The notes under the pieces were generated by a model. That model was given only the letters and a program-made list of their open reading frames with translations. It was not told the DNA's origin and searched no databases. From Robiginitomaculum sp. (GTDB lineage: Bacteria > Pseudomonadota > Alphaproteobacteria > Caulobacterales > Maricaulaceae): DNA of 64,000 nucleotides. Below, piece after piece: positions 1-64,000 of this stretch. The stretch covers positions 1-64,000 of the forward strand of contig JALSHE010000058.1 of the NCBI GenBank assembly GCA_026982415.1, written 5' to 3'. Each line of letters starts with the position of its first letter. The stretch's first letter is position 1. The translations under genes and the position numbers were made by a program.

Positions 1-75
1 GCTTGGTCAGGTGGAGTTGAAGACATGTTGCCGCGTGTGCCGGATTTGGATAATTTGCGAAAGTTGTCGTCATGA
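1..75 (+). CDS. 3' end of a CDS, probably rsmH/mraW (16S rRNA methyltransferase) C-terminus, truncated by window start
   Basis: Frame 1 reads AWSGGVEDMLPRVPDLDNLRKLSS* and ends in an ATGA overlap with ftsL; identity inferred only from dcw gene order. Confidence 0.4.
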   Translation, partial: AWSGGVEDMLPRVPDLDNLRKLSS

Positions 76-428
76 GGTATCAAAATTCTCTCGTTCGCCG
101 CGCTCCAAAATGGGGGTGGATTGTGTCTATGGTCGTATTTGTTGGTCTGTTGGTTGCGCTCTATTCTATCAAAGCGCACACGCTTGCCGCAAAGGCCAAG
201 GTAGCTACATTCGAGCAAGCGCTTATATCTGAAAGACAAGCCATACAAATGCTGTCAGCTGAAATTGCCCATTTGGAAAGCCCGGAAAGGTTGCGGGTTT
301 TGTCGAGTGGGCAATTGAATTTGCAGCCAACGCCTGCTTCGCGCACAATGACTTTGGCGCAAGCCGCGCAGGTAATTGCGCAGAAGCCACTATCCGAAAC
401 AACACCAAAAACGGGTGGGGTGCAATGA
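72..428 (+). CDS. ftsL: cell division protein FtsL-like (small single-TM bitopic protein)
   Basis: 118 aa with N-terminal TM segment and coiled-coil-like region, located directly before ftsI. Confidence 0.75.
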   Translation: MRYQNSLVRRAPKWGWIVSMVVFVGLLVALYSIKAHTLAAKAKVATFEQALISERQAIQMLSAEIAHLESPERLRVLSSGQLNLQPTPASRTMTLAQAAQVIAQKPLSETTPKTGGVQ

Positions 429-2134
429 ACGAAACGCCCCCTCATGCTTTGCCGAACCTGTCGTCAGGTAATACATTTTTGGACGCTGCGCCGACATTGT
501 CGGTTCAGGACGAAGAAGCGCAATTTATTCGCCAAGCTCGTGTGCGCATTATCATGGGTGTGGTAATATTTTCCTTGTTTTTGCTGTTACTGATTACCCG
601 TCTGGCGGAAGTGTCTCTCTTGCGGCCATCAAAATCATTTACGCCCATGACGACAAACCAAGTCAAGACCCGTGCCGATATTGTAGACCGCAATGGTGAA
701 TTGTTGGCGACCAGTCTGGAGACATATTCGCTCTATGCGGATCCGCGTAAAGTTTGGGATGCGGTAGCTTCGACCGAGGCGATTATATCGGTTTTGCCCG
801 ACCTTGATCCGGCTATTGTCGAGGAGCGGCTGGCATCGAAAAAGTCATTTATCTGGATTAAGCGTAATTTGACGCCCAAAGAGCGGCAATTGGTGTTCTC
901 GTTGGGTCTGCCAGAGCTTGGCTTTCAAATCGAACCTAAGCGGGTTTATCCGCGCGGAAACCTTGCCGCCCATGTGCTTGGTTTTACGGATATAGATCTT
1001 AACGGTACGGCGGGTGCAGAGCGGGCATTTGACAAGCGGTTATCTGAAAAAGACGCGGCGCCCGTAAAGTTATCCATAGATATGCGTGCACAATTTGCGC
1101 TGGCCGACGAACTTGGTATGGGCATGGAGAAATACCAAGCTATGGCGGCTTCGGGTGTTGTGCTTAATATCAAAACCGGAGAAATACTGGCTATGGCATC
1201 TTTGCCAGATTTCAATCCGAACCGCTCCGGCACAGCTTTGCCCAATAATCGCCTTAACCGTGCCTCAATGCAGCTTTACGAGCTGGGTTCAACATTCAAA
1301 CCAATCACAATAGCGCTGGCGCACGAGACTGGCGTGGTGTCGGTCGGAGAGAAATTGCCTGTGCATAAACAACTGGTCATACAAAAAAAACCTATTAAAG
1401 ACGACCATCCGGTACATGTGCCGCTCGGAGTTTATGATATATTGGCCAAGTCGTCCAATCGGGGTGTGACATTATTGGCGCTAAAAGCGGGCGGTGATGC
1501 GCAGCAAGATTTGCTGAAACGGCTCGGCCTGTTTGACCGTGTACCCATGGAGCTTAAAGAAAGCGCCGCCCCCTTGGTGGCGAGTGAGTGGCAAGATATT
1601 ACAACGGCTACGGTCTCCTATGGTCACGGAATTTCTGTGACGCCTTTGGCGCTTGCGACGGCGTTGGCAACGCTTCTCAACGGCGGGCAATATATTGCGC
1701 CCACCATAGAAAAACACCAAATCGGGCAAGCCATAACTTCACACCGCGCTGTATCAAGCGCAACCTCTCAACATGTGGTTGATACCATGCGCTATGTGGT
1801 CACCGATGGTACGGGCAGAAACGCCGCCGTTGAGGGTTACGCGCTTATGGGCAAAACCGGAACGGCGGAAAAATTGATCAATGGAGAATATGTTAAAAAG
1901 CGCTTGGTAACATCATTCGTGGCGGCTTTCCCTCATAGGGATCCGCACTATCTGGTATTTATAGTTTATGATGAACCGAAAGCTTATGATGGCAGTTGGG
2001 GCTATGCCACGGCGGGTTGGAACGCGGCGAAAACCGCTGGCGCAGTGGTTGAGCGCATTGCGCCCGTCCTAGGTATTAAGAAGACCGTGAAGGTTGCAGC
2101 GCTGAGAGACGCAAAAGTGGGGGGCGGCCAATGA
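425..2134 (+). CDS. ftsI: peptidoglycan D,D-transpeptidase FtsI (PBP3)
   Basis: 569 aa; transpeptidase motifs STFK, SSN and KTGT; dcw context. Confidence 0.96.
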   Translation: MNETPPHALPNLSSGNTFLDAAPTLSVQDEEAQFIRQARVRIIMGVVIFSLFLLLLITRLAEVSLLRPSKSFTPMTTNQVKTRADIVDRNGELLATSLETYSLYADPRKVWDAVASTEAIISVLPDLDPAIVEERLASKKSFIWIKRNLTPKERQLVFSLGLPELGFQIEPKRVYPRGNLAAHVLGFTDIDLNGTAGAERAFDKRLSEKDAAPVKLSIDMRAQFALADELGMGMEKYQAMAASGVVLNIKTGEILAMASLPDFNPNRSGTALPNNRLNRASMQLYELGSTFKPITIALAHETGVVSVGEKLPVHKQLVIQKKPIKDDHPVHVPLGVYDILAKSSNRGVTLLALKAGGDAQQDLLKRLGLFDRVPMELKESAAPLVASEWQDITTATVSYGHGISVTPLALATALATLLNGGQYIAPTIEKHQIGQAITSHRAVSSATSQHVVDTMRYVVTDGTGRNAAVEGYALMGKTGTAEKLINGEYVKKRLVTSFVAAFPHRDPHYLVFIVYDEPKAYDGSWGYATAGWNAAKTAGAVVERIAPVLGIKKTVKVAALRDAKVGGGQ

Positions 2135-3573
2135 TGCTCTCCGCGTTGATAGCGCCGCAAAAAATGTCTGGTTCTGATGTGGGCATTACCAACTTAACTG
2201 CGGATAGCCGGGCTGTCCGTGCGGGGAGTTTGTTTGCGGCTTTGCCCGGTACGCTTGCCGATGGTCGTGATTATATTGAAGCTGCCCTTGAGAACGGTGC
2301 ATCCGCTGTGTTGAGCTTGCCGGGGCTAGCGGGTTTGCCTGTGCCTTATATAGAGAGCGCGGAACCGCGCCAGTTATATGCGCAAATCGCGGCAAGGCTA
2401 CACCCCGGCCAGCCGGAAACAATGGTGGCAATGACCGGAACAAATGGCAAAAGCTCAACTATAGAGTTTTTGCGGCAAATATGGGAATATACAGGCAAAA
2501 ATGCGGCCTGTTTCGGGACGCTCGGCGTGACGACCAGCGAGGGCGTAGACCCGCTTAAGCACACTACGCCGGACGCGGTTGCTTTGCACCAAACTTTGCA
2601 AGGATTAGCGCAGTCGGGCATCACCCATGCGGGCATGGAGGCATCTTCTCACGGTCTACAGCAGTACCGATTGGACGGCGTCAAATTGGCGGCGGTGGGT
2701 TTCACAAATCTAACCCAAGATCATTTTGATTATCATGATACTATGGAAGATTATTTCACCGCAAAATCGCGCTTGTTCACAGAGTTAGCGTCCAAAAATA
2801 TTCAGGCAAGGGGTATTCCGGCAGTTATGAATGTCGATGGTGAATATGGTCTACGTATGGCGGACTTGGCGCAAAGCTCTGGACTGGATGTGATGCGGGT
2901 CGGCTGGGCAGGGGATGATATTCGCATAGCCGAAGTAACCCCGCGTGCATCGAGCCAGGATTTGGAACTGGTTTGGGACGGCAAGCGTATTAAAGTCGAA
3001 CTGCCATTGGCCGGAGAGTTTCAGGTTTTGAACGCAGTCAGTGCGCTCGGTCTGGCGGTGGCAACAGGCGTTTCCAAGAAAACGGCTCTGGAGGCTCTGC
3101 CGCGTTTGAGAGGCGTTGCCGGGCGTATGGAAATGGCTGGTCGCACCAAGGACGGCGCGCCCGTATTCGTGGATTTCGCCCACACACCGGACGGGCTGGA
3201 GAAACTCCTGCGCGGCGTCAGGCCGCATACTATGGGGCGGATAATCGTGGTCTTTGGTTGCGGTGGTGACCGCGATCCGGACAAGCGCCCGAAGATGGGC
3301 TGGATTGCCGAAAAGTTGGCTGATATGGTGATTGTCACAGATGATAATCCGCGTAGCGAAGTTCCGGCAGATATTCGTGCAGCCGTTATGGTAGGCTGTC
3401 CAGATGCCACCGAAATTGGCGGCAGAGCGGAAGCAATTGCGCACGGAATTTCATTGCTCGCAAAGGGTGATTGTCTGGTGATAGCGGGCAAAGGCCACGA
3501 GCAAGGGCAAGTCGTCGGCAATAAAATTATTCCGTTTAGTGATGTTGCGGTGGCACGGAGGTTTTTACCATGA
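2131..3573 (+). CDS. murE: UDP-N-acetylmuramoyl-L-alanyl-D-glutamate--2,6-diaminopimelate ligase
   Basis: 480 aa; Mur ligase ATP motif MTGTNGKSS; DNPR motif in VTDDNPRSE. Confidence 0.96.
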   Translation: MMLSALIAPQKMSGSDVGITNLTADSRAVRAGSLFAALPGTLADGRDYIEAALENGASAVLSLPGLAGLPVPYIESAEPRQLYAQIAARLHPGQPETMVAMTGTNGKSSTIEFLRQIWEYTGKNAACFGTLGVTTSEGVDPLKHTTPDAVALHQTLQGLAQSGITHAGMEASSHGLQQYRLDGVKLAAVGFTNLTQDHFDYHDTMEDYFTAKSRLFTELASKNIQARGIPAVMNVDGEYGLRMADLAQSSGLDVMRVGWAGDDIRIAEVTPRASSQDLELVWDGKRIKVELPLAGEFQVLNAVSALGLAVATGVSKKTALEALPRLRGVAGRMEMAGRTKDGAPVFVDFAHTPDGLEKLLRGVRPHTMGRIIVVFGCGGDRDPDKRPKMGWIAEKLADMVIVTDDNPRSEVPADIRAAVMVGCPDATEIGGRAEAIAHGISLLAKGDCLVIAGKGHEQGQVVGNKIIPFSDVAVARRFLP

Positions 3574-4949
3574 GTGCGCTTTGGACACATATTGATGCAG
3601 CAAATGCAACGGGCGGTAAAGCGGTCGGGGACTGGTCTGTGAACGGATTGTCCATAGATACGCGTTCCTTAAAGAACGGTGATTTGTTTATACCCCTCAA
3701 AGACATACGTGATGGTCACGACTTTATCCCGATGGCCTTGGAAAAGGGCGCCGGTGCTGTTATTTCTGAACACCCGATTACAGATGCACCTGCACTGATT
3801 GTCGAGGACAGTTTAAAGGCGCTGGAAGATTTAGCCATTGCGGCGCGAAAACGATCCGGAGCGACACGCATTGCCATAACGGGCAGTGTCGGCAAAACCA
3901 GCGTCAAAGAAATGATTGCCCATATTTGCCGCGCAGTCGGACAAACTCACAACTCTATCAAGTCGTTCAACAACCATTGGGGTGTGCCGTTTACATTGGC
4001 AGGCATGGCCAAAGACACCGAGTACGGCGTGTTTGAAATGGGCATGAACCATGCTGGCGAATTGGCGGCATTGACCAAGATTGTCCGCCCGAATATTGCC
4101 GTGGTTACCAAAGTCGCACCTGCACATTTGGCACACTTTAATTCGGTTGCGGACATTGCAAAAGCCAAGGCGGAAATCTTGTCTGGATTGGCGGATAGCG
4201 GTATGGCTATTTTGCCAAAGGATAGCGATTATTTTGATGTACTTCGCACGCATTGCCAAGGAGAGTGGCAATCATTTGGCTGGTGTGCGCGCGCCGATGC
4301 GCAAATACTTGTTTCGCGCCAAACCGCGCATGGGAGCGTGTCTACAATACATATTGCAGGGCGGGAATATGAAGTTAACTTGCCAATTGCCGGCGCGCAT
4401 TGGGTCGAGAATGCGGCCTGTGCTTTGCTGGCTGTCCATAGTGCAAATATAGATTTAGATAGTGCAGTTAAAGCGCTGAAAACTTTACCTAATATACAGG
4501 GTCGTGGTGAAGTTCATGCGCTGTCCATTAAAGGTAAGTCCGTCATTTTAATCGACGAAAGTTATAATGCAAATCCGGAAAGCATGGCGGCGGCCATTGC
4601 CGTCTTGGGGCTAAATATAGGCCGTAAAATTGCCGTGTTTGGGGATATGTTAGAGCTTGGCGATGGTGAGAACGCTCTCCATGCAGATTTACTTGAACCG
4701 ATACAATCCGCGAAAATTGATCAGGTTCTTACCTGTGGTGTGCGGATGAAAAACCTCTATAATGTGTTGCCAAAAGCCGTAAACGCAGGTTGGTTTTCAG
4801 GCCACAAAAAATGTCTTGCGGGTTTGTTAGAACAGGTTCAAGACGGCGATACAATTATGGTCAAAGGATCAAATGCTTCTGGTATGGGCAAACTGGTAGC
4901 GGCACTAAAAACACAACAAACAATAAAGGAATGCGCCCATGCTCTATGA
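3570..4949 (+). CDS. murF: UDP-N-acetylmuramoyl-tripeptide--D-alanyl-D-alanine ligase
   Basis: 459 aa; [21 protein letters not shown] and [11 protein letters not shown] motifs. Confidence 0.96.
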
Positions 4950-6036
4950 GTGGCTAACACAATATTCTGACGATTTCCAAGTGTTCAATTTGTTCAATTA
5001 TATCACGTTTCGCACTGGCGGGGCGATTATGACATCTATGCTCATTGCTTTCATATTCGGGCCGAAATTGATCCGGGTTTTGCGGATGAAACAGGGCAAA
5101 GGCCAGCCCATCCGCGAGGACGGCCCCGAACGCCATATCATCGAAAAGGCGGGTACGCCAACTATGGGCGGCTTGCTGATTTTGGTCTCTATAGGCATAT
5201 CGACCTTGTTATGGGGGGATTTGAGCAACCGTTATCTATGGGTGGTTTTGCTGGTGACGCTTGGTTTTGGGGCTATCGGATTTTATGATGATTATCTGAA
5301 GGTGTCGCGGCAAAACCCGAAAGGTTTCAGTGGTAAATTTAAACTGATTTTGGAGTTCGCAATAGCTGCCATCGCCGTCTATGTGGTGAGCATATCCGCA
5401 CCCGGAGAGCCGCCGCACTTTGGTACGGGGTTGGCAGTACCGTTCTTGAAGTCGACCTTGTTTAACCTCGGTATATTCTTCATCCCGTTCGGCTGTATCG
5501 TTATTGTCGGGGCATCCAATGCGGTTAATTTGACCGACGGGTTGGACGGGTTGGCTATTGTACCCGTAATGATAGCGGCTGCGAGTTTTTCTGCTATCGC
5601 CTATTTGGTCGGGCACGCGATTTATGCACCTTATTTGGGCGTGCCTTATGTACCGGGCAGCGGCGAAATTGTTATTGTGCTTGGTTCGATCATTGGGGCA
5701 GGGCTTGGCTTTCTTTGGTATAATGCGCCGCCCGCCATGATTTTTATGGGCGATACAGGTTCGCTGGCACTGGGTGGTGCGCTGGGCAGTGCGGCGGTTG
5801 TCACCAAGCACGAAATTGTCTTGGCGATTATCGGCGGGCTGTTTGTCCTCGAAGCCGTGTCGGTCATTGTGCAGGTGGCGTCGTTTAAATTGACGGGTAA
5901 GCGGGTGTTTCGCATGGCACCGATCCATCACCATTATGAGAAAAAAGGTTGGGCCGAGCCGACCATCGTTATTCGTTTTTGGATCATCGCCGTTATCTTG
6001 GCTATGATCGGGCTTTCAACACTTAAACTTAGATAG
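4939..6036 (+). CDS. mraY: phospho-N-acetylmuramoyl-pentapeptide transferase
   Basis: 365 aa polytopic; [16 protein letters not shown] and MAPIHHHYE motifs. Confidence 0.97.
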
Positions 6037-6063
6037 AAGAACTCTGTAGGGGGAGTTATAACC

Positions 6064-7509
6064 ATGATAGAAGCTGGCACATTTAAAGGTAAAACCACCG
6101 CCGTCTTTGGCCTAGGCCGAAGCGGGATTACGGCGGCGCTGTCCCTGCAAAAAGGTGGTGCTAAGGTTTTGGCCTGGGACGATAATGAAGCCAGCCGCAA
6201 GGTTGCCGAGGATGAGGGTGTTCGTGTTGTCGATTTGCAAACAGCCGATTGGAAAACCATAGACGAATTGGTGTTGTCGCCCGGCGTCCCCCACGAATTA
6301 CCCAAAGCCCATTGGAGTGCCCAGAAAGCCAAAGCAGCGGACGTGCCGATTATTTGCGACATAGAAATCTTTGCCCGCGAGGTTATGGCGCGCGCCACGG
6401 AGCGCCGCCCCAATATCATTGCGATTACCGGAACAAATGGTAAGTCCACCACCACATCCCTCATCGGGCATATCTTGTCCGAGGCCGGTCGCGACGCGCA
6501 GGTCGGCGGTAATATCGGACGCGGTGTGCTGGATTTAGAGAGTATTTATGCGGGTGCCAATTATGTATTGGAGCTGTCGTCTTATCAGTTGGAACGCACC
6601 TTTAGTTTAAAACCCGATGCTGCGATTTTCCTGAACCTGACACCAGATCATCTGGACAGGCACGGTGATATGGCGGGTTACGAGAAAGCCAAAATGCGGG
6701 TGTTTGATAATCAGACCAAAGAGGATGCAGCTATCATAGGGGTCGACGGCCCGGAAGGCAAACGCACTTGCTCGCGCTTGCTCGCCGCTAACGGAAGACG
6801 GGTTTTACCTATATCCGGTAAGCGCTCTTTGGGGCGTGGGGTTTGCGTCATTAAAGGCAAGCTTTATTCCATCATGGACGGGCACTGCCAAATGATTGTT
6901 GATTTAAACAAGGCTATCGGTCTTGATGGTCAACATAATTGGCAAAATGCGGCGGCGGCCTATGCGGCTGTGCGGGCGATTGGCCTGAAGCCCGAAGCCA
7001 TTGGCCAAGCCATTTTGACATTCCCTGGTCTTGAACACCGCCTTGAAAATATTGGCAAAGCCGGCCCGGTCAAATATGTCAATGACAGCAAAGCCACCAA
7101 TGTGGATGCAGCGGCGCAGGCGCTGGGGACTTATGATAATATCTATTGGATTGCAGGCGGCCAAGCCAAAGACGGCGGTATCGCCGACCTCGCCCCGCAT
7201 TTTAAAAATATTACCCGGGCTTATCTTATAGGTGAGGCGGCGGGCGATTTTGAGGCTACCTTGAAAGATAACAAAGTCTCGGCGAAAGTTTCCAAAGAGC
7301 TACACATGGCGATTATGTGCGCTACCAAAGACGCGCTGGCGTCCCGTGCGCCAAACCCTGTGGTTTTGCTTTCGCCAGCTTGCGCCAGCTTTGACCAGTT
7401 CAAAAACTTTGAAATTCGTGGCGATGCATTTCGCGCTCAGGTACAAAAAATTATCGACATTTTCGAGCGCGAAAAAACGAACGCCACCCTAAATGCGGGC
7501 GCAGCATGA
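6064..7509 (+). CDS. murD: UDP-N-acetylmuramoylalanine--D-glutamate ligase
   Basis: 481 aa; ITGTNGKSTTTSL and NDSKATN motifs. Confidence 0.96.
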   Translation: MIEAGTFKGKTTAVFGLGRSGITAALSLQKGGAKVLAWDDNEASRKVAEDEGVRVVDLQTADWKTIDELVLSPGVPHELPKAHWSAQKAKAADVPIICDIEIFAREVMARATERRPNIIAITGTNGKSTTTSLIGHILSEAGRDAQVGGNIGRGVLDLESIYAGANYVLELSSYQLERTFSLKPDAAIFLNLTPDHLDRHGDMAGYEKAKMRVFDNQTKEDAAIIGVDGPEGKRTCSRLLAANGRRVLPISGKRSLGRGVCVIKGKLYSIMDGHCQMIVDLNKAIGLDGQHNWQNAAAAYAAVRAIGLKPEAIGQAILTFPGLEHRLENIGKAGPVKYVNDSKATNVDAAAQALGTYDNIYWIAGGQAKDGGIADLAPHFKNITRAYLIGEAAGDFEATLKDNKVSAKVSKELHMAIMCATKDALASRAPNPVVLLSPACASFDQFKNFEIRGDAFRAQVQKIIDIFEREKTNATLNAGAA

Positions 7510-8639
7510 TAACGCGTTCGCGCACAAACCGTTTTGTTGTGCTGGAATGGTGGCGCAGTATTGACCGGGTTACGCTCGGTCTTTTTGTTGCATTGCTAAT
7601 CTTTGGATTGATATTGTCCATGGCGGCTAGCCCGGCGGCGGCCAATAGGCTTGGTTATAATAATCCGTTTTTCTTTTTGAAACGTCAAAGTTTTTTTGTG
7701 CTTATGGGGTTGGCTGGGGCGGTATTTGTATCCATGCTTCCCCTAACCAATGCGCGGCGTATCGGAGTATTGGCGCTATTGGGCGCGATTGCCGTGATGG
7801 TGGTGCTGCCAGAGCTTGGCCACAAAGTCAAAGGGGCGACGCGCTGGATACGGGTCGGACCGTTGTCCTTGCAGCCTTCGGAATTTGCCAAACCGGGCTT
7901 TATCGTCTTTGCCGCATGGATGTTTTCCGTGCGCAAACGAAGCCCTGAATTCCCGGGTGTTGCGATTTTATTTCTGGTCTATGCCGTGTTGATATTCCTC
8001 TTGATAGGCCAACCGGATTTTGGCCAGTCATTCTTGCTAACCTTGTGTTTTGGCGCGGTGTTTTTCTTTGCTGGCTTGTCGATTAGGTGGCTCGGTATTT
8101 TAGCCGGGCTGTCAATAGTTGGCGGTTTGGCAGCTTTTAAATTTTTGCCTCATGTTAATGACCGCATAAGTCGGTTTTTAAACCCCGAGGGTTCCGACAC
8201 ATACCAGACGGACAAGGCGCTGGAAGCTATTGCTAACGGCGGATTATTTGGGCGCGGGCCGGGTGAGGGGTATATTAAAAACCAACTGCCCGATGCCCAT
8301 ACAGATTTTATTTTTGCTGTGGCGGTGGAAGAATTTGGTTTTTTGCTATCGGCAGGACTAATCTTGTTAATCGCCGCATTCGTTGCGCGGAGTTTCAGAA
8401 ATGCTCTGCACCTTAATGATTATTTTTCTCAATTGGTCGTGGCAGGGCTTGCGACTATGATTGGTTTGCAAACAATGATCAATTTGGCGGTAAACCTGAA
8501 TATGGCGCCGCCAAAAGGCATGACATTACCGTTTATTTCTTACGGTGGTTCGTCCATGTTGGCCCTGTGTTTTTCCGCCGGTTTGATTCTCGCATTTTCG
8601 CGTAAACGACCCGGTGCTTATGGGTTTGGCGTGATATGA
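7506..8639 (+). CDS. ftsW: lipid II polymerase FtsW (SEDS family)
   Basis: 377 aa polytopic; GRGPGEGYIKNQLPDAHTDFIFAVAVEEFG and PFISYGGSS motifs. Confidence 0.95.
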   Translation: MITRSRTNRFVVLEWWRSIDRVTLGLFVALLIFGLILSMAASPAAANRLGYNNPFFFLKRQSFFVLMGLAGAVFVSMLPLTNARRIGVLALLGAIAVMVVLPELGHKVKGATRWIRVGPLSLQPSEFAKPGFIVFAAWMFSVRKRSPEFPGVAILFLVYAVLIFLLIGQPDFGQSFLLTLCFGAVFFFAGLSIRWLGILAGLSIVGGLAAFKFLPHVNDRISRFLNPEGSDTYQTDKALEAIANGGLFGRGPGEGYIKNQLPDAHTDFIFAVAVEEFGFLLSAGLILLIAAFVARSFRNALHLNDYFSQLVVAGLATMIGLQTMINLAVNLNMAPPKGMTLPFISYGGSSMLALCFSAGLILAFSRKRPGAYGFGVI

Positions 8640-9733
8640 CAAAGCGGATACTATTGGCGGCGGGCGGTACGGGCGGACATATGTTCCCGGCGCAAGCGCT
8701 GGCGGAAAACCTTAAGAAACAAGGATGGGAAATCGCCCTGATGACCGATGCACGCGGTCGTAAACATGCTGGTAATATTCCGGCAGGTCAGATCATCGAG
8801 GTCGAGGCGGCCAGTATTTCACCGCGCCGTCCCATTCGCGCACTTGGTGGTGCCATAAAATTAATGCGCGGTGTCAAAACCGCCAAAGCGTTTATCAAGG
8901 ACTGGCAGCCCAATATCGTCGTTGGCTTTGGTGGCTACCCGGCTTTCCCGGCCATGAAAGCGGCGCAAGGCTTGGGCGTACCGACAATCTTGCATGAGCA
9001 AAACGCCGTGCTTGGCCGTGTCAACCGTGTGTTCGCGGCCAAGGCTAATATGGTGGTGTCGGGATTTGAGGTACTGGAGAAACTGCCAGCAGGTGCTAAT
9101 TGGAAAGTGCTAGGAAACCCACTACGCGGGGCAGTGGCGAAAGCCAGCGCGCGGACATATGCCCCACCGAAACACACTATCAACTTACTAATCGTTGGTG
9201 GTTCCCTAGGAGCGCGGTTACTCAGTGAAACAGTGCCACAAGCAATAGCACTCCTGCCGGATGATTTACGTGCGCGTTTGTCCGTTGTCCAGCAAACCCG
9301 CAAAGAGAGCCTAGATTTTGCCAAAGGCATTTACGACAAAGCAGGCGTCGAAGCTGTCTGCGCGCCTTTTTTCACAGATATAGAAACCCATCTTGCCAAA
9401 GCCCATTTTGTGATAGCGCGGGCAGGGGCATCTAGCGTGTCGGAAATAGCAGCTATGGGGCTGCCGTCTTTACTCGTCCCATTGAAAATAGCTATGGACG
9501 ACCACCAGAGCATAAATGCTCTTTCCCTAAAAAAACTAGATGCTGCCCATATTTTGCCTGAATTGGAGTTTACGCCGGAGATAGTTAAATCTATTCTCAC
9601 GGAGAAATTAAATGATTCGTCCTGGCTTAAAACCGCTTCCGAGGCAGCCCTTAGTGCCGCCAAGCCCGAAGCCACAGCTGATTTGGCCCAGTGTGTCGAA
9701 ACAGTGCGCGTCATCCAAACAGCAACTGAGTAA
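8636..9733 (+). CDS. murG: UDP-N-acetylglucosamine--N-acetylmuramyl-(pentapeptide) pyrophosphoryl-undecaprenol GlcNAc transferase
   Basis: 365 aa; [22 protein letters not shown] and [12 protein letters not shown] motifs. Confidence 0.96.
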
Positions 9734-9746
9734 CGGAACACCAAAT

Positions 9747-11171
9747 ATGCAAACGCAAATGCCATTCGAAACTGGCCCCATACATTTTGTCGGCATAGGC
9801 GGCATTGGTATGAGCGGTATTGCCGAGGTGATGCTCAATCTTGGTTATCAGGTGCAGGGCTCGGATATACGCGAAAGCGATATTGTCAAACGGCTCAGGC
9901 GGTTAGGCGCAACGATATATATGGGCCAAAAGGCTGAACAGGTTCACGGGGCAGGAGCCATAGTTGTATCCACAGCTATTCCGCAAGATAATGTGGAAAT
10001 GGTTGAGGCTAGATCTATGGCCATCCCAGTGGTGCGCCGCGCCGAAATGCTTGCCGAATTGATGCGGCTTAAATGGGCGGTAGCAGTTGGCGGCACCCAC
10101 GGCAAGACAACCACCACATCTATGGTGGCGGCGCTGCTCGACGGCGGAGGGCTTGACCCGACAGTGATTAACGGCGGCATTATCAATGCTTATGGTGCTA
10201 ATGCCAAGCTCGGCGAAGGCAAATGGATGGTGGTAGAAGCCGACGAAAGTGACGGCTCGTTCTTAAAACTGTTCCCGACTGTGGCCATCGTAACCAATAT
10301 CGACCCGGAGCATATGGAGCATTATGGTGATTTTGATAATCTGAGAGCAGCTTTTGATAAATTTATAGAAAATTTGCCGTTTTACGGCTTCGCGGTTCTA
10401 TGTATCGACCACCCCGAAGTGCAAGCTTTGGTCAGTCGGGTTACAGACCGCAAAGTCGTAACTTACGGCTTTAGCCCGCAAGCCGATGTGCGCATAGAAA
10501 ACTTGCATTTCGAAAATGGTGGTGCCGTATTTGATGTGGTGTTTCGCTCACGCCCCAATAAAGGGCGTGAAGACGAAGTGCGCTGGGATGATTTGACGCT
10601 TCCTATGGCTGGTGATCATAATGCGCAAAATGCACTGGCGGCGATTGCGGTTGCCTATGAATTAGGCTTAAATGAAGAGCAAGTTCGCGCGGGTCTCAAA
10701 GGTTTTGCAGGTGTCAAACGCCGCTTTACCCATGTTGGTAATTGGAACGGCGCTACAATCATTGATGATTATGGTCATCATCCGGTGGAAATTGCAGCAG
10801 TACTAAAAGCCGCCCGTCAAGTGTGTGACGGTAAAATCCACGCGGTTGTCCAACCCCACAGATATTCCCGCTTGCAAGACTTGTTCGATGAATTTTGCAC
10901 TTGTTTTAACGATGCAGATGCAGTTTATGTCACCGATGTTTTTGCTGCGGGCGAAACGCCAATCGATGGTGTGAGCGGTGACGCTCTTGTCGAGGGGTTG
11001 GCGCGACATGGTCACCGTAGTGCCGCAAGCGTCACACGCGAAACCTTAGCTTCGTCTTTAAGGCCAAATATTGAGCCAGGTGATTACGTTGTTTGCCTCG
11101 GTGCTGGCGACATCACATATTGGGCAGCAGAACTGGCCGAAAAACTTGGCGTGAAAAGGAAACAAGCTTAG
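9747..11171 (+). CDS. murC: UDP-N-acetylmuramate--L-alanine ligase
   Basis: Preferred start is the internal ATG at 9747 ([24 protein letters not shown]), not the ORF-track start at 9612; [13 protein letters not shown] motif. Confidence 0.95.
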
Positions 11172-11172
11172 T

Positions 11173-12102
11173 ATGACCTTCCCCGCCTTACTTCACCGAC
11201 TGCCCGAAGTAAGAGGGAGTTTGAAAGAAAATGTACCTCTCGCACCCTATACATGGTTGCGTGTGGGCGGTGTAGCGCAGGCTTTGTTTATCCCTAATGA
11301 CGAAGCTGATTTAGCTTTGTTTCTAGCGCAAGTCCCGCTCGATATTCCGGTGCAAGTATTGGGAGTGGCGTCCAATACATTGGTGCGCGACGGCGGTGTA
11401 CCGGGTGTGACCATTCGCTTAGGCCCTGCATTTGCTAAGGTCGAGATATTGGATAATTACCATATTAGAGCCGGGGCAGCTTGTCTGGATTCTTTTTTGG
11501 CGAAAAAGGCGGGGGCCTCCAGCATTGGTGGGTTGGAATTTTACGTGGGAATTCCCGGTACTATTGGCGGTGCGCTACGCATGAATGCTGGTTGTTATGG
11601 TGATGAGACCAAAGATATTGTACGCGAAGTTATTGCCCTCGACAGGCGTGGTCAGCGGCAAATTATTCCGGTCGCCGAGATGGGATATAGCTATAGGCAC
11701 TGTGATCTACCGTCCGACTTAATTTTTGTCGAAGCCTTATTCCAAGGCTTCGAAAAACATCCTAGCCACATTTTCACCCGCATGGCGGGCATTAAAGAAG
11801 ATCGGGAGCGCTCTCAGCCGCTCAAGGAAAAAACAGGCGGTTCAACCTTTAAAAACCCCGACCCAAAAAAATCGGGCGGGCGAGGTGCATGGCAAGTGAT
11901 TGATGCGGCTGGCGGGCGCGGATTTAAGGTCGGGGGCGCGGTAATGTCGGAAAAACACTGTAATTTTATGATAAATTTTGATGAGGCTACAGCCAGTGAT
12001 TTGGAGCAATTGGGCGAAACTATCCGCCAAAAAGCCCGGGACACTCAGGGGATTGATCTGGAATGGGAAATTCGCCGTATTGGCATAAAGAAAGGAGGGT
12101 AG
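11173..12102 (+). CDS. murB: UDP-N-acetylenolpyruvoylglucosamine reductase
   Basis: 309 aa; GIPGTIGGALRMNAGCYG motif, GGSTFKNP. Confidence 0.95.
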   Translation: MTFPALLHRLPEVRGSLKENVPLAPYTWLRVGGVAQALFIPNDEADLALFLAQVPLDIPVQVLGVASNTLVRDGGVPGVTIRLGPAFAKVEILDNYHIRAGAACLDSFLAKKAGASSIGGLEFYVGIPGTIGGALRMNAGCYGDETKDIVREVIALDRRGQRQIIPVAEMGYSYRHCDLPSDLIFVEALFQGFEKHPSHIFTRMAGIKEDRERSQPLKEKTGGSTFKNPDPKKSGGRGAWQVIDAAGGRGFKVGGAVMSEKHCNFMINFDEATASDLEQLGETIRQKARDTQGIDLEWEIRRIGIKKGG

Positions 12103-12106
12103 TGCT

Positions 12107-13048
12107 ATGGTTGAAAAAATTGCAATTCTTATGGGCGGTTTGTCCGCCGAGCGCGAAGTCTCCATAGTTTCAGGTGAGGCCGTTGATGCAGCCTTGGTCG
12201 CCGAAGGGTTCAAAACTGTAAAAATAGATGCAGGCCAGGATTTATGGGTGCAATTAACCCGCACTAACCCTGACATTATTTTCAATTGCCTGCACGGGGT
12301 TTGGGGTGAAGACGGCAGGGTTCAGGGCGTATTGGATTTATTCGGCAAGCCTTATACACACAGCGGCGTGTTATCGTCGGCTCTGGCTATGGATAAACAC
12401 CGTGCCAAGATCGTGCTGAAAGCCGCAGGTATTCGGGTGCCGTCCGGGAAATTGGTCGACCGACAATTGGCAGCGCAAAAGCATGTATTACCCCGCCCCT
12501 ATGTGATTAAACCCAATTGCGAAGGGTCTAGCGTTGGGGTTTATATAATTCCAAAGGGCGCTAGCCGACCACCACTTGATATAGCTATGAACGAGAAAAT
12601 GGGCGAACAGGTTTTGGCCGAGCGGTTTGCGCCTGGACGGGAGTTGACCGTAGCCGTGATGAACGGCAAAGCTTTGTGCGTTACAGAAATTATCGCACAC
12701 ACGGACTTTTATGATTACGAGGCCAAATATGCCGAGGGCGGTTCTAGCCATGTGGTTCCGGCAAAAATTCCAAAACAGGCCGCGAAAACCTGCATGGACT
12801 GGGCCGAAAAAGCCCATATAGCTCTTGGGTGCCGGGGGCTTACACGTTCGGATTTCCGTTATGACGATGAAAAAATATCAAAAAAACCGACAAAAAAGGA
12901 TATAGTAAACAAAATCGTAATGCTTGAACTCAATACTCAACCGGGAATGACCCCAAAATCGCTCGCGCCAGAACAGGCGGAAGCGACGGGGATGAATTTT
13001 CGCCAGCTTTGTCGCTGGATAGTTGAGGATGCTACATGGCCAAGATAG
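12107..13048 (+). CDS. ddl: D-alanine--D-alanine ligase
   Basis: 313 aa; GGLSAEREVS, LHGVWGEDG, and C-terminal ELNTQPGMTPKSLAPEQA. Confidence 0.95.
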   Translation: MVEKIAILMGGLSAEREVSIVSGEAVDAALVAEGFKTVKIDAGQDLWVQLTRTNPDIIFNCLHGVWGEDGRVQGVLDLFGKPYTHSGVLSSALAMDKHRAKIVLKAAGIRVPSGKLVDRQLAAQKHVLPRPYVIKPNCEGSSVGVYIIPKGASRPPLDIAMNEKMGEQVLAERFAPGRELTVAVMNGKALCVTEIIAHTDFYDYEAKYAEGGSSHVVPAKIPKQAAKTCMDWAEKAHIALGCRGLTRSDFRYDDEKISKKPTKKDIVNKIVMLELNTQPGMTPKSLAPEQAEATGMNFRQLCRWIVEDATWPR

Positions 13049-13959
13049 GGCAAAAAAAAGGTAAGGCAAAATTCACAGCCAAAAGAGGGTTAGGAGGCGC
13101 AAGGCGGATCAGTCCACTGAAACCCGGATTGAACGGCGCCCGCAATTGGGCCACGGCGCAAATCCGTGGTGCCAGCTATTCCCGACAAAAAATGACGAGG
13201 CTCATTCTCGCAAGCTTGGCTTTGGTAATTGCCGTTTTTTGGGGCGGGTTATGGCTTGGTGGATTTACACCCAATGTCACATCGGGCTTTGACCGCTTCA
13301 CCAAGCAGAAATTGGTCAATATGGGTTTCGTCGTCAAATATGTTGATGTGGTTGGAGAGGGTAGAGTGCGTGAAGATAGAGTGCGCGAAATGCTCGGTGT
13401 AAGGCCAGGCGATTATCTTTTTGATATGGACATAGAGAACGCTCAAAAACGTATTCAATCCCTTAGTTGGGTCGAAACGGCAGTTGTGCGCCGCCTGTGG
13501 CCAAACCGGATCGTTGTACATATTAATGAACGCCGCCCCTATGCTCTTTGGCAAAGCAATCAACAAATCCGAGTAATTGATGGTTCTGGCACAGTGATAA
13601 TGGCCGCTAATACTCGCGAATTTTCTGATCTTCCTTTTGTTGTTGGTAAGGGGGCTGGGGATCAAGCGCAAATGGTTTGGGATATGCTCAAGGCACATAC
13701 GGATATATCGAAAAATGCAGAGGCGCTCGTCTATGTCGGGGAGCGGCGCTGGGATATTGTCTTTAAGGACGGTATGCGGATATTGTTGCCAGAGCAAAAC
13801 CCCGCCGCAGCATTACAGAGGTTTGATACTTATAACCGAGAACATGGTTTGCTCGGATTAGATTTGGCGCGTATAGATATGCGGGTCAAAGGGCGTTTGA
13901 CCCTAAAGCCGAATCCGGTAGAGAAACACCGGAAAAATCGTCTGCAGACAAAAGCATAA
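13036..13959 (+). CDS. ftsQ: cell division protein FtsQ (POTRA domain)
   Basis: 307 aa; N-terminal TM, POTRA-like VVGEGRVREDRVREMLGVRPGDYLFDMD; between ddl and ftsA. Confidence 0.9.
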   Translation: MAKIGQKKGKAKFTAKRGLGGARRISPLKPGLNGARNWATAQIRGASYSRQKMTRLILASLALVIAVFWGGLWLGGFTPNVTSGFDRFTKQKLVNMGFVVKYVDVVGEGRVREDRVREMLGVRPGDYLFDMDIENAQKRIQSLSWVETAVVRRLWPNRIVVHINERRPYALWQSNQQIRVIDGSGTVIMAANTREFSDLPFVVGKGAGDQAQMVWDMLKAHTDISKNAEALVYVGERRWDIVFKDGMRILLPEQNPAAALQRFDTYNREHGLLGLDLARIDMRVKGRLTLKPNPVEKHRKNRLQTKA

Positions 13960-13968
13960 GAGGGCGTA

Positions 13969-15264
13969 ATGGCATTATTTAGTGGGGGGTCATTTAGCGG
14001 AGGATCTGGCTCTGCACAGCCGGAAATCGTCGCTGTGCTGGACGTTGGTTCCAGTAAAGTCGTTTGTTTTATCGGCCATCTTGAAGAAGACGCTGGCGTG
14101 CGGATTATCGGTGCGGGTTTTCATGCCAGCGCTGGTCTTAAGGCGGGAGCCGTGGTTGATATGGACGCTGCCGAATACACCATTCGCCATGCGGTTGCCA
14201 AAGCGGAAAAAGCCGCAGGCTTGGCAATTTCATCTGTGTTTGTAAATGTTTCGACCCGCTCTTTGAAGTCACACCACATCAATGTAGAGACGAAATTCTC
14301 CAGTGCTGAAGTAGCCGATAAAGACCTGAAGCGGGTCATCGATACTACGCTCGCAGAATTCACCGAGCCGGAAAAGGCGATTTTACATGCCTTGCCGCTC
14401 AACTGGACTTTGGACGGAGAGCGCGGCATTCGTGATCCGCGCGGCATGTTCGGGAAAAATCTTGGCGTCGATATGCACTTCGTCACAGCCAATGTTGGCG
14501 TATTGCGCAATTTGGCTCATTGTATCGAGCGCTGTCATCTACGCATTGCCGGCATGGTGGCATCGCCCTATGCGGCAGGTGATGCGGTATTGGTTGATGA
14601 CGAGCTAGATCTTGGTGTGACCCTGATTGACATGGGTGCAGGCATTACGACAGCGGCAGTGTTTCGCGACCGTGCTTTGGTATTTGTCGATGCTGTCGGG
14701 GTCGGTGGCAAGAACGTCACCAGTGATATTGCACGCGGCTTGACCACACCTTGGGAAGCTGCCGAGCGGATTAAGGCCATATATGGTTCGGCGCTGGAAA
14801 GCCCTGCAGACGACACGCAAATGGTGCCATGTCCGCCTATGGGCGCCCAAGACGAATTACACCATGAACCTTTGTCAATGCTCACAGGGATTGTGCGTTC
14901 TCGGGCAGAGGAAACCTTCGAAATTTTACGTGACCGTTTTGCGGCAGCAGGCATTGGTGAATTTTCTGGTCGTAGAATTGTTTTAACGGGCGGGGCGGCA
15001 CAATTATCGGGCGCAGTGCAACTTGCCGAATATATCTTTGGCAAGCGCGTTAGGGTCGGACACCCACACGGCTTGCTCGGATTACCAAACGAAATGACGG
15101 GGCCGAATTTTGCCGTTGCAGCCGGATTGATCAAACACGTATTCCAAGATAAGCTAGAAGCTATATCCGGCCCGCCAGACCTTTCTGGCCGCCGCATTCG
15201 CCAACGCCATTATGCAGGTGGCAATGTTATGCGGTCGTTAAAATGGTTTAAAGATAATTTTTAG
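13969..15264 (+). CDS. ftsA: cell division protein FtsA
   Basis: 431 aa actin-like; VAVLDVGSSKVVCFIG, LTGGAAQLSG motifs. Confidence 0.95.
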   Translation: MALFSGGSFSGGSGSAQPEIVAVLDVGSSKVVCFIGHLEEDAGVRIIGAGFHASAGLKAGAVVDMDAAEYTIRHAVAKAEKAAGLAISSVFVNVSTRSLKSHHINVETKFSSAEVADKDLKRVIDTTLAEFTEPEKAILHALPLNWTLDGERGIRDPRGMFGKNLGVDMHFVTANVGVLRNLAHCIERCHLRIAGMVASPYAAGDAVLVDDELDLGVTLIDMGAGITTAAVFRDRALVFVDAVGVGGKNVTSDIARGLTTPWEAAERIKAIYGSALESPADDTQMVPCPPMGAQDELHHEPLSMLTGIVRSRAEETFEILRDRFAAAGIGEFSGRRIVLTGGAAQLSGAVQLAEYIFGKRVRVGHPHGLLGLPNEMTGPNFAVAAGLIKHVFQDKLEAISGPPDLSGRRIRQRHYAGGNVMRSLKWFKDNF

Positions 15265-15382
15265 TGTTCGAATTTCCTTTCATCACTACGGCCTAAACTG
15301 GCAATATGAAATTGTGTCAGGAGATCACTTCATCGTGTTCCCTTTATGTTGCAATCTGTGCTGAAAGCCCTATCTTTGTCCC

Positions 15383-17536
15383 ATGACTAAACCATCTGAA
15401 ATGCGGGAGGCTCCTGCTGCGTTTACTGCGCTCCAGGAAAAATGGGTGCCGCACCGACCTGAGCGGCCTGCCAAGATGGACGGCGGTAAGGCGTTTCGCT
15501 TGGTGTCCCCGTTTGAGCCAAAGGGTGACCAGCCGCAGGCGATTGCGGAGTTATGTAAAGGTTTGAACGACGGCGAGCGCGAGCAGGTTTTGCTCGGCGT
15601 GACCGGGTCGGGCAAGACCTATACCATGGCCAAAGTTATTGAGCAGACCCAGCGTCCGGCTTTGATTATGGCCCATAACAAAACGCTGGCGGCGCAGTTG
15701 TACGGGGAGTTTAAAGCCTTTTTTCCGGACAATGCGGTCGAGTATTTTGTCTCCTATTACGATTATTACCAGCCCGAAGCCTATGTGGCGCGCACCGACA
15801 CATTTATCGAAAAAGACAGTCAGATCAATGAGCAGATAGACCGGATGCGCCATGCGGCGACGCGGGCTTTGCTGGAGCGGGACGACGTGATTATTGTGGC
15901 GTCCGTATCGTGCATTTACGGCATTGGTTCGGTGGAGACCTATACGGATATGACCACGGATGTGCGGGTCGGGGACGCCCTCGACCCGCGAAAGTTTATG
16001 GCCGATTTGGTGGCCATGCAATATACGCGCAACGATATTGCTTTCGCTCGGGGTACGTTTCGGGTGCGCGGCGATACCATTGAAGTTTTCCCGGCGCATT
16101 TCGACGACCAAGCTTGGCGGATAGATTTCTTCGGCGACGAAGTTGACAGCATTACCGAATTTGATCCGCTTACGGGCAAGAGCCAGGGCAAATTAGAACA
16201 TGTGCGTATCTATGCAAACTCCCATTATGTCACCCCGCGCCCGACCTTACAGTCTGCCGCCAAAAAGATAAAAATCGAGCTGGATCAACGGCTGAAACAA
16301 TTTGAAGCCGAGGGTAAACTCCTAGAAGCACAGCGCTTGTCCGAACGCACCCAATTTGATTTAGAGATGATTGCCGCCGCCGGGCATTGCACAGGCATTG
16401 AAAACTATTCGCGCTATCTAACCGGACGCAATCCGGGCGAACCGCCACCAACCTTGTTTGAGTATTTGCCGGATAATTGCTTGCTATTTATGGACGAAAG
16501 CCATGTCAGCGTGTCGCAAATTGGCGGCATGTCCAAGGGCGATATGAGCCGCAAATCGACGCTGGCGGAGTTCGGCTTTCGCCTGCCGTCTTGCATCGAC
16601 AACCGCCCCCTGCGCCACGAAGAATGGGACGCCATGCGCCCCCAATCTATCTTCGTTTCGGCCACGCCGGGGCCATGGGAACTCAACCAGACAGACGGGG
16701 TTTTTGTCGAACAAGTCATCCGCCCGACCGGCCTAATCGACCCGCCCGTAGAAATCCGTCCTGTTGCCAAAGATGGTGCATCGCAAGTGGATGATGTTAT
16801 CGACGAAGTGCGCAAAACTACTGCGAAAGGCTACCGCTCTTTGGTCACGACTTTGACCAAAAAAATGTCCGAAGACCTGACCGAATACATGCACGACCAA
16901 GGTATAAAAGTGCGCTATATGCACTCGGATATCGACACGCTGGAGCGCATAGACATTATCCGCGATTTACGGCTCGGCGTGTTTGATGTGCTGATCGGGA
17001 TTAATTTACTGCGCGAGGGTCTCGACATTCCTGAATGTGCGTTTGTCGGGATATTGGACGCGGACAAAGAGGGCTTTTTGCGCTCGGAAACCTCCATGAT
17101 ACAAACTATAGGCCGCGCCGCCCGCAATGCAGATGCTCATGTTGTGCTTTACGCCGATAAAATCACCGGCTCTATGCAGCGCGCCATGGACGAGACCGAC
17201 CGCCGCCGTAAAATCCAACAAGCCCATAATTTGAAACATGGTATAACCCCAATGTCTGTCTCCCACGCCGTCACCGACGTAGTAGGCGACACAAGAGCCG
17301 CAGACCAAATCAAAGACGAAGCCGCACGGTATACGCCAAGCGGGCTGCTCAAGAAGAAATACGAAGTTGCCGAAGGCGGTGCGGAATTTACATATGACGG
17401 CGATACCCCGGTCGGCGGCAATCTAACTGCCGTTTTAGCTGAGCTAGAAAAACAAATGTTCACAGCAGCAGAGAATTTGGAATTTGAGGAGGCTGCGGCA
17501 TTACGAGATCAAATGGCGCGGTTGAAAGGTTCGTAA
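15383..17536 (+). CDS. uvrB: excinuclease ABC subunit B
   Basis: 717 aa; GVTGSGKTYTMAKV, YYDYYQPEAY, C-terminal UVR domain. Confidence 0.97.
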   Translation: MTKPSEMREAPAAFTALQEKWVPHRPERPAKMDGGKAFRLVSPFEPKGDQPQAIAELCKGLNDGEREQVLLGVTGSGKTYTMAKVIEQTQRPALIMAHNKTLAAQLYGEFKAFFPDNAVEYFVSYYDYYQPEAYVARTDTFIEKDSQINEQIDRMRHAATRALLERDDVIIVASVSCIYGIGSVETYTDMTTDVRVGDALDPRKFMADLVAMQYTRNDIAFARGTFRVRGDTIEVFPAHFDDQAWRIDFFGDEVDSITEFDPLTGKSQGKLEHVRIYANSHYVTPRPTLQSAAKKIKIELDQRLKQFEAEGKLLEAQRLSERTQFDLEMIAAAGHCTGIENYSRYLTGRNPGEPPPTLFEYLPDNCLLFMDESHVSVSQIGGMSKGDMSRKSTLAEFGFRLPSCIDNRPLRHEEWDAMRPQSIFVSATPGPWELNQTDGVFVEQVIRPTGLIDPPVEIRPVAKDGASQVDDVIDEVRKTTAKGYRSLVTTLTKKMSEDLTEYMHDQGIKVRYMHSDIDTLERIDIIRDLRLGVFDVLIGINLLREGLDIPECAFVGILDADKEGFLRSETSMIQTIGRAARNADAHVVLYADKITGSMQRAMDETDRRRKIQQAHNLKHGITPMSVSHAVTDVVGDTRAADQIKDEAARYTPSGLLKKKYEVAEGGAEFTYDGDTPVGGNLTAVLAELEKQMFTAAENLEFEEAAALRDQMARLKGS

Positions 17537-17784
17537 CAAATCGCTATTCCGTAGTCCGTATCAAGGCAAAATATGTGGGCGTATTTCTTGATTTAAGAAA
17601 ACATTGGTAAAGAGTAGATATAGCTTTAATAGTTCCAAATCTTGTCTGATACTCGATCCGCTCCATAATATCGAACTGATAAACTCTCCAAAAAAACCTT
17701 AAAAAAACTATGAAAAACTTGACGGGCAGTGAATTGTTTGGGACTGTGTGGAAAATAAAAATGAAATTATATTAGGGGATAATT

Positions 17785-19302
17785 ATGGCTGGTGCAGTTT
17801 CTGCAGGTACGACCCAATGGTCATCACGTTTTGCATTTATCATGGCGGCGGTAGGCTCAAGCGTCGGGCTTGGTAATCTTTGGCGGTTCTCCGCTGAGGC
17901 TGGTTCAAACGGCGGCGGCGCCTTCATTATTATCTATTTGGCCTGTGTGATTTTCATTGGTATTCCGGTATTGATGAGCGAATTTATTATTGGCCGTGCC
18001 GGAAACGCATCCAGTGCTATTCGAAGTATTGATGATATTGCAGAAAAATCAGGTGTTTCGGGTGGGTGGAGCGTGCTGGGTGTAACCGGTATGGCCGCGT
18101 CTTTTATGATTGTCAGTTTTTATTGCGTTGTTGCCGCTTGGGTAATTGTTTATATCCCTAAATTTTTGTCCGGAAGCTTTACGGGGCAATCAGCTACACA
18201 AATAGCTGAGCAATTTGGCCATATGGTGGAAACCCCTGAGAAAATTACAGATGCGCCTAAAAATGTCTTACTGGCTTTTACGGGCTTTGCCGTGCTCACA
18301 ACGTTTCTGGTAGCGCGCGGTGTCAATAAAGGCATTGAAATGGCCTCGAAAATCCTGATGCCAATCTTCTTTGTTTTGCTGATTGCTCTATCATTATATA
18401 GCTTGGTATCCGGCTTTGGCACGGAAGTTATGGTGGACGGCAAGAAAACCAATGGCTCTGCGGAAGCACTGAAATTCCTGTTTGCACCGGACTTCGGTGC
18501 CATTACGCCGAAAGTCGCAACGGCGGCGTTGGGGCAAGCGTTCTTCTCCATCGGGCTTGGGAGTGCCATCATGATCACCTACGGTTCATATTTGCCCAAA
18601 AGCATCAGCATTCCGAAATCGGCGATCATTATCGGCCTGACCGATACGGCTGTAGCCTTGATAGCGGGCCTCGCAATCTTTCCAATTGTGTTTTCCCACG
18701 GGCTGGATTTCTCGGCAGGAGCCGGGATTTTCTTTCAGACTTTACCTGTGGCACTATCGTCAGCGCCGGGCGGTAATTTCATCGGCGCTGCGTTCTTCTT
18801 CTTGGCCATCTTTGCTGCCGTAACCTCGTCTATTTCCCTGCTGGAGCCGACAGTTGCTTGGGTGGCTGAAAAATTCAAGTTGAGACGAGTAGTTGCAGCA
18901 TCGATGGCCGGGTTAGCCATGTGGCTGCTTGGCTTTGGGTCGATTTATCTAGCTGGATTTATGGACGTCATTGACGGCGAGTTAACTGGAGCCGTTATGT
19001 TGCCTCTGACTGGGCTATTGACTATTTTGTTTGTCGGGTGGCGCATGAAAAAAGCCATGGTCAATGAGCAAATGCACGGCGTATCACCGAGGCTACAGAA
19101 ACTCATGATTGTGCTGGTACGCTTTGTCGCTCCTTTTTTCGTAGGTATCGTGTTACTGGTGGGCATTTGGGATAAGTATTTTGCAGGGAGAACAGGCGCG
19201 GATATTATGGAGGCTTGGGATTTCAGGCGTTTGGTGGTTTTAGCACTCTTTATTGTTGCTGCATTGGTTTGGAGCCGTACCAAGAACCGTGAATCTCAAT
19301 AA
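17785..19302 (+). CDS. sodium-dependent transporter, NSS/SNF family
   Basis: 505 aa polytopic; SRFAFIMAAVGSSVGLGNLWRFSAEAGSNGGGAF N-terminal signature. Confidence 0.92.
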   Translation: MAGAVSAGTTQWSSRFAFIMAAVGSSVGLGNLWRFSAEAGSNGGGAFIIIYLACVIFIGIPVLMSEFIIGRAGNASSAIRSIDDIAEKSGVSGGWSVLGVTGMAASFMIVSFYCVVAAWVIVYIPKFLSGSFTGQSATQIAEQFGHMVETPEKITDAPKNVLLAFTGFAVLTTFLVARGVNKGIEMASKILMPIFFVLLIALSLYSLVSGFGTEVMVDGKKTNGSAEALKFLFAPDFGAITPKVATAALGQAFFSIGLGSAIMITYGSYLPKSISIPKSAIIIGLTDTAVALIAGLAIFPIVFSHGLDFSAGAGIFFQTLPVALSSAPGGNFIGAAFFFLAIFAAVTSSISLLEPTVAWVAEKFKLRRVVAASMAGLAMWLLGFGSIYLAGFMDVIDGELTGAVMLPLTGLLTILFVGWRMKKAMVNEQMHGVSPRLQKLMIVLVRFVAPFFVGIVLLVGIWDKYFAGRTGADIMEAWDFRRLVVLALFIVAALVWSRTKNRESQ

Positions 19303-19439
19303 CAGTTATATTTGACATCCACACTTGCATATCCGGCCTGTCCAAAATATTAACCATTAAAAGGGATGTTCATGTTGCTTTCAGTTTACTGTATTAAGAA
19401 TGTCCAATATAAATCACAACGGCGCAAGCTGGAACGGGA

Positions 19440-20060
19440 ATGACTATGAAGTTAACGAAAGTTTGTACAACAGCCCTTACAATGATTTTCACCGCTGGCC
19501 TAACGGCTTGCTCGACCGTTGATTTAACGCAGATTGTTGTTAACCAACCGCAAGAAACTTTCGATAAGCCGGAACATAATGTAGTTGAACGTGCAACCCA
19601 TTCCCTGACGAGTATGTTTAAGGCTAAAGGTTGGAGCAAAAGCGACCCAAACGACAAGGCGCAAACTGCAACAAATGTGTTGTTAAACGGATTTGAAACG
19701 GACGAACAAAGCACTATTACCCCTGTAATGGCTGTTAGCACACGGCAATTATCTGCTGATTTGACCGATGCTGAAGCTCAAATAAAACAAACCACTAAAG
19801 CGGCTGAAGTGTTTTTGGTTATGGCCGAAGATATGGCTGATCTAGGCGCGGAGTTGTCGCAATTAGAAGCCGCACTCTTGGTTGCACGCGAAGCAGAAAC
19901 AGGATTCGGCAAAGCCTTAGAGACGTCCTCAAATTTTATAATCAGGCGAAAGTACACCTCTTTATCAAGTTCTATTGAAGATTTAAAAACTGTAACCGAT
20001 GCTTATGGCGACCGTATCCGTTTGCAAATAGCGGCCAGGGCGTCTACGAAACGTTCTTAA
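19440..20060 (+). CDS. hypothetical lipoprotein
   Basis: 206 aa; signal peptide with lipobox LTAC; no recognised domain. Confidence 0.6.
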   Translation: MTMKLTKVCTTALTMIFTAGLTACSTVDLTQIVVNQPQETFDKPEHNVVERATHSLTSMFKAKGWSKSDPNDKAQTATNVLLNGFETDEQSTITPVMAVSTRQLSADLTDAEAQIKQTTKAAEVFLVMAEDMADLGAELSQLEAALLVAREAETGFGKALETSSNFIIRRKYTSLSSSIEDLKTVTDAYGDRIRLQIAARASTKRS

Positions 20061-20187
20061 ACCCAAAATTCTCACCTTGCAGGCCAAATGACTGCGCCAT
20101 TATACCCGATTCTGCATAGTCACTTTTAATTGATACATTTCATGCCCTTTCCCTTGACCTTTGCCCTAGGATTTGCACGGTAGGTGC

Positions 20188-21378
20188 ATGAGCGCAACCG
20201 TACAAAATAGCCATGAGGCTTATCGGCTGGAAATCGACGAGGGGCAATTAATAGTTCATGCCTTTGGTCGGTGGAATTTGCATACGATTAAATCTATCGA
20301 CAGGGCTTTAAAAACGGATTTGAAGGCGTTGGGCTACGGACAAGTTAAGTCTTCTGGCGAAGATTACGGCGTTGACGATGACGAATTTGGCGGCGTTATA
20401 TTCGATTTCAAAGAGCTGAACATGATTGATACGGCGGGGGCTTTTATATTGGCACGTACTATCGGTTGTCATGATGGCTTGTGCCGGATGTGGCGCGTAC
20501 AAAATGCCACGCTGGGGCAAAGAACGCTGATCCATACTGCTGCCGAAGCCCAAGCTGGTGTTGCTATGTTGCCGCCACTGCCTTGGTATGACCCGCTAAC
20601 GCGATTGGGCGAGGGCTTTGTGCGCGGCATTTCCGAAACCTATAAAACTATCTCGTTTTTCGGTTTCTTTATGACAGTCCTTGGGAAAATTATCATTCAG
20701 CCCCACAGAATTCGGTGGAAGTCCGTGGTTTCCCATATCGAGCGCGTCGGGCTTGATGCACTCCCCATTGTAGCCGTGCTGAGTTTTTTTATTGGTTGTG
20801 TCTTGGCTTTCATGGGGGCTGACTTGCTCGAAGCATTTGGCGCCCAAGTTTTCGTCGTTGATTTGGTCGGGATTGGCGTCTTGCGTGAATTTGCCGTTAT
20901 CATTACGGCAATCCTTATGGCCGGGCGCTCGAATAGTGCCTTTACCGCAGAGATAGGCTCTATGAAAATGCGCCAGGAAATTGACGCTATGAAAGTTATT
21001 GGGCTTAATGTTGGCGAAACACTTGTCGCGCCCCGTGCGCTGGCTTGCCTGGTTTCGGCACCGATATTAACATTCTTCGCCATGGTTTCGGGCTTGCTCG
21101 GCGGCATGGTTGTTGCCTGGTCACAAGGTATATCGCCAATATTGTTTACGGCGCGCATTACCGAAGTTGTCTCTATCAACCATTTTTGGGTGGGTATTGG
21201 AAAAGCACCATTTTATGGTTTAATCATAGCGATTATTGGTTGCCGCCATGGCCTTGCTGTTGGCGGTTCTGTCGAATCATTAGGGAAACGGACGACGACA
21301 AGTGTGGTGCAAGCCATCTTTGCCATCATTATGTTGGACGCTATGTTTGCCATGTTATTCTTAAAGATGGGTGTGTAA
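20188..21378 (+). CDS. mlaE: MlaE-family ABC transporter permease with N-terminal STAS-like domain
   Basis: VLREFAVIITAILMAGRSNSAFTAEIGSMKMRQEIDAM permease signature; ATG at 20188 preferred over TTG at 20173. Confidence 0.9.
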   Translation: MSATVQNSHEAYRLEIDEGQLIVHAFGRWNLHTIKSIDRALKTDLKALGYGQVKSSGEDYGVDDDEFGGVIFDFKELNMIDTAGAFILARTIGCHDGLCRMWRVQNATLGQRTLIHTAAEAQAGVAMLPPLPWYDPLTRLGEGFVRGISETYKTISFFGFFMTVLGKIIIQPHRIRWKSVVSHIERVGLDALPIVAVLSFFIGCVLAFMGADLLEAFGAQVFVVDLVGIGVLREFAVIITAILMAGRSNSAFTAEIGSMKMRQEIDAMKVIGLNVGETLVAPRALACLVSAPILTFFAMVSGLLGGMVVAWSQGISPILFTARITEVVSINHFWVGIGKAPFYGLIIAIIGCRHGLAVGGSVESLGKRTTTSVVQAIFAIIMLDAMFAMLFLKMGV

Positions 21379-22175
21379 TGGCGGTCGTTGATTATGATAA
21401 GCTGGATTTAACCGTCCCGGTGCAAGCCATAGATATTAAGTCTCAATTTGGGTCTAATATTATTCACGAGCATCTCAATCTACAATTAAGGGCAGGGGAA
21501 ATCCTCGGTGTTGTTGGCGGATCGGGGAGCGGTAAGTCCGTGCTGTTGAACACATTGCTGGGGCTAAAACTACCAGAAGCTGGCGTGGTTAAAATTTTTG
21601 GTCGCAACCGTCAGAACCTCAGCAAAGAAGATTTACGGGCATTTGAGACCCGTGTTGGGGTGTTGTTTCAAGGCGGTGCGTTGTTCTCGTCGTTGAATGT
21701 GCGTGAAAACATTATGGTGCCCCTACGTAAGCACACAGATTTACCCGTGCCGCTCATGCGTGAACTGGCCGATATGAAGCTTAATATGGTGGGTTTACCG
21801 CCAAAAGCTGCCACTTTGTTTCCCTCGGATTTGTCGGGCGGTATGCAAAAGAGAGCAGGGTTGGCGCGTGCTTTGGCGCTGGATCCGCAAATGCTGTTCC
21901 TTGACGAGCCGACGGCAGGGCTTGATCCCGTAGGTGCGGATGCATTTGATGACTTGATTTTAGAGCTTCGTGATGCGCTTGATCTTACCGTTTTCATGGT
22001 CACACATGACCTGGACACATTGTTCAAGACTTGTGACCGGGTGGCTGTGTTGATTGATAAACATATTGCTATTGCTGAACCGCTGGATAAAGTGGTGAAA
22101 TATGATCACCCATGGGTGGCAGAATATTTTGGCGGCCCTCGTTCACGCGCCGCCGGGAACAAAGAACAAAATTAG
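21378..22175 (+). CDS. mlaF: ABC transporter ATP-binding protein (MlaF-like)
   Basis: Walker A GGSGSGKSVLLN, signature LSGGMQKRAGLARAL, Walker B MLFLDEPTAGLDP; ATG at 21378 overlaps the mlaE stop. Confidence 0.92.
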   Translation: MAVVDYDKLDLTVPVQAIDIKSQFGSNIIHEHLNLQLRAGEILGVVGGSGSGKSVLLNTLLGLKLPEAGVVKIFGRNRQNLSKEDLRAFETRVGVLFQGGALFSSLNVRENIMVPLRKHTDLPVPLMRELADMKLNMVGLPPKAATLFPSDLSGGMQKRAGLARALALDPQMLFLDEPTAGLDPVGADAFDDLILELRDALDLTVFMVTHDLDTLFKTCDRVAVLIDKHIAIAEPLDKVVKYDHPWVAEYFGGPRSRAAGNKEQN

Positions 22176-22201
22176 CGGAGCCAAAGGGCAGGTATAGACA
22201 T

Positions 22202-23182
22202 ATGGAAAGTAAAGCAAATTTCGCTGTTATAGGTGCCTTTGTCCTTGTCTCCTTATTTGGCATTGTGGCGTTTTTCTCATATATCAGCGGTCGTCAATTT
22301 GATGACGAATATGACCATTATATTGTCGAATATGTCACCCCGCCGCGCGGTATTGCCGTTGGTAGCGAAGTACGGTTTAACGGCCTGAAAATGGGTGAGG
22401 TGACCAAAACCATCCTCGATAAAGATGATGCGGGGAAAGTCCTTGTCTATATTCAGGTTCAGGCGGACACGCCCGTTCACATAGATAGTTACGCACAAAA
22501 TGAACCGCTCGGCCTAACGGGCCTTAGTTATATCCAATTATATGCTGGCAAATCGGGACAAAGGTTTGATTTCACTGCATTGGGTGATGAAATCCCCCAC
22601 ATTGAAGGGCGCGGCAGTACCTTTGACAATCTACTTGGTGGGAGTGAGTCGGTTATTGAAAATGTTAACTTAGCTCTATCGCGCGCCGTAAATATCCTAA
22701 GCCCTGAGGCGGTGGCAGATTTACACAGTATTTTGGCAAATATCAATATTATCACGAGCAAGGTCGCTGGAGTTGATATAACTAGTGAACGTATTGACGA
22801 GTTTATGAAAGTGGTTGAACAAGCTGCGCTCGATTTTTCTACAGCATCTTTGGCGGTTGACACCACTGCCAAAGATGTATCAAAATTGCTCGCAGGCGAC
22901 GGCGTCAACAATGTGCTTGTACAGGCTGAAAAAGCCCTAAAGGCGGCGGAAAACACTCTAGAGGAATACGCATTATTAGCTCAAGATGGTCGGGAGTTGT
23001 CGGAAGAAGCACGCAAAACCCTAGATCAATTCGCGACGACTGGCTTGCAGGACTTATCTTTGGCTATGGCGGATTTAAAAACCCTTGTCGATTCTCTAAA
23101 CCGAGTGTCCGCTGATCTCGAACGTAGTCCAATTGAGTTTATTGTTGGTCAGGAGAAAGAAATTACGGAGTTGCCACAATGA
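22202..23182 (+). CDS. mlaD: MCE-domain substrate-binding protein (MlaD-like)
   Basis: Starts MESKANFAVIGAFVLVSLFGI; MCE motif PPRGIAVGSEVRFNGLKMGEV. Confidence 0.9.
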   Translation: MESKANFAVIGAFVLVSLFGIVAFFSYISGRQFDDEYDHYIVEYVTPPRGIAVGSEVRFNGLKMGEVTKTILDKDDAGKVLVYIQVQADTPVHIDSYAQNEPLGLTGLSYIQLYAGKSGQRFDFTALGDEIPHIEGRGSTFDNLLGGSESVIENVNLALSRAVNILSPEAVADLHSILANINIITSKVAGVDITSERIDEFMKVVEQAALDFSTASLAVDTTAKDVSKLLAGDGVNNVLVQAEKALKAAENTLEEYALLAQDGRELSEEARKTLDQFATTGLQDLSLAMADLKTLVDSLNRVSADLERSPIEFIVGQEKEITELPQ

Positions 23183-23811
23183 AATATTTAAACCGCATCA
23201 TTGGTGGTTCTGCCACCATAGTTATGGTATTCGGCTTTTCGTCTTGCATGTCGTTTTTGCCAAAACCAAAGTCCGCCCCAACGGTTTATCGATTGAGCAT
23301 ACCAGTTAATTCATCACAAATGTCAGTTGAAAATAAAATAGTTATTAATATCGGCTTCCCGCAAGCACCGCGCGCATTAAGTGGTACGGACATTGTATTA
23401 TCGCCAGATGGTCGTCGTTTAACAGCCGCAGGCGGTGCGCTTTGGGCGGAGCCTGTACCGAACCAAATACAGCTAGCCCTCATTGATGCGTTGGCGTCAA
23501 ATAAACAGATTACTGGTGTTATGCCAAAGGGGGGAATACGGGCACATTATCGGCTGAACATAGAAATACGGCGGTTTGAAGCCATATTTGATAACGGAGA
23601 AGAGGCAGCTCCCAAAGCCTTGGTGCAGTTAGATCTTACATTAACAGATACCAAAACACGTGAACTGATGGGTAAATACTCCGCGCGCCAAGAAATCAGA
23701 GCGCGGGCCAAGACAGTCTCCGCAATTGTTGATGCACAAGACAGCGCGACAAGCGCGGCTATGGGTGAAATTTCGGATTGGTTAAATAGCTTGGTAGATG
23801 GTAAGTCTTAG
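23179..23811 (+). CDS. ABC-type transport auxiliary lipoprotein (PqiC-like)
   Basis: 210 aa lipoprotein (FSSC lipobox-like), last gene of the MCE operon. Confidence 0.75.
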   Translation: MKYLNRIIGGSATIVMVFGFSSCMSFLPKPKSAPTVYRLSIPVNSSQMSVENKIVINIGFPQAPRALSGTDIVLSPDGRRLTAAGGALWAEPVPNQIQLALIDALASNKQITGVMPKGGIRAHYRLNIEIRRFEAIFDNGEEAAPKALVQLDLTLTDTKTRELMGKYSARQEIRARAKTVSAIVDAQDSATSAAMGEISDWLNSLVDGKS

Positions 23812-23836
23812 AGCTAATCCCGCAATTCAAAAATGA

Positions 23837-24274
23837 TTAAGCTTTAGGTTTGCTTGCGGCGCCGGCAGGTTTGCTCTTACGGGTACATTTACCGTCAAAG
23901 AAAGCGCCGTTAGCAATTGTCAAATGATCTTGCACGAGGTCGGCAAGTACATTCGCAGTTTCAGCCATTTCGATAGTGCTTGCGTCAATTTTTCCGGTGA
24001 CCTTACCGCGAATTAAAACTTTGCCTGCCGTGACTTTGCCATTGACCGAGCCTTGCTCACCAATGGTGAGGTTCGATGCCTTAATATTGCCCTCTACACG
24101 TCCTTCAACTTGTACATCACCGTCCGTACTAATTTCGCCTGTGATAACGAGGTCACGGCTAAGAATTGATGGGGCGTTTGAGGATTTAGCACGCATAGGG
24201 GGTGGGACTTTTTTGCCAGGTTCCGATGGCTTGCTGGTTGCGGGCTTCGCAGAGGGTTGGTTTTTACTGAACAT
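23837..24274 (-). CDS. bactofilin (polymer-forming cytoskeletal protein)
   Basis: 145 aa; SRDLVITGEISTDGDVQVEGRVEGNIKASNLTIGEQGSVNGKV beta-helix repeats. Confidence 0.93.
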   Translation of the reverse strand: MFSKNQPSAKPATSKPSEPGKKVPPPMRAKSSNAPSILSRDLVITGEISTDGDVQVEGRVEGNIKASNLTIGEQGSVNGKVTAGKVLIRGKVTGKIDASTIEMAETANVLADLVQDHLTIANGAFFDGKCTRKSKPAGAASKPKA

Positions 24275-25478
24275 ATTGACCGGCTTTCATAAATAGTTTT
24301 GGATTATAGGTACGGTTTTCAAACAGAACTTCATAATGTAAGTGTGTGCTTGTAGACCGACCCGACGACCCCATGCCAGCGATTTCTTCGCCTTTTTCAA
24401 GTTTTTGCCCGCGCTTCACATAAGTTTTTTCAAGATGCGCGTATCTGGTCATAAAGCCATGACCATGATTTATCTCTACAACTAGGCCGTAACCGTTTCG
24501 CCTACCGACAAATTTAACTTTCCCGTCTGCCGTAGCAATAATTGGTGCTAGTTTGTAGGAGGCTATATCCATGCCTGAATGCATGGTTGGACGCTTGGTA
24601 AACGGGTCTTTTCGACGCCCGTATTGGCTGGTCACATAATTCTCTGCGTCAATTGGGTATGCAAGCGGCACTGCGTTTAGTGCTTTCTCAAGTGCTTCTA
24701 TTTCAGTTGAGCGGGCTTTTATCGCCTCAAGTCGCGGTAAAAAAGCGCCAGGTTTAAGCATTGTTTTGTCACCGATTTCGACGAGAGGGCCGCCCATGCC
24801 GCCGCCGCCATTTTGCAAGATTTTCTCAAGAGGAAGGCCGGTAGACCGTAATATTGCCCTTGCCGTTTCGATACGGCTTTGGATTTTGTGCTCACCATCA
24901 TTCAGTATTTTGTTTTGGTCTAGTTCAAGGTTTACCAGTGAAGCATCCAGTATAGTGCCTGTGGTCAAGCTACCGCGCTGATCAAATTTGATGCGGGGTT
25001 GGCGTTCGATGACATCTGCAATGGTGGGTGCCATAAGGACTTCGCTTGAAGCATATTTGGTCGAATTCAACTCTTCATCCGTCGGGATTATGCCGCCTTT
25101 GGCGATCATGTTGACGATTGTGTTGTGCTTGTCTTCAAAATGTTGAGCGGCCAATTCAAACTGTTCTTGTTGTTGGATTAATAGAGCGCGGGCGTCTTGC
25201 TCTTGCGCTTCAATATCGACCAGATAGCGCTCATATTGGGCTTTTTGCACCATGAGTTCCTTGGTCGACGAGCGCAGGGGACTTTGACCCCATAAAACAT
25301 TGAAAAATGTAAACAAAAACCAAGCTGCGACCATTAATGCAGCCGCAGAAATGGATATTTGCGCACGGGTTGTCAGAATGAAATAGTCCACACGTCCCCC
25401 GGTTCTGTGAATGAACTGGCGTTCAGGGAACGTTTTCAACATATGTTCTCGTAAACTTGATTGCGAAATATCTAGCAT
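24264..25478 (-). CDS. M23-family metallopeptidase (LytM domain)
   Basis: 404 aa; TM, coiled coil, HSGMDIA...GYGLVVEINHGHGFMTRYAHLEK...GSSGRSTSTHLHYEV. Confidence 0.94.
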   Translation of the reverse strand: MLDISQSSLREHMLKTFPERQFIHRTGGRVDYFILTTRAQISISAAALMVAAWFLFTFFNVLWGQSPLRSSTKELMVQKAQYERYLVDIEAQEQDARALLIQQQEQFELAAQHFEDKHNTIVNMIAKGGIIPTDEELNSTKYASSEVLMAPTIADVIERQPRIKFDQRGSLTTGTILDASLVNLELDQNKILNDGEHKIQSRIETARAILRSTGLPLEKILQNGGGGMGGPLVEIGDKTMLKPGAFLPRLEAIKARSTEIEALEKALNAVPLAYPIDAENYVTSQYGRRKDPFTKRPTMHSGMDIASYKLAPIIATADGKVKFVGRRNGYGLVVEINHGHGFMTRYAHLEKTYVKRGQKLEKGEEIAGMGSSGRSTSTHLHYEVLFENRTYNPKLFMKAGQYVQ

Positions 25479-25598
25479 AGTTCCCCGGGTTTATGGCACT
25501 CGTGATTATAAGACAGAACGTTTAACAAGTTTTCAAGAAAAAACCAGACTTATATTTGAAAAAAACATATTTTTGGTGAATGTTGTGTAATCACCTAT

Positions 25599-26399
25599 CT
25601 ATAGTTGGTAAAAGGAAGTCGGCATCCCGGCTAAACTGCGGGCTGCGTCGTTAAATGGTGGCTTTAAAGCGCCCTTATAATAGGTTTGTACAAGAGTTTT
25701 GAAAGTGTTTTCAGGATTGCTATTCTCTCTGTCGCAAATATGCGTAAACCAGCGTGTGCCTGCCGCCACATGGGGAATTTCTTCGTCGTAGATAATGCCG
25801 AGAATTTTGGCACTTTTTACATCCGACACACTTTTCAATTTTTCAATCATACCAGGCGTTACGTCTAACCCACGGGCTTCCAACACCATAGGGGCAATGA
25901 CCAAGCGGGCGGCCAGGTCATGAGAAGTTTTCAGCGCGGCTTGCCAAAGACCGTTATGGGCTGTCAAAGTGCCGTAATGGCTACCCAATTCTAGCAAGCG
26001 TTCGTTGATCATGGTGAAATGACGAGCTTCATCTGCGCACACGCCGACCCAGTCACTGATAAACTCTCTACGTTTATCATCCGCAATGCGTGGACTATTG
26101 GCAAAGCGCGCCACCATGTCTGCGGCGAGATCAATTGCATTAAATTCTATATGAGCAATTGCATGCAAGAGAGCGATGCGCCCTGCCTGTGTACCAATGC
26201 GTCTTCGCTTGACATCCCTAGGATCAACCAGTTCCGGCAGTGTAGGTCTGCCCGGAATATCAGGGGTGTTTGCGTCGTGAATATTTGAGATATTAACGTT
26301 TTTATTTTTCCATTGTGCGCACATAAAGTGAGCCGCAGCGACTTTATCGGCAGGCTCTGCGCTCTTTAGTACGGCAATGGCCAGATTTTTAACCGTCAT
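25599..26399 (-). CDS. DUF455 / ferritin-like domain protein
   Basis: 266 aa; HAIAHIEFNAIDLAADM, DEARHFTMINERL and YDEEIPHVAAGTRWF resemble the DUF455 family. Confidence 0.82.
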   Translation of the reverse strand: MTVKNLAIAVLKSAEPADKVAAAHFMCAQWKNKNVNISNIHDANTPDIPGRPTLPELVDPRDVKRRRIGTQAGRIALLHAIAHIEFNAIDLAADMVARFANSPRIADDKRREFISDWVGVCADEARHFTMINERLLELGSHYGTLTAHNGLWQAALKTSHDLAARLVIAPMVLEARGLDVTPGMIEKLKSVSDVKSAKILGIIYDEEIPHVAAGTRWFTHICDRENSNPENTFKTLVQTYYKGALKPPFNDAARSLAGMPTSFYQL

Positions 26400-26884
26400 T
26401 ATTGGGTGCCTTGTGCCGCTTCCAATACGGCTTCCGCATGATTTTTAACGCGAACTTTACGCCAAATTTGGGCTATCTTACCGTCGGCATCTATGAGAAA
26501 TGTAGAGCGTTCAATGCCCATATATTCGCGGCCATAAAGTTTTTTCAAAACCCAAATGCCGTAAGCCTCACAAACTTCACCGTCCTCGTCGGCGGCTAAA
26601 ATCATTTTCAAATCGTGTTTGGCTATGAATTTGTCATGGCGGGCAACAGAATCTTTGGAAATTCCTATTATTTTAACGCCAAGTGTATCAAAGTCTTTTT
26701 TCAAGGACGTAAACGCTATAGCTTCGGTCGTACAACCCGGCGTCATATCTTTGGGATAGAAAAACAGGACAACCATGTTTCCGCGTAAACTTGATAGCGT
26801 TATTTCACTATTGCCTTTGCCAACTTCGGCTGTCGGCAACGTGAAATCCGGTGCGAGCTTTCCCCGTGTTAGTTCAATTTCCAA
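26399..26884 (-). CDS. bcp: thioredoxin-dependent peroxiredoxin, Bcp/PrxQ type
   Basis: 161 aa; FYPKDMTPGCTTEAIAF motif. Confidence 0.93.
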   Translation of the reverse strand: MEIELTRGKLAPDFTLPTAEVGKGNSEITLSSLRGNMVVLFFYPKDMTPGCTTEAIAFTSLKKDFDTLGVKIIGISKDSVARHDKFIAKHDLKMILAADEDGEVCEAYGIWVLKKLYGREYMGIERSTFLIDADGKIAQIWRKVRVKNHAEAVLEAAQGTQ

Positions 26885-26914
26885 AACATTCTCCTATAAT
26901 ACTTGGATTTTGCT

Positions 26915-29900
26915 ATGAGTGAAAAAACAGGCAAAGACAAGCCGACAAAGAAAAAAGACAATATAGAGCCTGAAATTCGGTCTTGGTTTGTTAGCATTGG
27001 CCTGGAATTTGCCAGTGTCGTTATGACGCTTGCCTTGGTTTGGTTGGCGGGATTGGCATTGCTGATGACACGGACTTCTGTGGATCTAGAGTTTGTCAAA
27101 CCCCATTATGAACATTGGTTTTCCCAAGCATTTGACGGTAAAACTACAGAAATCGACAGCTACTCCGCCCGCTGGATACAGGAGCAAGGGGTGGTCGAAA
27201 TACTAGCCAAGGGGGTACACATTCTTTCTGCGGACGGTACGGGGCAGACCATAAAGGATGTTCGCGGAAAGTTTCGTATCAAGAACAACTTATTCGTAAC
27301 GCCTGAAATCGTCAGCTTAAGCATAAATGGTGGCGCATTAACAATTGTACGCAGTACGGATAAATCTATGCAGGTCTCTCTGGGCACCCCCGCAACTTTG
27401 GGAAATGTTGCTGCCATTTGGCAAACCGATAAAGTCTCTGAGGGGGGCGATCTATTTGGGCAAATTGAAAATATTACTGTGACTGCGGCAGATGTTTATT
27501 TTCAAGATAAATTCAATAGTTTGGACGTGCAGTTTAACGATTTAAGCGGGTCATTTTCGCATAATGACGGGAAAGTGTGGATGGATGCAGTTGGCGTTCT
27601 TGTTATGGGCAACAACAATGAGGCCGCATTTAATCTGGAAATACAAACTACGCCCGATTTAGAAACTCTTAATGTAAGCCTTGATGTTAATAATCTTGTT
27701 CCGGCCAGAATAGCGCCTAAGCGTGGGCCGGTAGCAATCTTATCTAGGCTTGAAGCTCCAATAGATTTGAACGCTATTATTTCTACCAAACGCGGCGTTG
27801 GCGTAGAGAACTTACAAGTGAACCTGATTGCCGGGGAGGGGCGCCTGAAAACTGGCCCGAGTTACAAACCGTTTACCCATGCACGTATCGCAGCCAGTTA
27901 CGGGGCATCCGCTAAAGAGATAATTATACAAATGCTCGAAGTGGAAAGTGAGGCACTGGATATTGTCGCGTCAGGCCATTTAGACAATCCGTCCAGCGGT
28001 GTTCTCGGTTTCTTTTTGCAAGATATTGGGTTTAATGTTGACATCAAGTCAGCTCGCCTGAACCCTGGGACTAGGTTTGATGGACCGGTGTCGGTTGGCT
28101 CCAGTCAGTTGACGGGGGTATATAATTGGGATCAGCAAAGTGTGGATTTCAGTAAACTTGCTTTGGATTTTGGCGCATTTAAAACAGATATTTCGGCTGG
28201 TTTGAAACGTGATGATGCCGGGAATTTCACCAACATTACCGCAGACGGAAACATCAGGGGTGCCGTTAATCGCAAGCAATTATTGGGGTTTTGGCCAAAG
28301 GATTTCGTCATCGGGGGACGAAATTGGGTGGCCAATTCTTTGCGAGCGGGAAGCGTTATAAATATTAAAATCCATGCTGCGCTAGATGCTCAGGACATCA
28401 AAAACAAAAGAATTGCTGACGAGCATTTAAAAGTGCAATTCGATGCTAATAATGTCGTCGTCCGATATATACCCCAAATGCCTTGGCTGCGGAATGGGGC
28501 AGGGTACGGGGTATTACGGGGTAATAAGCTAAACTTTCATATTACCAAAGGTAATGTAGACGAATTGAGCCTGAACAATGGCAAGGTCACTATCCCTAAA
28601 TTGAGTCCCCGGGGGGGAGATTTTACACTTGCGTTGCAGGCTACAGGCAGTGTTGGCGAAATGCTCAGGATTAGTAATTTTCCGCCCTTTGAGGTTTCCA
28701 ATAGATTTGGTCTGGATTCCACTGCTTTTGATGGTACAGGCGTAATTGATATGCATATCACGCGACCACTATTGGTGAAATTTGACCCAAAACGAATTCT
28801 CTATGAATTGTCCGGTCAGTTCACGGGGGTTGGAATCCCTGTTGGTATAGGCAATCAAAGATTGAACGACGGGACTATTTCCCTGCAAGCAGATAAACGA
28901 GCGATCACGATTTCTGGGCCAGTAAAACTGGGTAAATGGCAAGCCGTTTTGGATTGGCAAAAGCCACTTGAATTCCGAGATACGCCCGCAAGCTACACGC
29001 TCGTTGGCAAGATAACCCGGAATGATTTGGACGCTTTTGGAATAGGGTTACGCCGCCATTTCGGCGGCGAGGTTGGTTTGCATATCAGCGGTGAATGGGA
29101 TGGTGTATCCAGTAATCAAGCTGATATTTTTGCCAATTTCAAACAAGCTGACATCAATATTGGTAGCCTTTGGCACAAACCTACAGATGTTGATGGCACG
29201 TTGGCTGGGCGGCTTACTTTAGACCCCGTGGGAGGTGGCCGTATTGATAATTTAGAAATAATTTCAGAGGGGTTGGGTATTAAAGGGGCGGTAGCTTTGG
29301 CGAAAAACTTCCAGCTAATTTCCCTAGACTTGCCGACCACTAAAATTGCTGGATTGGTTGATGCTAATATTTCGGCGCGGCCAATAGGAAATGGTGTATT
29401 GTCTGTAGCTGTGGACGGCAGTTATTTGAATATAGAACCGTGGGTGAGCAAGGCGTTCAATACCCAGTCCAGTTCGGTCGCGTTCCCAGTAGAGTTGACG
29501 GCTAAACTTAAGCAACTCGCATTGGAAGAAAATTATGCTTTAGCGGATGCAAATATCAGGTTTTCCCAATCAGGAAAAAACATCTCTAATGCAAGCTTAA
29601 CCGGGTTAAGGCCAGGCGGCGTGTTTTTAACCGAAATCACCAGCGACAGCGATGTAAGCATGCGCAAAGTGCGCGTAGAAGTACCAGATGCTTCGGTGGC
29701 TATGCTCAACTTTCTCGGGCTTGGCAATATTGAAGGCGGTATATTGCAAATAGACGGGAAACTGCCGCCTGCAGGTAAGCAGGGCGGGTTATCGGGTGAA
29801 ATGAAGCTGCAAAAATTTACATTGATTCGCGCACCCGCTTTCACACAAATACTTTCGCTTGCCTCCTTGCAAGGCCTTTCAGATACATTCAGTGGTGGTG

Positions 29901-30310
29901 GGCTTAAATTCAACGAAATGGAGATGCAATTCGCGCTCAAGGACGGTGTTTTGAAAATACGAGAGGGTCGTGCTTCCGGGCCGGCTCTTGGCCTAACGGG
30001 TGAGGGAGATATTGGCATTACATCAAGAACTGTAGATTTTAACGGAGTGCTAGTGCCGTCCTATACGGTAAACTCCATCCTCGGCGACATTCCAGTGCTC
30101 GGCGATATTCTAGTCGGCAAGAAAGGCGAGGGCGTGTTCGCCCTCAATTATTCAGTCAAAGGCCCGTTCGCCAAGACTCAGATCGCCGTCAATCCACTAT
30201 CGGCTCTGACGCCGGGTTTCTTACGCCGGATATTTGATGTGAAACGCGATAAAATCATTGATCCCGAAATAGCGGATTTGATTAAGGAGCAAAAAAAGAA
30301 AGACAAGTGA
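26915..30310 (+). CDS. large AsmA-like / YhdP-family (DUF3971-type) envelope protein
   Basis: ~1131 aa with N-terminal TM and AsmA-like C-terminus (GLTGEGDIGITSRTVDFNGVLVPSYTVNSILGDIPVLGDILVGKKGEGVFALNYSVKG). Confidence 0.83.
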   Translation: MSEKTGKDKPTKKKDNIEPEIRSWFVSIGLEFASVVMTLALVWLAGLALLMTRTSVDLEFVKPHYEHWFSQAFDGKTTEIDSYSARWIQEQGVVEILAKGVHILSADGTGQTIKDVRGKFRIKNNLFVTPEIVSLSINGGALTIVRSTDKSMQVSLGTPATLGNVAAIWQTDKVSEGGDLFGQIENITVTAADVYFQDKFNSLDVQFNDLSGSFSHNDGKVWMDAVGVLVMGNNNEAAFNLEIQTTPDLETLNVSLDVNNLVPARIAPKRGPVAILSRLEAPIDLNAIISTKRGVGVENLQVNLIAGEGRLKTGPSYKPFTHARIAASYGASAKEIIIQMLEVESEALDIVASGHLDNPSSGVLGFFLQDIGFNVDIKSARLNPGTRFDGPVSVGSSQLTGVYNWDQQSVDFSKLALDFGAFKTDISAGLKRDDAGNFTNITADGNIRGAVNRKQLLGFWPKDFVIGGRNWVANSLRAGSVINIKIHAALDAQDIKNKRIADEHLKVQFDANNVVVRYIPQMPWLRNGAGYGVLRGNKLNFHITKGNVDELSLNNGKVTIPKLSPRGGDFTLALQATGSVGEMLRISNFPPFEVSNRFGLDSTAFDGTGVIDMHITRPLLVKFDPKRILYELSGQFTGVGIPVGIGNQRLNDGTISLQADKRAITISGPVKLGKWQAVLDWQKPLEFRDTPASYTLVGKITRNDLDAFGIGLRRHFGGEVGLHISGEWDGVSSNQADIFANFKQADINIGSLWHKPTDVDGTLAGRLTLDPVGGGRIDNLEIISEGLGIKGAVALAKNFQLISLDLPTTKIAGLVDANISARPIGNGVLSVAVDGSYLNIEPWVSKAFNTQSSSVAFPVELTAKLKQLALEENYALADANIRFSQSGKNISNASLTGLRPGGVFLTEITSDSDVSMRKVRVEVPDASVAMLNFLGLGNIEGGILQIDGKLPPAGKQGGLSGEMKLQKFTLIRAPAFTQILSLASLQGLSDTFSGGGLKFNEMEMQFALKDGVLKIREGRASGPALGLTGEGDIGITSRTVDFNGVLVPSYTVNSILGDIPVLGDILVGKKGEGVFALNYSVKGPFAKTQIAVNPLSALTPGFLRRIFDVKRDKIIDPEIADLIKEQKKKDK

Positions 30311-30399
30311 TAAGAGAATTATTCATAATACTGCCGCCTGTCTGCTTTGTTCTTGCCGCTAGCGCCGGGCTTCTGTATAGCCTGTTTCAAACCATCTAA
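30307..30399 (+). CDS. candidate 30-aa hydrophobic small protein
   Basis: GTG start overlaps upstream stop (GTGA); reads [30 protein letters not shown]; not in the ORF track because it is short. Confidence 0.4.
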
Positions 30400-30409
30400 A
30401 GAGATAAAA

Positions 30410-31696
30410 ATGCACGACATAAAAGCCATTCGACAAAATCCTGATGCTTATGATAAAGCATGGGCTAGGCGCGGTCTGGAACCGCAAGCTCAAATCATTC
30501 TCGACAAAGATAGCTTGGTGCGCCAAGCCCTCAAGGTACAGCAAGAAGCCGAAGCGGCGCGCAATAAAGCGTCTAAAATGATTGGAGCGGCCATGGGGCG
30601 CGGCGACAAAGACGAAGCCGAGCGCCTAAAGACCGAAGTCGCAGGCGCTAAGAACGTCATTGCCATGATGAACGAACAAATTGCCTCAGAGAAAGCCATA
30701 CTCACAAGCCTTTTGGCCGGGCTGCCAAATCTACCCGCCGACAATGCGCCAGACGGAGCCGATGAGGACGAAAATGTAGACTTGCGCATATGGGGTGCGC
30801 CAAGAAAATTTGATTTTGAACCTAAGGCTCATGACGATTTAGGACTGGCGCTCCAAGCTCCCAACGCCCCTATGATGGACTTCGAAACCGCCGCCAAAAT
30901 GAGCGGGTCGCGCTTTGTGGTTCTTAGTGGTAAATTGGCAAGGCTAGACCGGGCGCTTGCGGCTTTGATGCTAGATATTCAGACCGAAGAACACGGATAT
31001 ACAGAGGTGGTGCCGCCCGTTTTGGTGCGCGCCAATGCGCTTTACGGTACGGGGCAATTGCCTAAATTTGAAGAAGATATGTTCAAGACCACAGGGGATC
31101 ACTACATGATCTCAACATCAGAAATTTCCCTGACCAATACTGTGCGCGAAAGCATCATCGATGCGGAAAAACTCCCCCTGCGTCTAACCGCCCATACACC
31201 TTGTTTCCGCTCCGAAGCCGGGTCGGCTGGGCGGGATACCAAGGGGATGATCCGCCAACACCAATTTAACAAGGTCGAGCTTGTGTCTATTGTAAAGCCC
31301 GAAGACAGCGAAGCCGAACACGCCCGCATGATTGGTTGTGCCGAGGAAGTTTTGAAACGGCTGGAACTGCCCTATAAAGCGATTGAATTGTGTACTGGGG
31401 ATCTCGGTTTTGGGGCGCGTAAGACTTACGATATTGAGGTTTGGTTGCCGAGCCAGGATTGCTACCGAGAAATATCTAGCGTCTCCAATTGCGGGGACTT
31501 CCAAGCCCGCCGCATGAATGCCCGTTATAAACACGCAGAGAAAGACAATAGATTTGTCCATACGCTCAACGGGTCTGGTTTGGCCGTAGGGCGGACTTTG
31601 GTGGCGGTGCTGGAGAATTATCAAAATGCAGACGGCAGCATCACCGTTCCCAAGGCACTGGTGCCGTATATGGGCGGGGTTGAGGTGGTCAATTGA
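30410..31696 (+). CDS. serS: serine--tRNA ligase
   Basis: Start [23 protein letters not shown] at 30410; class II motifs [26 protein letters not shown]. Confidence 0.96.
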
Positions 31697-31734
31697 TGTC
31701 TAATCATCATTGTTGTGAGCGCGGTGTGCCTCGC

Positions 31735-31919
31735 TGGTATCCAAGCCCCTCACCTTGTTCCTCTCCCACCGGGAGAGGAGACTGTGCCGCAAATACCAAT
31801 ATTATCTCGGACATAGGGTGAAAATGTTAAAACAAAACCGAACACTTGAAATAAAAAAAACTGTTTCCACACCGTCTCCTCTCCTTTGGGGAGAGGAACA
31901 AGGTGAGGGGGTAAGGTGT
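31735..31919. repeat. REPIN/MITE-like palindromic element, copy A
   Basis: CCCCTCACCTTGTTCCTCTCCC...GGGAGAGG at left and the inverted GGGGAGAGGAACAAGGTGAGGGG at right; second copy at 62406-62591. Confidence 0.85.
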
Positions 31920-31971
31920 CAGAGATTGAGCACTATTTCGGCCATATATATATTGGGAGAGGTAAATTAAC

Positions 31972-32742
31972 ATGCGTATCCTTCTCACAAATGATGATGG
32001 TGTCACTGCGGACGGCTTGGAAATTCTTGCGGAAATCGCGCATACGATTAGTGATGATGTGTGGATTGTTGCGCCGGCCACCGAGCAATCTGCGGCGTCG
32101 CGCGGCGTAAGCTTGCATAATCCTGTATTTGCCCGCAAGCTGGCCAATAAAACCTATTCCGTCTCCGGTACACCAACCGATTGCGTGATTGTGGCACTGC
32201 GCGAAATTATGTTGGATAATATGCCGGATTTGGTGCTGTCTGGGGTGAACCGAGGCCAGAATATTGCCGAGGATATAGGGTTTTCTGGCACGGTCGCCGG
32301 AGCCTTGCAAGGCATGCAAATGGGGATACCGTCCATATCCTTGTCACAGGCTCGCGGGTTTTATAACCACAATAAGGGCAGAGTGAACTGGAAAGCCGCA
32401 TTAGAACACGGGCCTAAGCTCGTAAAAAAAATATTAAAGCATGGTTGGCCTAAGGATGTTGTCCTGAATATAAATTTCCCCGATGTCAAAGATGACAAGG
32501 TCGCAGGCATACGCGTCACGACCCAAGGGCGGCGGGATTTCGAGATGAGCAATATCGACAAACGCACCCATCCGCGCGGCGGTGATTATTATTGGCTAAC
32601 CTATAAAGGCGCCAAGTCGGATCCGGCGGCTGGCACAGATTTGCGTGCAGTGTACGATGATTATATCTCGGTCACACCCATCCATATCGACCACACCCAT
32701 TACAAAACCGTAGCCGTTCTTGGCGCTCTTTTCGAGGATTAA
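31972..32742 (+). CDS. surE: 5'/3'-nucleotidase SurE
   Basis: 256 aa; MRILLTNDDGVTADGL and VLSGVNRGQNIAEDIGFSGTVAGA. Confidence 0.96.
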   Translation: MRILLTNDDGVTADGLEILAEIAHTISDDVWIVAPATEQSAASRGVSLHNPVFARKLANKTYSVSGTPTDCVIVALREIMLDNMPDLVLSGVNRGQNIAEDIGFSGTVAGALQGMQMGIPSISLSQARGFYNHNKGRVNWKAALEHGPKLVKKILKHGWPKDVVLNINFPDVKDDKVAGIRVTTQGRRDFEMSNIDKRTHPRGGDYYWLTYKGAKSDPAAGTDLRAVYDDYISVTPIHIDHTHYKTVAVLGALFED

Positions 32743-32745
32743 GCT

Positions 32746-33372
32746 GTGTCATTTATTGAACCCGGCTTGTTCGATATGATCATGCGGCTTCGTGGTCGCG
32801 GAATATCTGATAGCAATGTGTTGCGCGCCATGGAATTGGTCAAACGCTCCGCATTCGTTCCAGACGAATTGGTGCCGGAAAGCTACGAAGAGAAACAATT
32901 GCCGATCCCGTGCGGCCAAACACTTATGGCACCACTTGATATTGCCATTATGTGCCAGAGCCTCGATGTTAAACCGTCCCACAAAGTTCTAATTATCGGT
33001 TCCGGTAGTGGTTATACTGCTGCTGTGCTCGCTAAAATGAGCAAGCGGGTTTATGCCGTTGAACGCTACCGGACTTTGGTGGAGTACGCGGAAAGTAAAT
33101 TGCAAAAACAGGCGGCGAAAGTGGTTATTCACCACGGCGACGGACGACTGGGCTGGCGTGGGCAGGCGCCGTTCGACAGGATATTGCTCGGCGCATCAGT
33201 GCGGGTAATCCCTGATGCCTTGCATAGCCAGTTAACGCGGGACGGTATTATCGTTGCCGTTGTTGAGGGTTATCTGGTGTGCGCCGCAATAGATGGCAAA
33301 AAATTAGTGGAAACCCAAGTGCTACCGATGGAGTTGCCAGCCATGGAAGCCGGAAAAGCCAAATCCATGTAG
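32746..33372 (+). CDS. pcm: protein-L-isoaspartate O-methyltransferase
   Basis: 208 aa, GTG start; PIPCGQTLMAP and VLIIGSGSGYTAAVLA. Confidence 0.93.
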   Translation: MSFIEPGLFDMIMRLRGRGISDSNVLRAMELVKRSAFVPDELVPESYEEKQLPIPCGQTLMAPLDIAIMCQSLDVKPSHKVLIIGSGSGYTAAVLAKMSKRVYAVERYRTLVEYAESKLQKQAAKVVIHHGDGRLGWRGQAPFDRILLGASVRVIPDALHSQLTRDGIIVAVVEGYLVCAAIDGKKLVETQVLPMELPAMEAGKAKSM

Positions 33373-33460
33373 AGGTTTTATCTTTTCTCCTTAACCGTTC
33401 TTTTACCATAATAGTCAAATATAGTCTCCAGAATTACATTTAATAACCCGGGAGGCTATT

Positions 33461-34327
33461 ATGATACGCCGTATCTTGATCACATCTACAATTTTGGCTA
33501 CACTGTCGGCTCCGGCATTTGCGCAGAACAATTACACGGTTGTCCGCGAAGCTGTTCCAGAACAACAACAGGTCATTATTGCTAATTCACCTGCGGATAT
33601 TGCGCTTCAAGAACGAATTCGCCGTATTAATGCAGACAATGCGCAGGTAAACAGCCAGGTCGGTATTTCGGAGACTTATTCATCCGTTGAGCCAATTGCG
33701 GTCACAACATCTGCGCAGAAAATCCAAGCGACAACAATTCCCGTGGTAACAAATAAATACGCTGGCGCTAAGGTGAGCCTGTACGCCGCGCCAGTAGTAA
33801 ACCAAATTACCTATGCAAATACTAATCCAAATACGAGTATCTCTGTGCAGGCTGCCCCAGCCACAGTTTCTGAATATCGGCCAGTGACCTATACACGCAT
33901 TCACCGTGTCGTCAAAGATGACACTTTGTATAAACTGGCCAAGGAAAATTGTGTAACGGTTGTTGATATCCAAAATCAGAACGATTTTGGCGGTACAGGT
34001 ATCCGTATCGGGCAAGCTTTGGCTCTACCGGCCAGCCGATGCGCTGCATCAAAGGTTCCGGTCTTAACCAAGCAAGATAAACCGCGAATAGAAAAGCAAA
34101 GCCGTTCCGAATTCGGCGTGGTCCGGCAAGTTATGCCAATTCAAACGGGTATTAAGGTGCGAAGCGGGAACGCCTATGCCGTGCTGCCCAAAGATAGTCT
34201 ATATAGTATCGGTCGGCGTTATTGTATTTCCCACACCGAGTTGGCTGCATTTAACAGTATTGATACAACAACTCCAATCCAGCCCGGGCAGATTTTACGC
34301 CTACCGAATACAGCTTGCAATAAATAA
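33461..34327 (+). CDS. secreted LysM-like protein lacking an M23 domain
   Basis: 288 aa; signal peptide; two LysM-like segments (HRVVKDDTLYKLAKENCVTVVDIQNQN..IGQALALP and YAVLPKDSLYSIGRRYCISHTELAAFN..PGQILRLP). Confidence 0.78.
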   Translation: MIRRILITSTILATLSAPAFAQNNYTVVREAVPEQQQVIIANSPADIALQERIRRINADNAQVNSQVGISETYSSVEPIAVTTSAQKIQATTIPVVTNKYAGAKVSLYAAPVVNQITYANTNPNTSISVQAAPATVSEYRPVTYTRIHRVVKDDTLYKLAKENCVTVVDIQNQNDFGGTGIRIGQALALPASRCAASKVPVLTKQDKPRIEKQSRSEFGVVRQVMPIQTGIKVRSGNAYAVLPKDSLYSIGRRYCISHTELAAFNSIDTTTPIQPGQILRLPNTACNK

Positions 34328-34427
34328 TCCGAATTTATCGGCTTTCCTGCATTGCAATAAGATTTGCTGCGCTTATATATCCCTAAAGCAAGAGTCCAAT
34401 TAGGGTTCATAGTTTCGGGACACATCT

Positions 34428-34769
34428 ATGTTAAATTTATTTATGCAAGCAGCACCAGCCAAGTCAGGCGGATTTGGCGACCCACTTCTTCTGATTATGG
34501 TGTCGATATTTCTAATTTTCTATTTTCTGGTTATCAGGCCACAAAATAAACGTTTGAAAGATCATAAGGCGAAATTGTCTGCTGTTGTACGCGGTGATCA
34601 AGTCATCACTAGCGGCGGGCTTGTTGGTAAAGTTATTAAAGTCACCGATGAATTCCTCACAGTTGACCTTGGTAACAATATGAAGGTTAAAGTGGTCAAG
34701 TCCATGCTGTCTGATGTCGTCGATAAAACTGTCGCGGCCAATGACAGTGCTAAAGACAAGAAGAAATAA
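34428..34769 (+). CDS. yajC: preprotein translocase subunit YajC
   Basis: 113 aa; FYFLVIRPQNKRLKDHKAKLSAVVRGDQVITSGGLVGKV. Confidence 0.94.
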   Translation: MLNLFMQAAPAKSGGFGDPLLLIMVSIFLIFYFLVIRPQNKRLKDHKAKLSAVVRGDQVITSGGLVGKVIKVTDEFLTVDLGNNMKVKVVKSMLSDVVDKTVAANDSAKDKKK

Positions 34770-34797
34770 CCAAACCTAGCTAATCGGGAGCACGCAG

Positions 34798-35373
34798 ATG
34801 AAACCTCTATATTGGAAATTACTTCTAATATTTGGGGCAGTGATTGTTGGTGCCAGTCTGATTATTCCCAAATCCCTGCGTAAAAACAGTCATCTGGAAA
34901 TAGGGCAAAACATTGGAAGTTTGGAAGGCAGTGTTAGACGCTTAGCTGTCCCAGTACTTACCGAAAAAACAAGCCTGCCCTTTAAGCAAACTTCAAAACC
35001 CGCAATTTATTCCCCCTCTAGTGTCTATACATATCAGCATGGATGGGTAACCACTTTGGTGGTTTACTCTTCCCTCAAAGCTCCATTTCTCAATTCAATT
35101 AACGAGCCGGATTCCTTCCTTTCTGAAAAAGGGCGAAGTGTTGGGGTGGGGGATGGTCTGTCCTCAGGTAATATGGGTTCGCATTTCTCTAAAGCGCAAA
35201 ATTCGCTCAAACAGTTGATAGCACGACCTGCATTTTTCAGGCATGAATTTCCTAATGCCGCCGATGTGTTGCACAACATTGGCAATCGCGAGTTTTTAAA
35301 TACTATGATAATAAATGTGCGTTCTGGCTTGAGCGTAGGAAGTCGACCAATAAAATCCCGCGTGGTTGACTGA
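34798..35373 (+). CDS. hypothetical protein between yajC and secD; N-terminus resembles the SecD TM1 region
   Basis: 191 aa ORF; N-terminus MKPLYWKLLLIFGAVIVGASLIIPKSL versus SecD MLHFSRWKITLILGAIMLGLLFALPNVL; the rest is unrecognised. Confidence 0.4.
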   Translation: MKPLYWKLLLIFGAVIVGASLIIPKSLRKNSHLEIGQNIGSLEGSVRRLAVPVLTEKTSLPFKQTSKPAIYSPSSVYTYQHGWVTTLVVYSSLKAPFLNSINEPDSFLSEKGRSVGVGDGLSSGNMGSHFSKAQNSLKQLIARPAFFRHEFPNAADVLHNIGNREFLNTMIINVRSGLSVGSRPIKSRVVD

Positions 35374-35500
35374 ATAGTAGTGACTTTCATTTTCTGTTTA
35401 CACGCAAAAACCATTTGCTTGTCATAGGAATCCTCCTAGTAGTACGGCCATTGAATTCGCGGTACTTTACCACCCACCCATATTATAAAGGAGAAATGCA

Positions 35501-37111
35501 ATGTTGCATTTTTCACGCTGGAAAATAACTCTTATCCTCGGAGCTATCATGCTCGGGTTGCTATTTGCACTGCCCAACGTCTTGTCCGAGAAAGCGCGCG
35601 AAGCCCTCCCGGGCTTTCTTCCAAGTCAAACCCTTAATCTCGGCCTTGATCTTCAAGGCGGCGCGCATCTACTTTTGGAAGTAGACCTTAAAGACGGTGT
35701 CGAGAAAACCCTAAAGTCTGAACTCGCAGGTATGCGGGCTGCTTTACGCGAAGACCGTGTCTCGGCCACTCTGCGCATTCGGGACGAAGCGATTTTCGTC
35801 ACTTATAAGAATGCCGCAGATGCCGAAAAAGGTGTTCCCATTATGCGCAAACAAAGTGTCGCCGTAGATGCCAATGCACTTGGCGGCGGCGGTAAAACAC
35901 TGGTCATCGAAAAGCTCAGTGATCTGCGCTATAAAGTGACGGTTTCAAAAGCAAATATCGAATATTTGAGCAATCGGACAATTGAGCAATCAATACAAGT
36001 CTTGCGTAAACGGATTGACCCGTCAGGCACAACCGAAATGACCTTGGCCAAAGAGGGGGCGGAACGTATCCTCCTGCAAGTCCCGGGCGCTAAGAATGTG
36101 GACGAGCTTAAGTCAGTGATTGACAAAACGGCCAAACTTGGTTTTCACCAAGTTGCCGTTACAGACGACGTTGTTCTCAGGCTTTGTGTAGAAGATGACC
36201 AATGTCCACTTGGTAAGGTCGCTTACCCACAGAAAAACGGCGGTGGGTATATGATGGTTTTTGACCGCGAAATTGTTACGGGAGCGGATTTGAAAAGTTC
36301 CTCGGAGGGATTACATCCCCAAAACAACTACCCCATTGTTAACTTTGTTTATAATGCTAGAGGCGCGCGCAAATTTTGTGATTTCACGTCCAAGCATGTG
36401 GGTGAGCCATTTGCTGTTGTGCTCGACGGCGAGATCATCACGGCTCCGAATATTAACGGTGCGATTTGTGGCGGGCGCGGCTTTATTGAAGGTAGCTTCA
36501 CCATGGAAAGTGCCAAGGAACTTTCCTTGCTCCTCAATGCTGGCGCACTGCCCGCTAAGCTTAATATCGCAGAAGAACGCACGGTAGGACCAGAACTTGG
36601 GGCTGACAGTATCAACGCTGGTAAAGTTGCTTCAATGCTGGGTCTTGTTGGCGTGGCCATATTTATGTGGCTGAGTTACGGGCTAAGGTTTGGCACATTT
36701 GCCAATATTGCCCTTGCGACAAATATCGTGTTGATCGCCGGGGCGCTGTCGCTCTTGGGGGCTACATTAACCTTGCCGGGCATTGCCGGGATTATCCTGA
36801 CGATTGGTATGGCGGTTGATGCCAATGTGTTGATCTTCGAGCGGATTAGAGAAGAAACCCAAAACGGACGCGGACCTATCAATGCCATTGATACGGGCTA
36901 CCGTTTGTCGCTCGCACCGATTTTGGATGCCAATATTACCACATTGATTGCAGCGCTGACGTTGTACTTTGTTGGCTCAGGCCCAATTCGCGGTTTTGCT
37001 GTGACCTTGTCCATTGGTATTGTTATGTCCGTTTTCACTGCCGTTGTCGTCGCAAGGTTGATGACTGCCACTTGGTTGCGCCATGCGCGGCCTAAAAAAC
37101 TCCCAATATAG
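35501..37111 (+). CDS. secD: protein translocase subunit SecD
   Basis: 536 aa; LNLGLDLQGGAHLLLEVD and GMAVDANVLIFERIREE. Confidence 0.96.
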   Translation: MLHFSRWKITLILGAIMLGLLFALPNVLSEKAREALPGFLPSQTLNLGLDLQGGAHLLLEVDLKDGVEKTLKSELAGMRAALREDRVSATLRIRDEAIFVTYKNAADAEKGVPIMRKQSVAVDANALGGGGKTLVIEKLSDLRYKVTVSKANIEYLSNRTIEQSIQVLRKRIDPSGTTEMTLAKEGAERILLQVPGAKNVDELKSVIDKTAKLGFHQVAVTDDVVLRLCVEDDQCPLGKVAYPQKNGGGYMMVFDREIVTGADLKSSSEGLHPQNNYPIVNFVYNARGARKFCDFTSKHVGEPFAVVLDGEIITAPNINGAICGGRGFIEGSFTMESAKELSLLLNAGALPAKLNIAEERTVGPELGADSINAGKVASMLGLVGVAIFMWLSYGLRFGTFANIALATNIVLIAGALSLLGATLTLPGIAGIILTIGMAVDANVLIFERIREETQNGRGPINAIDTGYRLSLAPILDANITTLIAALTLYFVGSGPIRGFAVTLSIGIVMSVFTAVVVARLMTATWLRHARPKKLPI

Positions 37112-37118
37112 GTGTCCC

Positions 37119-38096
37119 ATGTTTGATATATCCTTAGTACGCCATCTCCCCAAAGACACGAAAATTCCCTTTTTGAAGGTTCGTTTGGTCGCGATGGTTC
37201 TCTCCGTATTGGCAATCATTGCCTCAATATTTCTGTTCACCACAAAAAACCTAAATTACGGTCTTGATTTCAAAGGCGGTACGGTTTGGGAGTTTCATTT
37301 GGACGAAAGTCCGACCGATGCTGATCTCGGCGCAATTCGGGATCTTGGGCCAGGCCTCGGTCTGGGTGAGTTGGCGATCCAGACCATTGGTCAAAGCGAC
37401 AAAGACAAGGTACAAGCTATCCGCCTGTCCGTGTCTAAACAACCTGCTCTCGAAGGTGACGAGAACGACGATAAAGCGCAGCAAGTCGCCTTGAAATCCA
37501 TCCAAAACGCCGTTGTGGAGCTGTACCCGGAAGTGGCTAAAACTGAGAACACCTTAAGTGTTCAAGTTTTGGGTACGAAGGTTTCGGGAGAACTCAAGAA
37601 AAAGGGGATCGAGGCCGTTATTGCTGCGTTATTAATGGTGTTGATATATATTTGGTTCCGTTTCGAGTGGCAGTTTGGCCTCGGCGCTGTCGCGGCGCTA
37701 ACCCATGATGTTATCCTGACTATCGGCGTGTTTTCATTTACGGCGCTTGAGTTTAACTTGTCGATTGTTGCGGCGATTTTGACCATTGTTGGTTATTCGC
37801 TCAATGACACTGTGGTTGTTTACGACCGGATTCGCGAAAATTTGCGCAAGTTTAAGAAAAAGCCTCTGGAGCAAGTCCTGGATATGTCAATCAATGACAC
37901 ATTGTCGCGAACAATTTTGACCTCTCTCACCACTATGCTAGCTTTGCTTGCTCTATATATTTGGGGCGGCCCTGGTCTGAACGGATTCGCTTTTGCTATG
38001 ATTTGGGGTGTGTTTGTCGGAACTTATTCGTCGATATTTGTGGCGGCACCAATCTTGCTATTGCTGGGAGTAAACCGTAAAGGCCCACAAAAGTAA
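37119..38096 (+). CDS. secF: protein translocase subunit SecF
   Basis: Start MFDISLVRHLPKDTKI at 37119; NYGLDFKGGT and GYSLNDTVVVYDRIRENLR. Confidence 0.96.
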   Translation: MFDISLVRHLPKDTKIPFLKVRLVAMVLSVLAIIASIFLFTTKNLNYGLDFKGGTVWEFHLDESPTDADLGAIRDLGPGLGLGELAIQTIGQSDKDKVQAIRLSVSKQPALEGDENDDKAQQVALKSIQNAVVELYPEVAKTENTLSVQVLGTKVSGELKKKGIEAVIAALLMVLIYIWFRFEWQFGLGAVAALTHDVILTIGVFSFTALEFNLSIVAAILTIVGYSLNDTVVVYDRIRENLRKFKKKPLEQVLDMSINDTLSRTILTSLTTMLALLALYIWGGPGLNGFAFAMIWGVFVGTYSSIFVAAPILLLLGVNRKGPQK

Positions 38097-38109
38097 GCGT
38101 GAAAGAGTT

Positions 38110-38147
38110 TCATAGGGTGGATTAAAATATCTTAATTCACCCTATGA
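38110..38147. terminator. stem-loop downstream of secF, candidate terminator
   Basis: TCATAGGGTGGATTAA / TTAATTCACCCTATGA, 16-bp arms with 1 mismatch, 6-nt loop; no clear T-tract. Confidence 0.5.
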
Positions 38148-38199
38148 GTTTCACCCACTTTTGTGAAGTTATTGCGGCCTGAATTTATGAGTACACTAC

Positions 38200-39426
38200 C
38201 TAATTAAGTGGTTTGATTAGCATAATTTTGGCGCGCTCGCCTAACTCTAATGCTTGGTCTTGTGGCTCTCTCACTAAAAAACAATTCGCAGTCAAAAACG
38301 GTGTTAGCAAAGAACTATCTTGGCGCGGTATGGCTGTGACGTGTAATGTCCCGTTTTCGTCTACTACGGCATGGGCGCGAATATATTCTGCCCGCCATGT
38401 GGCGGCTTTTACAGGGTGGGTCATGCGGGCATTGACGAACTTATGTGCAGTAGCTGCTCCCGTCAGCGCCTTGATTAGCGGCTTCAAAAACAGATGTGCA
38501 GTTACCAAAGCAGACGCCGGATTGCCGGGCAGGCCGAGTATGTATTGTGGGTAATCTTGGTTGGCCATAGTGCCAAACCAAACGGGTTTGCCTGGCTTAA
38601 CGGCAACTTTCTCGAATGTTTTTTCGTAACCAAGCTCTGCAAATACAAGACGCATATAATCGTGATCACCGACCGAAGCGCCGCCGATGGGGACGAGTAT
38701 ATCGGCACCTTGGTGGACTGCTCTGGCAATTTGCGCCCGAATAGCTTTGGGGTCATCTTTGGAGATACCCATATTGATCGTATTTGCCCCCCAAGAATTA
38801 AGTAAAGGCATAAGGCCGTAAGGATTTGAACTTATGACCTGCCCCATATTGGTCATCTTCCCAGGCGCAACCAATTCATCACCATTGGCTATTAAAGCAA
38901 CTTTGGGGGCGAAAGTGACCGGTAATGTATCGCAATTAGCGGCTGCTAGAATAGCCAATTCATAGGCACCTATTTGTGTGCCTTTGGCTAAAACTCTGTC
39001 ACCCGTCTTGAAGTCTATACCTGCCTTGCGAATATGGGAAGCCGGGGAGGTCGGCTCAGAAAGGGTTATGACATCTCCATTCGCGCGCACATTTTCTTGC
39101 ATAATAACATGGTTTGCTCCATCTGGAACTGCACCGCCTGTGAAAATCCGAACGGTCTCGTCCGTGCCGACTACGCCTTCATATGGGCGCCCAGCTGGGG
39201 CCTCGCCGATAAGGGTGAATTTGGAACCTAATTTGTGGTGGGGTTCTAGTTTCACTGCATACCCATCCATCGCAGACGCGTTATGGGGCGGTAGTGTCAC
39301 TTTGGCAGCCACATCCTGAGACAAAACATGGCCAAAGCTTTCCTTGAGAATTACGCAAGTTTTTTGTGAAATTGGTGTTTTTGCAATGAGCGTAAGCGCT
39401 TCGGATACAGAAATGAGTTTAGCCAT
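38200..39426 (-). CDS. moeA: molybdopterin molybdenumtransferase MoeA
   Basis: Start [35 protein letters not shown] and [16 protein letters not shown] motifs. Confidence 0.95.
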
Positions 39427-39934
39427 TATTGCCACCGCCAGTTTTTCTATAGCTATCCAGTTTTCTATAGCTCCCGGATTTGCCGCCCGTTTTCTCCAAC
39501 AGTTCAATATTGGTAATCTGCATGGCTTTATCTACGGCTTTCAGCATATCATAAATAGTAAGACAGGTCACGGATACGGCGGTTAAGGCTTCCATTTCAA
39601 TACCCGTTTGCCCGGTGGTTTTGACACGCGCTTTTACCCGAAGGCCTGGCAAGTTATCATCGTGTTCGATCTCTATTTTTGCACTCGTAATCGGCAAGGG
39701 GTGGCAGAGCGGGATCAGGTTGGCAGTTTGCTTGGTCGCCATGACACCCGCGATTTCTGCGACCGTAATGACGTCGCCTTTCTTGGCTGTGCCGGATTTA
39801 ACCAAAGCCAAAGTTTCTACCCGCATACGCACACATCCGCTAGCAATCGCCACACGTTCCGTCACGGCTTTATCCGAAACATCGACCATGTTAACGCGGC
39901 CTTGGTCGTCGAAATGTGTAAGTTTGTTGCTCAT
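39419..39934 (-). CDS. moaC: cyclic pyranopterin monophosphate synthase MoaC
   Basis: 171 aa; [54 protein letters not shown]. Confidence 0.97.
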
Positions 39935-40473
39935 GTTTCAGTAAGTCTGGGCATAAGTTCAACCAAATTACACGGCCCGTGGCGGCTATCCAGTTGCGGG
40001 CAGATGACTTTGTCCCAGCCATCTTTACAAGCTCCATTAGAGCCGGGCAGGGCAAAGATAAATGTACCGTTAGCCGTGCCCGCTACGGCGCGGGAGGCTA
40101 GTGTCGATAGGCCAACTGATTGAAAGCTGACCATGTGAAACACATGGGAGAAGCCCTCTATGGTTTTCTCGAACAAAGGCGTGACGGCTTCGGGGGTGAT
40201 GTCGCGCCCCGTAAGACCTGTCCCGCCCGAGCTGATCACCACATCTACATCATCCGCATCAATCCATTCTTTGACCTGCGCCCGAACCGCAGGGATGTCG
40301 TCGCGCAATATCTTACGGTCTGCCAGTTCGTGTCCTGCGGCAACCACACGGTCTGCCAATAATGCACCCGATGTGTCGTCCTCAAATGTGCGGGTGTCGC
40401 TGACCACCAATACGGCAATGCGTACTGGTTTAAATTCTTTGGTTTTGTCAATGCCTTTCATAGCGTGTCCCAT
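39931..40473 (-). CDS. moaB: molybdenum cofactor biosynthesis protein MoaB/MogA family
   Basis: 180 aa; [44 protein letters not shown]. Confidence 0.93.
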
Positions 40474-40907
40474 CTATCACTATCTTTATAATCTTCTGCG
40501 CGCGGCTCTATCCATTTAGTGCCGTGTGCACCTGTCTGTCGTTTCCAGAATACAGCTTCTGTCTTCAGATAGTCCATTAAATAATCACAAGACAAGAAAG
40601 CGTCCCGGCGGTGTATTGCCGCAGTTGCCACTAAAACTATAGGTTCGCCGACGCCCATAGCCCCGGTGCGGTGGATAACCACCACACCCGTAAGCGTCCA
40701 ACGGGTATTGGCCTTGGTCACCGCATCTTGAATGCCAGCTTTGGTAACACCAGGATATTGTTCGAGGTATAGTTCGTGGACGCTACCTGTTTCGCCTCGG
40801 ACTTGCCCCAAAAAACTGGTGATAGCCCCAGCATCGCTATTGGCTTTGGTGAAAGCTTCAAGTTCTATTACAGGGTTAAAGGGGGTGTCGATAATTTTTA
40901 TCATCAA
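40458..40907 (-). CDS. moaE: molybdopterin synthase catalytic subunit MoaE
   Basis: 149 aa; HRTGAMGVGEPIVLVATAAIHRRDAFLSCDYLMDYLKTEAVFWKRQ. Confidence 0.95.
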   Translation of the reverse strand: MMIKIIDTPFNPVIELEAFTKANSDAGAITSFLGQVRGETGSVHELYLEQYPGVTKAGIQDAVTKANTRWTLTGVVVIHRTGAMGVGEPIVLVATAAIHRRDAFLSCDYLMDYLKTEAVFWKRQTGAHGTKWIEPRAEDYKDSDRWDTL

Positions 40908-41152
40908 CCGCCACCGACCGGGGGGAGAAAGCCAATTTCTTCGTCGCCGTTCAGCGGTATATCTGCGTGGACGAGCGCCTGATTAATCATGGTTTTCACA
41001 GACGGATCGTCCAACGCGCCGTCCAGTTCATGAGCGGTGTTCAGCCAGTGCTTTAGCGCGGAAATTGTGGTCACACCTTCAGGCAAAGCCATCGTCTCCG
41101 CGCGCCGCCCTGCGCTTTCGTGCAAGCGACCAAAATATAATATTTTTATCAT
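40904..41152 (-). CDS. moaD: molybdopterin synthase sulfur carrier subunit MoaD
   Basis: Start MIKILYFGRLHESAG; C-terminal di-glycine PPVGGG. Confidence 0.94.
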   Translation of the reverse strand: MIKILYFGRLHESAGRRAETMALPEGVTTISALKHWLNTAHELDGALDDPSVKTMINQALVHADIPLNGDEEIGFLPPVGGG

Positions 41153-41156
41153 AGGT

Positions 41157-41921
41157 CTAAGATAGTACCATTTGAGAAAATTTCCAGAGCAATCTAACTG
41201 CGACAAATAGAACCAGAATTGCCGTCATCTTGCGCACGGTGTTTTCTGAAAACACCTTAACGCTCATGTGGTTGCCAATGAAGCCGCCAATGATAACCAT
41301 TGGGGCGAGTAGCCAATAGGGATGGGTGTTTTCCAATTGTTCGATACCGCCAAGCTTGACCAATTGCCCGGTAAGGCCAGATACGGAATTAACCAAAATG
41401 AAAAGACTACACAGAGCCGCAATTTCCTTTGCCTTGCCCCAACCTATGCGGTGCAAGACGGGGGCTAGGAAAATTCCGCCGCCTATGCCAACAATGCCCG
41501 ATAGTAAGCCAAGACCTGCACCGATAACTGCACTAAGCGCTAGAGATGCTGCAGCTTTTGGGTTGGGTTTTACCGCTGGTTTGAACAACAGGGACAGCCC
41601 TGCGAATAAAAGCGCCAGCGCCAGTAAGCCAATGAATATGGTTTCGGGCACATGAATGCGCCCGCCAATCAAGGCCATAGGTACAGACAACACCATGAAC
41701 GGCCAGACACGCGCCCACGATATGAGGCCAGCACGGCTATACCGCCAAGTATTGCCGCTCACGACTAAAATATTGCACATCAAAGAAATTACAGGAATGA
41801 TCAGGATATTGGCACCTGCCAACACCAGCAAGGCCGTATAGGTGGAACCTCCGCCAAAGCCAACACTGGCGTAAAGCAAGGCGGTGAGAAAAAACAGGCT
41901 GGCAAGAAGTGCGACTTTCAT
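41157..41921 (-). CDS. TauE/SafE-family sulfite/anion exporter, membrane protein
   Basis: Preferred start MKVALLASLFFLTALLYASVGFGGGSTY at 41921; GLLSGIVGIGGGIFLAPVLH motif. Confidence 0.9.
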   Translation of the reverse strand: MKVALLASLFFLTALLYASVGFGGGSTYTALLVLAGANILIIPVISLMCNILVVSGNTWRYSRAGLISWARVWPFMVLSVPMALIGGRIHVPETIFIGLLALALLFAGLSLLFKPAVKPNPKAAASLALSAVIGAGLGLLSGIVGIGGGIFLAPVLHRIGWGKAKEIAALCSLFILVNSVSGLTGQLVKLGGIEQLENTHPYWLLAPMVIIGGFIGNHMSVKVFSENTVRKMTAILVLFVAVRLLWKFSQMVLS

Positions 41922-41949
41922 TTGTCTGCATATATAGTTAAACGCGTGT

Positions 41950-42570
41950 ATGGCTAGAAAAAAACACCCTACCGGAAAACTTCCTTGCATGATTTTATGC
42001 GCCGGAACCTCCAAACGATTTGGCAGTAATAAAATGCTGGCGCCTCTGGCCGGGAAGCCTTTGCTCGCGCACACGATTGAACGTATGCGGCCACAGGTCT
42101 CTGATTTGGCACTTAATGGTGAAGAAAGGGAATATGGCGAATTCGGACTGCCAATTTTCCCGGATGCAATCGTGGGAAAGCTTGGGCCTTTGGTGGGCAT
42201 TTTGACGGCAATGGAATGGGCGGCGCGGCTTGGCTATGAGCGTGTTCTAACCATATCTGGAGATACGCCATTTGTGCCAGATTGCTTGGCAGAGATGTTA
42301 GCGAACATCCAAGGTAATGGCATAGTTTTGCCGCAGGTGGAAAACAGGCGTCATCAAATATGCGGATTTTGGCCTGTTGGCGAGGCTTCAAATCTCCGTG
42401 CATATTTGCAAGAGGAGAGGGATTACAAAGTAGGCAGTTTTTTGATGTCCTGCGAGACAACAATATGTCTATTTCCCAAGAAAAACGGTGTTGATCCGTT
42501 TTTCAATATTAATACTCAGGAAGACATGCAAAGAGCGGAACAAATATTAGAGCAACGAAACCGAATGTAG
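41950..42570 (+). CDS. mobA: molybdenum cofactor guanylyltransferase MobA
   Basis: 206 aa; MILCAGTSKRFGSNKMLAPLAGKPLLAHTIERM; FNINTQEDMQRAEQIL. Confidence 0.88.
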   Translation: MARKKHPTGKLPCMILCAGTSKRFGSNKMLAPLAGKPLLAHTIERMRPQVSDLALNGEEREYGEFGLPIFPDAIVGKLGPLVGILTAMEWAARLGYERVLTISGDTPFVPDCLAEMLANIQGNGIVLPQVENRRHQICGFWPVGEASNLRAYLQEERDYKVGSFLMSCETTICLFPKKNGVDPFFNINTQEDMQRAEQILEQRNRM

Positions 42571-42850
42571 AATCACTTTGAGCGCTTGATTTTACACCGT
42601 GAACAGGAGCCGTTCTTGCCGTGATGCCATAGCATCACAAGGGGGCGACGACGCATTCACGATGTAAAAGCAAGTGGCCCGGTTAAAAAAAATATATATT
42701 TCAACCCTTTACTAATGGCTTGGGCGATCTTTGTTTTTTGACGTCGTTGCGTTCCTTGACCGATGCTAAAGCATCGCTCTGCGAACCGCGTCTAGGCAAA
42801 AAACAAATCACATCCCATCAAAGTGGTTCTATATTCGGTTTCGTTGCTCT
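42549..42850. repeat. nested inverted-repeat element between convergent mobA and moaA
   Basis: 33-bp arms at 42549-42581 and 42818-42850 (2 mismatches) enclosing two further imperfect hairpins. Confidence 0.85.
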
Positions 42851-43847
42851 AGCCACCCGTAGCTGACATGTGACGAGTAGTTCCAGATTTATTGCCCGAT
42901 TTTTTAATCTCAAAGTCGTGCTTTTCTGGCTTGTTTATCATGGCTTGGTCTAAGGATTGATTGAGTGCTTCTCTGCCACCAACGCGTAATGCTTCGCGCA
43001 AATTGACATGGGCGCCGTGACCCAGGCACATATATAGTTTCCCAGTGCAGGTGACACGCACCCTATTACAGCCTGCGCAGAAGTTTTTGCTCAAAGGGCT
43101 GATGAAACCTAGGCGTCCGCCAGTTTCGGCAATGTTCACATAACGCGCAGGGCCGCCTGTGGTCTCTGCTGTATCGTGTAGCGCCCATTTTTTCTCTAAA
43201 TTATTACGGATTTCCGAAACAGGGATGAACTGGTCAAAGCGGTCTTCGCCCGTATCGCCCATAGGCATAACTTCGATGAGCGTCATGTCCATGCCGCGCT
43301 CATGCGCCCATGTTACCATGTTGGGGATGTCGTCAGCATTGTCGTTTTTCAAGACAACCGTATTGATTTTTAATTTCAGTCCAGCACTTAGCCCGGCGTC
43401 TATGCCTTCTAAAACCCGTGTCAGGTTTCCGCCGCGTGTGATGCGATTGAAAGCGAGCGGGTCTAAACTATCAAGAGAGACATTGATTCGTTCCACACCT
43501 AAACTTTTGAGCCGTCCAGCGAATTTGTGTAATTGGGTGGCATTGGTCGTCAGTGTAATCTCGTCGAGGCGTCCCGCATTGAGGTGCCGTGATAAATGCT
43601 CCGCCAAAGTCAGAAAACCTTTGCGCACCAATGGTTCGCCGCCCGTTAGGCGTATTTTACGCACCCCGCGCGCGATAAATGCATCTGCGACATGGCCCAA
43701 TTCTTCAAGGCTAAGTAGGTCTTTTTTAGGTAAGAAAACCATTTGTTCAGCCATGCAATAGAAACAACGCAGATCGCACCGATCCGTGAGGGACAAGCGC
43801 AAATAAGTGACATTGCGGCCAAAACTGTCTGTCAAAATTTTACTCAT
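42849..43847 (-). CDS. moaA: GTP 3',8-cyclase MoaA
   Basis: 332 aa radical SAM; LSLTDRCDLRCFYCM; FCAGCNRVRVTCTGKLYMCLG. Confidence 0.96.
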   Translation of the reverse strand: MSKILTDSFGRNVTYLRLSLTDRCDLRCFYCMAEQMVFLPKKDLLSLEELGHVADAFIARGVRKIRLTGGEPLVRKGFLTLAEHLSRHLNAGRLDEITLTTNATQLHKFAGRLKSLGVERINVSLDSLDPLAFNRITRGGNLTRVLEGIDAGLSAGLKLKINTVVLKNDNADDIPNMVTWAHERGMDMTLIEVMPMGDTGEDRFDQFIPVSEIRNNLEKKWALHDTAETTGGPARYVNIAETGGRLGFISPLSKNFCAGCNRVRVTCTGKLYMCLGHGAHVNLREALRVGGREALNQSLDQAMINKPEKHDFEIKKSGNKSGTTRHMSATGG

Positions 43848-43865
43848 ATATGCTTCCTAGCGCAA

Positions 43866-43890
43866 TTTAGGTCATATTAACTGACCTAAA
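43866..43890. promoter_or_regulatory. palindromic operator candidate upstream of moaA
   Basis: TTTAGGTCA-N7-TGACCTAAA perfect 9-bp inverted repeat, 18 bp upstream of the moaA start codon. Confidence 0.6.
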
Positions 43891-44222
43891 TCAAGTCATG
43901 TAAAGAAAAGTATATATTAGCAAGCCATAATGTTACCAGTGCAAGTCATGCCGATTTTTAGCAAGCCTCCTTCGGGTGTAGCGGCTCTATCTGTGACAGG
44001 CCTCCAATTTGGTCGACTTATTGAGTTTACTTTGTCCAAGTCGAAAAAAACGGACAAATTTCACGGATTAAGCGACAAGGTTAGCCTTGAATTGAAAGCC
44101 GCCGCCCTTGCGCCGATTTTTATGCAGACAAATGTCAGTTGGAGCCTTTATTTTCCACCTTGCTAGTGTATTACAGGTTTGTAATTCGTGGGGCGTATTA
44201 AACAATAAGTGAAGAGTTCAAT

Positions 44223-45236
44223 ATGTCTGGGGAAACCATATCTGCTGAAAAAACAGTGAATAAAAAAGTCTGTATATTGGCATATGACGGGTTATGTACG
44301 TTTGAATATTCTTTGGCTATCGAGATATTTGCTTTGGCGCGACCCGAATTTTCTACCTGGTATGATTGTCAAATCGTAGCCGTAGACAAACAACCAATTC
44401 GCGGGCTTGGAAATATCGTCATACAGGCGGATAAAGATTTAACGAAATTGGCTACCGCCGACCTGATAATCATTCCAGGCTGGCGCGGTGTGGACAGGAT
44501 GGTGCCGCCGGATTTGAAGCAAGCTTTGATAGACGCTAACCAAAAAGGCATTCGCATTGCGTCCATTTGTTCTGGCGTATTTGTATTGGCGGCGTGTGGC
44601 TTGCTAGATAAACACAAGGTTACAACCCACTGGAAATATGTTGATATTCTGAGCGAGCGTTACCCTGATATTTCCATTAATCCGGATGTTTTGTATATTG
44701 ATAGCGGTGATATTCTGACATCTGCGGGATCTGCAGCTGGCATTGACTTATGTTTGCATATTATCCGAACTGATTTTGGTGTTGAATATGCCAATGAAGT
44801 AGCGCGGCAGCTTGTAGTGCCTGCACATAGGGATGGTGGGCAAGCACAGTTTATACTGCGCCCGGTAGCCCATGAATATAGAGGTAATGTGGCTAAATTA
44901 TTGGACACTATCCGCGAGGAACTAGGCCAAGATTGGAAAATTGGCCGCATGGCGGAAATTTGCAATACATCACCGCGCACTTTACAGCGCCGTTTTCGGG
45001 TGGCAACTGGCCTCAGCCCTCATTCATGGATAACACGGGAACGGGTGGAGCTTGCCAAGGATTTGTTGGAAACTACGGATCTAAATATAGAGAAGATTGC
45101 CGAAATTACAGGCCTAAAAACCCCTGAAACCTTGCGGCATCATTTTAAGAAAATAACAGGTGCAAGCCCCACAAAGTTTAGGTCAAAATTCAATCCAGAC
45201 GGACGTGCTTGGATAACAAGACGGCACTCGTCCTGA
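44223..45236 (+). CDS. GlxA-family transcriptional regulator (DJ-1/PfpI-like domain plus AraC HTH)
   Basis: 337 aa; IASICSGVFVLAACGLLDKHKVTTHWKY and C-terminal AraC HTH (RRFRVATGLSPHSWITRERVELAKDLLE). Confidence 0.92.
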   Translation: MSGETISAEKTVNKKVCILAYDGLCTFEYSLAIEIFALARPEFSTWYDCQIVAVDKQPIRGLGNIVIQADKDLTKLATADLIIIPGWRGVDRMVPPDLKQALIDANQKGIRIASICSGVFVLAACGLLDKHKVTTHWKYVDILSERYPDISINPDVLYIDSGDILTSAGSAAGIDLCLHIIRTDFGVEYANEVARQLVVPAHRDGGQAQFILRPVAHEYRGNVAKLLDTIREELGQDWKIGRMAEICNTSPRTLQRRFRVATGLSPHSWITRERVELAKDLLETTDLNIEKIAEITGLKTPETLRHHFKKITGASPTKFRSKFNPDGRAWITRRHSS

Positions 45237-45249
45237 TTTAGGAGGTTTT

Positions 45250-45696
45250 TTAGCCAGTCGCAATATAATCACGCAATACGGCGGCTTCATTTTCCGCATC
45301 AGAAATTTTGCGTTTCACAACGTCGCCAATGGATACAAGTCCCATGATTTTGTCGCCGTCAAGCACGGGTACATGCCTTATTCGCGAATTGGTCATTATC
45401 TCCATAACGGCGTCGATGCTGGCGTCCTCATCAACGCTAAAAACCTTGCTAGTCATGGTTTTAGTGACAAGCTCGTCGCGAAACCCAGCTTCTTGCGTCC
45501 CGGTTTCGCGGGTTAAGGCTTTGCGGATAATATCCCGTTCGGACAAGATACCTTTCATATGGCCATTTTTATCTGTGACCAGAACCACACCAATGTTTTT
45601 AGCATTAAGCAAGGTTATAGCTTCACGTAAAGTGGCAGTTTCACGTACCGCATATACGGCGTTGCCCTTGTTTTTTAGTAGTTCACTTACACTCAT
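45250..45696 (-). CDS. CBS-domain protein
   Basis: 148 aa with two CBS repeats (IGVVLVTDKNGHMKGILSERDIIRK; RHVPVLDGDKIMGLVSIGDVVK). Confidence 0.92.
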   Translation of the reverse strand: MSVSELLKNKGNAVYAVRETATLREAITLLNAKNIGVVLVTDKNGHMKGILSERDIIRKALTRETGTQEAGFRDELVTKTMTSKVFSVDEDASIDAVMEIMTNSRIRHVPVLDGDKIMGLVSIGDVVKRKISDAENEAAVLRDYIATG

Positions 45697-45861
45697 AATT
45701 ATCTCCTGTAGTCTGTGTATAGCATAAAATCCTGTATTTGTCCAATTTCCAGTTGAAACATCCTGCGCATAACAGCAAAATTACTGTTTTCTTAAGGCTC
45801 TCACTTTAGTTTTTGACTATGAAGCTTGGCTTATGGGGAGTCGGCTTAGGGATTTGAGGCG

Positions 45862-46518
45862 TTGACTTTGCAAAGAACAGTTAGATATTTTTGGGTCATA
45901 GGGTGTGTTTTTATAGTTTTGAGCGCTCATAGTGCTGTGGCGCAGTCAAAAAAAGATACAGCCGAAACACCTTTTACTTTGTTATTGGGAAGTGGGCAAA
46001 ATCCTGAAAAACTTTCAAGTCTTGCTAATCTACCACAGAGGAAATCTCTGAGAACTGTGTCCGGGCGGCGTTTGATGGCGGGTGTACGGGCATCGGAATA
46101 TTTGGATGACCGTGGTGGGCGCATCACCCTATCTGGTTTGAGCAATGAAAGCGACACGAATGCCGACCAAATTATCTACCAAATTCCTGCCCGCTCCGAA
46201 CGTGCGAAAAACTTGGTTGCGACAATGAAATCTCGCTATGGTCAACCGGACGAAATCATAGACGGCGACCAAATTTGGCATATTCGCAATCCGGATATGC
46301 GCCGGGGGCAAGCTAAAATCATCAATATGCGCATACGCCAAACCGCTGGAACGTTGACAATCATAGCTGATCGCACCCCCATCACAAGGCGGGGTGAATT
46401 ACTGGTTAAGCCGCCTCGAAAGTTGTCAGTCCGTAGCCAGACATCTACAAGAAATACACAGAAAGCTACTGCACAGTCAGCGCAAAAACAGATCCAAGAA
46501 CAATATAGTATAGATTAG
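45862..46518 (+). CDS. hypothetical secreted protein
   Basis: 218 aa; hydrophobic N-terminus ending AHSAVAQ; TTG start, so start uncertain. Confidence 0.55.
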   Translation: MTLQRTVRYFWVIGCVFIVLSAHSAVAQSKKDTAETPFTLLLGSGQNPEKLSSLANLPQRKSLRTVSGRRLMAGVRASEYLDDRGGRITLSGLSNESDTNADQIIYQIPARSERAKNLVATMKSRYGQPDEIIDGDQIWHIRNPDMRRGQAKIINMRIRQTAGTLTIIADRTPITRRGELLVKPPRKLSVRSQTSTRNTQKATAQSAQKQIQEQYSID

Positions 46519-46522
46519 AGCA

Positions 46523-48532
46523 GTGATTAGGTTTCCAAAAATAAAAATGATTGAGAGCGTGGCGGTGTTACTTTGGGCGCTGATAGGTTCCGCCATAACT
46601 GCGTGGGCGCAGACGGGGCCTTTCGAAAATACATCTTCCGCGCCGCTAAACGAAACTGTTGCTCCTTGTGGTTCCACACATTTAATACGCAATATTGTTG
46701 TTGGTGATAGTTTCATTATTGGCGACGTTGACTTGGGTATGTTGGTCACCCACACTTACCGAGGTGACATCCAAGCAACGCTAACATCACCTTCTGCCAC
46801 AACAGTATCCTTGGTCACGAATGATGGCGGCAATGGTCTGAATAACTATAATGTGCGCTTTGACGATGATGCGGGTAATGACGTGAATACAGCACCCCAT
46901 AATACGGCGGACGGAACATCGGCACCCCCCTATGAGAATTCTGTGCGGCCGCTTGGGAATATGTCTGACTTTAACGGCGAAAATGCGCTGGGGACATGGG
47001 TTCTTGATTTATGCGATTTTTATAATGCGGATTCCGGGGACTTTCAGCGCGCAAATCTATATTTTGCTGCGATAACAGATGCGGATTTGTCGCTAACGCT
47101 GAGCGCTAGCGACACCACACCCAATGTCGGTGCCAATGTGATCCTCACCTATACAGTCATAAATTCGGGGCCGATTGCGGCTGATGGTGTGACAGCCACC
47201 TTGCCGCTTCCGTCAGGACTGAGCTATGTTTCGGACAATGGCGGTGGTGATTATAATTCCGGCACTAATGTCTGGACAATTCCGGGGACGATTGCCGACG
47301 GGGGAACTGCGAGTGTGCAAATCACGGCATTTGTGAATACTTCGGGATCCTTTGCCATCATCAGTGAAATTTCTACGTCCAGTCAAACCGATTCGGACTC
47401 TACACCTGGCAATGGTGATACCGGGGAGGACGATTATGCGGCCCTTACCTTAAACCCGGTCACGCCGGCTGTGCCGACATTGTCCTGCCCGGGAGCGCCC
47501 TCAATTCTTGACTGGGACATCCAAGACTGGCCGACGGCATCGATGAGTAATTCATACACTGTGGCGGGTGAAAACATAACTATCACCGTGGATGATCCGG
47601 ACGGGACGTTGTTAAGTAGTCCGGATTTTGGCGGGCAGACACCTGCAGAAAGTATATATGATACGGGGGGGATAGTACCAGGCGAATCAGATTTGCATTT
47701 TCTGAGAAACCCCCCAAACCGCGCCAGTACTACGGATGTTACTATTGCATTAGGGACAGCAGGTACGGGCGTCGCACAATTTCAATTGAGTATTTTTGAT
47801 GTAGATTTCGGGACATCACAATTTGAAGACCAAATCACGGTTGTCGGGACGCTCAGTGGTTCACCTGTACCTGTGACGCTCTTTACAAGTACTGCCAACA
47901 GTGCATCGGGGAGTGTTGTAACCGGCAATGCCAGTTCAACACCAACGCAAAGCAATGGTAATATGACACTGGAATTTAGCTCGGCGGTGGACACAGTCGT
48001 GATAAATTACGGGAACGGCAGTGGTGCGCCTGCAAATCCTGGCAATCAGGGCATATCCATTCACGATCTCAATTTTTGCCCGGTATTAACAGCGGTACTC
48101 GGTGCGCAAAAAACCGCAGCTATATACGATCCATTGTCTGAAGGTTTGTATATGATACCGGGCAATGATGTGATTTATACCATCAGATTTACCAATACCG
48201 GAGATGGGGCCGCTGACGCCGATAGTGTGGTTATTATTGATGCAATACCGCCAGAAATCGAATTTTATAATGGTGATATAGACGACGGAGGGCCGGAAAC
48301 AACGGCGGTTACGGGGACTGATAATGGCAGTGGGTTGACATTTAACTATGCTAGCGATGTCGCGTATTCGAATGCCGGCTCGCCGCCAGCAAATTTTGCT
48401 GCTTGTGGGTATACACCAAGCGCTGGTTACGACCCAGCTATTACTTATTTATGTGTCAACCCTTCCGGTGTTATGGTTGCGGGTGACCCTGACCCTAGCT
48501 TTGATGTCAAGTTCCGGGCGCGTATCAAGTAA
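46523..48532 (+). CDS. secreted proprotein-convertase P-domain / DUF11-repeat protein, no protease domain seen
   Basis: 669 aa; P-domain-like IIGDVDLGMLVTHTYRGDIQATLTSPS...GTWVLDLCDFYNADSG; DUF11-like VILTYTVINSGPIAADGVTATLPLPSGLSYVS and VIYTIRFTNTGDGAADADSVVIIDAIPPEIEF. Confidence 0.8.
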   Translation: MIRFPKIKMIESVAVLLWALIGSAITAWAQTGPFENTSSAPLNETVAPCGSTHLIRNIVVGDSFIIGDVDLGMLVTHTYRGDIQATLTSPSATTVSLVTNDGGNGLNNYNVRFDDDAGNDVNTAPHNTADGTSAPPYENSVRPLGNMSDFNGENALGTWVLDLCDFYNADSGDFQRANLYFAAITDADLSLTLSASDTTPNVGANVILTYTVINSGPIAADGVTATLPLPSGLSYVSDNGGGDYNSGTNVWTIPGTIADGGTASVQITAFVNTSGSFAIISEISTSSQTDSDSTPGNGDTGEDDYAALTLNPVTPAVPTLSCPGAPSILDWDIQDWPTASMSNSYTVAGENITITVDDPDGTLLSSPDFGGQTPAESIYDTGGIVPGESDLHFLRNPPNRASTTDVTIALGTAGTGVAQFQLSIFDVDFGTSQFEDQITVVGTLSGSPVPVTLFTSTANSASGSVVTGNASSTPTQSNGNMTLEFSSAVDTVVINYGNGSGAPANPGNQGISIHDLNFCPVLTAVLGAQKTAAIYDPLSEGLYMIPGNDVIYTIRFTNTGDGAADADSVVIIDAIPPEIEFYNGDIDDGGPETTAVTGTDNGSGLTFNYASDVAYSNAGSPPANFAACGYTPSAGYDPAITYLCVNPSGVMVAGDPDPSFDVKFRARIK

Positions 48533-48621
48533 AGCAATCTTGGTGCAAAATAGCTATTTACTGTTCAGCTGGCCCTGTTTATCGTGCAAATTGTATAATA
48601 TAGACAATTAGGGACACCCTT

Positions 48622-51600
48622 ATGGCTGGACTAAAATTCACAAAAACCGCATTTGTAAAAGCAGCTATGGGCGACGATTCCTGGTATCACAATGACGGTT
48701 TTGAACTGGGCGCAGAGCAGTTTCTCAGATCATATTATGACGATACATCTCGAAACGACGCGCTCATATTGCCGTTAGAGGATATATTAGCCCTCGCACG
48801 CGGGTTCTGGATGTTCGGAGACCGCCGTAAAGTTGGCACATCTTCCGTGCGCGTAGAGCCAATAACTCAGGTCAGCGCTCTTGCAGACAGATATGATGTT
48901 GTTGAAATAATCACGGATGACCGGACGTTTTTAGTTGATTCTATCGTCAGTGAAATATCCAGCCACGGCATTGATATTTTGGCGCTTTATCACCCGATTA
49001 TTGATGGCTACCGTAATGAAGATGGTCTGTGGCGCAATCGTGGTCAAAAAGTCAGCGAATCGTTGATACAAATACTAATACCGCGCCAAAGTATCCAAGG
49101 TCGCAAAACTATCAAAGCAGGCATAGTCAAAACCCTGAATGATTTAGACGCGGTAATTAGTGATTTTCAGCCAATGTTAGCTTTACTTGAAGATAATATT
49201 ACTCAGTTATCTGAACGCCACGGCGATGTTCCGCCCGATGTTCTGGACGAAGCGATAGAGTTTCTCGATTGGATACGTGATGGTAATTTTGTTCTCTTGG
49301 GAACACGAACATTTGTCTATATCAGCGGCAACGCAAAAAAAGCAGGCGGTAAAGGGGAGACATATGATTACGGCTACCCAGAAGTCATAGAGGAATCATG
49401 TCTAGGCGTGTTGCGTGACCGCTCAAATATGATTTTGCGCCAATCTAGTGAGCCAGCACGGATTTCGTCAAATCTTGAAGCATATTTACTCGAAAAAGAC
49501 CCGGTTACGGTGGCAAAATCCAATCTGTTCTCGCGGGTACATCGACGGGTGCGTATGGATTATATTTCCATAAAAAAATATAATCAGCAAGGCAAAGTGA
49601 TTGGCGAGACGCGCATTGTTGGTCTGTTTACAGTCGATGCCTATGCTCGTTCGCCTAAATTTGTTCCGCTCATCAGACGCAAAGTCCAACAAGTACTTCA
49701 CCGTTACGGTGCAGCGCCCGATTCCCATAATGCCAAGCGCCTGGAATTTGTCTTGGCATCCTATCCGCGCGATGAATTGTTCCAAAGCTCTGAGGACGAT
49801 TTATACCGGATTGCGACCGGGGTAGCACAAGCTTTTGACAGGCCGCGTACCCGCATGTTTGTGCGCAAAGATCCGTTTAACCGCTTTGTCTCGGTATTGG
49901 TTTATGTACCGCGCGAAAATTATAACACCTCAGTGCGCCAAAAAGTAGGCGCAAGTTTAAGTGCGGCCTGGAAAGGCCGGGTCTCGGCTTTCTATCCCCA
50001 ATACAGCGATTCTCCTATGGCGCGGGTGCACTTTATTATCGGGATGGATCCGGATAATGATGAAAATCCTGACTTAGCCGCACTCGAAAAGGAAGTCGCC
50101 AGCTTAAGCCAGCCCTGGAGTGCAGGCCTGCAAGCCCAAGCGGAAGCACACGAAAACCGGGATATTAGCGCTAGGTTAAGTGCATACAAGTACGCGTTTT
50201 CTGCCGCCTATCAAGCCAGTTTTGACGCTCAGGAAGCCATTGAAGATATTGTTGCTATTGAAGCGATGAACGGCATAAAACCGACATCTGTTCGCGTTTA
50301 TACGCGTAGTGATGATGGGGAAAAAGTACTTCGGGCTAAGTTTTATAGCCAAAACCAGCAGCTTGAGCTGTCAGATGTTATGCCGATTTTTAACAATATG
50401 GGTCTGCATGTGGTGCGGGAAACAGGTTACAATATTTCCCCTAAGGATACGGAAAACACCTGGGTACATGATTATGAAATGCGTTTGGATTATACGCCGG
50501 AAGATCGCTTGGGTCTCGAAGAAGCTTTTTGTGGGGCTTTCTTGTCGATTTGGCATGGTCAAAATGAGGACGACGGCTTTAATGCGCTGGTACTTCCCCA
50601 AGCCGTACATTGGCGGCAGGTGGCGGTATTGCGGCTTTTGGCGCGTTACCGCAAGCAGTCTGGGCTGGATCCGTCTGAGCATGTCCAAATCGAAGCACTA
50701 GCCAGCTATCCGAAAATCACAGGGCTTATGCTTGAGTTGTTTCGCACGAAATTTGATCCGTCCGCTCATACGTCTATGGATTCCCGTAGCGAAAAAGCAA
50801 TGGGTATTGAGAAAAAAATGTTTGCGCAGATGGATAAGGTGGCATCCCTAGACCATGACCGGGCTTTGCGCCGTATGGCTTTGGTATTGCAAGCGGCTTT
50901 GCGGACAAATTTTTATATTACAGACAAAGACGGCAAGCCGCATCCATTTATTTCTCTGAAAATCAACAGCCAGGCCGTGGAAGCCCTACCCGCACCGAAA
51001 CCCTACCGCGAGATATTTGTCTGGTCCCCAAGGGTGGAGGGCGTACATATCCGCTTTGGCCCCGTAGCGCGCGGCGGGTTGCGTTGGTCGGACAGGCGTG
51101 ATGATTTTCGTACCGAAGTACTTGGTCTGGTGAAAGCGCAACAGGTGAAGAATGCAGTGATTGTGCCTGTGGGTTCCAAGGGTGGCTTTTTCCCGAAAAA
51201 ACTGCCTGTTGGTGGTAGTCGCGACGACGTTTTCGCCGAGGGTATTGCCGCCTATACGCAATTTATTAGCGGGCTTTTAGACATAACCGACACCTATAAA
51301 GGTCAAGATACTGTCGCGCCGGCGGACGTGGTCTGCTGGGATGACCCTGATCCGTATCTGGTTGTCGCAGCTGATAAAGGTACGGCAACATTCTCGGATA
51401 TTGCCAACGGCATTGCAGCTGATTACGGTTTCTGGCTCGACGATGCATTTGCCTCCGGTGGCTCGGTTGGTTATGACCATAAGGCTATGGGCATCACGGC
51501 CAAAGGTGGTTGGGAAGCGGTCAAACGGCATTTCCGCGAGATGGGCAAGGACATCCAAACGCAAGAATTTGATGTTATCGGAATTGGTGATATGTCGGGT

Positions 51601-53475
51601 GATGTGTTTGGAAACGGCATGTTATTGTCCAAGAAAATTCGCTTGGTGGCGGCTTTTGACCACCGCGATATTTTTATAGATCCCGACCCGGATACGGCCA
51701 AGACATTCAAAGAGCGGGCGCGCTTGTTTGATGTGCCGCGCTCAAGCTGGCAGGACTATAATAAGAAGCTGATTTCCAAGGGCGGTGGTATCTTCTCGCG
51801 CTCTTCCAAGTCTATCGCTCTCACACCGGAGATCCAGAAATTGACGGGGCTGTCCGCAGGCAGTGTCACGCCCAATGAGTTGATGAAGGCTTTGCTCAAA
51901 TCCCAGTGTGAGTTATTGTGGTTTGGCGGCATTGGCACCTATATAAAAGCCAGTTCGCAGAGCCATGATGATGCTAGTGACAAAGCAAATAACCCAATAA
52001 GAATTAATGGTTTGGATTTGAAAGCCAAGGTCATTGGTGAGGGGGCTAATTTAGGTGTGACCCAGGCAGGGCGCATTGAATTTGCTAAAAATGGCGGGCG
52101 GATAAATACGGACGCTATTGACAATTCTGCTGGCGTTGATTGCTCTGATAATGAAGTCAATATCAAGATATTGTTGTCGGGTGCTATTGAAAGCGGCGAG
52201 CTAAAAGCCAGCGGTCGTGTCAAGCTTTTAGAGAAGATGACGGATGATGTGTCACGACTGGTTCTGCGTCATAATTATGACCAGACGGGGGGGGTATCCT
52301 TGGCGCAAATGTATGCCCGTGAAGAACACCATGGTTATGGTCGGTTTATGGAAGCTCTGGAAGCTGCGGGGAAGCTTGACCGGGAAGTTGAGGGGCTGCC
52401 TTCCGGCACAGAGATGCAAAATATTGGTGATAAGGGCGGGCAACTTTCCCGTCCCGAAATTGCGGTTCTCAATGCTTATGCCAAAATCGTATTGTTTGAT
52501 GATTTGGTGGAAACAGATGTGGCGGATGACCCCTTTTTCAATCAAATGCTGAGGAACTATTTCCCCGCCGCCGTTCAAGGTTTTGACAAGGCGCTAAAAA
52601 ATCACCGCCTCCGCCGCGAAATCATTATCTCGCGGCTTTGCAACCAAATCGTAGATGTTGGTGGCCCAATATTTATGTCGCGCCTATCTGAGCAAACCAA
52701 TGGTAGCGCCGACGATATAGCCAAAGCCTTCACAATTGCCTATGAGGTTTTGCAAATTGATAAAATTCGTTCGGCCATCAATAGACTAGACAACAAAATC
52801 AGTGCTGAAGCCCAGTTAAGTTTGCAAGCAGAAATTTCGACCGTTTTGCAGCGGGTTATTGGTTGGCTGGTCAGACGCGGTGAGACAGGCTCCATAGACA
52901 TGCGTATCGCAAGGCGCACAGACGGTCTCACTCATGTAGATGAAAGCTGGGTCAATGTGCTGTCCAGTTATGATAGCCGCCGGGTTGCGAGCCGGATTGG
53001 CCGCTTTGTCCGTTCGGGTATTCCAGAGGAACTGGCGGCGGATGTTTCGCTACTCCGCGCGCGGGCGTCCGGTTTTGACGTGGTTGAACTTACGGAAAAA
53101 ACCGGCTGGCCGATACGCAAGTCTGCGGAATTATTCTACGATATGGGCGGACGTTTTAAAATCGACCGTTTGCGTTCTATGTCCATGAAAGCCAAACCCA
53201 AAACCCATTGGGAAGGTTTGGCGCAACAACGCATAGAAGAAGACTATTATGCCGCGCAGGCTGGGTTGGCGTTGGATGCAGCGCGCCTACATATTGACGG
53301 CGGCGGCACAGCAAAAGCGAGCACTAAAACTATGATCAAAACATACATTGATAGTAAACCCCATGCAGTTAAGGCCTATGATGCAGCATATTCTAAAATC
53401 AACGCATCCGGTGGCTGGTCCTTGGCTAAATTTGCTATCGTGAATGCCCAGCTAAGGGAACTCCTCGCAACCTAA
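48622..53475 (+). CDS. gdhB: NAD-specific glutamate dehydrogenase (large ~180 kDa type)
   Basis: 1617 aa; [51 protein letters not shown]. Confidence 0.95.
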   Translation: [1617 protein letters not shown]

Positions 53476-53550
53476 GGGGTGCTTTACATTGAGAGTTATT
53501 TTGGTATTAAGATATTTTTGTGCCAAATGGCTGTTGCCAAGGGGATATAC

Positions 53551-55311
53551 ATGATTGCACCGACAAGTACAGACCGTGGGCAACCGTTGGTACGCGGACT
53601 GTTTGAAACACTTATCGAAGGGTTGGAGTACGCGGCTAGGTGCGATACGGGGTTTAATTTTTACACTGGTAAGGGCGATCTGAAAACCCGTTTGCCGTAT
53701 GCGGAGCTTCGTGACCGAGCGGTTGAGACTGCAAAGCGTCTTGTGCCCCTGACAGAAGTTGGTGATCGTGTCGGCATTTGTGCGGTCACCAGTGCTGATT
53801 TCGTCACTATGTTTTATGCTTGCCAATATGCTGGTGTTATCCCTGCGCCCTTGCCCTTACCCGTTACTTTGGGTGGGCGCGGTAGCTATGAGCGCCAGTT
53901 GCAGCGCATGGCAGATACGGGTGATTTTGCCGTACTTCTGGCGCCCGCAAATATGGAGAACATCATTAGCTCGGCGCTCAATGATAATGATATTCCGGTG
54001 ATTAGTTTTGAAGATTTGGCCAACTATCCGGCTGACGGAGAATTGCGTCCACACGGGCCGGACGGGCCTTGCTATATCCAGTATTCATCTGGTAGTTCCA
54101 GTTCCCCCAAGGGGATTATCGGAACCCAGAAAACTGTAGTCGCGAATTGCCTCGGAATGGTTAGCAGTGGCGGTCTTAATGTTAGCGAAGGGGATAGAGC
54201 TGCGTCTTGGCTACCTATGTATCATGATATGGGGTTGGTCGGATTTATGATTGGTCCAATGATGACCCAGCTTTCTGTGGACTATCTTGACCCGCAAGAT
54301 TTTACCCGCCGCCCAATCACGTGGCTCTCCTTAATTAGCAAAAACCGGGCGACATTGTCATTTAGCCCTACATTTGGCTATGAATTATGTGTGCGGCGTT
54401 GGCGCGAAGACCGGGAGTTGGATTTATCTAGCTGGAAAGCAGCTGGCATTGGCGGCGATATGGTACAACCGGAACCCCTTAAAGCTTTTGCCAAAACCTT
54501 TAAAGATAGCGGTTTTGAAGAGAGTTCTTTCATGCCAAGTTATGGTCTCGCAGAAATTACATTGGGTGCGACGTTCTCGCCGTTCGGCGAAGGCTTGTTG
54601 GAAGATACCATAGATATTGACCGCCTTGAGCGTACTGGTGAGGCTGTTCCTGCAACCGATTTAACCCCTGCCGAACACAGACGTACATTTGTAGCTTGTG
54701 GCCGCGTTATTCCCGGACATAAGCTTGAAGTCCGCAGTTTTGAGGGCAAGGTTGAAGGGGAACGTAAGGTTGGCCGCATTTGCCTTTACGGCCCCAGTGT
54801 CACACCTGGATATTTTCATAATGCTCAGGCTACCCAAGCCGCATTTACCGATGATGGGTGGTTGGATACAGGTGATTTGGGTTATTGGATTGGCGATAAA
54901 ATTGTTGTCACAGGGCGGTTTAAAGATTTAATATTGTGGCATGGTCGCAATATTTGGCCCCAAGATATTGAGTGGGCGGCCCAAGCGGCGGCCACGAGCC
55001 GGTGTGGCCGGGCATGTTCGTTCGCTGTTGGCGGTAGTGGCGATGAGAAAGAGATAATTTTATTATTAGAATGTCGGACACGAAATGAAACCCTGTTAGC
55101 AGAAATCCATTCAATGGTAAGCGCGGCTATCCGCTTAGAAATAGGTGCTCCGGTTACTCTGATCCTCGTACCGCGCGGGTCAATGATTGTCACCTCGTCC
55201 GGTAAATTGAGCCGCGCCCGTGTGCGCGAAAAGTACTTAAGCGGTGCTATACTGAACTTGCAAGCGGATGTGACCGTTCGGTTAATAGACGAACATCGAG
55301 GCATTTCGTAA
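53551..55311 (+). CDS. acsR: fatty acyl-AMP ligase / acyl-ACP synthetase of the sphingolipid operon (AcsR-like)
   Basis: YIQYSSGSSSSPKGIIGTQK; WLPMYHDMGLVGFMIGPM; GWLDTGDLGYW; start MIAPTSTDRGQ at 53551; neighbours SPT, ACP and a reductase. Confidence 0.85.
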   Translation: MIAPTSTDRGQPLVRGLFETLIEGLEYAARCDTGFNFYTGKGDLKTRLPYAELRDRAVETAKRLVPLTEVGDRVGICAVTSADFVTMFYACQYAGVIPAPLPLPVTLGGRGSYERQLQRMADTGDFAVLLAPANMENIISSALNDNDIPVISFEDLANYPADGELRPHGPDGPCYIQYSSGSSSSPKGIIGTQKTVVANCLGMVSSGGLNVSEGDRAASWLPMYHDMGLVGFMIGPMMTQLSVDYLDPQDFTRRPITWLSLISKNRATLSFSPTFGYELCVRRWREDRELDLSSWKAAGIGGDMVQPEPLKAFAKTFKDSGFEESSFMPSYGLAEITLGATFSPFGEGLLEDTIDIDRLERTGEAVPATDLTPAEHRRTFVACGRVIPGHKLEVRSFEGKVEGERKVGRICLYGPSVTPGYFHNAQATQAAFTDDGWLDTGDLGYWIGDKIVVTGRFKDLILWHGRNIWPQDIEWAAQAAATSRCGRACSFAVGGSGDEKEIILLLECRTRNETLLAEIHSMVSAAIRLEIGAPVTLILVPRGSMIVTSSGKLSRARVREKYLSGAILNLQADVTVRLIDEHRGIS

Positions 55312-55313
55312 AA

Positions 55314-56222
55314 GTGTCTCAGAAAATCGTAGCTCTCACGGGTGGCACAGGATTTGTTGGTCGTGCTGTCATACGCGAACTGTTATCACAAGGGTATTTG
55401 ATCAAGGCTCTGGTGCGTCCCGGCTCAAGCGGCAATGCCATTCAACACGATAATATCAATTGGATCGAGGGGACGCTCGATAATCCCATTAGCGAAATAT
55501 CCCTGTGTGCGGGCGTAGATACTGTCATTCATATGGCTGGGTTGGTGACTGCGCGCACCAAAGCTGAGTATTACAAAATCAATGCAGATGCCGTTGGCAC
55601 CTTGGTGCAGGCGGCGGCTCGCGCCAAAGTTAAACGGTTTGTGTATTTGTCGTCCTTGGCGGCGCAGCAGGCAGAACTGTCTGATTATGCAGGCTCTAAG
55701 CGGGCAGGTGAGGGGCAATTGGCGCGCAAGCTTGGTTCCATGAAGGGGGTCGCTGTGCGCGCCCCCGCCGTATTTGGCGCTGAAGATAAGGCCACCGCGC
55801 CGTTTTATGCGTTGATCAAAAAAGGCTGGTTGCCTGCACCCGGAGGGCGGAATTGGCGGAAGCGCAAAATAGGTTTGGTGCATGTCGACGATTTGGCGCG
55901 GTTCCTAACGCGTGCTTGTCTGGATGGTTCATGTGATGGACGTACAGTGACCACGGCCACCCGAGCTAGAATCACTTGGCCGGAATTTGCTAACGAGTGT
56001 GCACTGGCTCTCGGGCGACCTGTGCGGGTATTTCCTTTACCGCTTTCGGTTTTGTACCCGATTGCAGTGATAAATAGTGCTACAAAACGTGCCTTCGGCA
56101 AGGGGCATTTGACACTTGGCAAGCTCAAAGAATTTTTATATGAGGACTGGAGTGTCCCTGTTGAAAATGAGGCACAAACAGTGTTGCAATCGGCTCTAAA
56201 ACAAACGATACTAGATGATTAA
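55314..56222 (+). CDS. cerR: NAD(P)-dependent epimerase/reductase, likely ceramide reductase (CerR-like)
   Basis: 302 aa extended SDR; ALTGGTGFVGRAVIRELL; operon position between acyl ligase and ACP. Confidence 0.8.
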   Translation: MSQKIVALTGGTGFVGRAVIRELLSQGYLIKALVRPGSSGNAIQHDNINWIEGTLDNPISEISLCAGVDTVIHMAGLVTARTKAEYYKINADAVGTLVQAAARAKVKRFVYLSSLAAQQAELSDYAGSKRAGEGQLARKLGSMKGVAVRAPAVFGAEDKATAPFYALIKKGWLPAPGGRNWRKRKIGLVHVDDLARFLTRACLDGSCDGRTVTTATRARITWPEFANECALALGRPVRVFPLPLSVLYPIAVINSATKRAFGKGHLTLGKLKEFLYEDWSVPVENEAQTVLQSALKQTILDD

Positions 56223-56255
56223 TCACAATTGTACCAAAGCCAAAAAGAGCTAAAA

Positions 56256-56507
56256 ATGCCTAAACCAACTCCCGGTCAAATTTTCGACAAAATTTGTGAA
56301 CTGCTTGTTCAATATAATCCAAAAAACCATGTCATCACCCTGCAAAGTAGTATTGTCACGGATCTGGAAGTGGATTCGACCGCCGTGTTTGATTTGATCA
56401 TGGGCTTGGAGGATTTCTACGATATTTCAATTCCCATGGAAATGGTTAGCGATATTAAAACCGTCGGCGAATTGGTCAACTCTACGCGCCAGTTAACGCA
56501 AGAGTAA
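56256..56507 (+). CDS. acpR: acyl carrier protein (AcpR-like)
   Basis: 83 aa; phosphopantetheine-site-like DLEVDSTAVFDLIMGLEDFYDISIP; ATG at 56256. Confidence 0.85.
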   Translation: MPKPTPGQIFDKICELLVQYNPKNHVITLQSSIVTDLEVDSTAVFDLIMGLEDFYDISIPMEMVSDIKTVGELVNSTRQLTQE

Positions 56508-56511
56508 TCCT

Positions 56512-57750
56512 GTGGATATTTTTGATAAATTCTCGACCCTGCAATCGCGTACCGATTTGGTGAACAGGCTTGGGGTTGACCCGTTCGGTGTTAAATTTGA
56601 CGACATAACAAATGCGACGCGCGGACGCATTGGCAACCGCTCTATTGTGCTTGCGGGCACTAATAATTATCTGGGTTTGACGTTTGACCCGGATTGTATG
56701 GATGCCTCTATCAATGCGATTAAAAATTACGGTACGGGGACTACGGGTTCGCGGATTGCTAATGGGTCGTATACGGGACATGTGGATTTGGAAGATGCCC
56801 TCGCCAAACATGCGGGCATGGCCAGCGCCATTATTTTCTCAACAGGTTACCAAACAAACCTGGCCGCTATCGCTACGCTTGCTGGGCCAAAAGACGTGTT
56901 GTTCATCGATGCGGATAGCCATGCTTGTATTATTGATGGTTGCCGCCTGAGCGCCGCCCCGACAATAAGGTTTCGCCATAATTCTCCTTCTGATCTGGAT
57001 AAACGACTGACGCGTCATAACAATAGCGAGGGCAAAATAGACGGCGGGATTGCACTCGTGGTCATCGAGGGTCTGTATTCCATGTTCGGCGACCGCGCGC
57101 CCATAGCCGAGTTCGTAGATGTTTGTAAGAAGCACGGTGCCTATCTCTATATTGATGAAGCACATTCGTTCGGCGTATTTGGCTCCACAGGTTGCGGTCT
57201 AGCCGAAGAAGAGGGTGTCCTCGACCAGGTTGATTTCATCTCTGGTACGTTCTCCAAAAGCCTAGCCTCTATTGGCGGGTTTTGCCTCTCCAAGCACAAG
57301 GGGTTCGAAATAACCCGCAAGGCCATGCGCGCTTATATGTTCACGGCTTCACCGACCCCGTCCAACGTAGCGGCGGCGCGGGCGGCTCTTGACAAGATCG
57401 CCGAAAAGCCGGAACTTCGCGATAATCTCCGCGACCGGGGTTTGCAGCTTCATAAAGGTCTAACCGAGCTTGGGTTTGATTTATGCGGCCCGCCCGGCCC
57501 GATTATCGCTGTGCGCCGTCCCAATGAGGTGGTCGCGGCTACGGAATGGAATTGGCTGCTCGAAGAGGGTGTTTACGTTAATTTAGCCGTTCCGCCCGGC
57601 ACCCCTCAGTCCAGCTCACTCCTGCGTATTAGCCTCTCCGCCGCCCATACCAAAGACGATATTAATATCATCCTTAAGGCGTTTAAGGATATGCAAGGGC
57701 AGGGTGAGGCGCTTATGGCAAAGGTGCAAGCTGTCATGGCTACGGGTTAG
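56512..57750 (+). CDS. spt: serine palmitoyltransferase (alpha-oxoamine synthase, PLP-dependent)
   Basis: 412 aa, GTG start; LAGTNNYLGLTFDP, YIDEAHSFGVFGSTGCGLAEE, PLP-lysine GTFSKSLASIGGF. Confidence 0.9.
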   Translation: MDIFDKFSTLQSRTDLVNRLGVDPFGVKFDDITNATRGRIGNRSIVLAGTNNYLGLTFDPDCMDASINAIKNYGTGTTGSRIANGSYTGHVDLEDALAKHAGMASAIIFSTGYQTNLAAIATLAGPKDVLFIDADSHACIIDGCRLSAAPTIRFRHNSPSDLDKRLTRHNNSEGKIDGGIALVVIEGLYSMFGDRAPIAEFVDVCKKHGAYLYIDEAHSFGVFGSTGCGLAEEEGVLDQVDFISGTFSKSLASIGGFCLSKHKGFEITRKAMRAYMFTASPTPSNVAAARAALDKIAEKPELRDNLRDRGLQLHKGLTELGFDLCGPPGPIIAVRRPNEVVAATEWNWLLEEGVYVNLAVPPGTPQSSSLLRISLSAAHTKDDINIILKAFKDMQGQGEALMAKVQAVMATG

Positions 57751-57838
57751 CCGGAATTTCGGTTCTTCCAGCACAAAATGCGCCGTAAAGCCCTGCCTTA
57801 CCTGCGGATATTGTTTTCGTTATTTGCGGCCTAAAACG

Positions 57839-58234
57839 CTATAAACGCCGTGCTTTGAGATATAGCCGCGAAAATTCGCGAATATACGTTAGCGCAGAGA
57901 AACCGCGCATATATTTATTGTTCTTCAGCCAATTGAAACGTCCGGCACAACCAAAAACCCGGACGTCCATACCGCAATCGCCAGCATGGATAAGGCTGTT
58001 AGATACGCAAATAGTCCGCGCATCTATTTGTTTTTTTGACTTCGGTATTTCACCGCCAAGAATCAAAACCAAAAAACCGTAATGTAAAAATACCTCAGGC
58101 ACATTCGCGGTTAAACCTGCAAATACACAGATACGCTGACCGACTGGCTCAATTAAGAGACCCGCAATAATCACCGCGCCCAAGTTCAGGCTCCAAAGCA
58201 AAATTAAAATTATGTCCAAAGTAAATTTTTCCAT
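57839..58234 (-). CDS. hypothetical membrane-associated protein
   Basis: 131 aa ORF with hydrophobic N-terminal segments; no recognised family; the C-terminal half looks low-confidence. Confidence 0.3.
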   Translation of the reverse strand: MEKFTLDIILILLWSLNLGAVIIAGLLIEPVGQRICVFAGLTANVPEVFLHYGFLVLILGGEIPKSKKQIDARTICVSNSLIHAGDCGMDVRVFGCAGRFNWLKNNKYMRGFSALTYIREFSRLYLKARRL

Positions 58235-58437
58235 GCTTGCACTATGGCAGGAGATACTAAGCCGTGGATGTAGTTTTGTATTTTAATTAAAATAGGTAGT
58301 TAATACAGTGGGTTAATGTGTTTCAAGCCATGGAGAAATCAAGGGTTTATCTCGGCATTGTATAGAGTGATAACGTTGTTTTTGATTGTATTAAATTTCT
58401 ACAACAGATAAAAGCACCATTTATACAAGAGGTAAGC

Positions 58438-59232
58438 GTGAAAAAAACCAAGAGAAATTGTCCAGTATGCGGCATAAGTAAATTCAAATCTTTGAGCAAA
58501 CTCAGCCATCCCGAATGGAATACAGTGCTGTGCGAGGCCTGCGACATGGTCTATCTAGATGCGGCTCCAGATTATGAAAGCTTGAGCGTGGACATGGCTT
58601 GGACAAAGCAATTTGCTATTGAAAAAAAACGTCGTAAGCAAAAAGAGCCTATTATTGCGTGGCTAGATGCCAAGACGCGCTGGCGGCTGCACCTTTTTCG
58701 TGATGATGAATGGGCCTATATTGCAAAGCGCGTCAAGGGCGGGAATGTACTGGATGTGGGGTGCGGCGGTATTAATAACGTTCCGAAGCAGTTCGTGCCT
58801 TACGGTATCGAAATTGAGAAGGAAGCCGCAGAGATTTCCGACGCTTTAATGCGGGAGCGTGGGGGTTATGTTGTTCACGCGCCAGCAATCGAGGGCATTA
58901 CCCAATTTGAGGACAATTTTTTCGACGGCATTATTATGCGTTCATATCTGGAACACGAGGCTGTCCCGCGTGAAGTGCTCGCCGCTAGTTATGCCAAGTT
59001 GAAACCGGGCGGGGTTATCTATGTGAAAGTGCCCAACTTCGATACGATTAATCGGTTGGTGCGCGGCATAGATTGGTGTGGGTTCAGGTTTCCCGACCAT
59101 TTGAACTATTTCGGTATCAACACCATGCAAAAATTAGCCGCACTCGAAAACTATCAATTTTCCCTGTTAAATAAGATGACCCGCTACACCAATGATAATT
59201 TGCATGCATTTTTGGTGAAGCCACAGATCTAG
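58438..59232 (+). CDS. class I SAM-dependent methyltransferase with N-terminal zinc-ribbon-like motif
   Basis: 264 aa; NCPVCGISKF..LCEACDMVY; GNVLDVGCGG; SYLEHEAVPREVLAASYAKLKPGGVIYVKVPN. Confidence 0.85.
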   Translation: MKKTKRNCPVCGISKFKSLSKLSHPEWNTVLCEACDMVYLDAAPDYESLSVDMAWTKQFAIEKKRRKQKEPIIAWLDAKTRWRLHLFRDDEWAYIAKRVKGGNVLDVGCGGINNVPKQFVPYGIEIEKEAAEISDALMRERGGYVVHAPAIEGITQFEDNFFDGIIMRSYLEHEAVPREVLAASYAKLKPGGVIYVKVPNFDTINRLVRGIDWCGFRFPDHLNYFGINTMQKLAALENYQFSLLNKMTRYTNDNLHAFLVKPQI

Positions 59233-59251
59233 AGCCTGAGCCTAGCTATAT

Positions 59252-59325
59252 TGTCATCCCGGGCTTGCCCCGGGATCTCATCGCTTGCGGCGAGTACGAG
59301 ACCCCGGATCAAGTCCGGGGTGACA
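59252..59325. repeat. double REP-like palindrome (CCCGGG core), convergent intergenic
   Basis: TGTCATCCCGGGCTTGCCCCGGGATCTC...GAGACCCCGGATCAAGTCCGGGGTGACA. Confidence 0.85.
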
Positions 59326-59377
59326 GGCGGGGTAATATTTTTAAAACTGAACCCGATTAAACGCGAAAGGCTCTAGC

Positions 59378-59821
59378 CTAGTTGTATTTGCGTTCGCCGT
59401 TCTCGAAATACTCTTGGCGGCTTACCGGGTCGTAGTAATAATAGCGTCCGGTATTGCGATCAAAAAACTGGCGCTTGTCGATGTTTTGCGTTTTTACAGG
59501 GGCTGGCACATTTTGTTGGCGACTGTAATCGTTATCATAAGTGCGGTTTTTAGGCTCAGCGCCACAACCACCGTCTTCGCGGCAACCCGCATAAGCACCA
59601 CCAGCACCACCGATAACTGCACCGATAAGCGCGCCGGACTGGCCGTCGCCGTCGCCTGCATTATTGCCGATAATCGCACCAGCCGCTGCACCAGCGAGGG
59701 CGCCGAGCGCACCTTTTTTCAAGGTATTGTCATTGCCATTCGTGGTCTCACAACCTGCTAAAGCCAAAACACCGGATAGTGCTATCACTGTTACCAAAGT
59801 TTTCTGTTTGAAATTTATCAT
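59378..59821 (-). CDS. glycine-zipper outer-membrane lipoprotein
   Basis: 147 aa; lipobox LAGC; GALGALAGAAAGAIIGNNAGDGDGQSGALIGAVIGGAGGAYAG. Confidence 0.85.
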   Translation of the reverse strand: MINFKQKTLVTVIALSGVLALAGCETTNGNDNTLKKGALGALAGAAAGAIIGNNAGDGDGQSGALIGAVIGGAGGAYAGCREDGGCGAEPKNRTYDNDYSRQQNVPAPVKTQNIDKRQFFDRNTGRYYYYDPVSRQEYFENGERKYN

Positions 59822-59937
59822 GTTTTTTCTCTTTCATAGGTTAATAAACTCAACCCCTCCAACATACCATTCTAGCAAAACGAAAATGAACGGGACATAA
59901 ACCCCGCATTACAATGTGTTCATGTACCTTTAAAGCG

Positions 59938-59964
59938 GTCATCCCGGGCTGGACCCGGGATGAC
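59938..59964. repeat. single REP-like palindrome upstream of nuoA
   Basis: GTCATCCCGGG-CTGGA-CCCGGGATGAC, perfect 11-bp stem, shares the core of 59252-59325. Confidence 0.85.
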
Positions 59965-60123
59965 AATAGTGTTGTTTTCCGTGCCAGCTTTCTTCCCAAA
60001 AATAATCTGATCATTGGACAAAATAACGCATTGCATTTGTTTGCGTCCAAGCCTAGTTTGCCCTCGAAAATAGTTGTTGGGGGAGTGAGTCCTCCTGTGC
60101 ATATAAATGGTGAAATAATCGGT

Positions 60124-60534
60124 ATGTTTACTGGCCTACAAGTCGTCTATTCTTCAACTCCCGAAACCTATTCGGCGTATCTTTTGGAATATTTGCCAGC
60201 AGTTATCCTGTTGGCTATTGGTTTGGTGATTTCGCTGGCGTTTTTGATGATGGCCAAGATTTTCGCCCCCAGCAGCCCAGACGCAGAAAAAGTATCCACA
60301 TATGAGTGCGGCTTTAACGCATTTGACGATAGCCGCATGAAATTTGATGTGCGGTTTTATTTGGTGGCCATATTGTTCATTATATTTGACATTGAGGTAG
60401 CGTTTTTGTTCCCGTGGGCCGTGTCCATCGACAAAATTGGCGTTTATGGGTGGGCCGTGGTGATGTTGTTCTTGTTCGAGCTAGCCGTTGGCCTTGCCTA
60501 TGCATGGAAGAAAGGGGCCCTTGATTGGGAATAG
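60124..60534 (+). CDS. nuoA: NADH-quinone oxidoreductase subunit A
   Basis: Start MFTGLQVVYSSTPETYSAYLLEYLP preferred; KVSTYECGFNAFDDSRMKFDVRFYLVAILFIIFDIEVAFLFPWA. Confidence 0.95.
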   Translation: MFTGLQVVYSSTPETYSAYLLEYLPAVILLAIGLVISLAFLMMAKIFAPSSPDAEKVSTYECGFNAFDDSRMKFDVRFYLVAILFIIFDIEVAFLFPWAVSIDKIGVYGWAVVMLFLFELAVGLAYAWKKGALDWE

Positions 60535-60537
60535 ATT

Positions 60538-61080
60538 ATGTCCAATATCCTTGTAAACGAAACCCCGACTTATGACCCAAAAACCCATGATGCGTTTTAT
60601 GATGGCCTGTCCGATCAATTGGCCGATAAAGGTTTTTTGGTCGCCCCCGCCGATAGCTTAATAACATGGGCACGCTCTGGTTCTCTGATGTGGATGACAT
60701 TCGGGCTTGCCTGTTGCGCCGTCGAGATGATGCAAGCCGCCATGCCGCGCTATGATATAGAGCGCTTCGGCTTTGCCCCCCGCGCCTCCCCGCGTCAAAG
60801 CGATGTGATGATTGTGGCCGGAACGCTGACCAATAAAATGGCACCGGCTCTGCGTAAGGTTTATGACCAAATGCCGTTCCCGCGCTATGTAATCTCTATG
60901 GGCTCATGCGCCAACGGCGGCGGGTATTATCATTATTCCTACGCCGTAGTGCGCGGTTGCGACCGGATTGTTCCGGTCGATATATATGTGCCGGGCTGTC
61001 CGCCAACTGCGGAAGCTTTGGTTTACGGGATTTTGCAATTACAGAAGAAAATCCACAGAGAAGGCAATATTGAGCGTTAG
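60538..61080 (+). CDS. nuoB: NADH-quinone oxidoreductase subunit B
   Basis: 180 aa; [52 protein letters not shown]. Confidence 0.97.
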
Positions 61081-61082
61081 AT

Positions 61083-61700
61083 ATGAGCAATGACCTTGAA
61101 AATCTCAAAGACCATATCCTGAGCGCACTGGACAGTTCGCTCAATGGCGCGAGCATCGTCTCTTTTCCTTCGGGCGGCGAATTGACCCTGGATGCGCGGC
61201 GCGAGGCTATTATCGCAGTAATTACATTTCTGCGCGATGATCCGCTCTGTAAATTCACCACGCTCATCGACATTTGCGGCGTAGATTATCCGGGGCGCGA
61301 ACGCCGTTTCGATGTGGTCTATCATCTGCTCTCCATGCAGCTAAACCAACGCATTCGCATCAAAATCACTACAGACGAAAACGCCCCCGTCCACACCATG
61401 ATAGGCGTCTATCCGGCGGCCAATTGGTATGAACGCGAAGCCTTTGATATGTACGGCATAGTCTTCGACGAACATCCGGATTTGCGCCGCCTGCTGACCG
61501 ATTACGGTTTCGAAGGCCACCCCCTACGCAAAGATTTCCCACTGTCAGGTTTCGTAGAAGTCCGCTACGACGAAGAACGCAAATCAGTAATCTACGAAGC
61601 CGTGAACTTACCGCAAGAATTCAGAGATTTCGATTTCATGTCTCCGTGGGAGGGGGCTAAGTATGTGATGGATGAAGATGAGAAGGGGGAGGGTGCGTGA
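61083..61700 (+). CDS. nuoC: NADH-quinone oxidoreductase subunit C
   Basis: 205 aa; [47 protein letters not shown]. Confidence 0.97.
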
Positions 61701-62341
61701 TGTTTTTTAGGAAAGCAGGTATTGGTTTAGTATGGGGTGCTACGGTCTTTTGTTTTTGGATTCCGGCTGTTGCTCAATCTACATCTCCAACTTTATTGGA
61801 TCGGCCAGAAGTAAAAGCAATGCTTGCAGCAAGAATGGCAAAAATTCGTAATGTTTCTGATGGTGAATTTGAGGCTGCGGTAAAGCGCGGCGTATATCAA
61901 CTTGACACAGGGTTGAGTTCTATGTCGAAAAAAGACATGAAGCGATTGGCTAGGCTTGGTGAAGTAATTTGGGGTGATTGTGCAATTTATGCTGAGTTTG
62001 GTGCAGGTGAAGCAAAAGCTACAAGTGGTTCTGATAAGAAAGCTCTTGGGCGATATAATGATGAGAGATTGAGGCAGCGGCTGTTTGAGTATTTAAAATC
62101 GACCTTGAGTTCCCATGCTTCATACCGAAAAAACAGCAAGTTAGATGCAGATGTTTTCAAGGGTGGTGCCCTAGGGAAAGAGGATGTTGATACCCGTTTA
62201 ACTATGGCGATGGGTGGGTTGAAGTGTCAGTTGGATATGGATAAAAGGAAATTGACTGGGAATTTTGAACACGTTTACGAGTTCTATGCATCGGGGATGA
62301 GTGCGGCTGATCTTTACCGTCGGGAGCCGAATAGTGACTGA
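61697..62341 (+). CDS. hypothetical secreted protein inserted between nuoC and nuoD
   Basis: 214 aa; signal-peptide-like N-terminus ending PAVAQ; overlaps nuoC stop (GTG at 61697 or ATG at 61700). Confidence 0.6.
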
Positions 62342-62405
62342 CCCAACCCAAAATATAGACCGTAATCTCATGATTAATTCCAGCACAAGGCTTGGCATGT
62401 CACAT

Positions 62406-62591
62406 TGGCATTCAAGCCCCTCACCTTGTTCCTCTCCCCAAAGGAGAGGAGGCGGTGATTTGCGGGCTTTTGTGTCCTTGAATGTTTTTTTTGATGCTGG
62501 CGTCTATCACCGTAAGAATGAGAATAATATGGAATTTGCGCCAGCGTCTCCTCTCCCATGGGGAGAGGAACAAGGTGAGGGGGTAAGATGT
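62406..62591. repeat. REPIN/MITE-like palindromic element, copy B, between orphan ORF and nuoD
   Basis: Shares CCCCTCACCTTGTTCCTCTCC...GGAGAGGAACAAGGTGAGGGG termini with 31735-31919. Confidence 0.85.
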
Positions 62592-62607
62592 TTGCGGGGA
62601 GGTTCTT

Positions 62608-63795
62608 ATGACTGACCTAGAGCAAATCTCCGACCGGAAATTTACCATTAATTTCGGGCCGCAGCATCCTGCGGCGCATGGTGTGCTTCGGCTTGTGCTT
62701 GAGCTTGAGGGGGAAATTGTTGAGCGGGTTGATCCGCATATTGGGCTTTTGCACCGGGGTACGGAAAAGCTGATTGAGCACAAGACTTATATGCAGGCTA
62801 TTCCGTATTTTGATAGGCTGGATTATGTGGCGCCTATGAACCAGGAACATGCGTTTTGTTTGGCGGTTGAGAAGCTGATGGGTGTTGAGGTGCCGCGCCG
62901 GGCGCAATTCCTTAGGGTTTTGTGGTCGGAAGTTGGGCGGATTTTGTCGCATATTTTGAACGTGACCACACAGGCCATGGACGTTGGTGCGCTGACGCCG
63001 CCGGTTTGGGGTTTTGAAGAGCGCGAAAAGCTGATGGTGTTTTATGAGCGGGTTTCTGGCTCGCGTCTGCATGCGGCTTATTTCCGCGTTGGTGGTGTGC
63101 ACCAAGACATGCCGCCGGATTTGATCGACGATATGCGGGATTGGTGTAAGCAGTTTCCGCAGAAAATGCGCGATATTGAAACGCTTTTGACCGACAACCG
63201 GATCTTCAAACAGCGCAATGCTGATATTGGTGTGGTGTCCCAGCAAGATGCGCTGGACTGGGGCTTTAGCGGCGTCATGGTGCGCGGTTCTGGCATGGCG
63301 TGGGATTTACGCCGTTCGCAGCCTTACGAAGTTTATAGCGAGCTTGAGTTTAAAATACCTCTCGGCAAACACGGCGATTGTTATGACCGTTATCTCTGCC
63401 GCATGGAAGAAATGTACGAAAGCTGTAAAATCATTGAGCAATGTCTGGACATGATGCCGGAAGGGCCGGTTTTGTCGGATGACCACAAAGTCACACCGCC
63501 GCGCCGTGCCGACATGAAGCAAGACATGGAAGCGCTGATCCAGCATTTCAAGCTTTATACCGAGGGTTTTAAAGTGCCAGCGGGCGAGGTTTATACCGCC
63601 GTCGAAGCCCCCAAAGGTGAGTTCGGAGTTTATCTAGTGTCGGACGGGTCTAATAAGCCGTACCGTTGTAAAATTCGCGCGCCGGGCTTTCCGCATTTGG
63701 CGGCCATGGATTACTTGAATAAAGGCCATATGTTGGCCGATGTAGCGGCTATTTTAGGGTCGTTGGACATTGTTTTCGGAGAGGTTGACCGATGA
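62608..63795 (+). CDS. nuoD: NADH-quinone oxidoreductase subunit D
   Basis: 395 aa; [21 protein letters not shown] and [14 protein letters not shown]. Confidence 0.97.
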
Positions 63796-64000
63796 AATTT
63801 GGTGTTTTCGGTATTGTTGTAATGGTGGGCGCGGTTTTGGCTGGGTGTGGGAGTAAGGCTGTCAAGGATACTGACTTGCAGGCAAAGGCCGTGGCCTTGG
63901 CGCCGCTGGAAAATGTGGTTGTTGCCAGTTCGAGGTTTTTGACGTGCGTAGAGCGCGGCGCGGGCGTGGCATGTTTTACTTGCGAGATTGCCCAGTATGA
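63792..64000 (+). CDS. hypothetical lipoprotein, truncated by window end
   Basis: Starts [26 protein letters not shown] (lipobox LAGC); ATGA overlap with nuoD stop; open to window end. Confidence 0.6.

Follow-up and report, generated by a model that had tools for sequence, protein, structure and literature searches.

The 304-bp sequence between the 3′ ends of the convergent genes mobA and moaA is, in our confident assessment, a non-autonomous DNA transposon (MITE) inserted at a TA dinucleotide. It lies in a 64,000-nucleotide stretch of a Robiginitomaculum sp. contig, the whole of which is referred to here as the window. Four characteristics of a MITE were found together: terminal inverted repeats, a TA duplication, dispersed copies, and the lack of a transposase gene. 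In the list of open reading frames, none of 80 aa or more falls inside the element. The features of the locus are as follows.

41950–42570, plus strand: mobA, encoding a MobA-like NTP transferase (PF12804, E 2.5e-28), its 3′ end replaced by the element
42548–42851: the whole MITE, 304 bp including both TA copies, recognized by inverted-repeat arms, other copies, and an empty site in relatives
42548–42549: left TA target-site duplication; L139, L140, and L141 have one TA here
42548–42581, plus strand: left terminal inverted repeat, TAGAGCAACGAAACCGAATGTAGAATCACTTTGA, from the inverted-repeat arms
42568–42570, plus strand: new mobA stop codon TAG, within the left terminal repeat, read from the sequence
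42570–42574: GAATC, a GANTC (CcrM-type) site at repeat position 23; the opposite arm has GAACC
42592–42671, plus strand: module A, structural, with its sense on the plus strand (model R2, 42.7 bits, E 2.8e-9; in the training set)
42672–42726: A+T-rich spacer between modules A and B, the least conserved part of alignment A1
42727–42806, minus strand: module B, an inverted copy of the same module (model R2, 75.7 bits, E 1.2e-18; in the training set)
42818–42851, minus strand: right terminal inverted repeat, from the inverted-repeat arms
42849–42851, minus strand: new moaA stop codon TAG, formed by the target TA and the first base, G, that the terminal repeat adds; sister species have TAA
42850–42851: right TA target-site duplication, also bases 1 and 2 of the moaA TAG stop on the minus strand
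42849–43847, minus strand: moaA (radical SAM and Mob_synth_C domains, PF04055 and PF06463), ending ...SATGG and then TAG

A first-pass annotation, made from the sequence alone, had described a nested palindrome at 42549–42850 with two further hairpins inside. The pairing is present, with arms one base longer at each end (42548–42581 and 42818–42851; 34 nt each, 2 mismatches, 94% complementary, 236 nt between them), and so are both inner hairpins. The plus strand folds with a predicted energy of −134.3 kcal/mol, compared with a mean of −84.5 (sd 5.3) for 100 dinucleotide shuffles, none of which was as stable (z = −9.4). Intrinsic terminators, defined as a GC-rich stem followed by a U-tract, were sought on either strand of 42548–42851, and none was found. 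The BLASTN search that the annotation had proposed, conducted with a 321-bp region, returned five more copies, whole or partial, in this genome, and the palindrome is consequently no chance pairing. Three copies are full length with approximately 76–77% identity (contigs C46, C47, and C79), one on C18 is 96% identical with an internal deletion that takes out module A, and a truncated copy lies on C105, in addition to fragments. Matches were found in 5 of the 13 same-genus genomes screened. One sister genome has at least 14, many of them at contig ends, suggesting recent amplification. The repeat of the window copy also occurs without the inside, as a 42-bp element, TAGAGCAACGAAACC...GCTCTA (G000 C104:13647–13688; L010, L070), and as a solo arm of approximately 34 bp with TA at both ends (C56:11260–11294; L007); such very short elements are possible minimal substrates. 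Separately, another palindromic repeat, its arms reading CCCCTCACCTTGTTCCTCTCCC, occurs twice in the window (31731–31925 and 62417–62582), and similar sequence adjoins copies of the element elsewhere (L006, L155).

The insertion event can be read from relatives in which the site is empty. The relatives with the closest MoaA are, by name, Robiginitomaculum and Hellea MAGs. The annotation had called for a comparison of the mobA–moaA gap and of MobA C-termini in sister species; there, the two genes overlap and the element is absent. In L139, L140, and L141 (genomes G008, G007, and G005), the overlapping convergent ends read ...TTTTAGCCACCCGTAACGGACAT... or close variants, and the overlap recurs in L143 (G001), where the junction differs slightly. 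When the flanks in the window are brought together at a single TA, the result is ...ATATTAGCCACCCGTAGCTGACAT..., the empty site of the relatives. This shows that the insertion point was the TA of the ancestral TAA stop of moaA, within the 3′ overlap of mobA and moaA, and that TA was left at both ends. The earlier suggestion that a MITE-like insertion supplied the MobA C-terminus is thus borne out by the other copies, the intact empty site, and the TA at both ends.

Both stop codons are now supplied by the element. For mobA, a tail of approximately 11 residues that varies between species was lost and EQRNRM was gained instead; these final six residues and the TAG at 42568–42570 are encoded by the left arm, as the annotation had read them. 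It had also placed the right arm against the moaA stop. The contact is real, but the final three bases of the arm (42849–42851, minus strand) are themselves that stop. Because the repeat starts with G after the TA, moaA regains a stop directly after its GlyGly end. This C-terminal GlyGly, common to all relatives examined, is kept, and it has been called functionally relevant in a Neurospora homologue (PMC7232280). The element is probably near-neutral at this locus, where it separates two overlapping genes and would give both mRNAs structured 3′ ends. Minus-strand neighbors at window positions 39931–41206 encode MoCF_biosynth, MoaE, and ThiS/MoaD-like proteins, which places the element in a molybdenum cofactor gene cluster.

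The target could be reconstructed from elements flanked by TA on both sides. It was YTAR in 31 of 33 (CTAG 12, TTAG 9, TTAA 5, CTAA 5), and 13 of the 33 insertions lie exactly at the TAA or TAG stop of an open reading frame of at least 100 aa. While 2.9 would be expected for random TA within 300 bp, the expectation for random YTAR sites is 8.0 (P = 0.06). The stop-codon habit is mostly YTAR target preference plus tolerance. A further example is the element of L202 and L295, which lies between convergent genes that both end exactly on its TAG ends, with the CTAG target read as a stop from both sides. Across 58 elements, repeat positions 3–22 are 94% complementary within an element (mismatched in 6%), even though the repeats differ between elements. 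At repeat position 23, 18 of the 58 have a GANTC site, the CcrM methylation site, in one arm only, and none has it in both. The arms disagree at position 26 in 72% of all 58, including those without GANTC, and a link to CcrM methylation is consequently only a lead.

The inside of the element has its own architecture. Hairpins A and B are one module of approximately 80 nt in inverted orientation, with the consensus stem–TAGGCGCG–hairpin–CGCAACGACGTCC–stem or, in fuller form, outer stem–GGCTAGGCGCGG–stem, hairpin, stem–CGCAACGACGTCC–outer stem, starting approximately 57 nt from each end. The element is an inverted dimer of a half made up of a terminal repeat of approximately 34 nt, a stem, TAGGCGCG, the hairpin, CGCAACGACGTCC, and a stem, with the modules pointing inward. 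An alignment of 11 copies contains 97 pairs with 95.9% paired cells (about 40–48% when slid), and compensatory (double) changes occur in 38 of the 97 pairs (shuffled mean 16.9). Over the whole element, GU (76) and AC (73) pairs are balanced, which at first pointed to a DNA-only palindrome and spoke against the whole element as a simple single-strand RNA. This is resolved by the halves being inverted copies of one module, which is also why hairpin A is GU-rich and hairpin B AC-rich. With 39 modules considered, double-change cells number 230 versus 66 shuffled, pairs predicted on both strands are GU in 62 and AC in 13, and 36 of the 39 fold more stably as the sense strand. A set of 45 modules from other families, found with the model and not used to build it, has the same structure predicted on both strands. 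GU again exceeds AC (105 vs 29; 19 columns vs 4) and the sense strand is more stable in 44/45 with RNA parameters and 41/45 with DNA parameters, counts that are limited by these modules being related in sequence and having been found and aligned by a sense-strand model.

Since the stems covary strongly and GU outnumbers AC about 4:1 in the module-sense orientation, the module seems to be selected as a folded single strand, either RNA or ssDNA. The conserved internal loops suggest a bound protein, or an RNA or ssDNA structure required by the element. The annotation had offered a structured RNA from either strand in place of a mobile insertion; the structure holds up as a second layer, each strand bearing one covarying module, and not as a rival to the MITE. 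In some copies (L044, L187, L224, and L225; G005), the apical loops have gained an insert, e.g., CCCATTTTTGCTTTCGGG or CCCATTTTTGTTTTTTGGG, showing that hairpin tips grow in some lineages.

How much of this could be explained without a MITE deserves consideration. A structured RNA, such as a 3′-UTR-derived small RNA or riboregulator present because of its function at mobA/moaA, would fit the strong covariation, the strand-biased wobble pairs, and a position within the 3′ UTR of both genes. However, sister species lack the element at the same locus, copies adjoin unrelated genes in all orientations, and Rfam gave no match over the window and only a sub-threshold chance match over the element, which makes this account unlikely. 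Hairpins between convergent genes would also suit an elaborate bidirectional transcription terminator for the pair. Given that copies are mobile and that, of 44 scored, 24 lie between tandem and only 12 between convergent genes (by a simple ORF caller that mis-scored the window copy as tandem), we consider a terminator exceedingly improbable.

Two other accounts concern how the element moves or keeps its symmetry. REPINs are inverted hairpin pairs moved by an HUH (RAYT) transposase via a single-stranded intermediate, and the element shares with them an inverted doublet of hairpin modules with compensatory changes (PMC3116915); its modules also look single-strand selected. It differs in having a TA target duplication, terminal repeats that match the ends of DDE-transposase ISs, and modules of approximately 80 nt with two internal loops, far longer than REPs. 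The earlier label “REPIN-like” is therefore apt for the topology but not for membership, of which there is scarcely any chance. Gene conversion or template switching alone, without selection for the fold, might hold the arms complementary, and the 94% complementarity within elements whose repeats differ from one another is what it would produce. It leaves unexplained why unpaired motifs are conserved, why GU exceeds AC in one orientation, and why the geometry is constant, and is very unlikely as the whole cause. The MITE remains the preferred reading.

As a MITE, the element invites comparison with known systems. Like the TA-targeting Correia/NEMIS, RUP, and ERIC elements, it is short and non-coding, with terminal inverted repeats, TA ends, and highly paired predicted transcripts; for RUP, an IS630 element is the presumed mover (PMC2229807). 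Unlike them, it contains two inverted covarying modules and is longer (260–340 bp vs approximately 100–200), and here the terminal repeats vary widely while the inner modules stay. IS5-family (PF13340/DUF4096 transposase) and IS630-family ISs of the same bacterial family have TA-flanked ends as the element does, and over the first ~20 bases their terminal repeats resemble those of several element types, but they encode transposases whereas the element encodes nothing. CIR elements of Caulobacter were reportedly described by Chen and Shapiro in 2003. CIR is likewise alphaproteobacterial, with two hairpin arms joined by a linker and a GANTC site (PMC2229807, PMC10969869). As described there, CIR is approximately 110 bp, has GANTC at the apical loop, and lacks a terminal repeat, in contrast to 304 bp and 34-nt terminal repeats here (PMC2229807). 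When GANTC is present in our elements, it is in one terminal arm (position 23) and in none of the apical loops of aligned modules. By these reported features (PMC2229807), the element is not a CIR. Br-REP1 of Bradyrhizobium, also alphaproteobacterial, is a palindromic repeat located where the 3′ UTRs of convergent genes overlap, but it has the consensus CCGGAATCTCGAGATTCCGG and three adjacent palindromes, and the part of its report available describes no terminal repeat (PMC5082802). No description of the module was found in the open-access literature; the original reports of CIR, RIME, and Bru-RS fall outside that scope, and a prior description is possible. Within these limits, the element belongs to an apparently undescribed, widespread alphaproteobacterial family.

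Within the bacterial family, a whole-element model (R1) detected relatives in 15 of 137 genomes, covering 7 genera. With the module covariance model (R2, E of 1e-4 or better), the module was found in 37 of 385 alphaproteobacterial genomes under 25 family labels and in 30 genera. Its usual setting is as inverted pairs in TA-flanked elements of 260–340 bp. Where the ends of 20 class-level R2 loci were traced, 16 had a second inverted module approximately 100 bp away and most had TA-flanked terminal repeats; overall, both modules were present in 52 of 59 loci, always inward-pointing. Terminal repeats are very diverse (TAGAGC, TAGTGCCCCC, TAGCCCGCATTTCTC, TATACCAACGG, TAGGGTCC, and others), sometimes with several types per family label. 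Plasmids yielded a partial Rhizobium match and one two-module element with quite different ends, on a plasmid of Agrobacterium sp. MA01 (NZ_CP045856.1); a plasmid search with 13 terminal repeats joined end to end found no IS that matched convincingly. Carriage by phages was also considered, and no match was found. Many class-level matches (G342, G238, G213, G240, G523, and G375) consist of the module core only (model positions 11–66) and lack the outer stem, which suggests that a second sub-family sets this core in a different frame.

Which transposase drives these elements may differ between repeat types. In TAGG-type repeats, as many as 15 of 17 bases agree with the ends of IS5-family (PF13340) ISs (null mean 7, 99.9th percentile 12). 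The genus has an IS630-type IS (DDE_3) of 1074 bp with two ORFs in different frames, TAGAGCGTTTCGCGTT ends, and a CTAG target. TAGAGC-type elements match the IS630 element of G006 at 13 of 17 bases at best, and the window copy is below the 11/17 threshold; for this reason, we can only infer a candidate DDE transposase as its driver. An autonomous partner with the exact TAGAGCAACGAAACC repeat was sought in the genus, where only solo ends and MITE copies were found.

In the mechanism we propose, a DDE transposase from a TA-targeting IS (IS630-like or IS5/IS427-like) would act in trans on the outermost ~22 bp to move the element. Folded as a single strand of RNA or ssDNA, the inner module may aid the element or shield the host, and the inverted dimer would guarantee one correctly folded module on a transcript or single strand from either direction. 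Most likely, the element is selfish, tolerating and being tolerated. More tentatively, and with doubt outweighing confidence, the ~80-nt module with its TAGGCGCG / CGCAACGACGTCC internal loop may be an undescribed class of structured RNA or ssDNA, kept across the class as an inverted dimer. TA-inserting elements would then swap terminal repeats to exploit different IS families, with one working module on either strand controlling mobility or the cost of insertion.

Bacterial MITEs are usually viewed as IS remnants with nothing conserved inside. Here, the reverse is seen: conservation and structural constraint lie inside, across 25 alphaproteobacterial families, and it is the terminal repeats read by the transposase that vary widely. 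This predicts that a single folded module serves elements that different transposases move. The family also illustrates how an element whose repeat opens with G after the TA can land on a stop codon and restore it, so that insertions at gene ends can persist, including those where convergent genes overlap.
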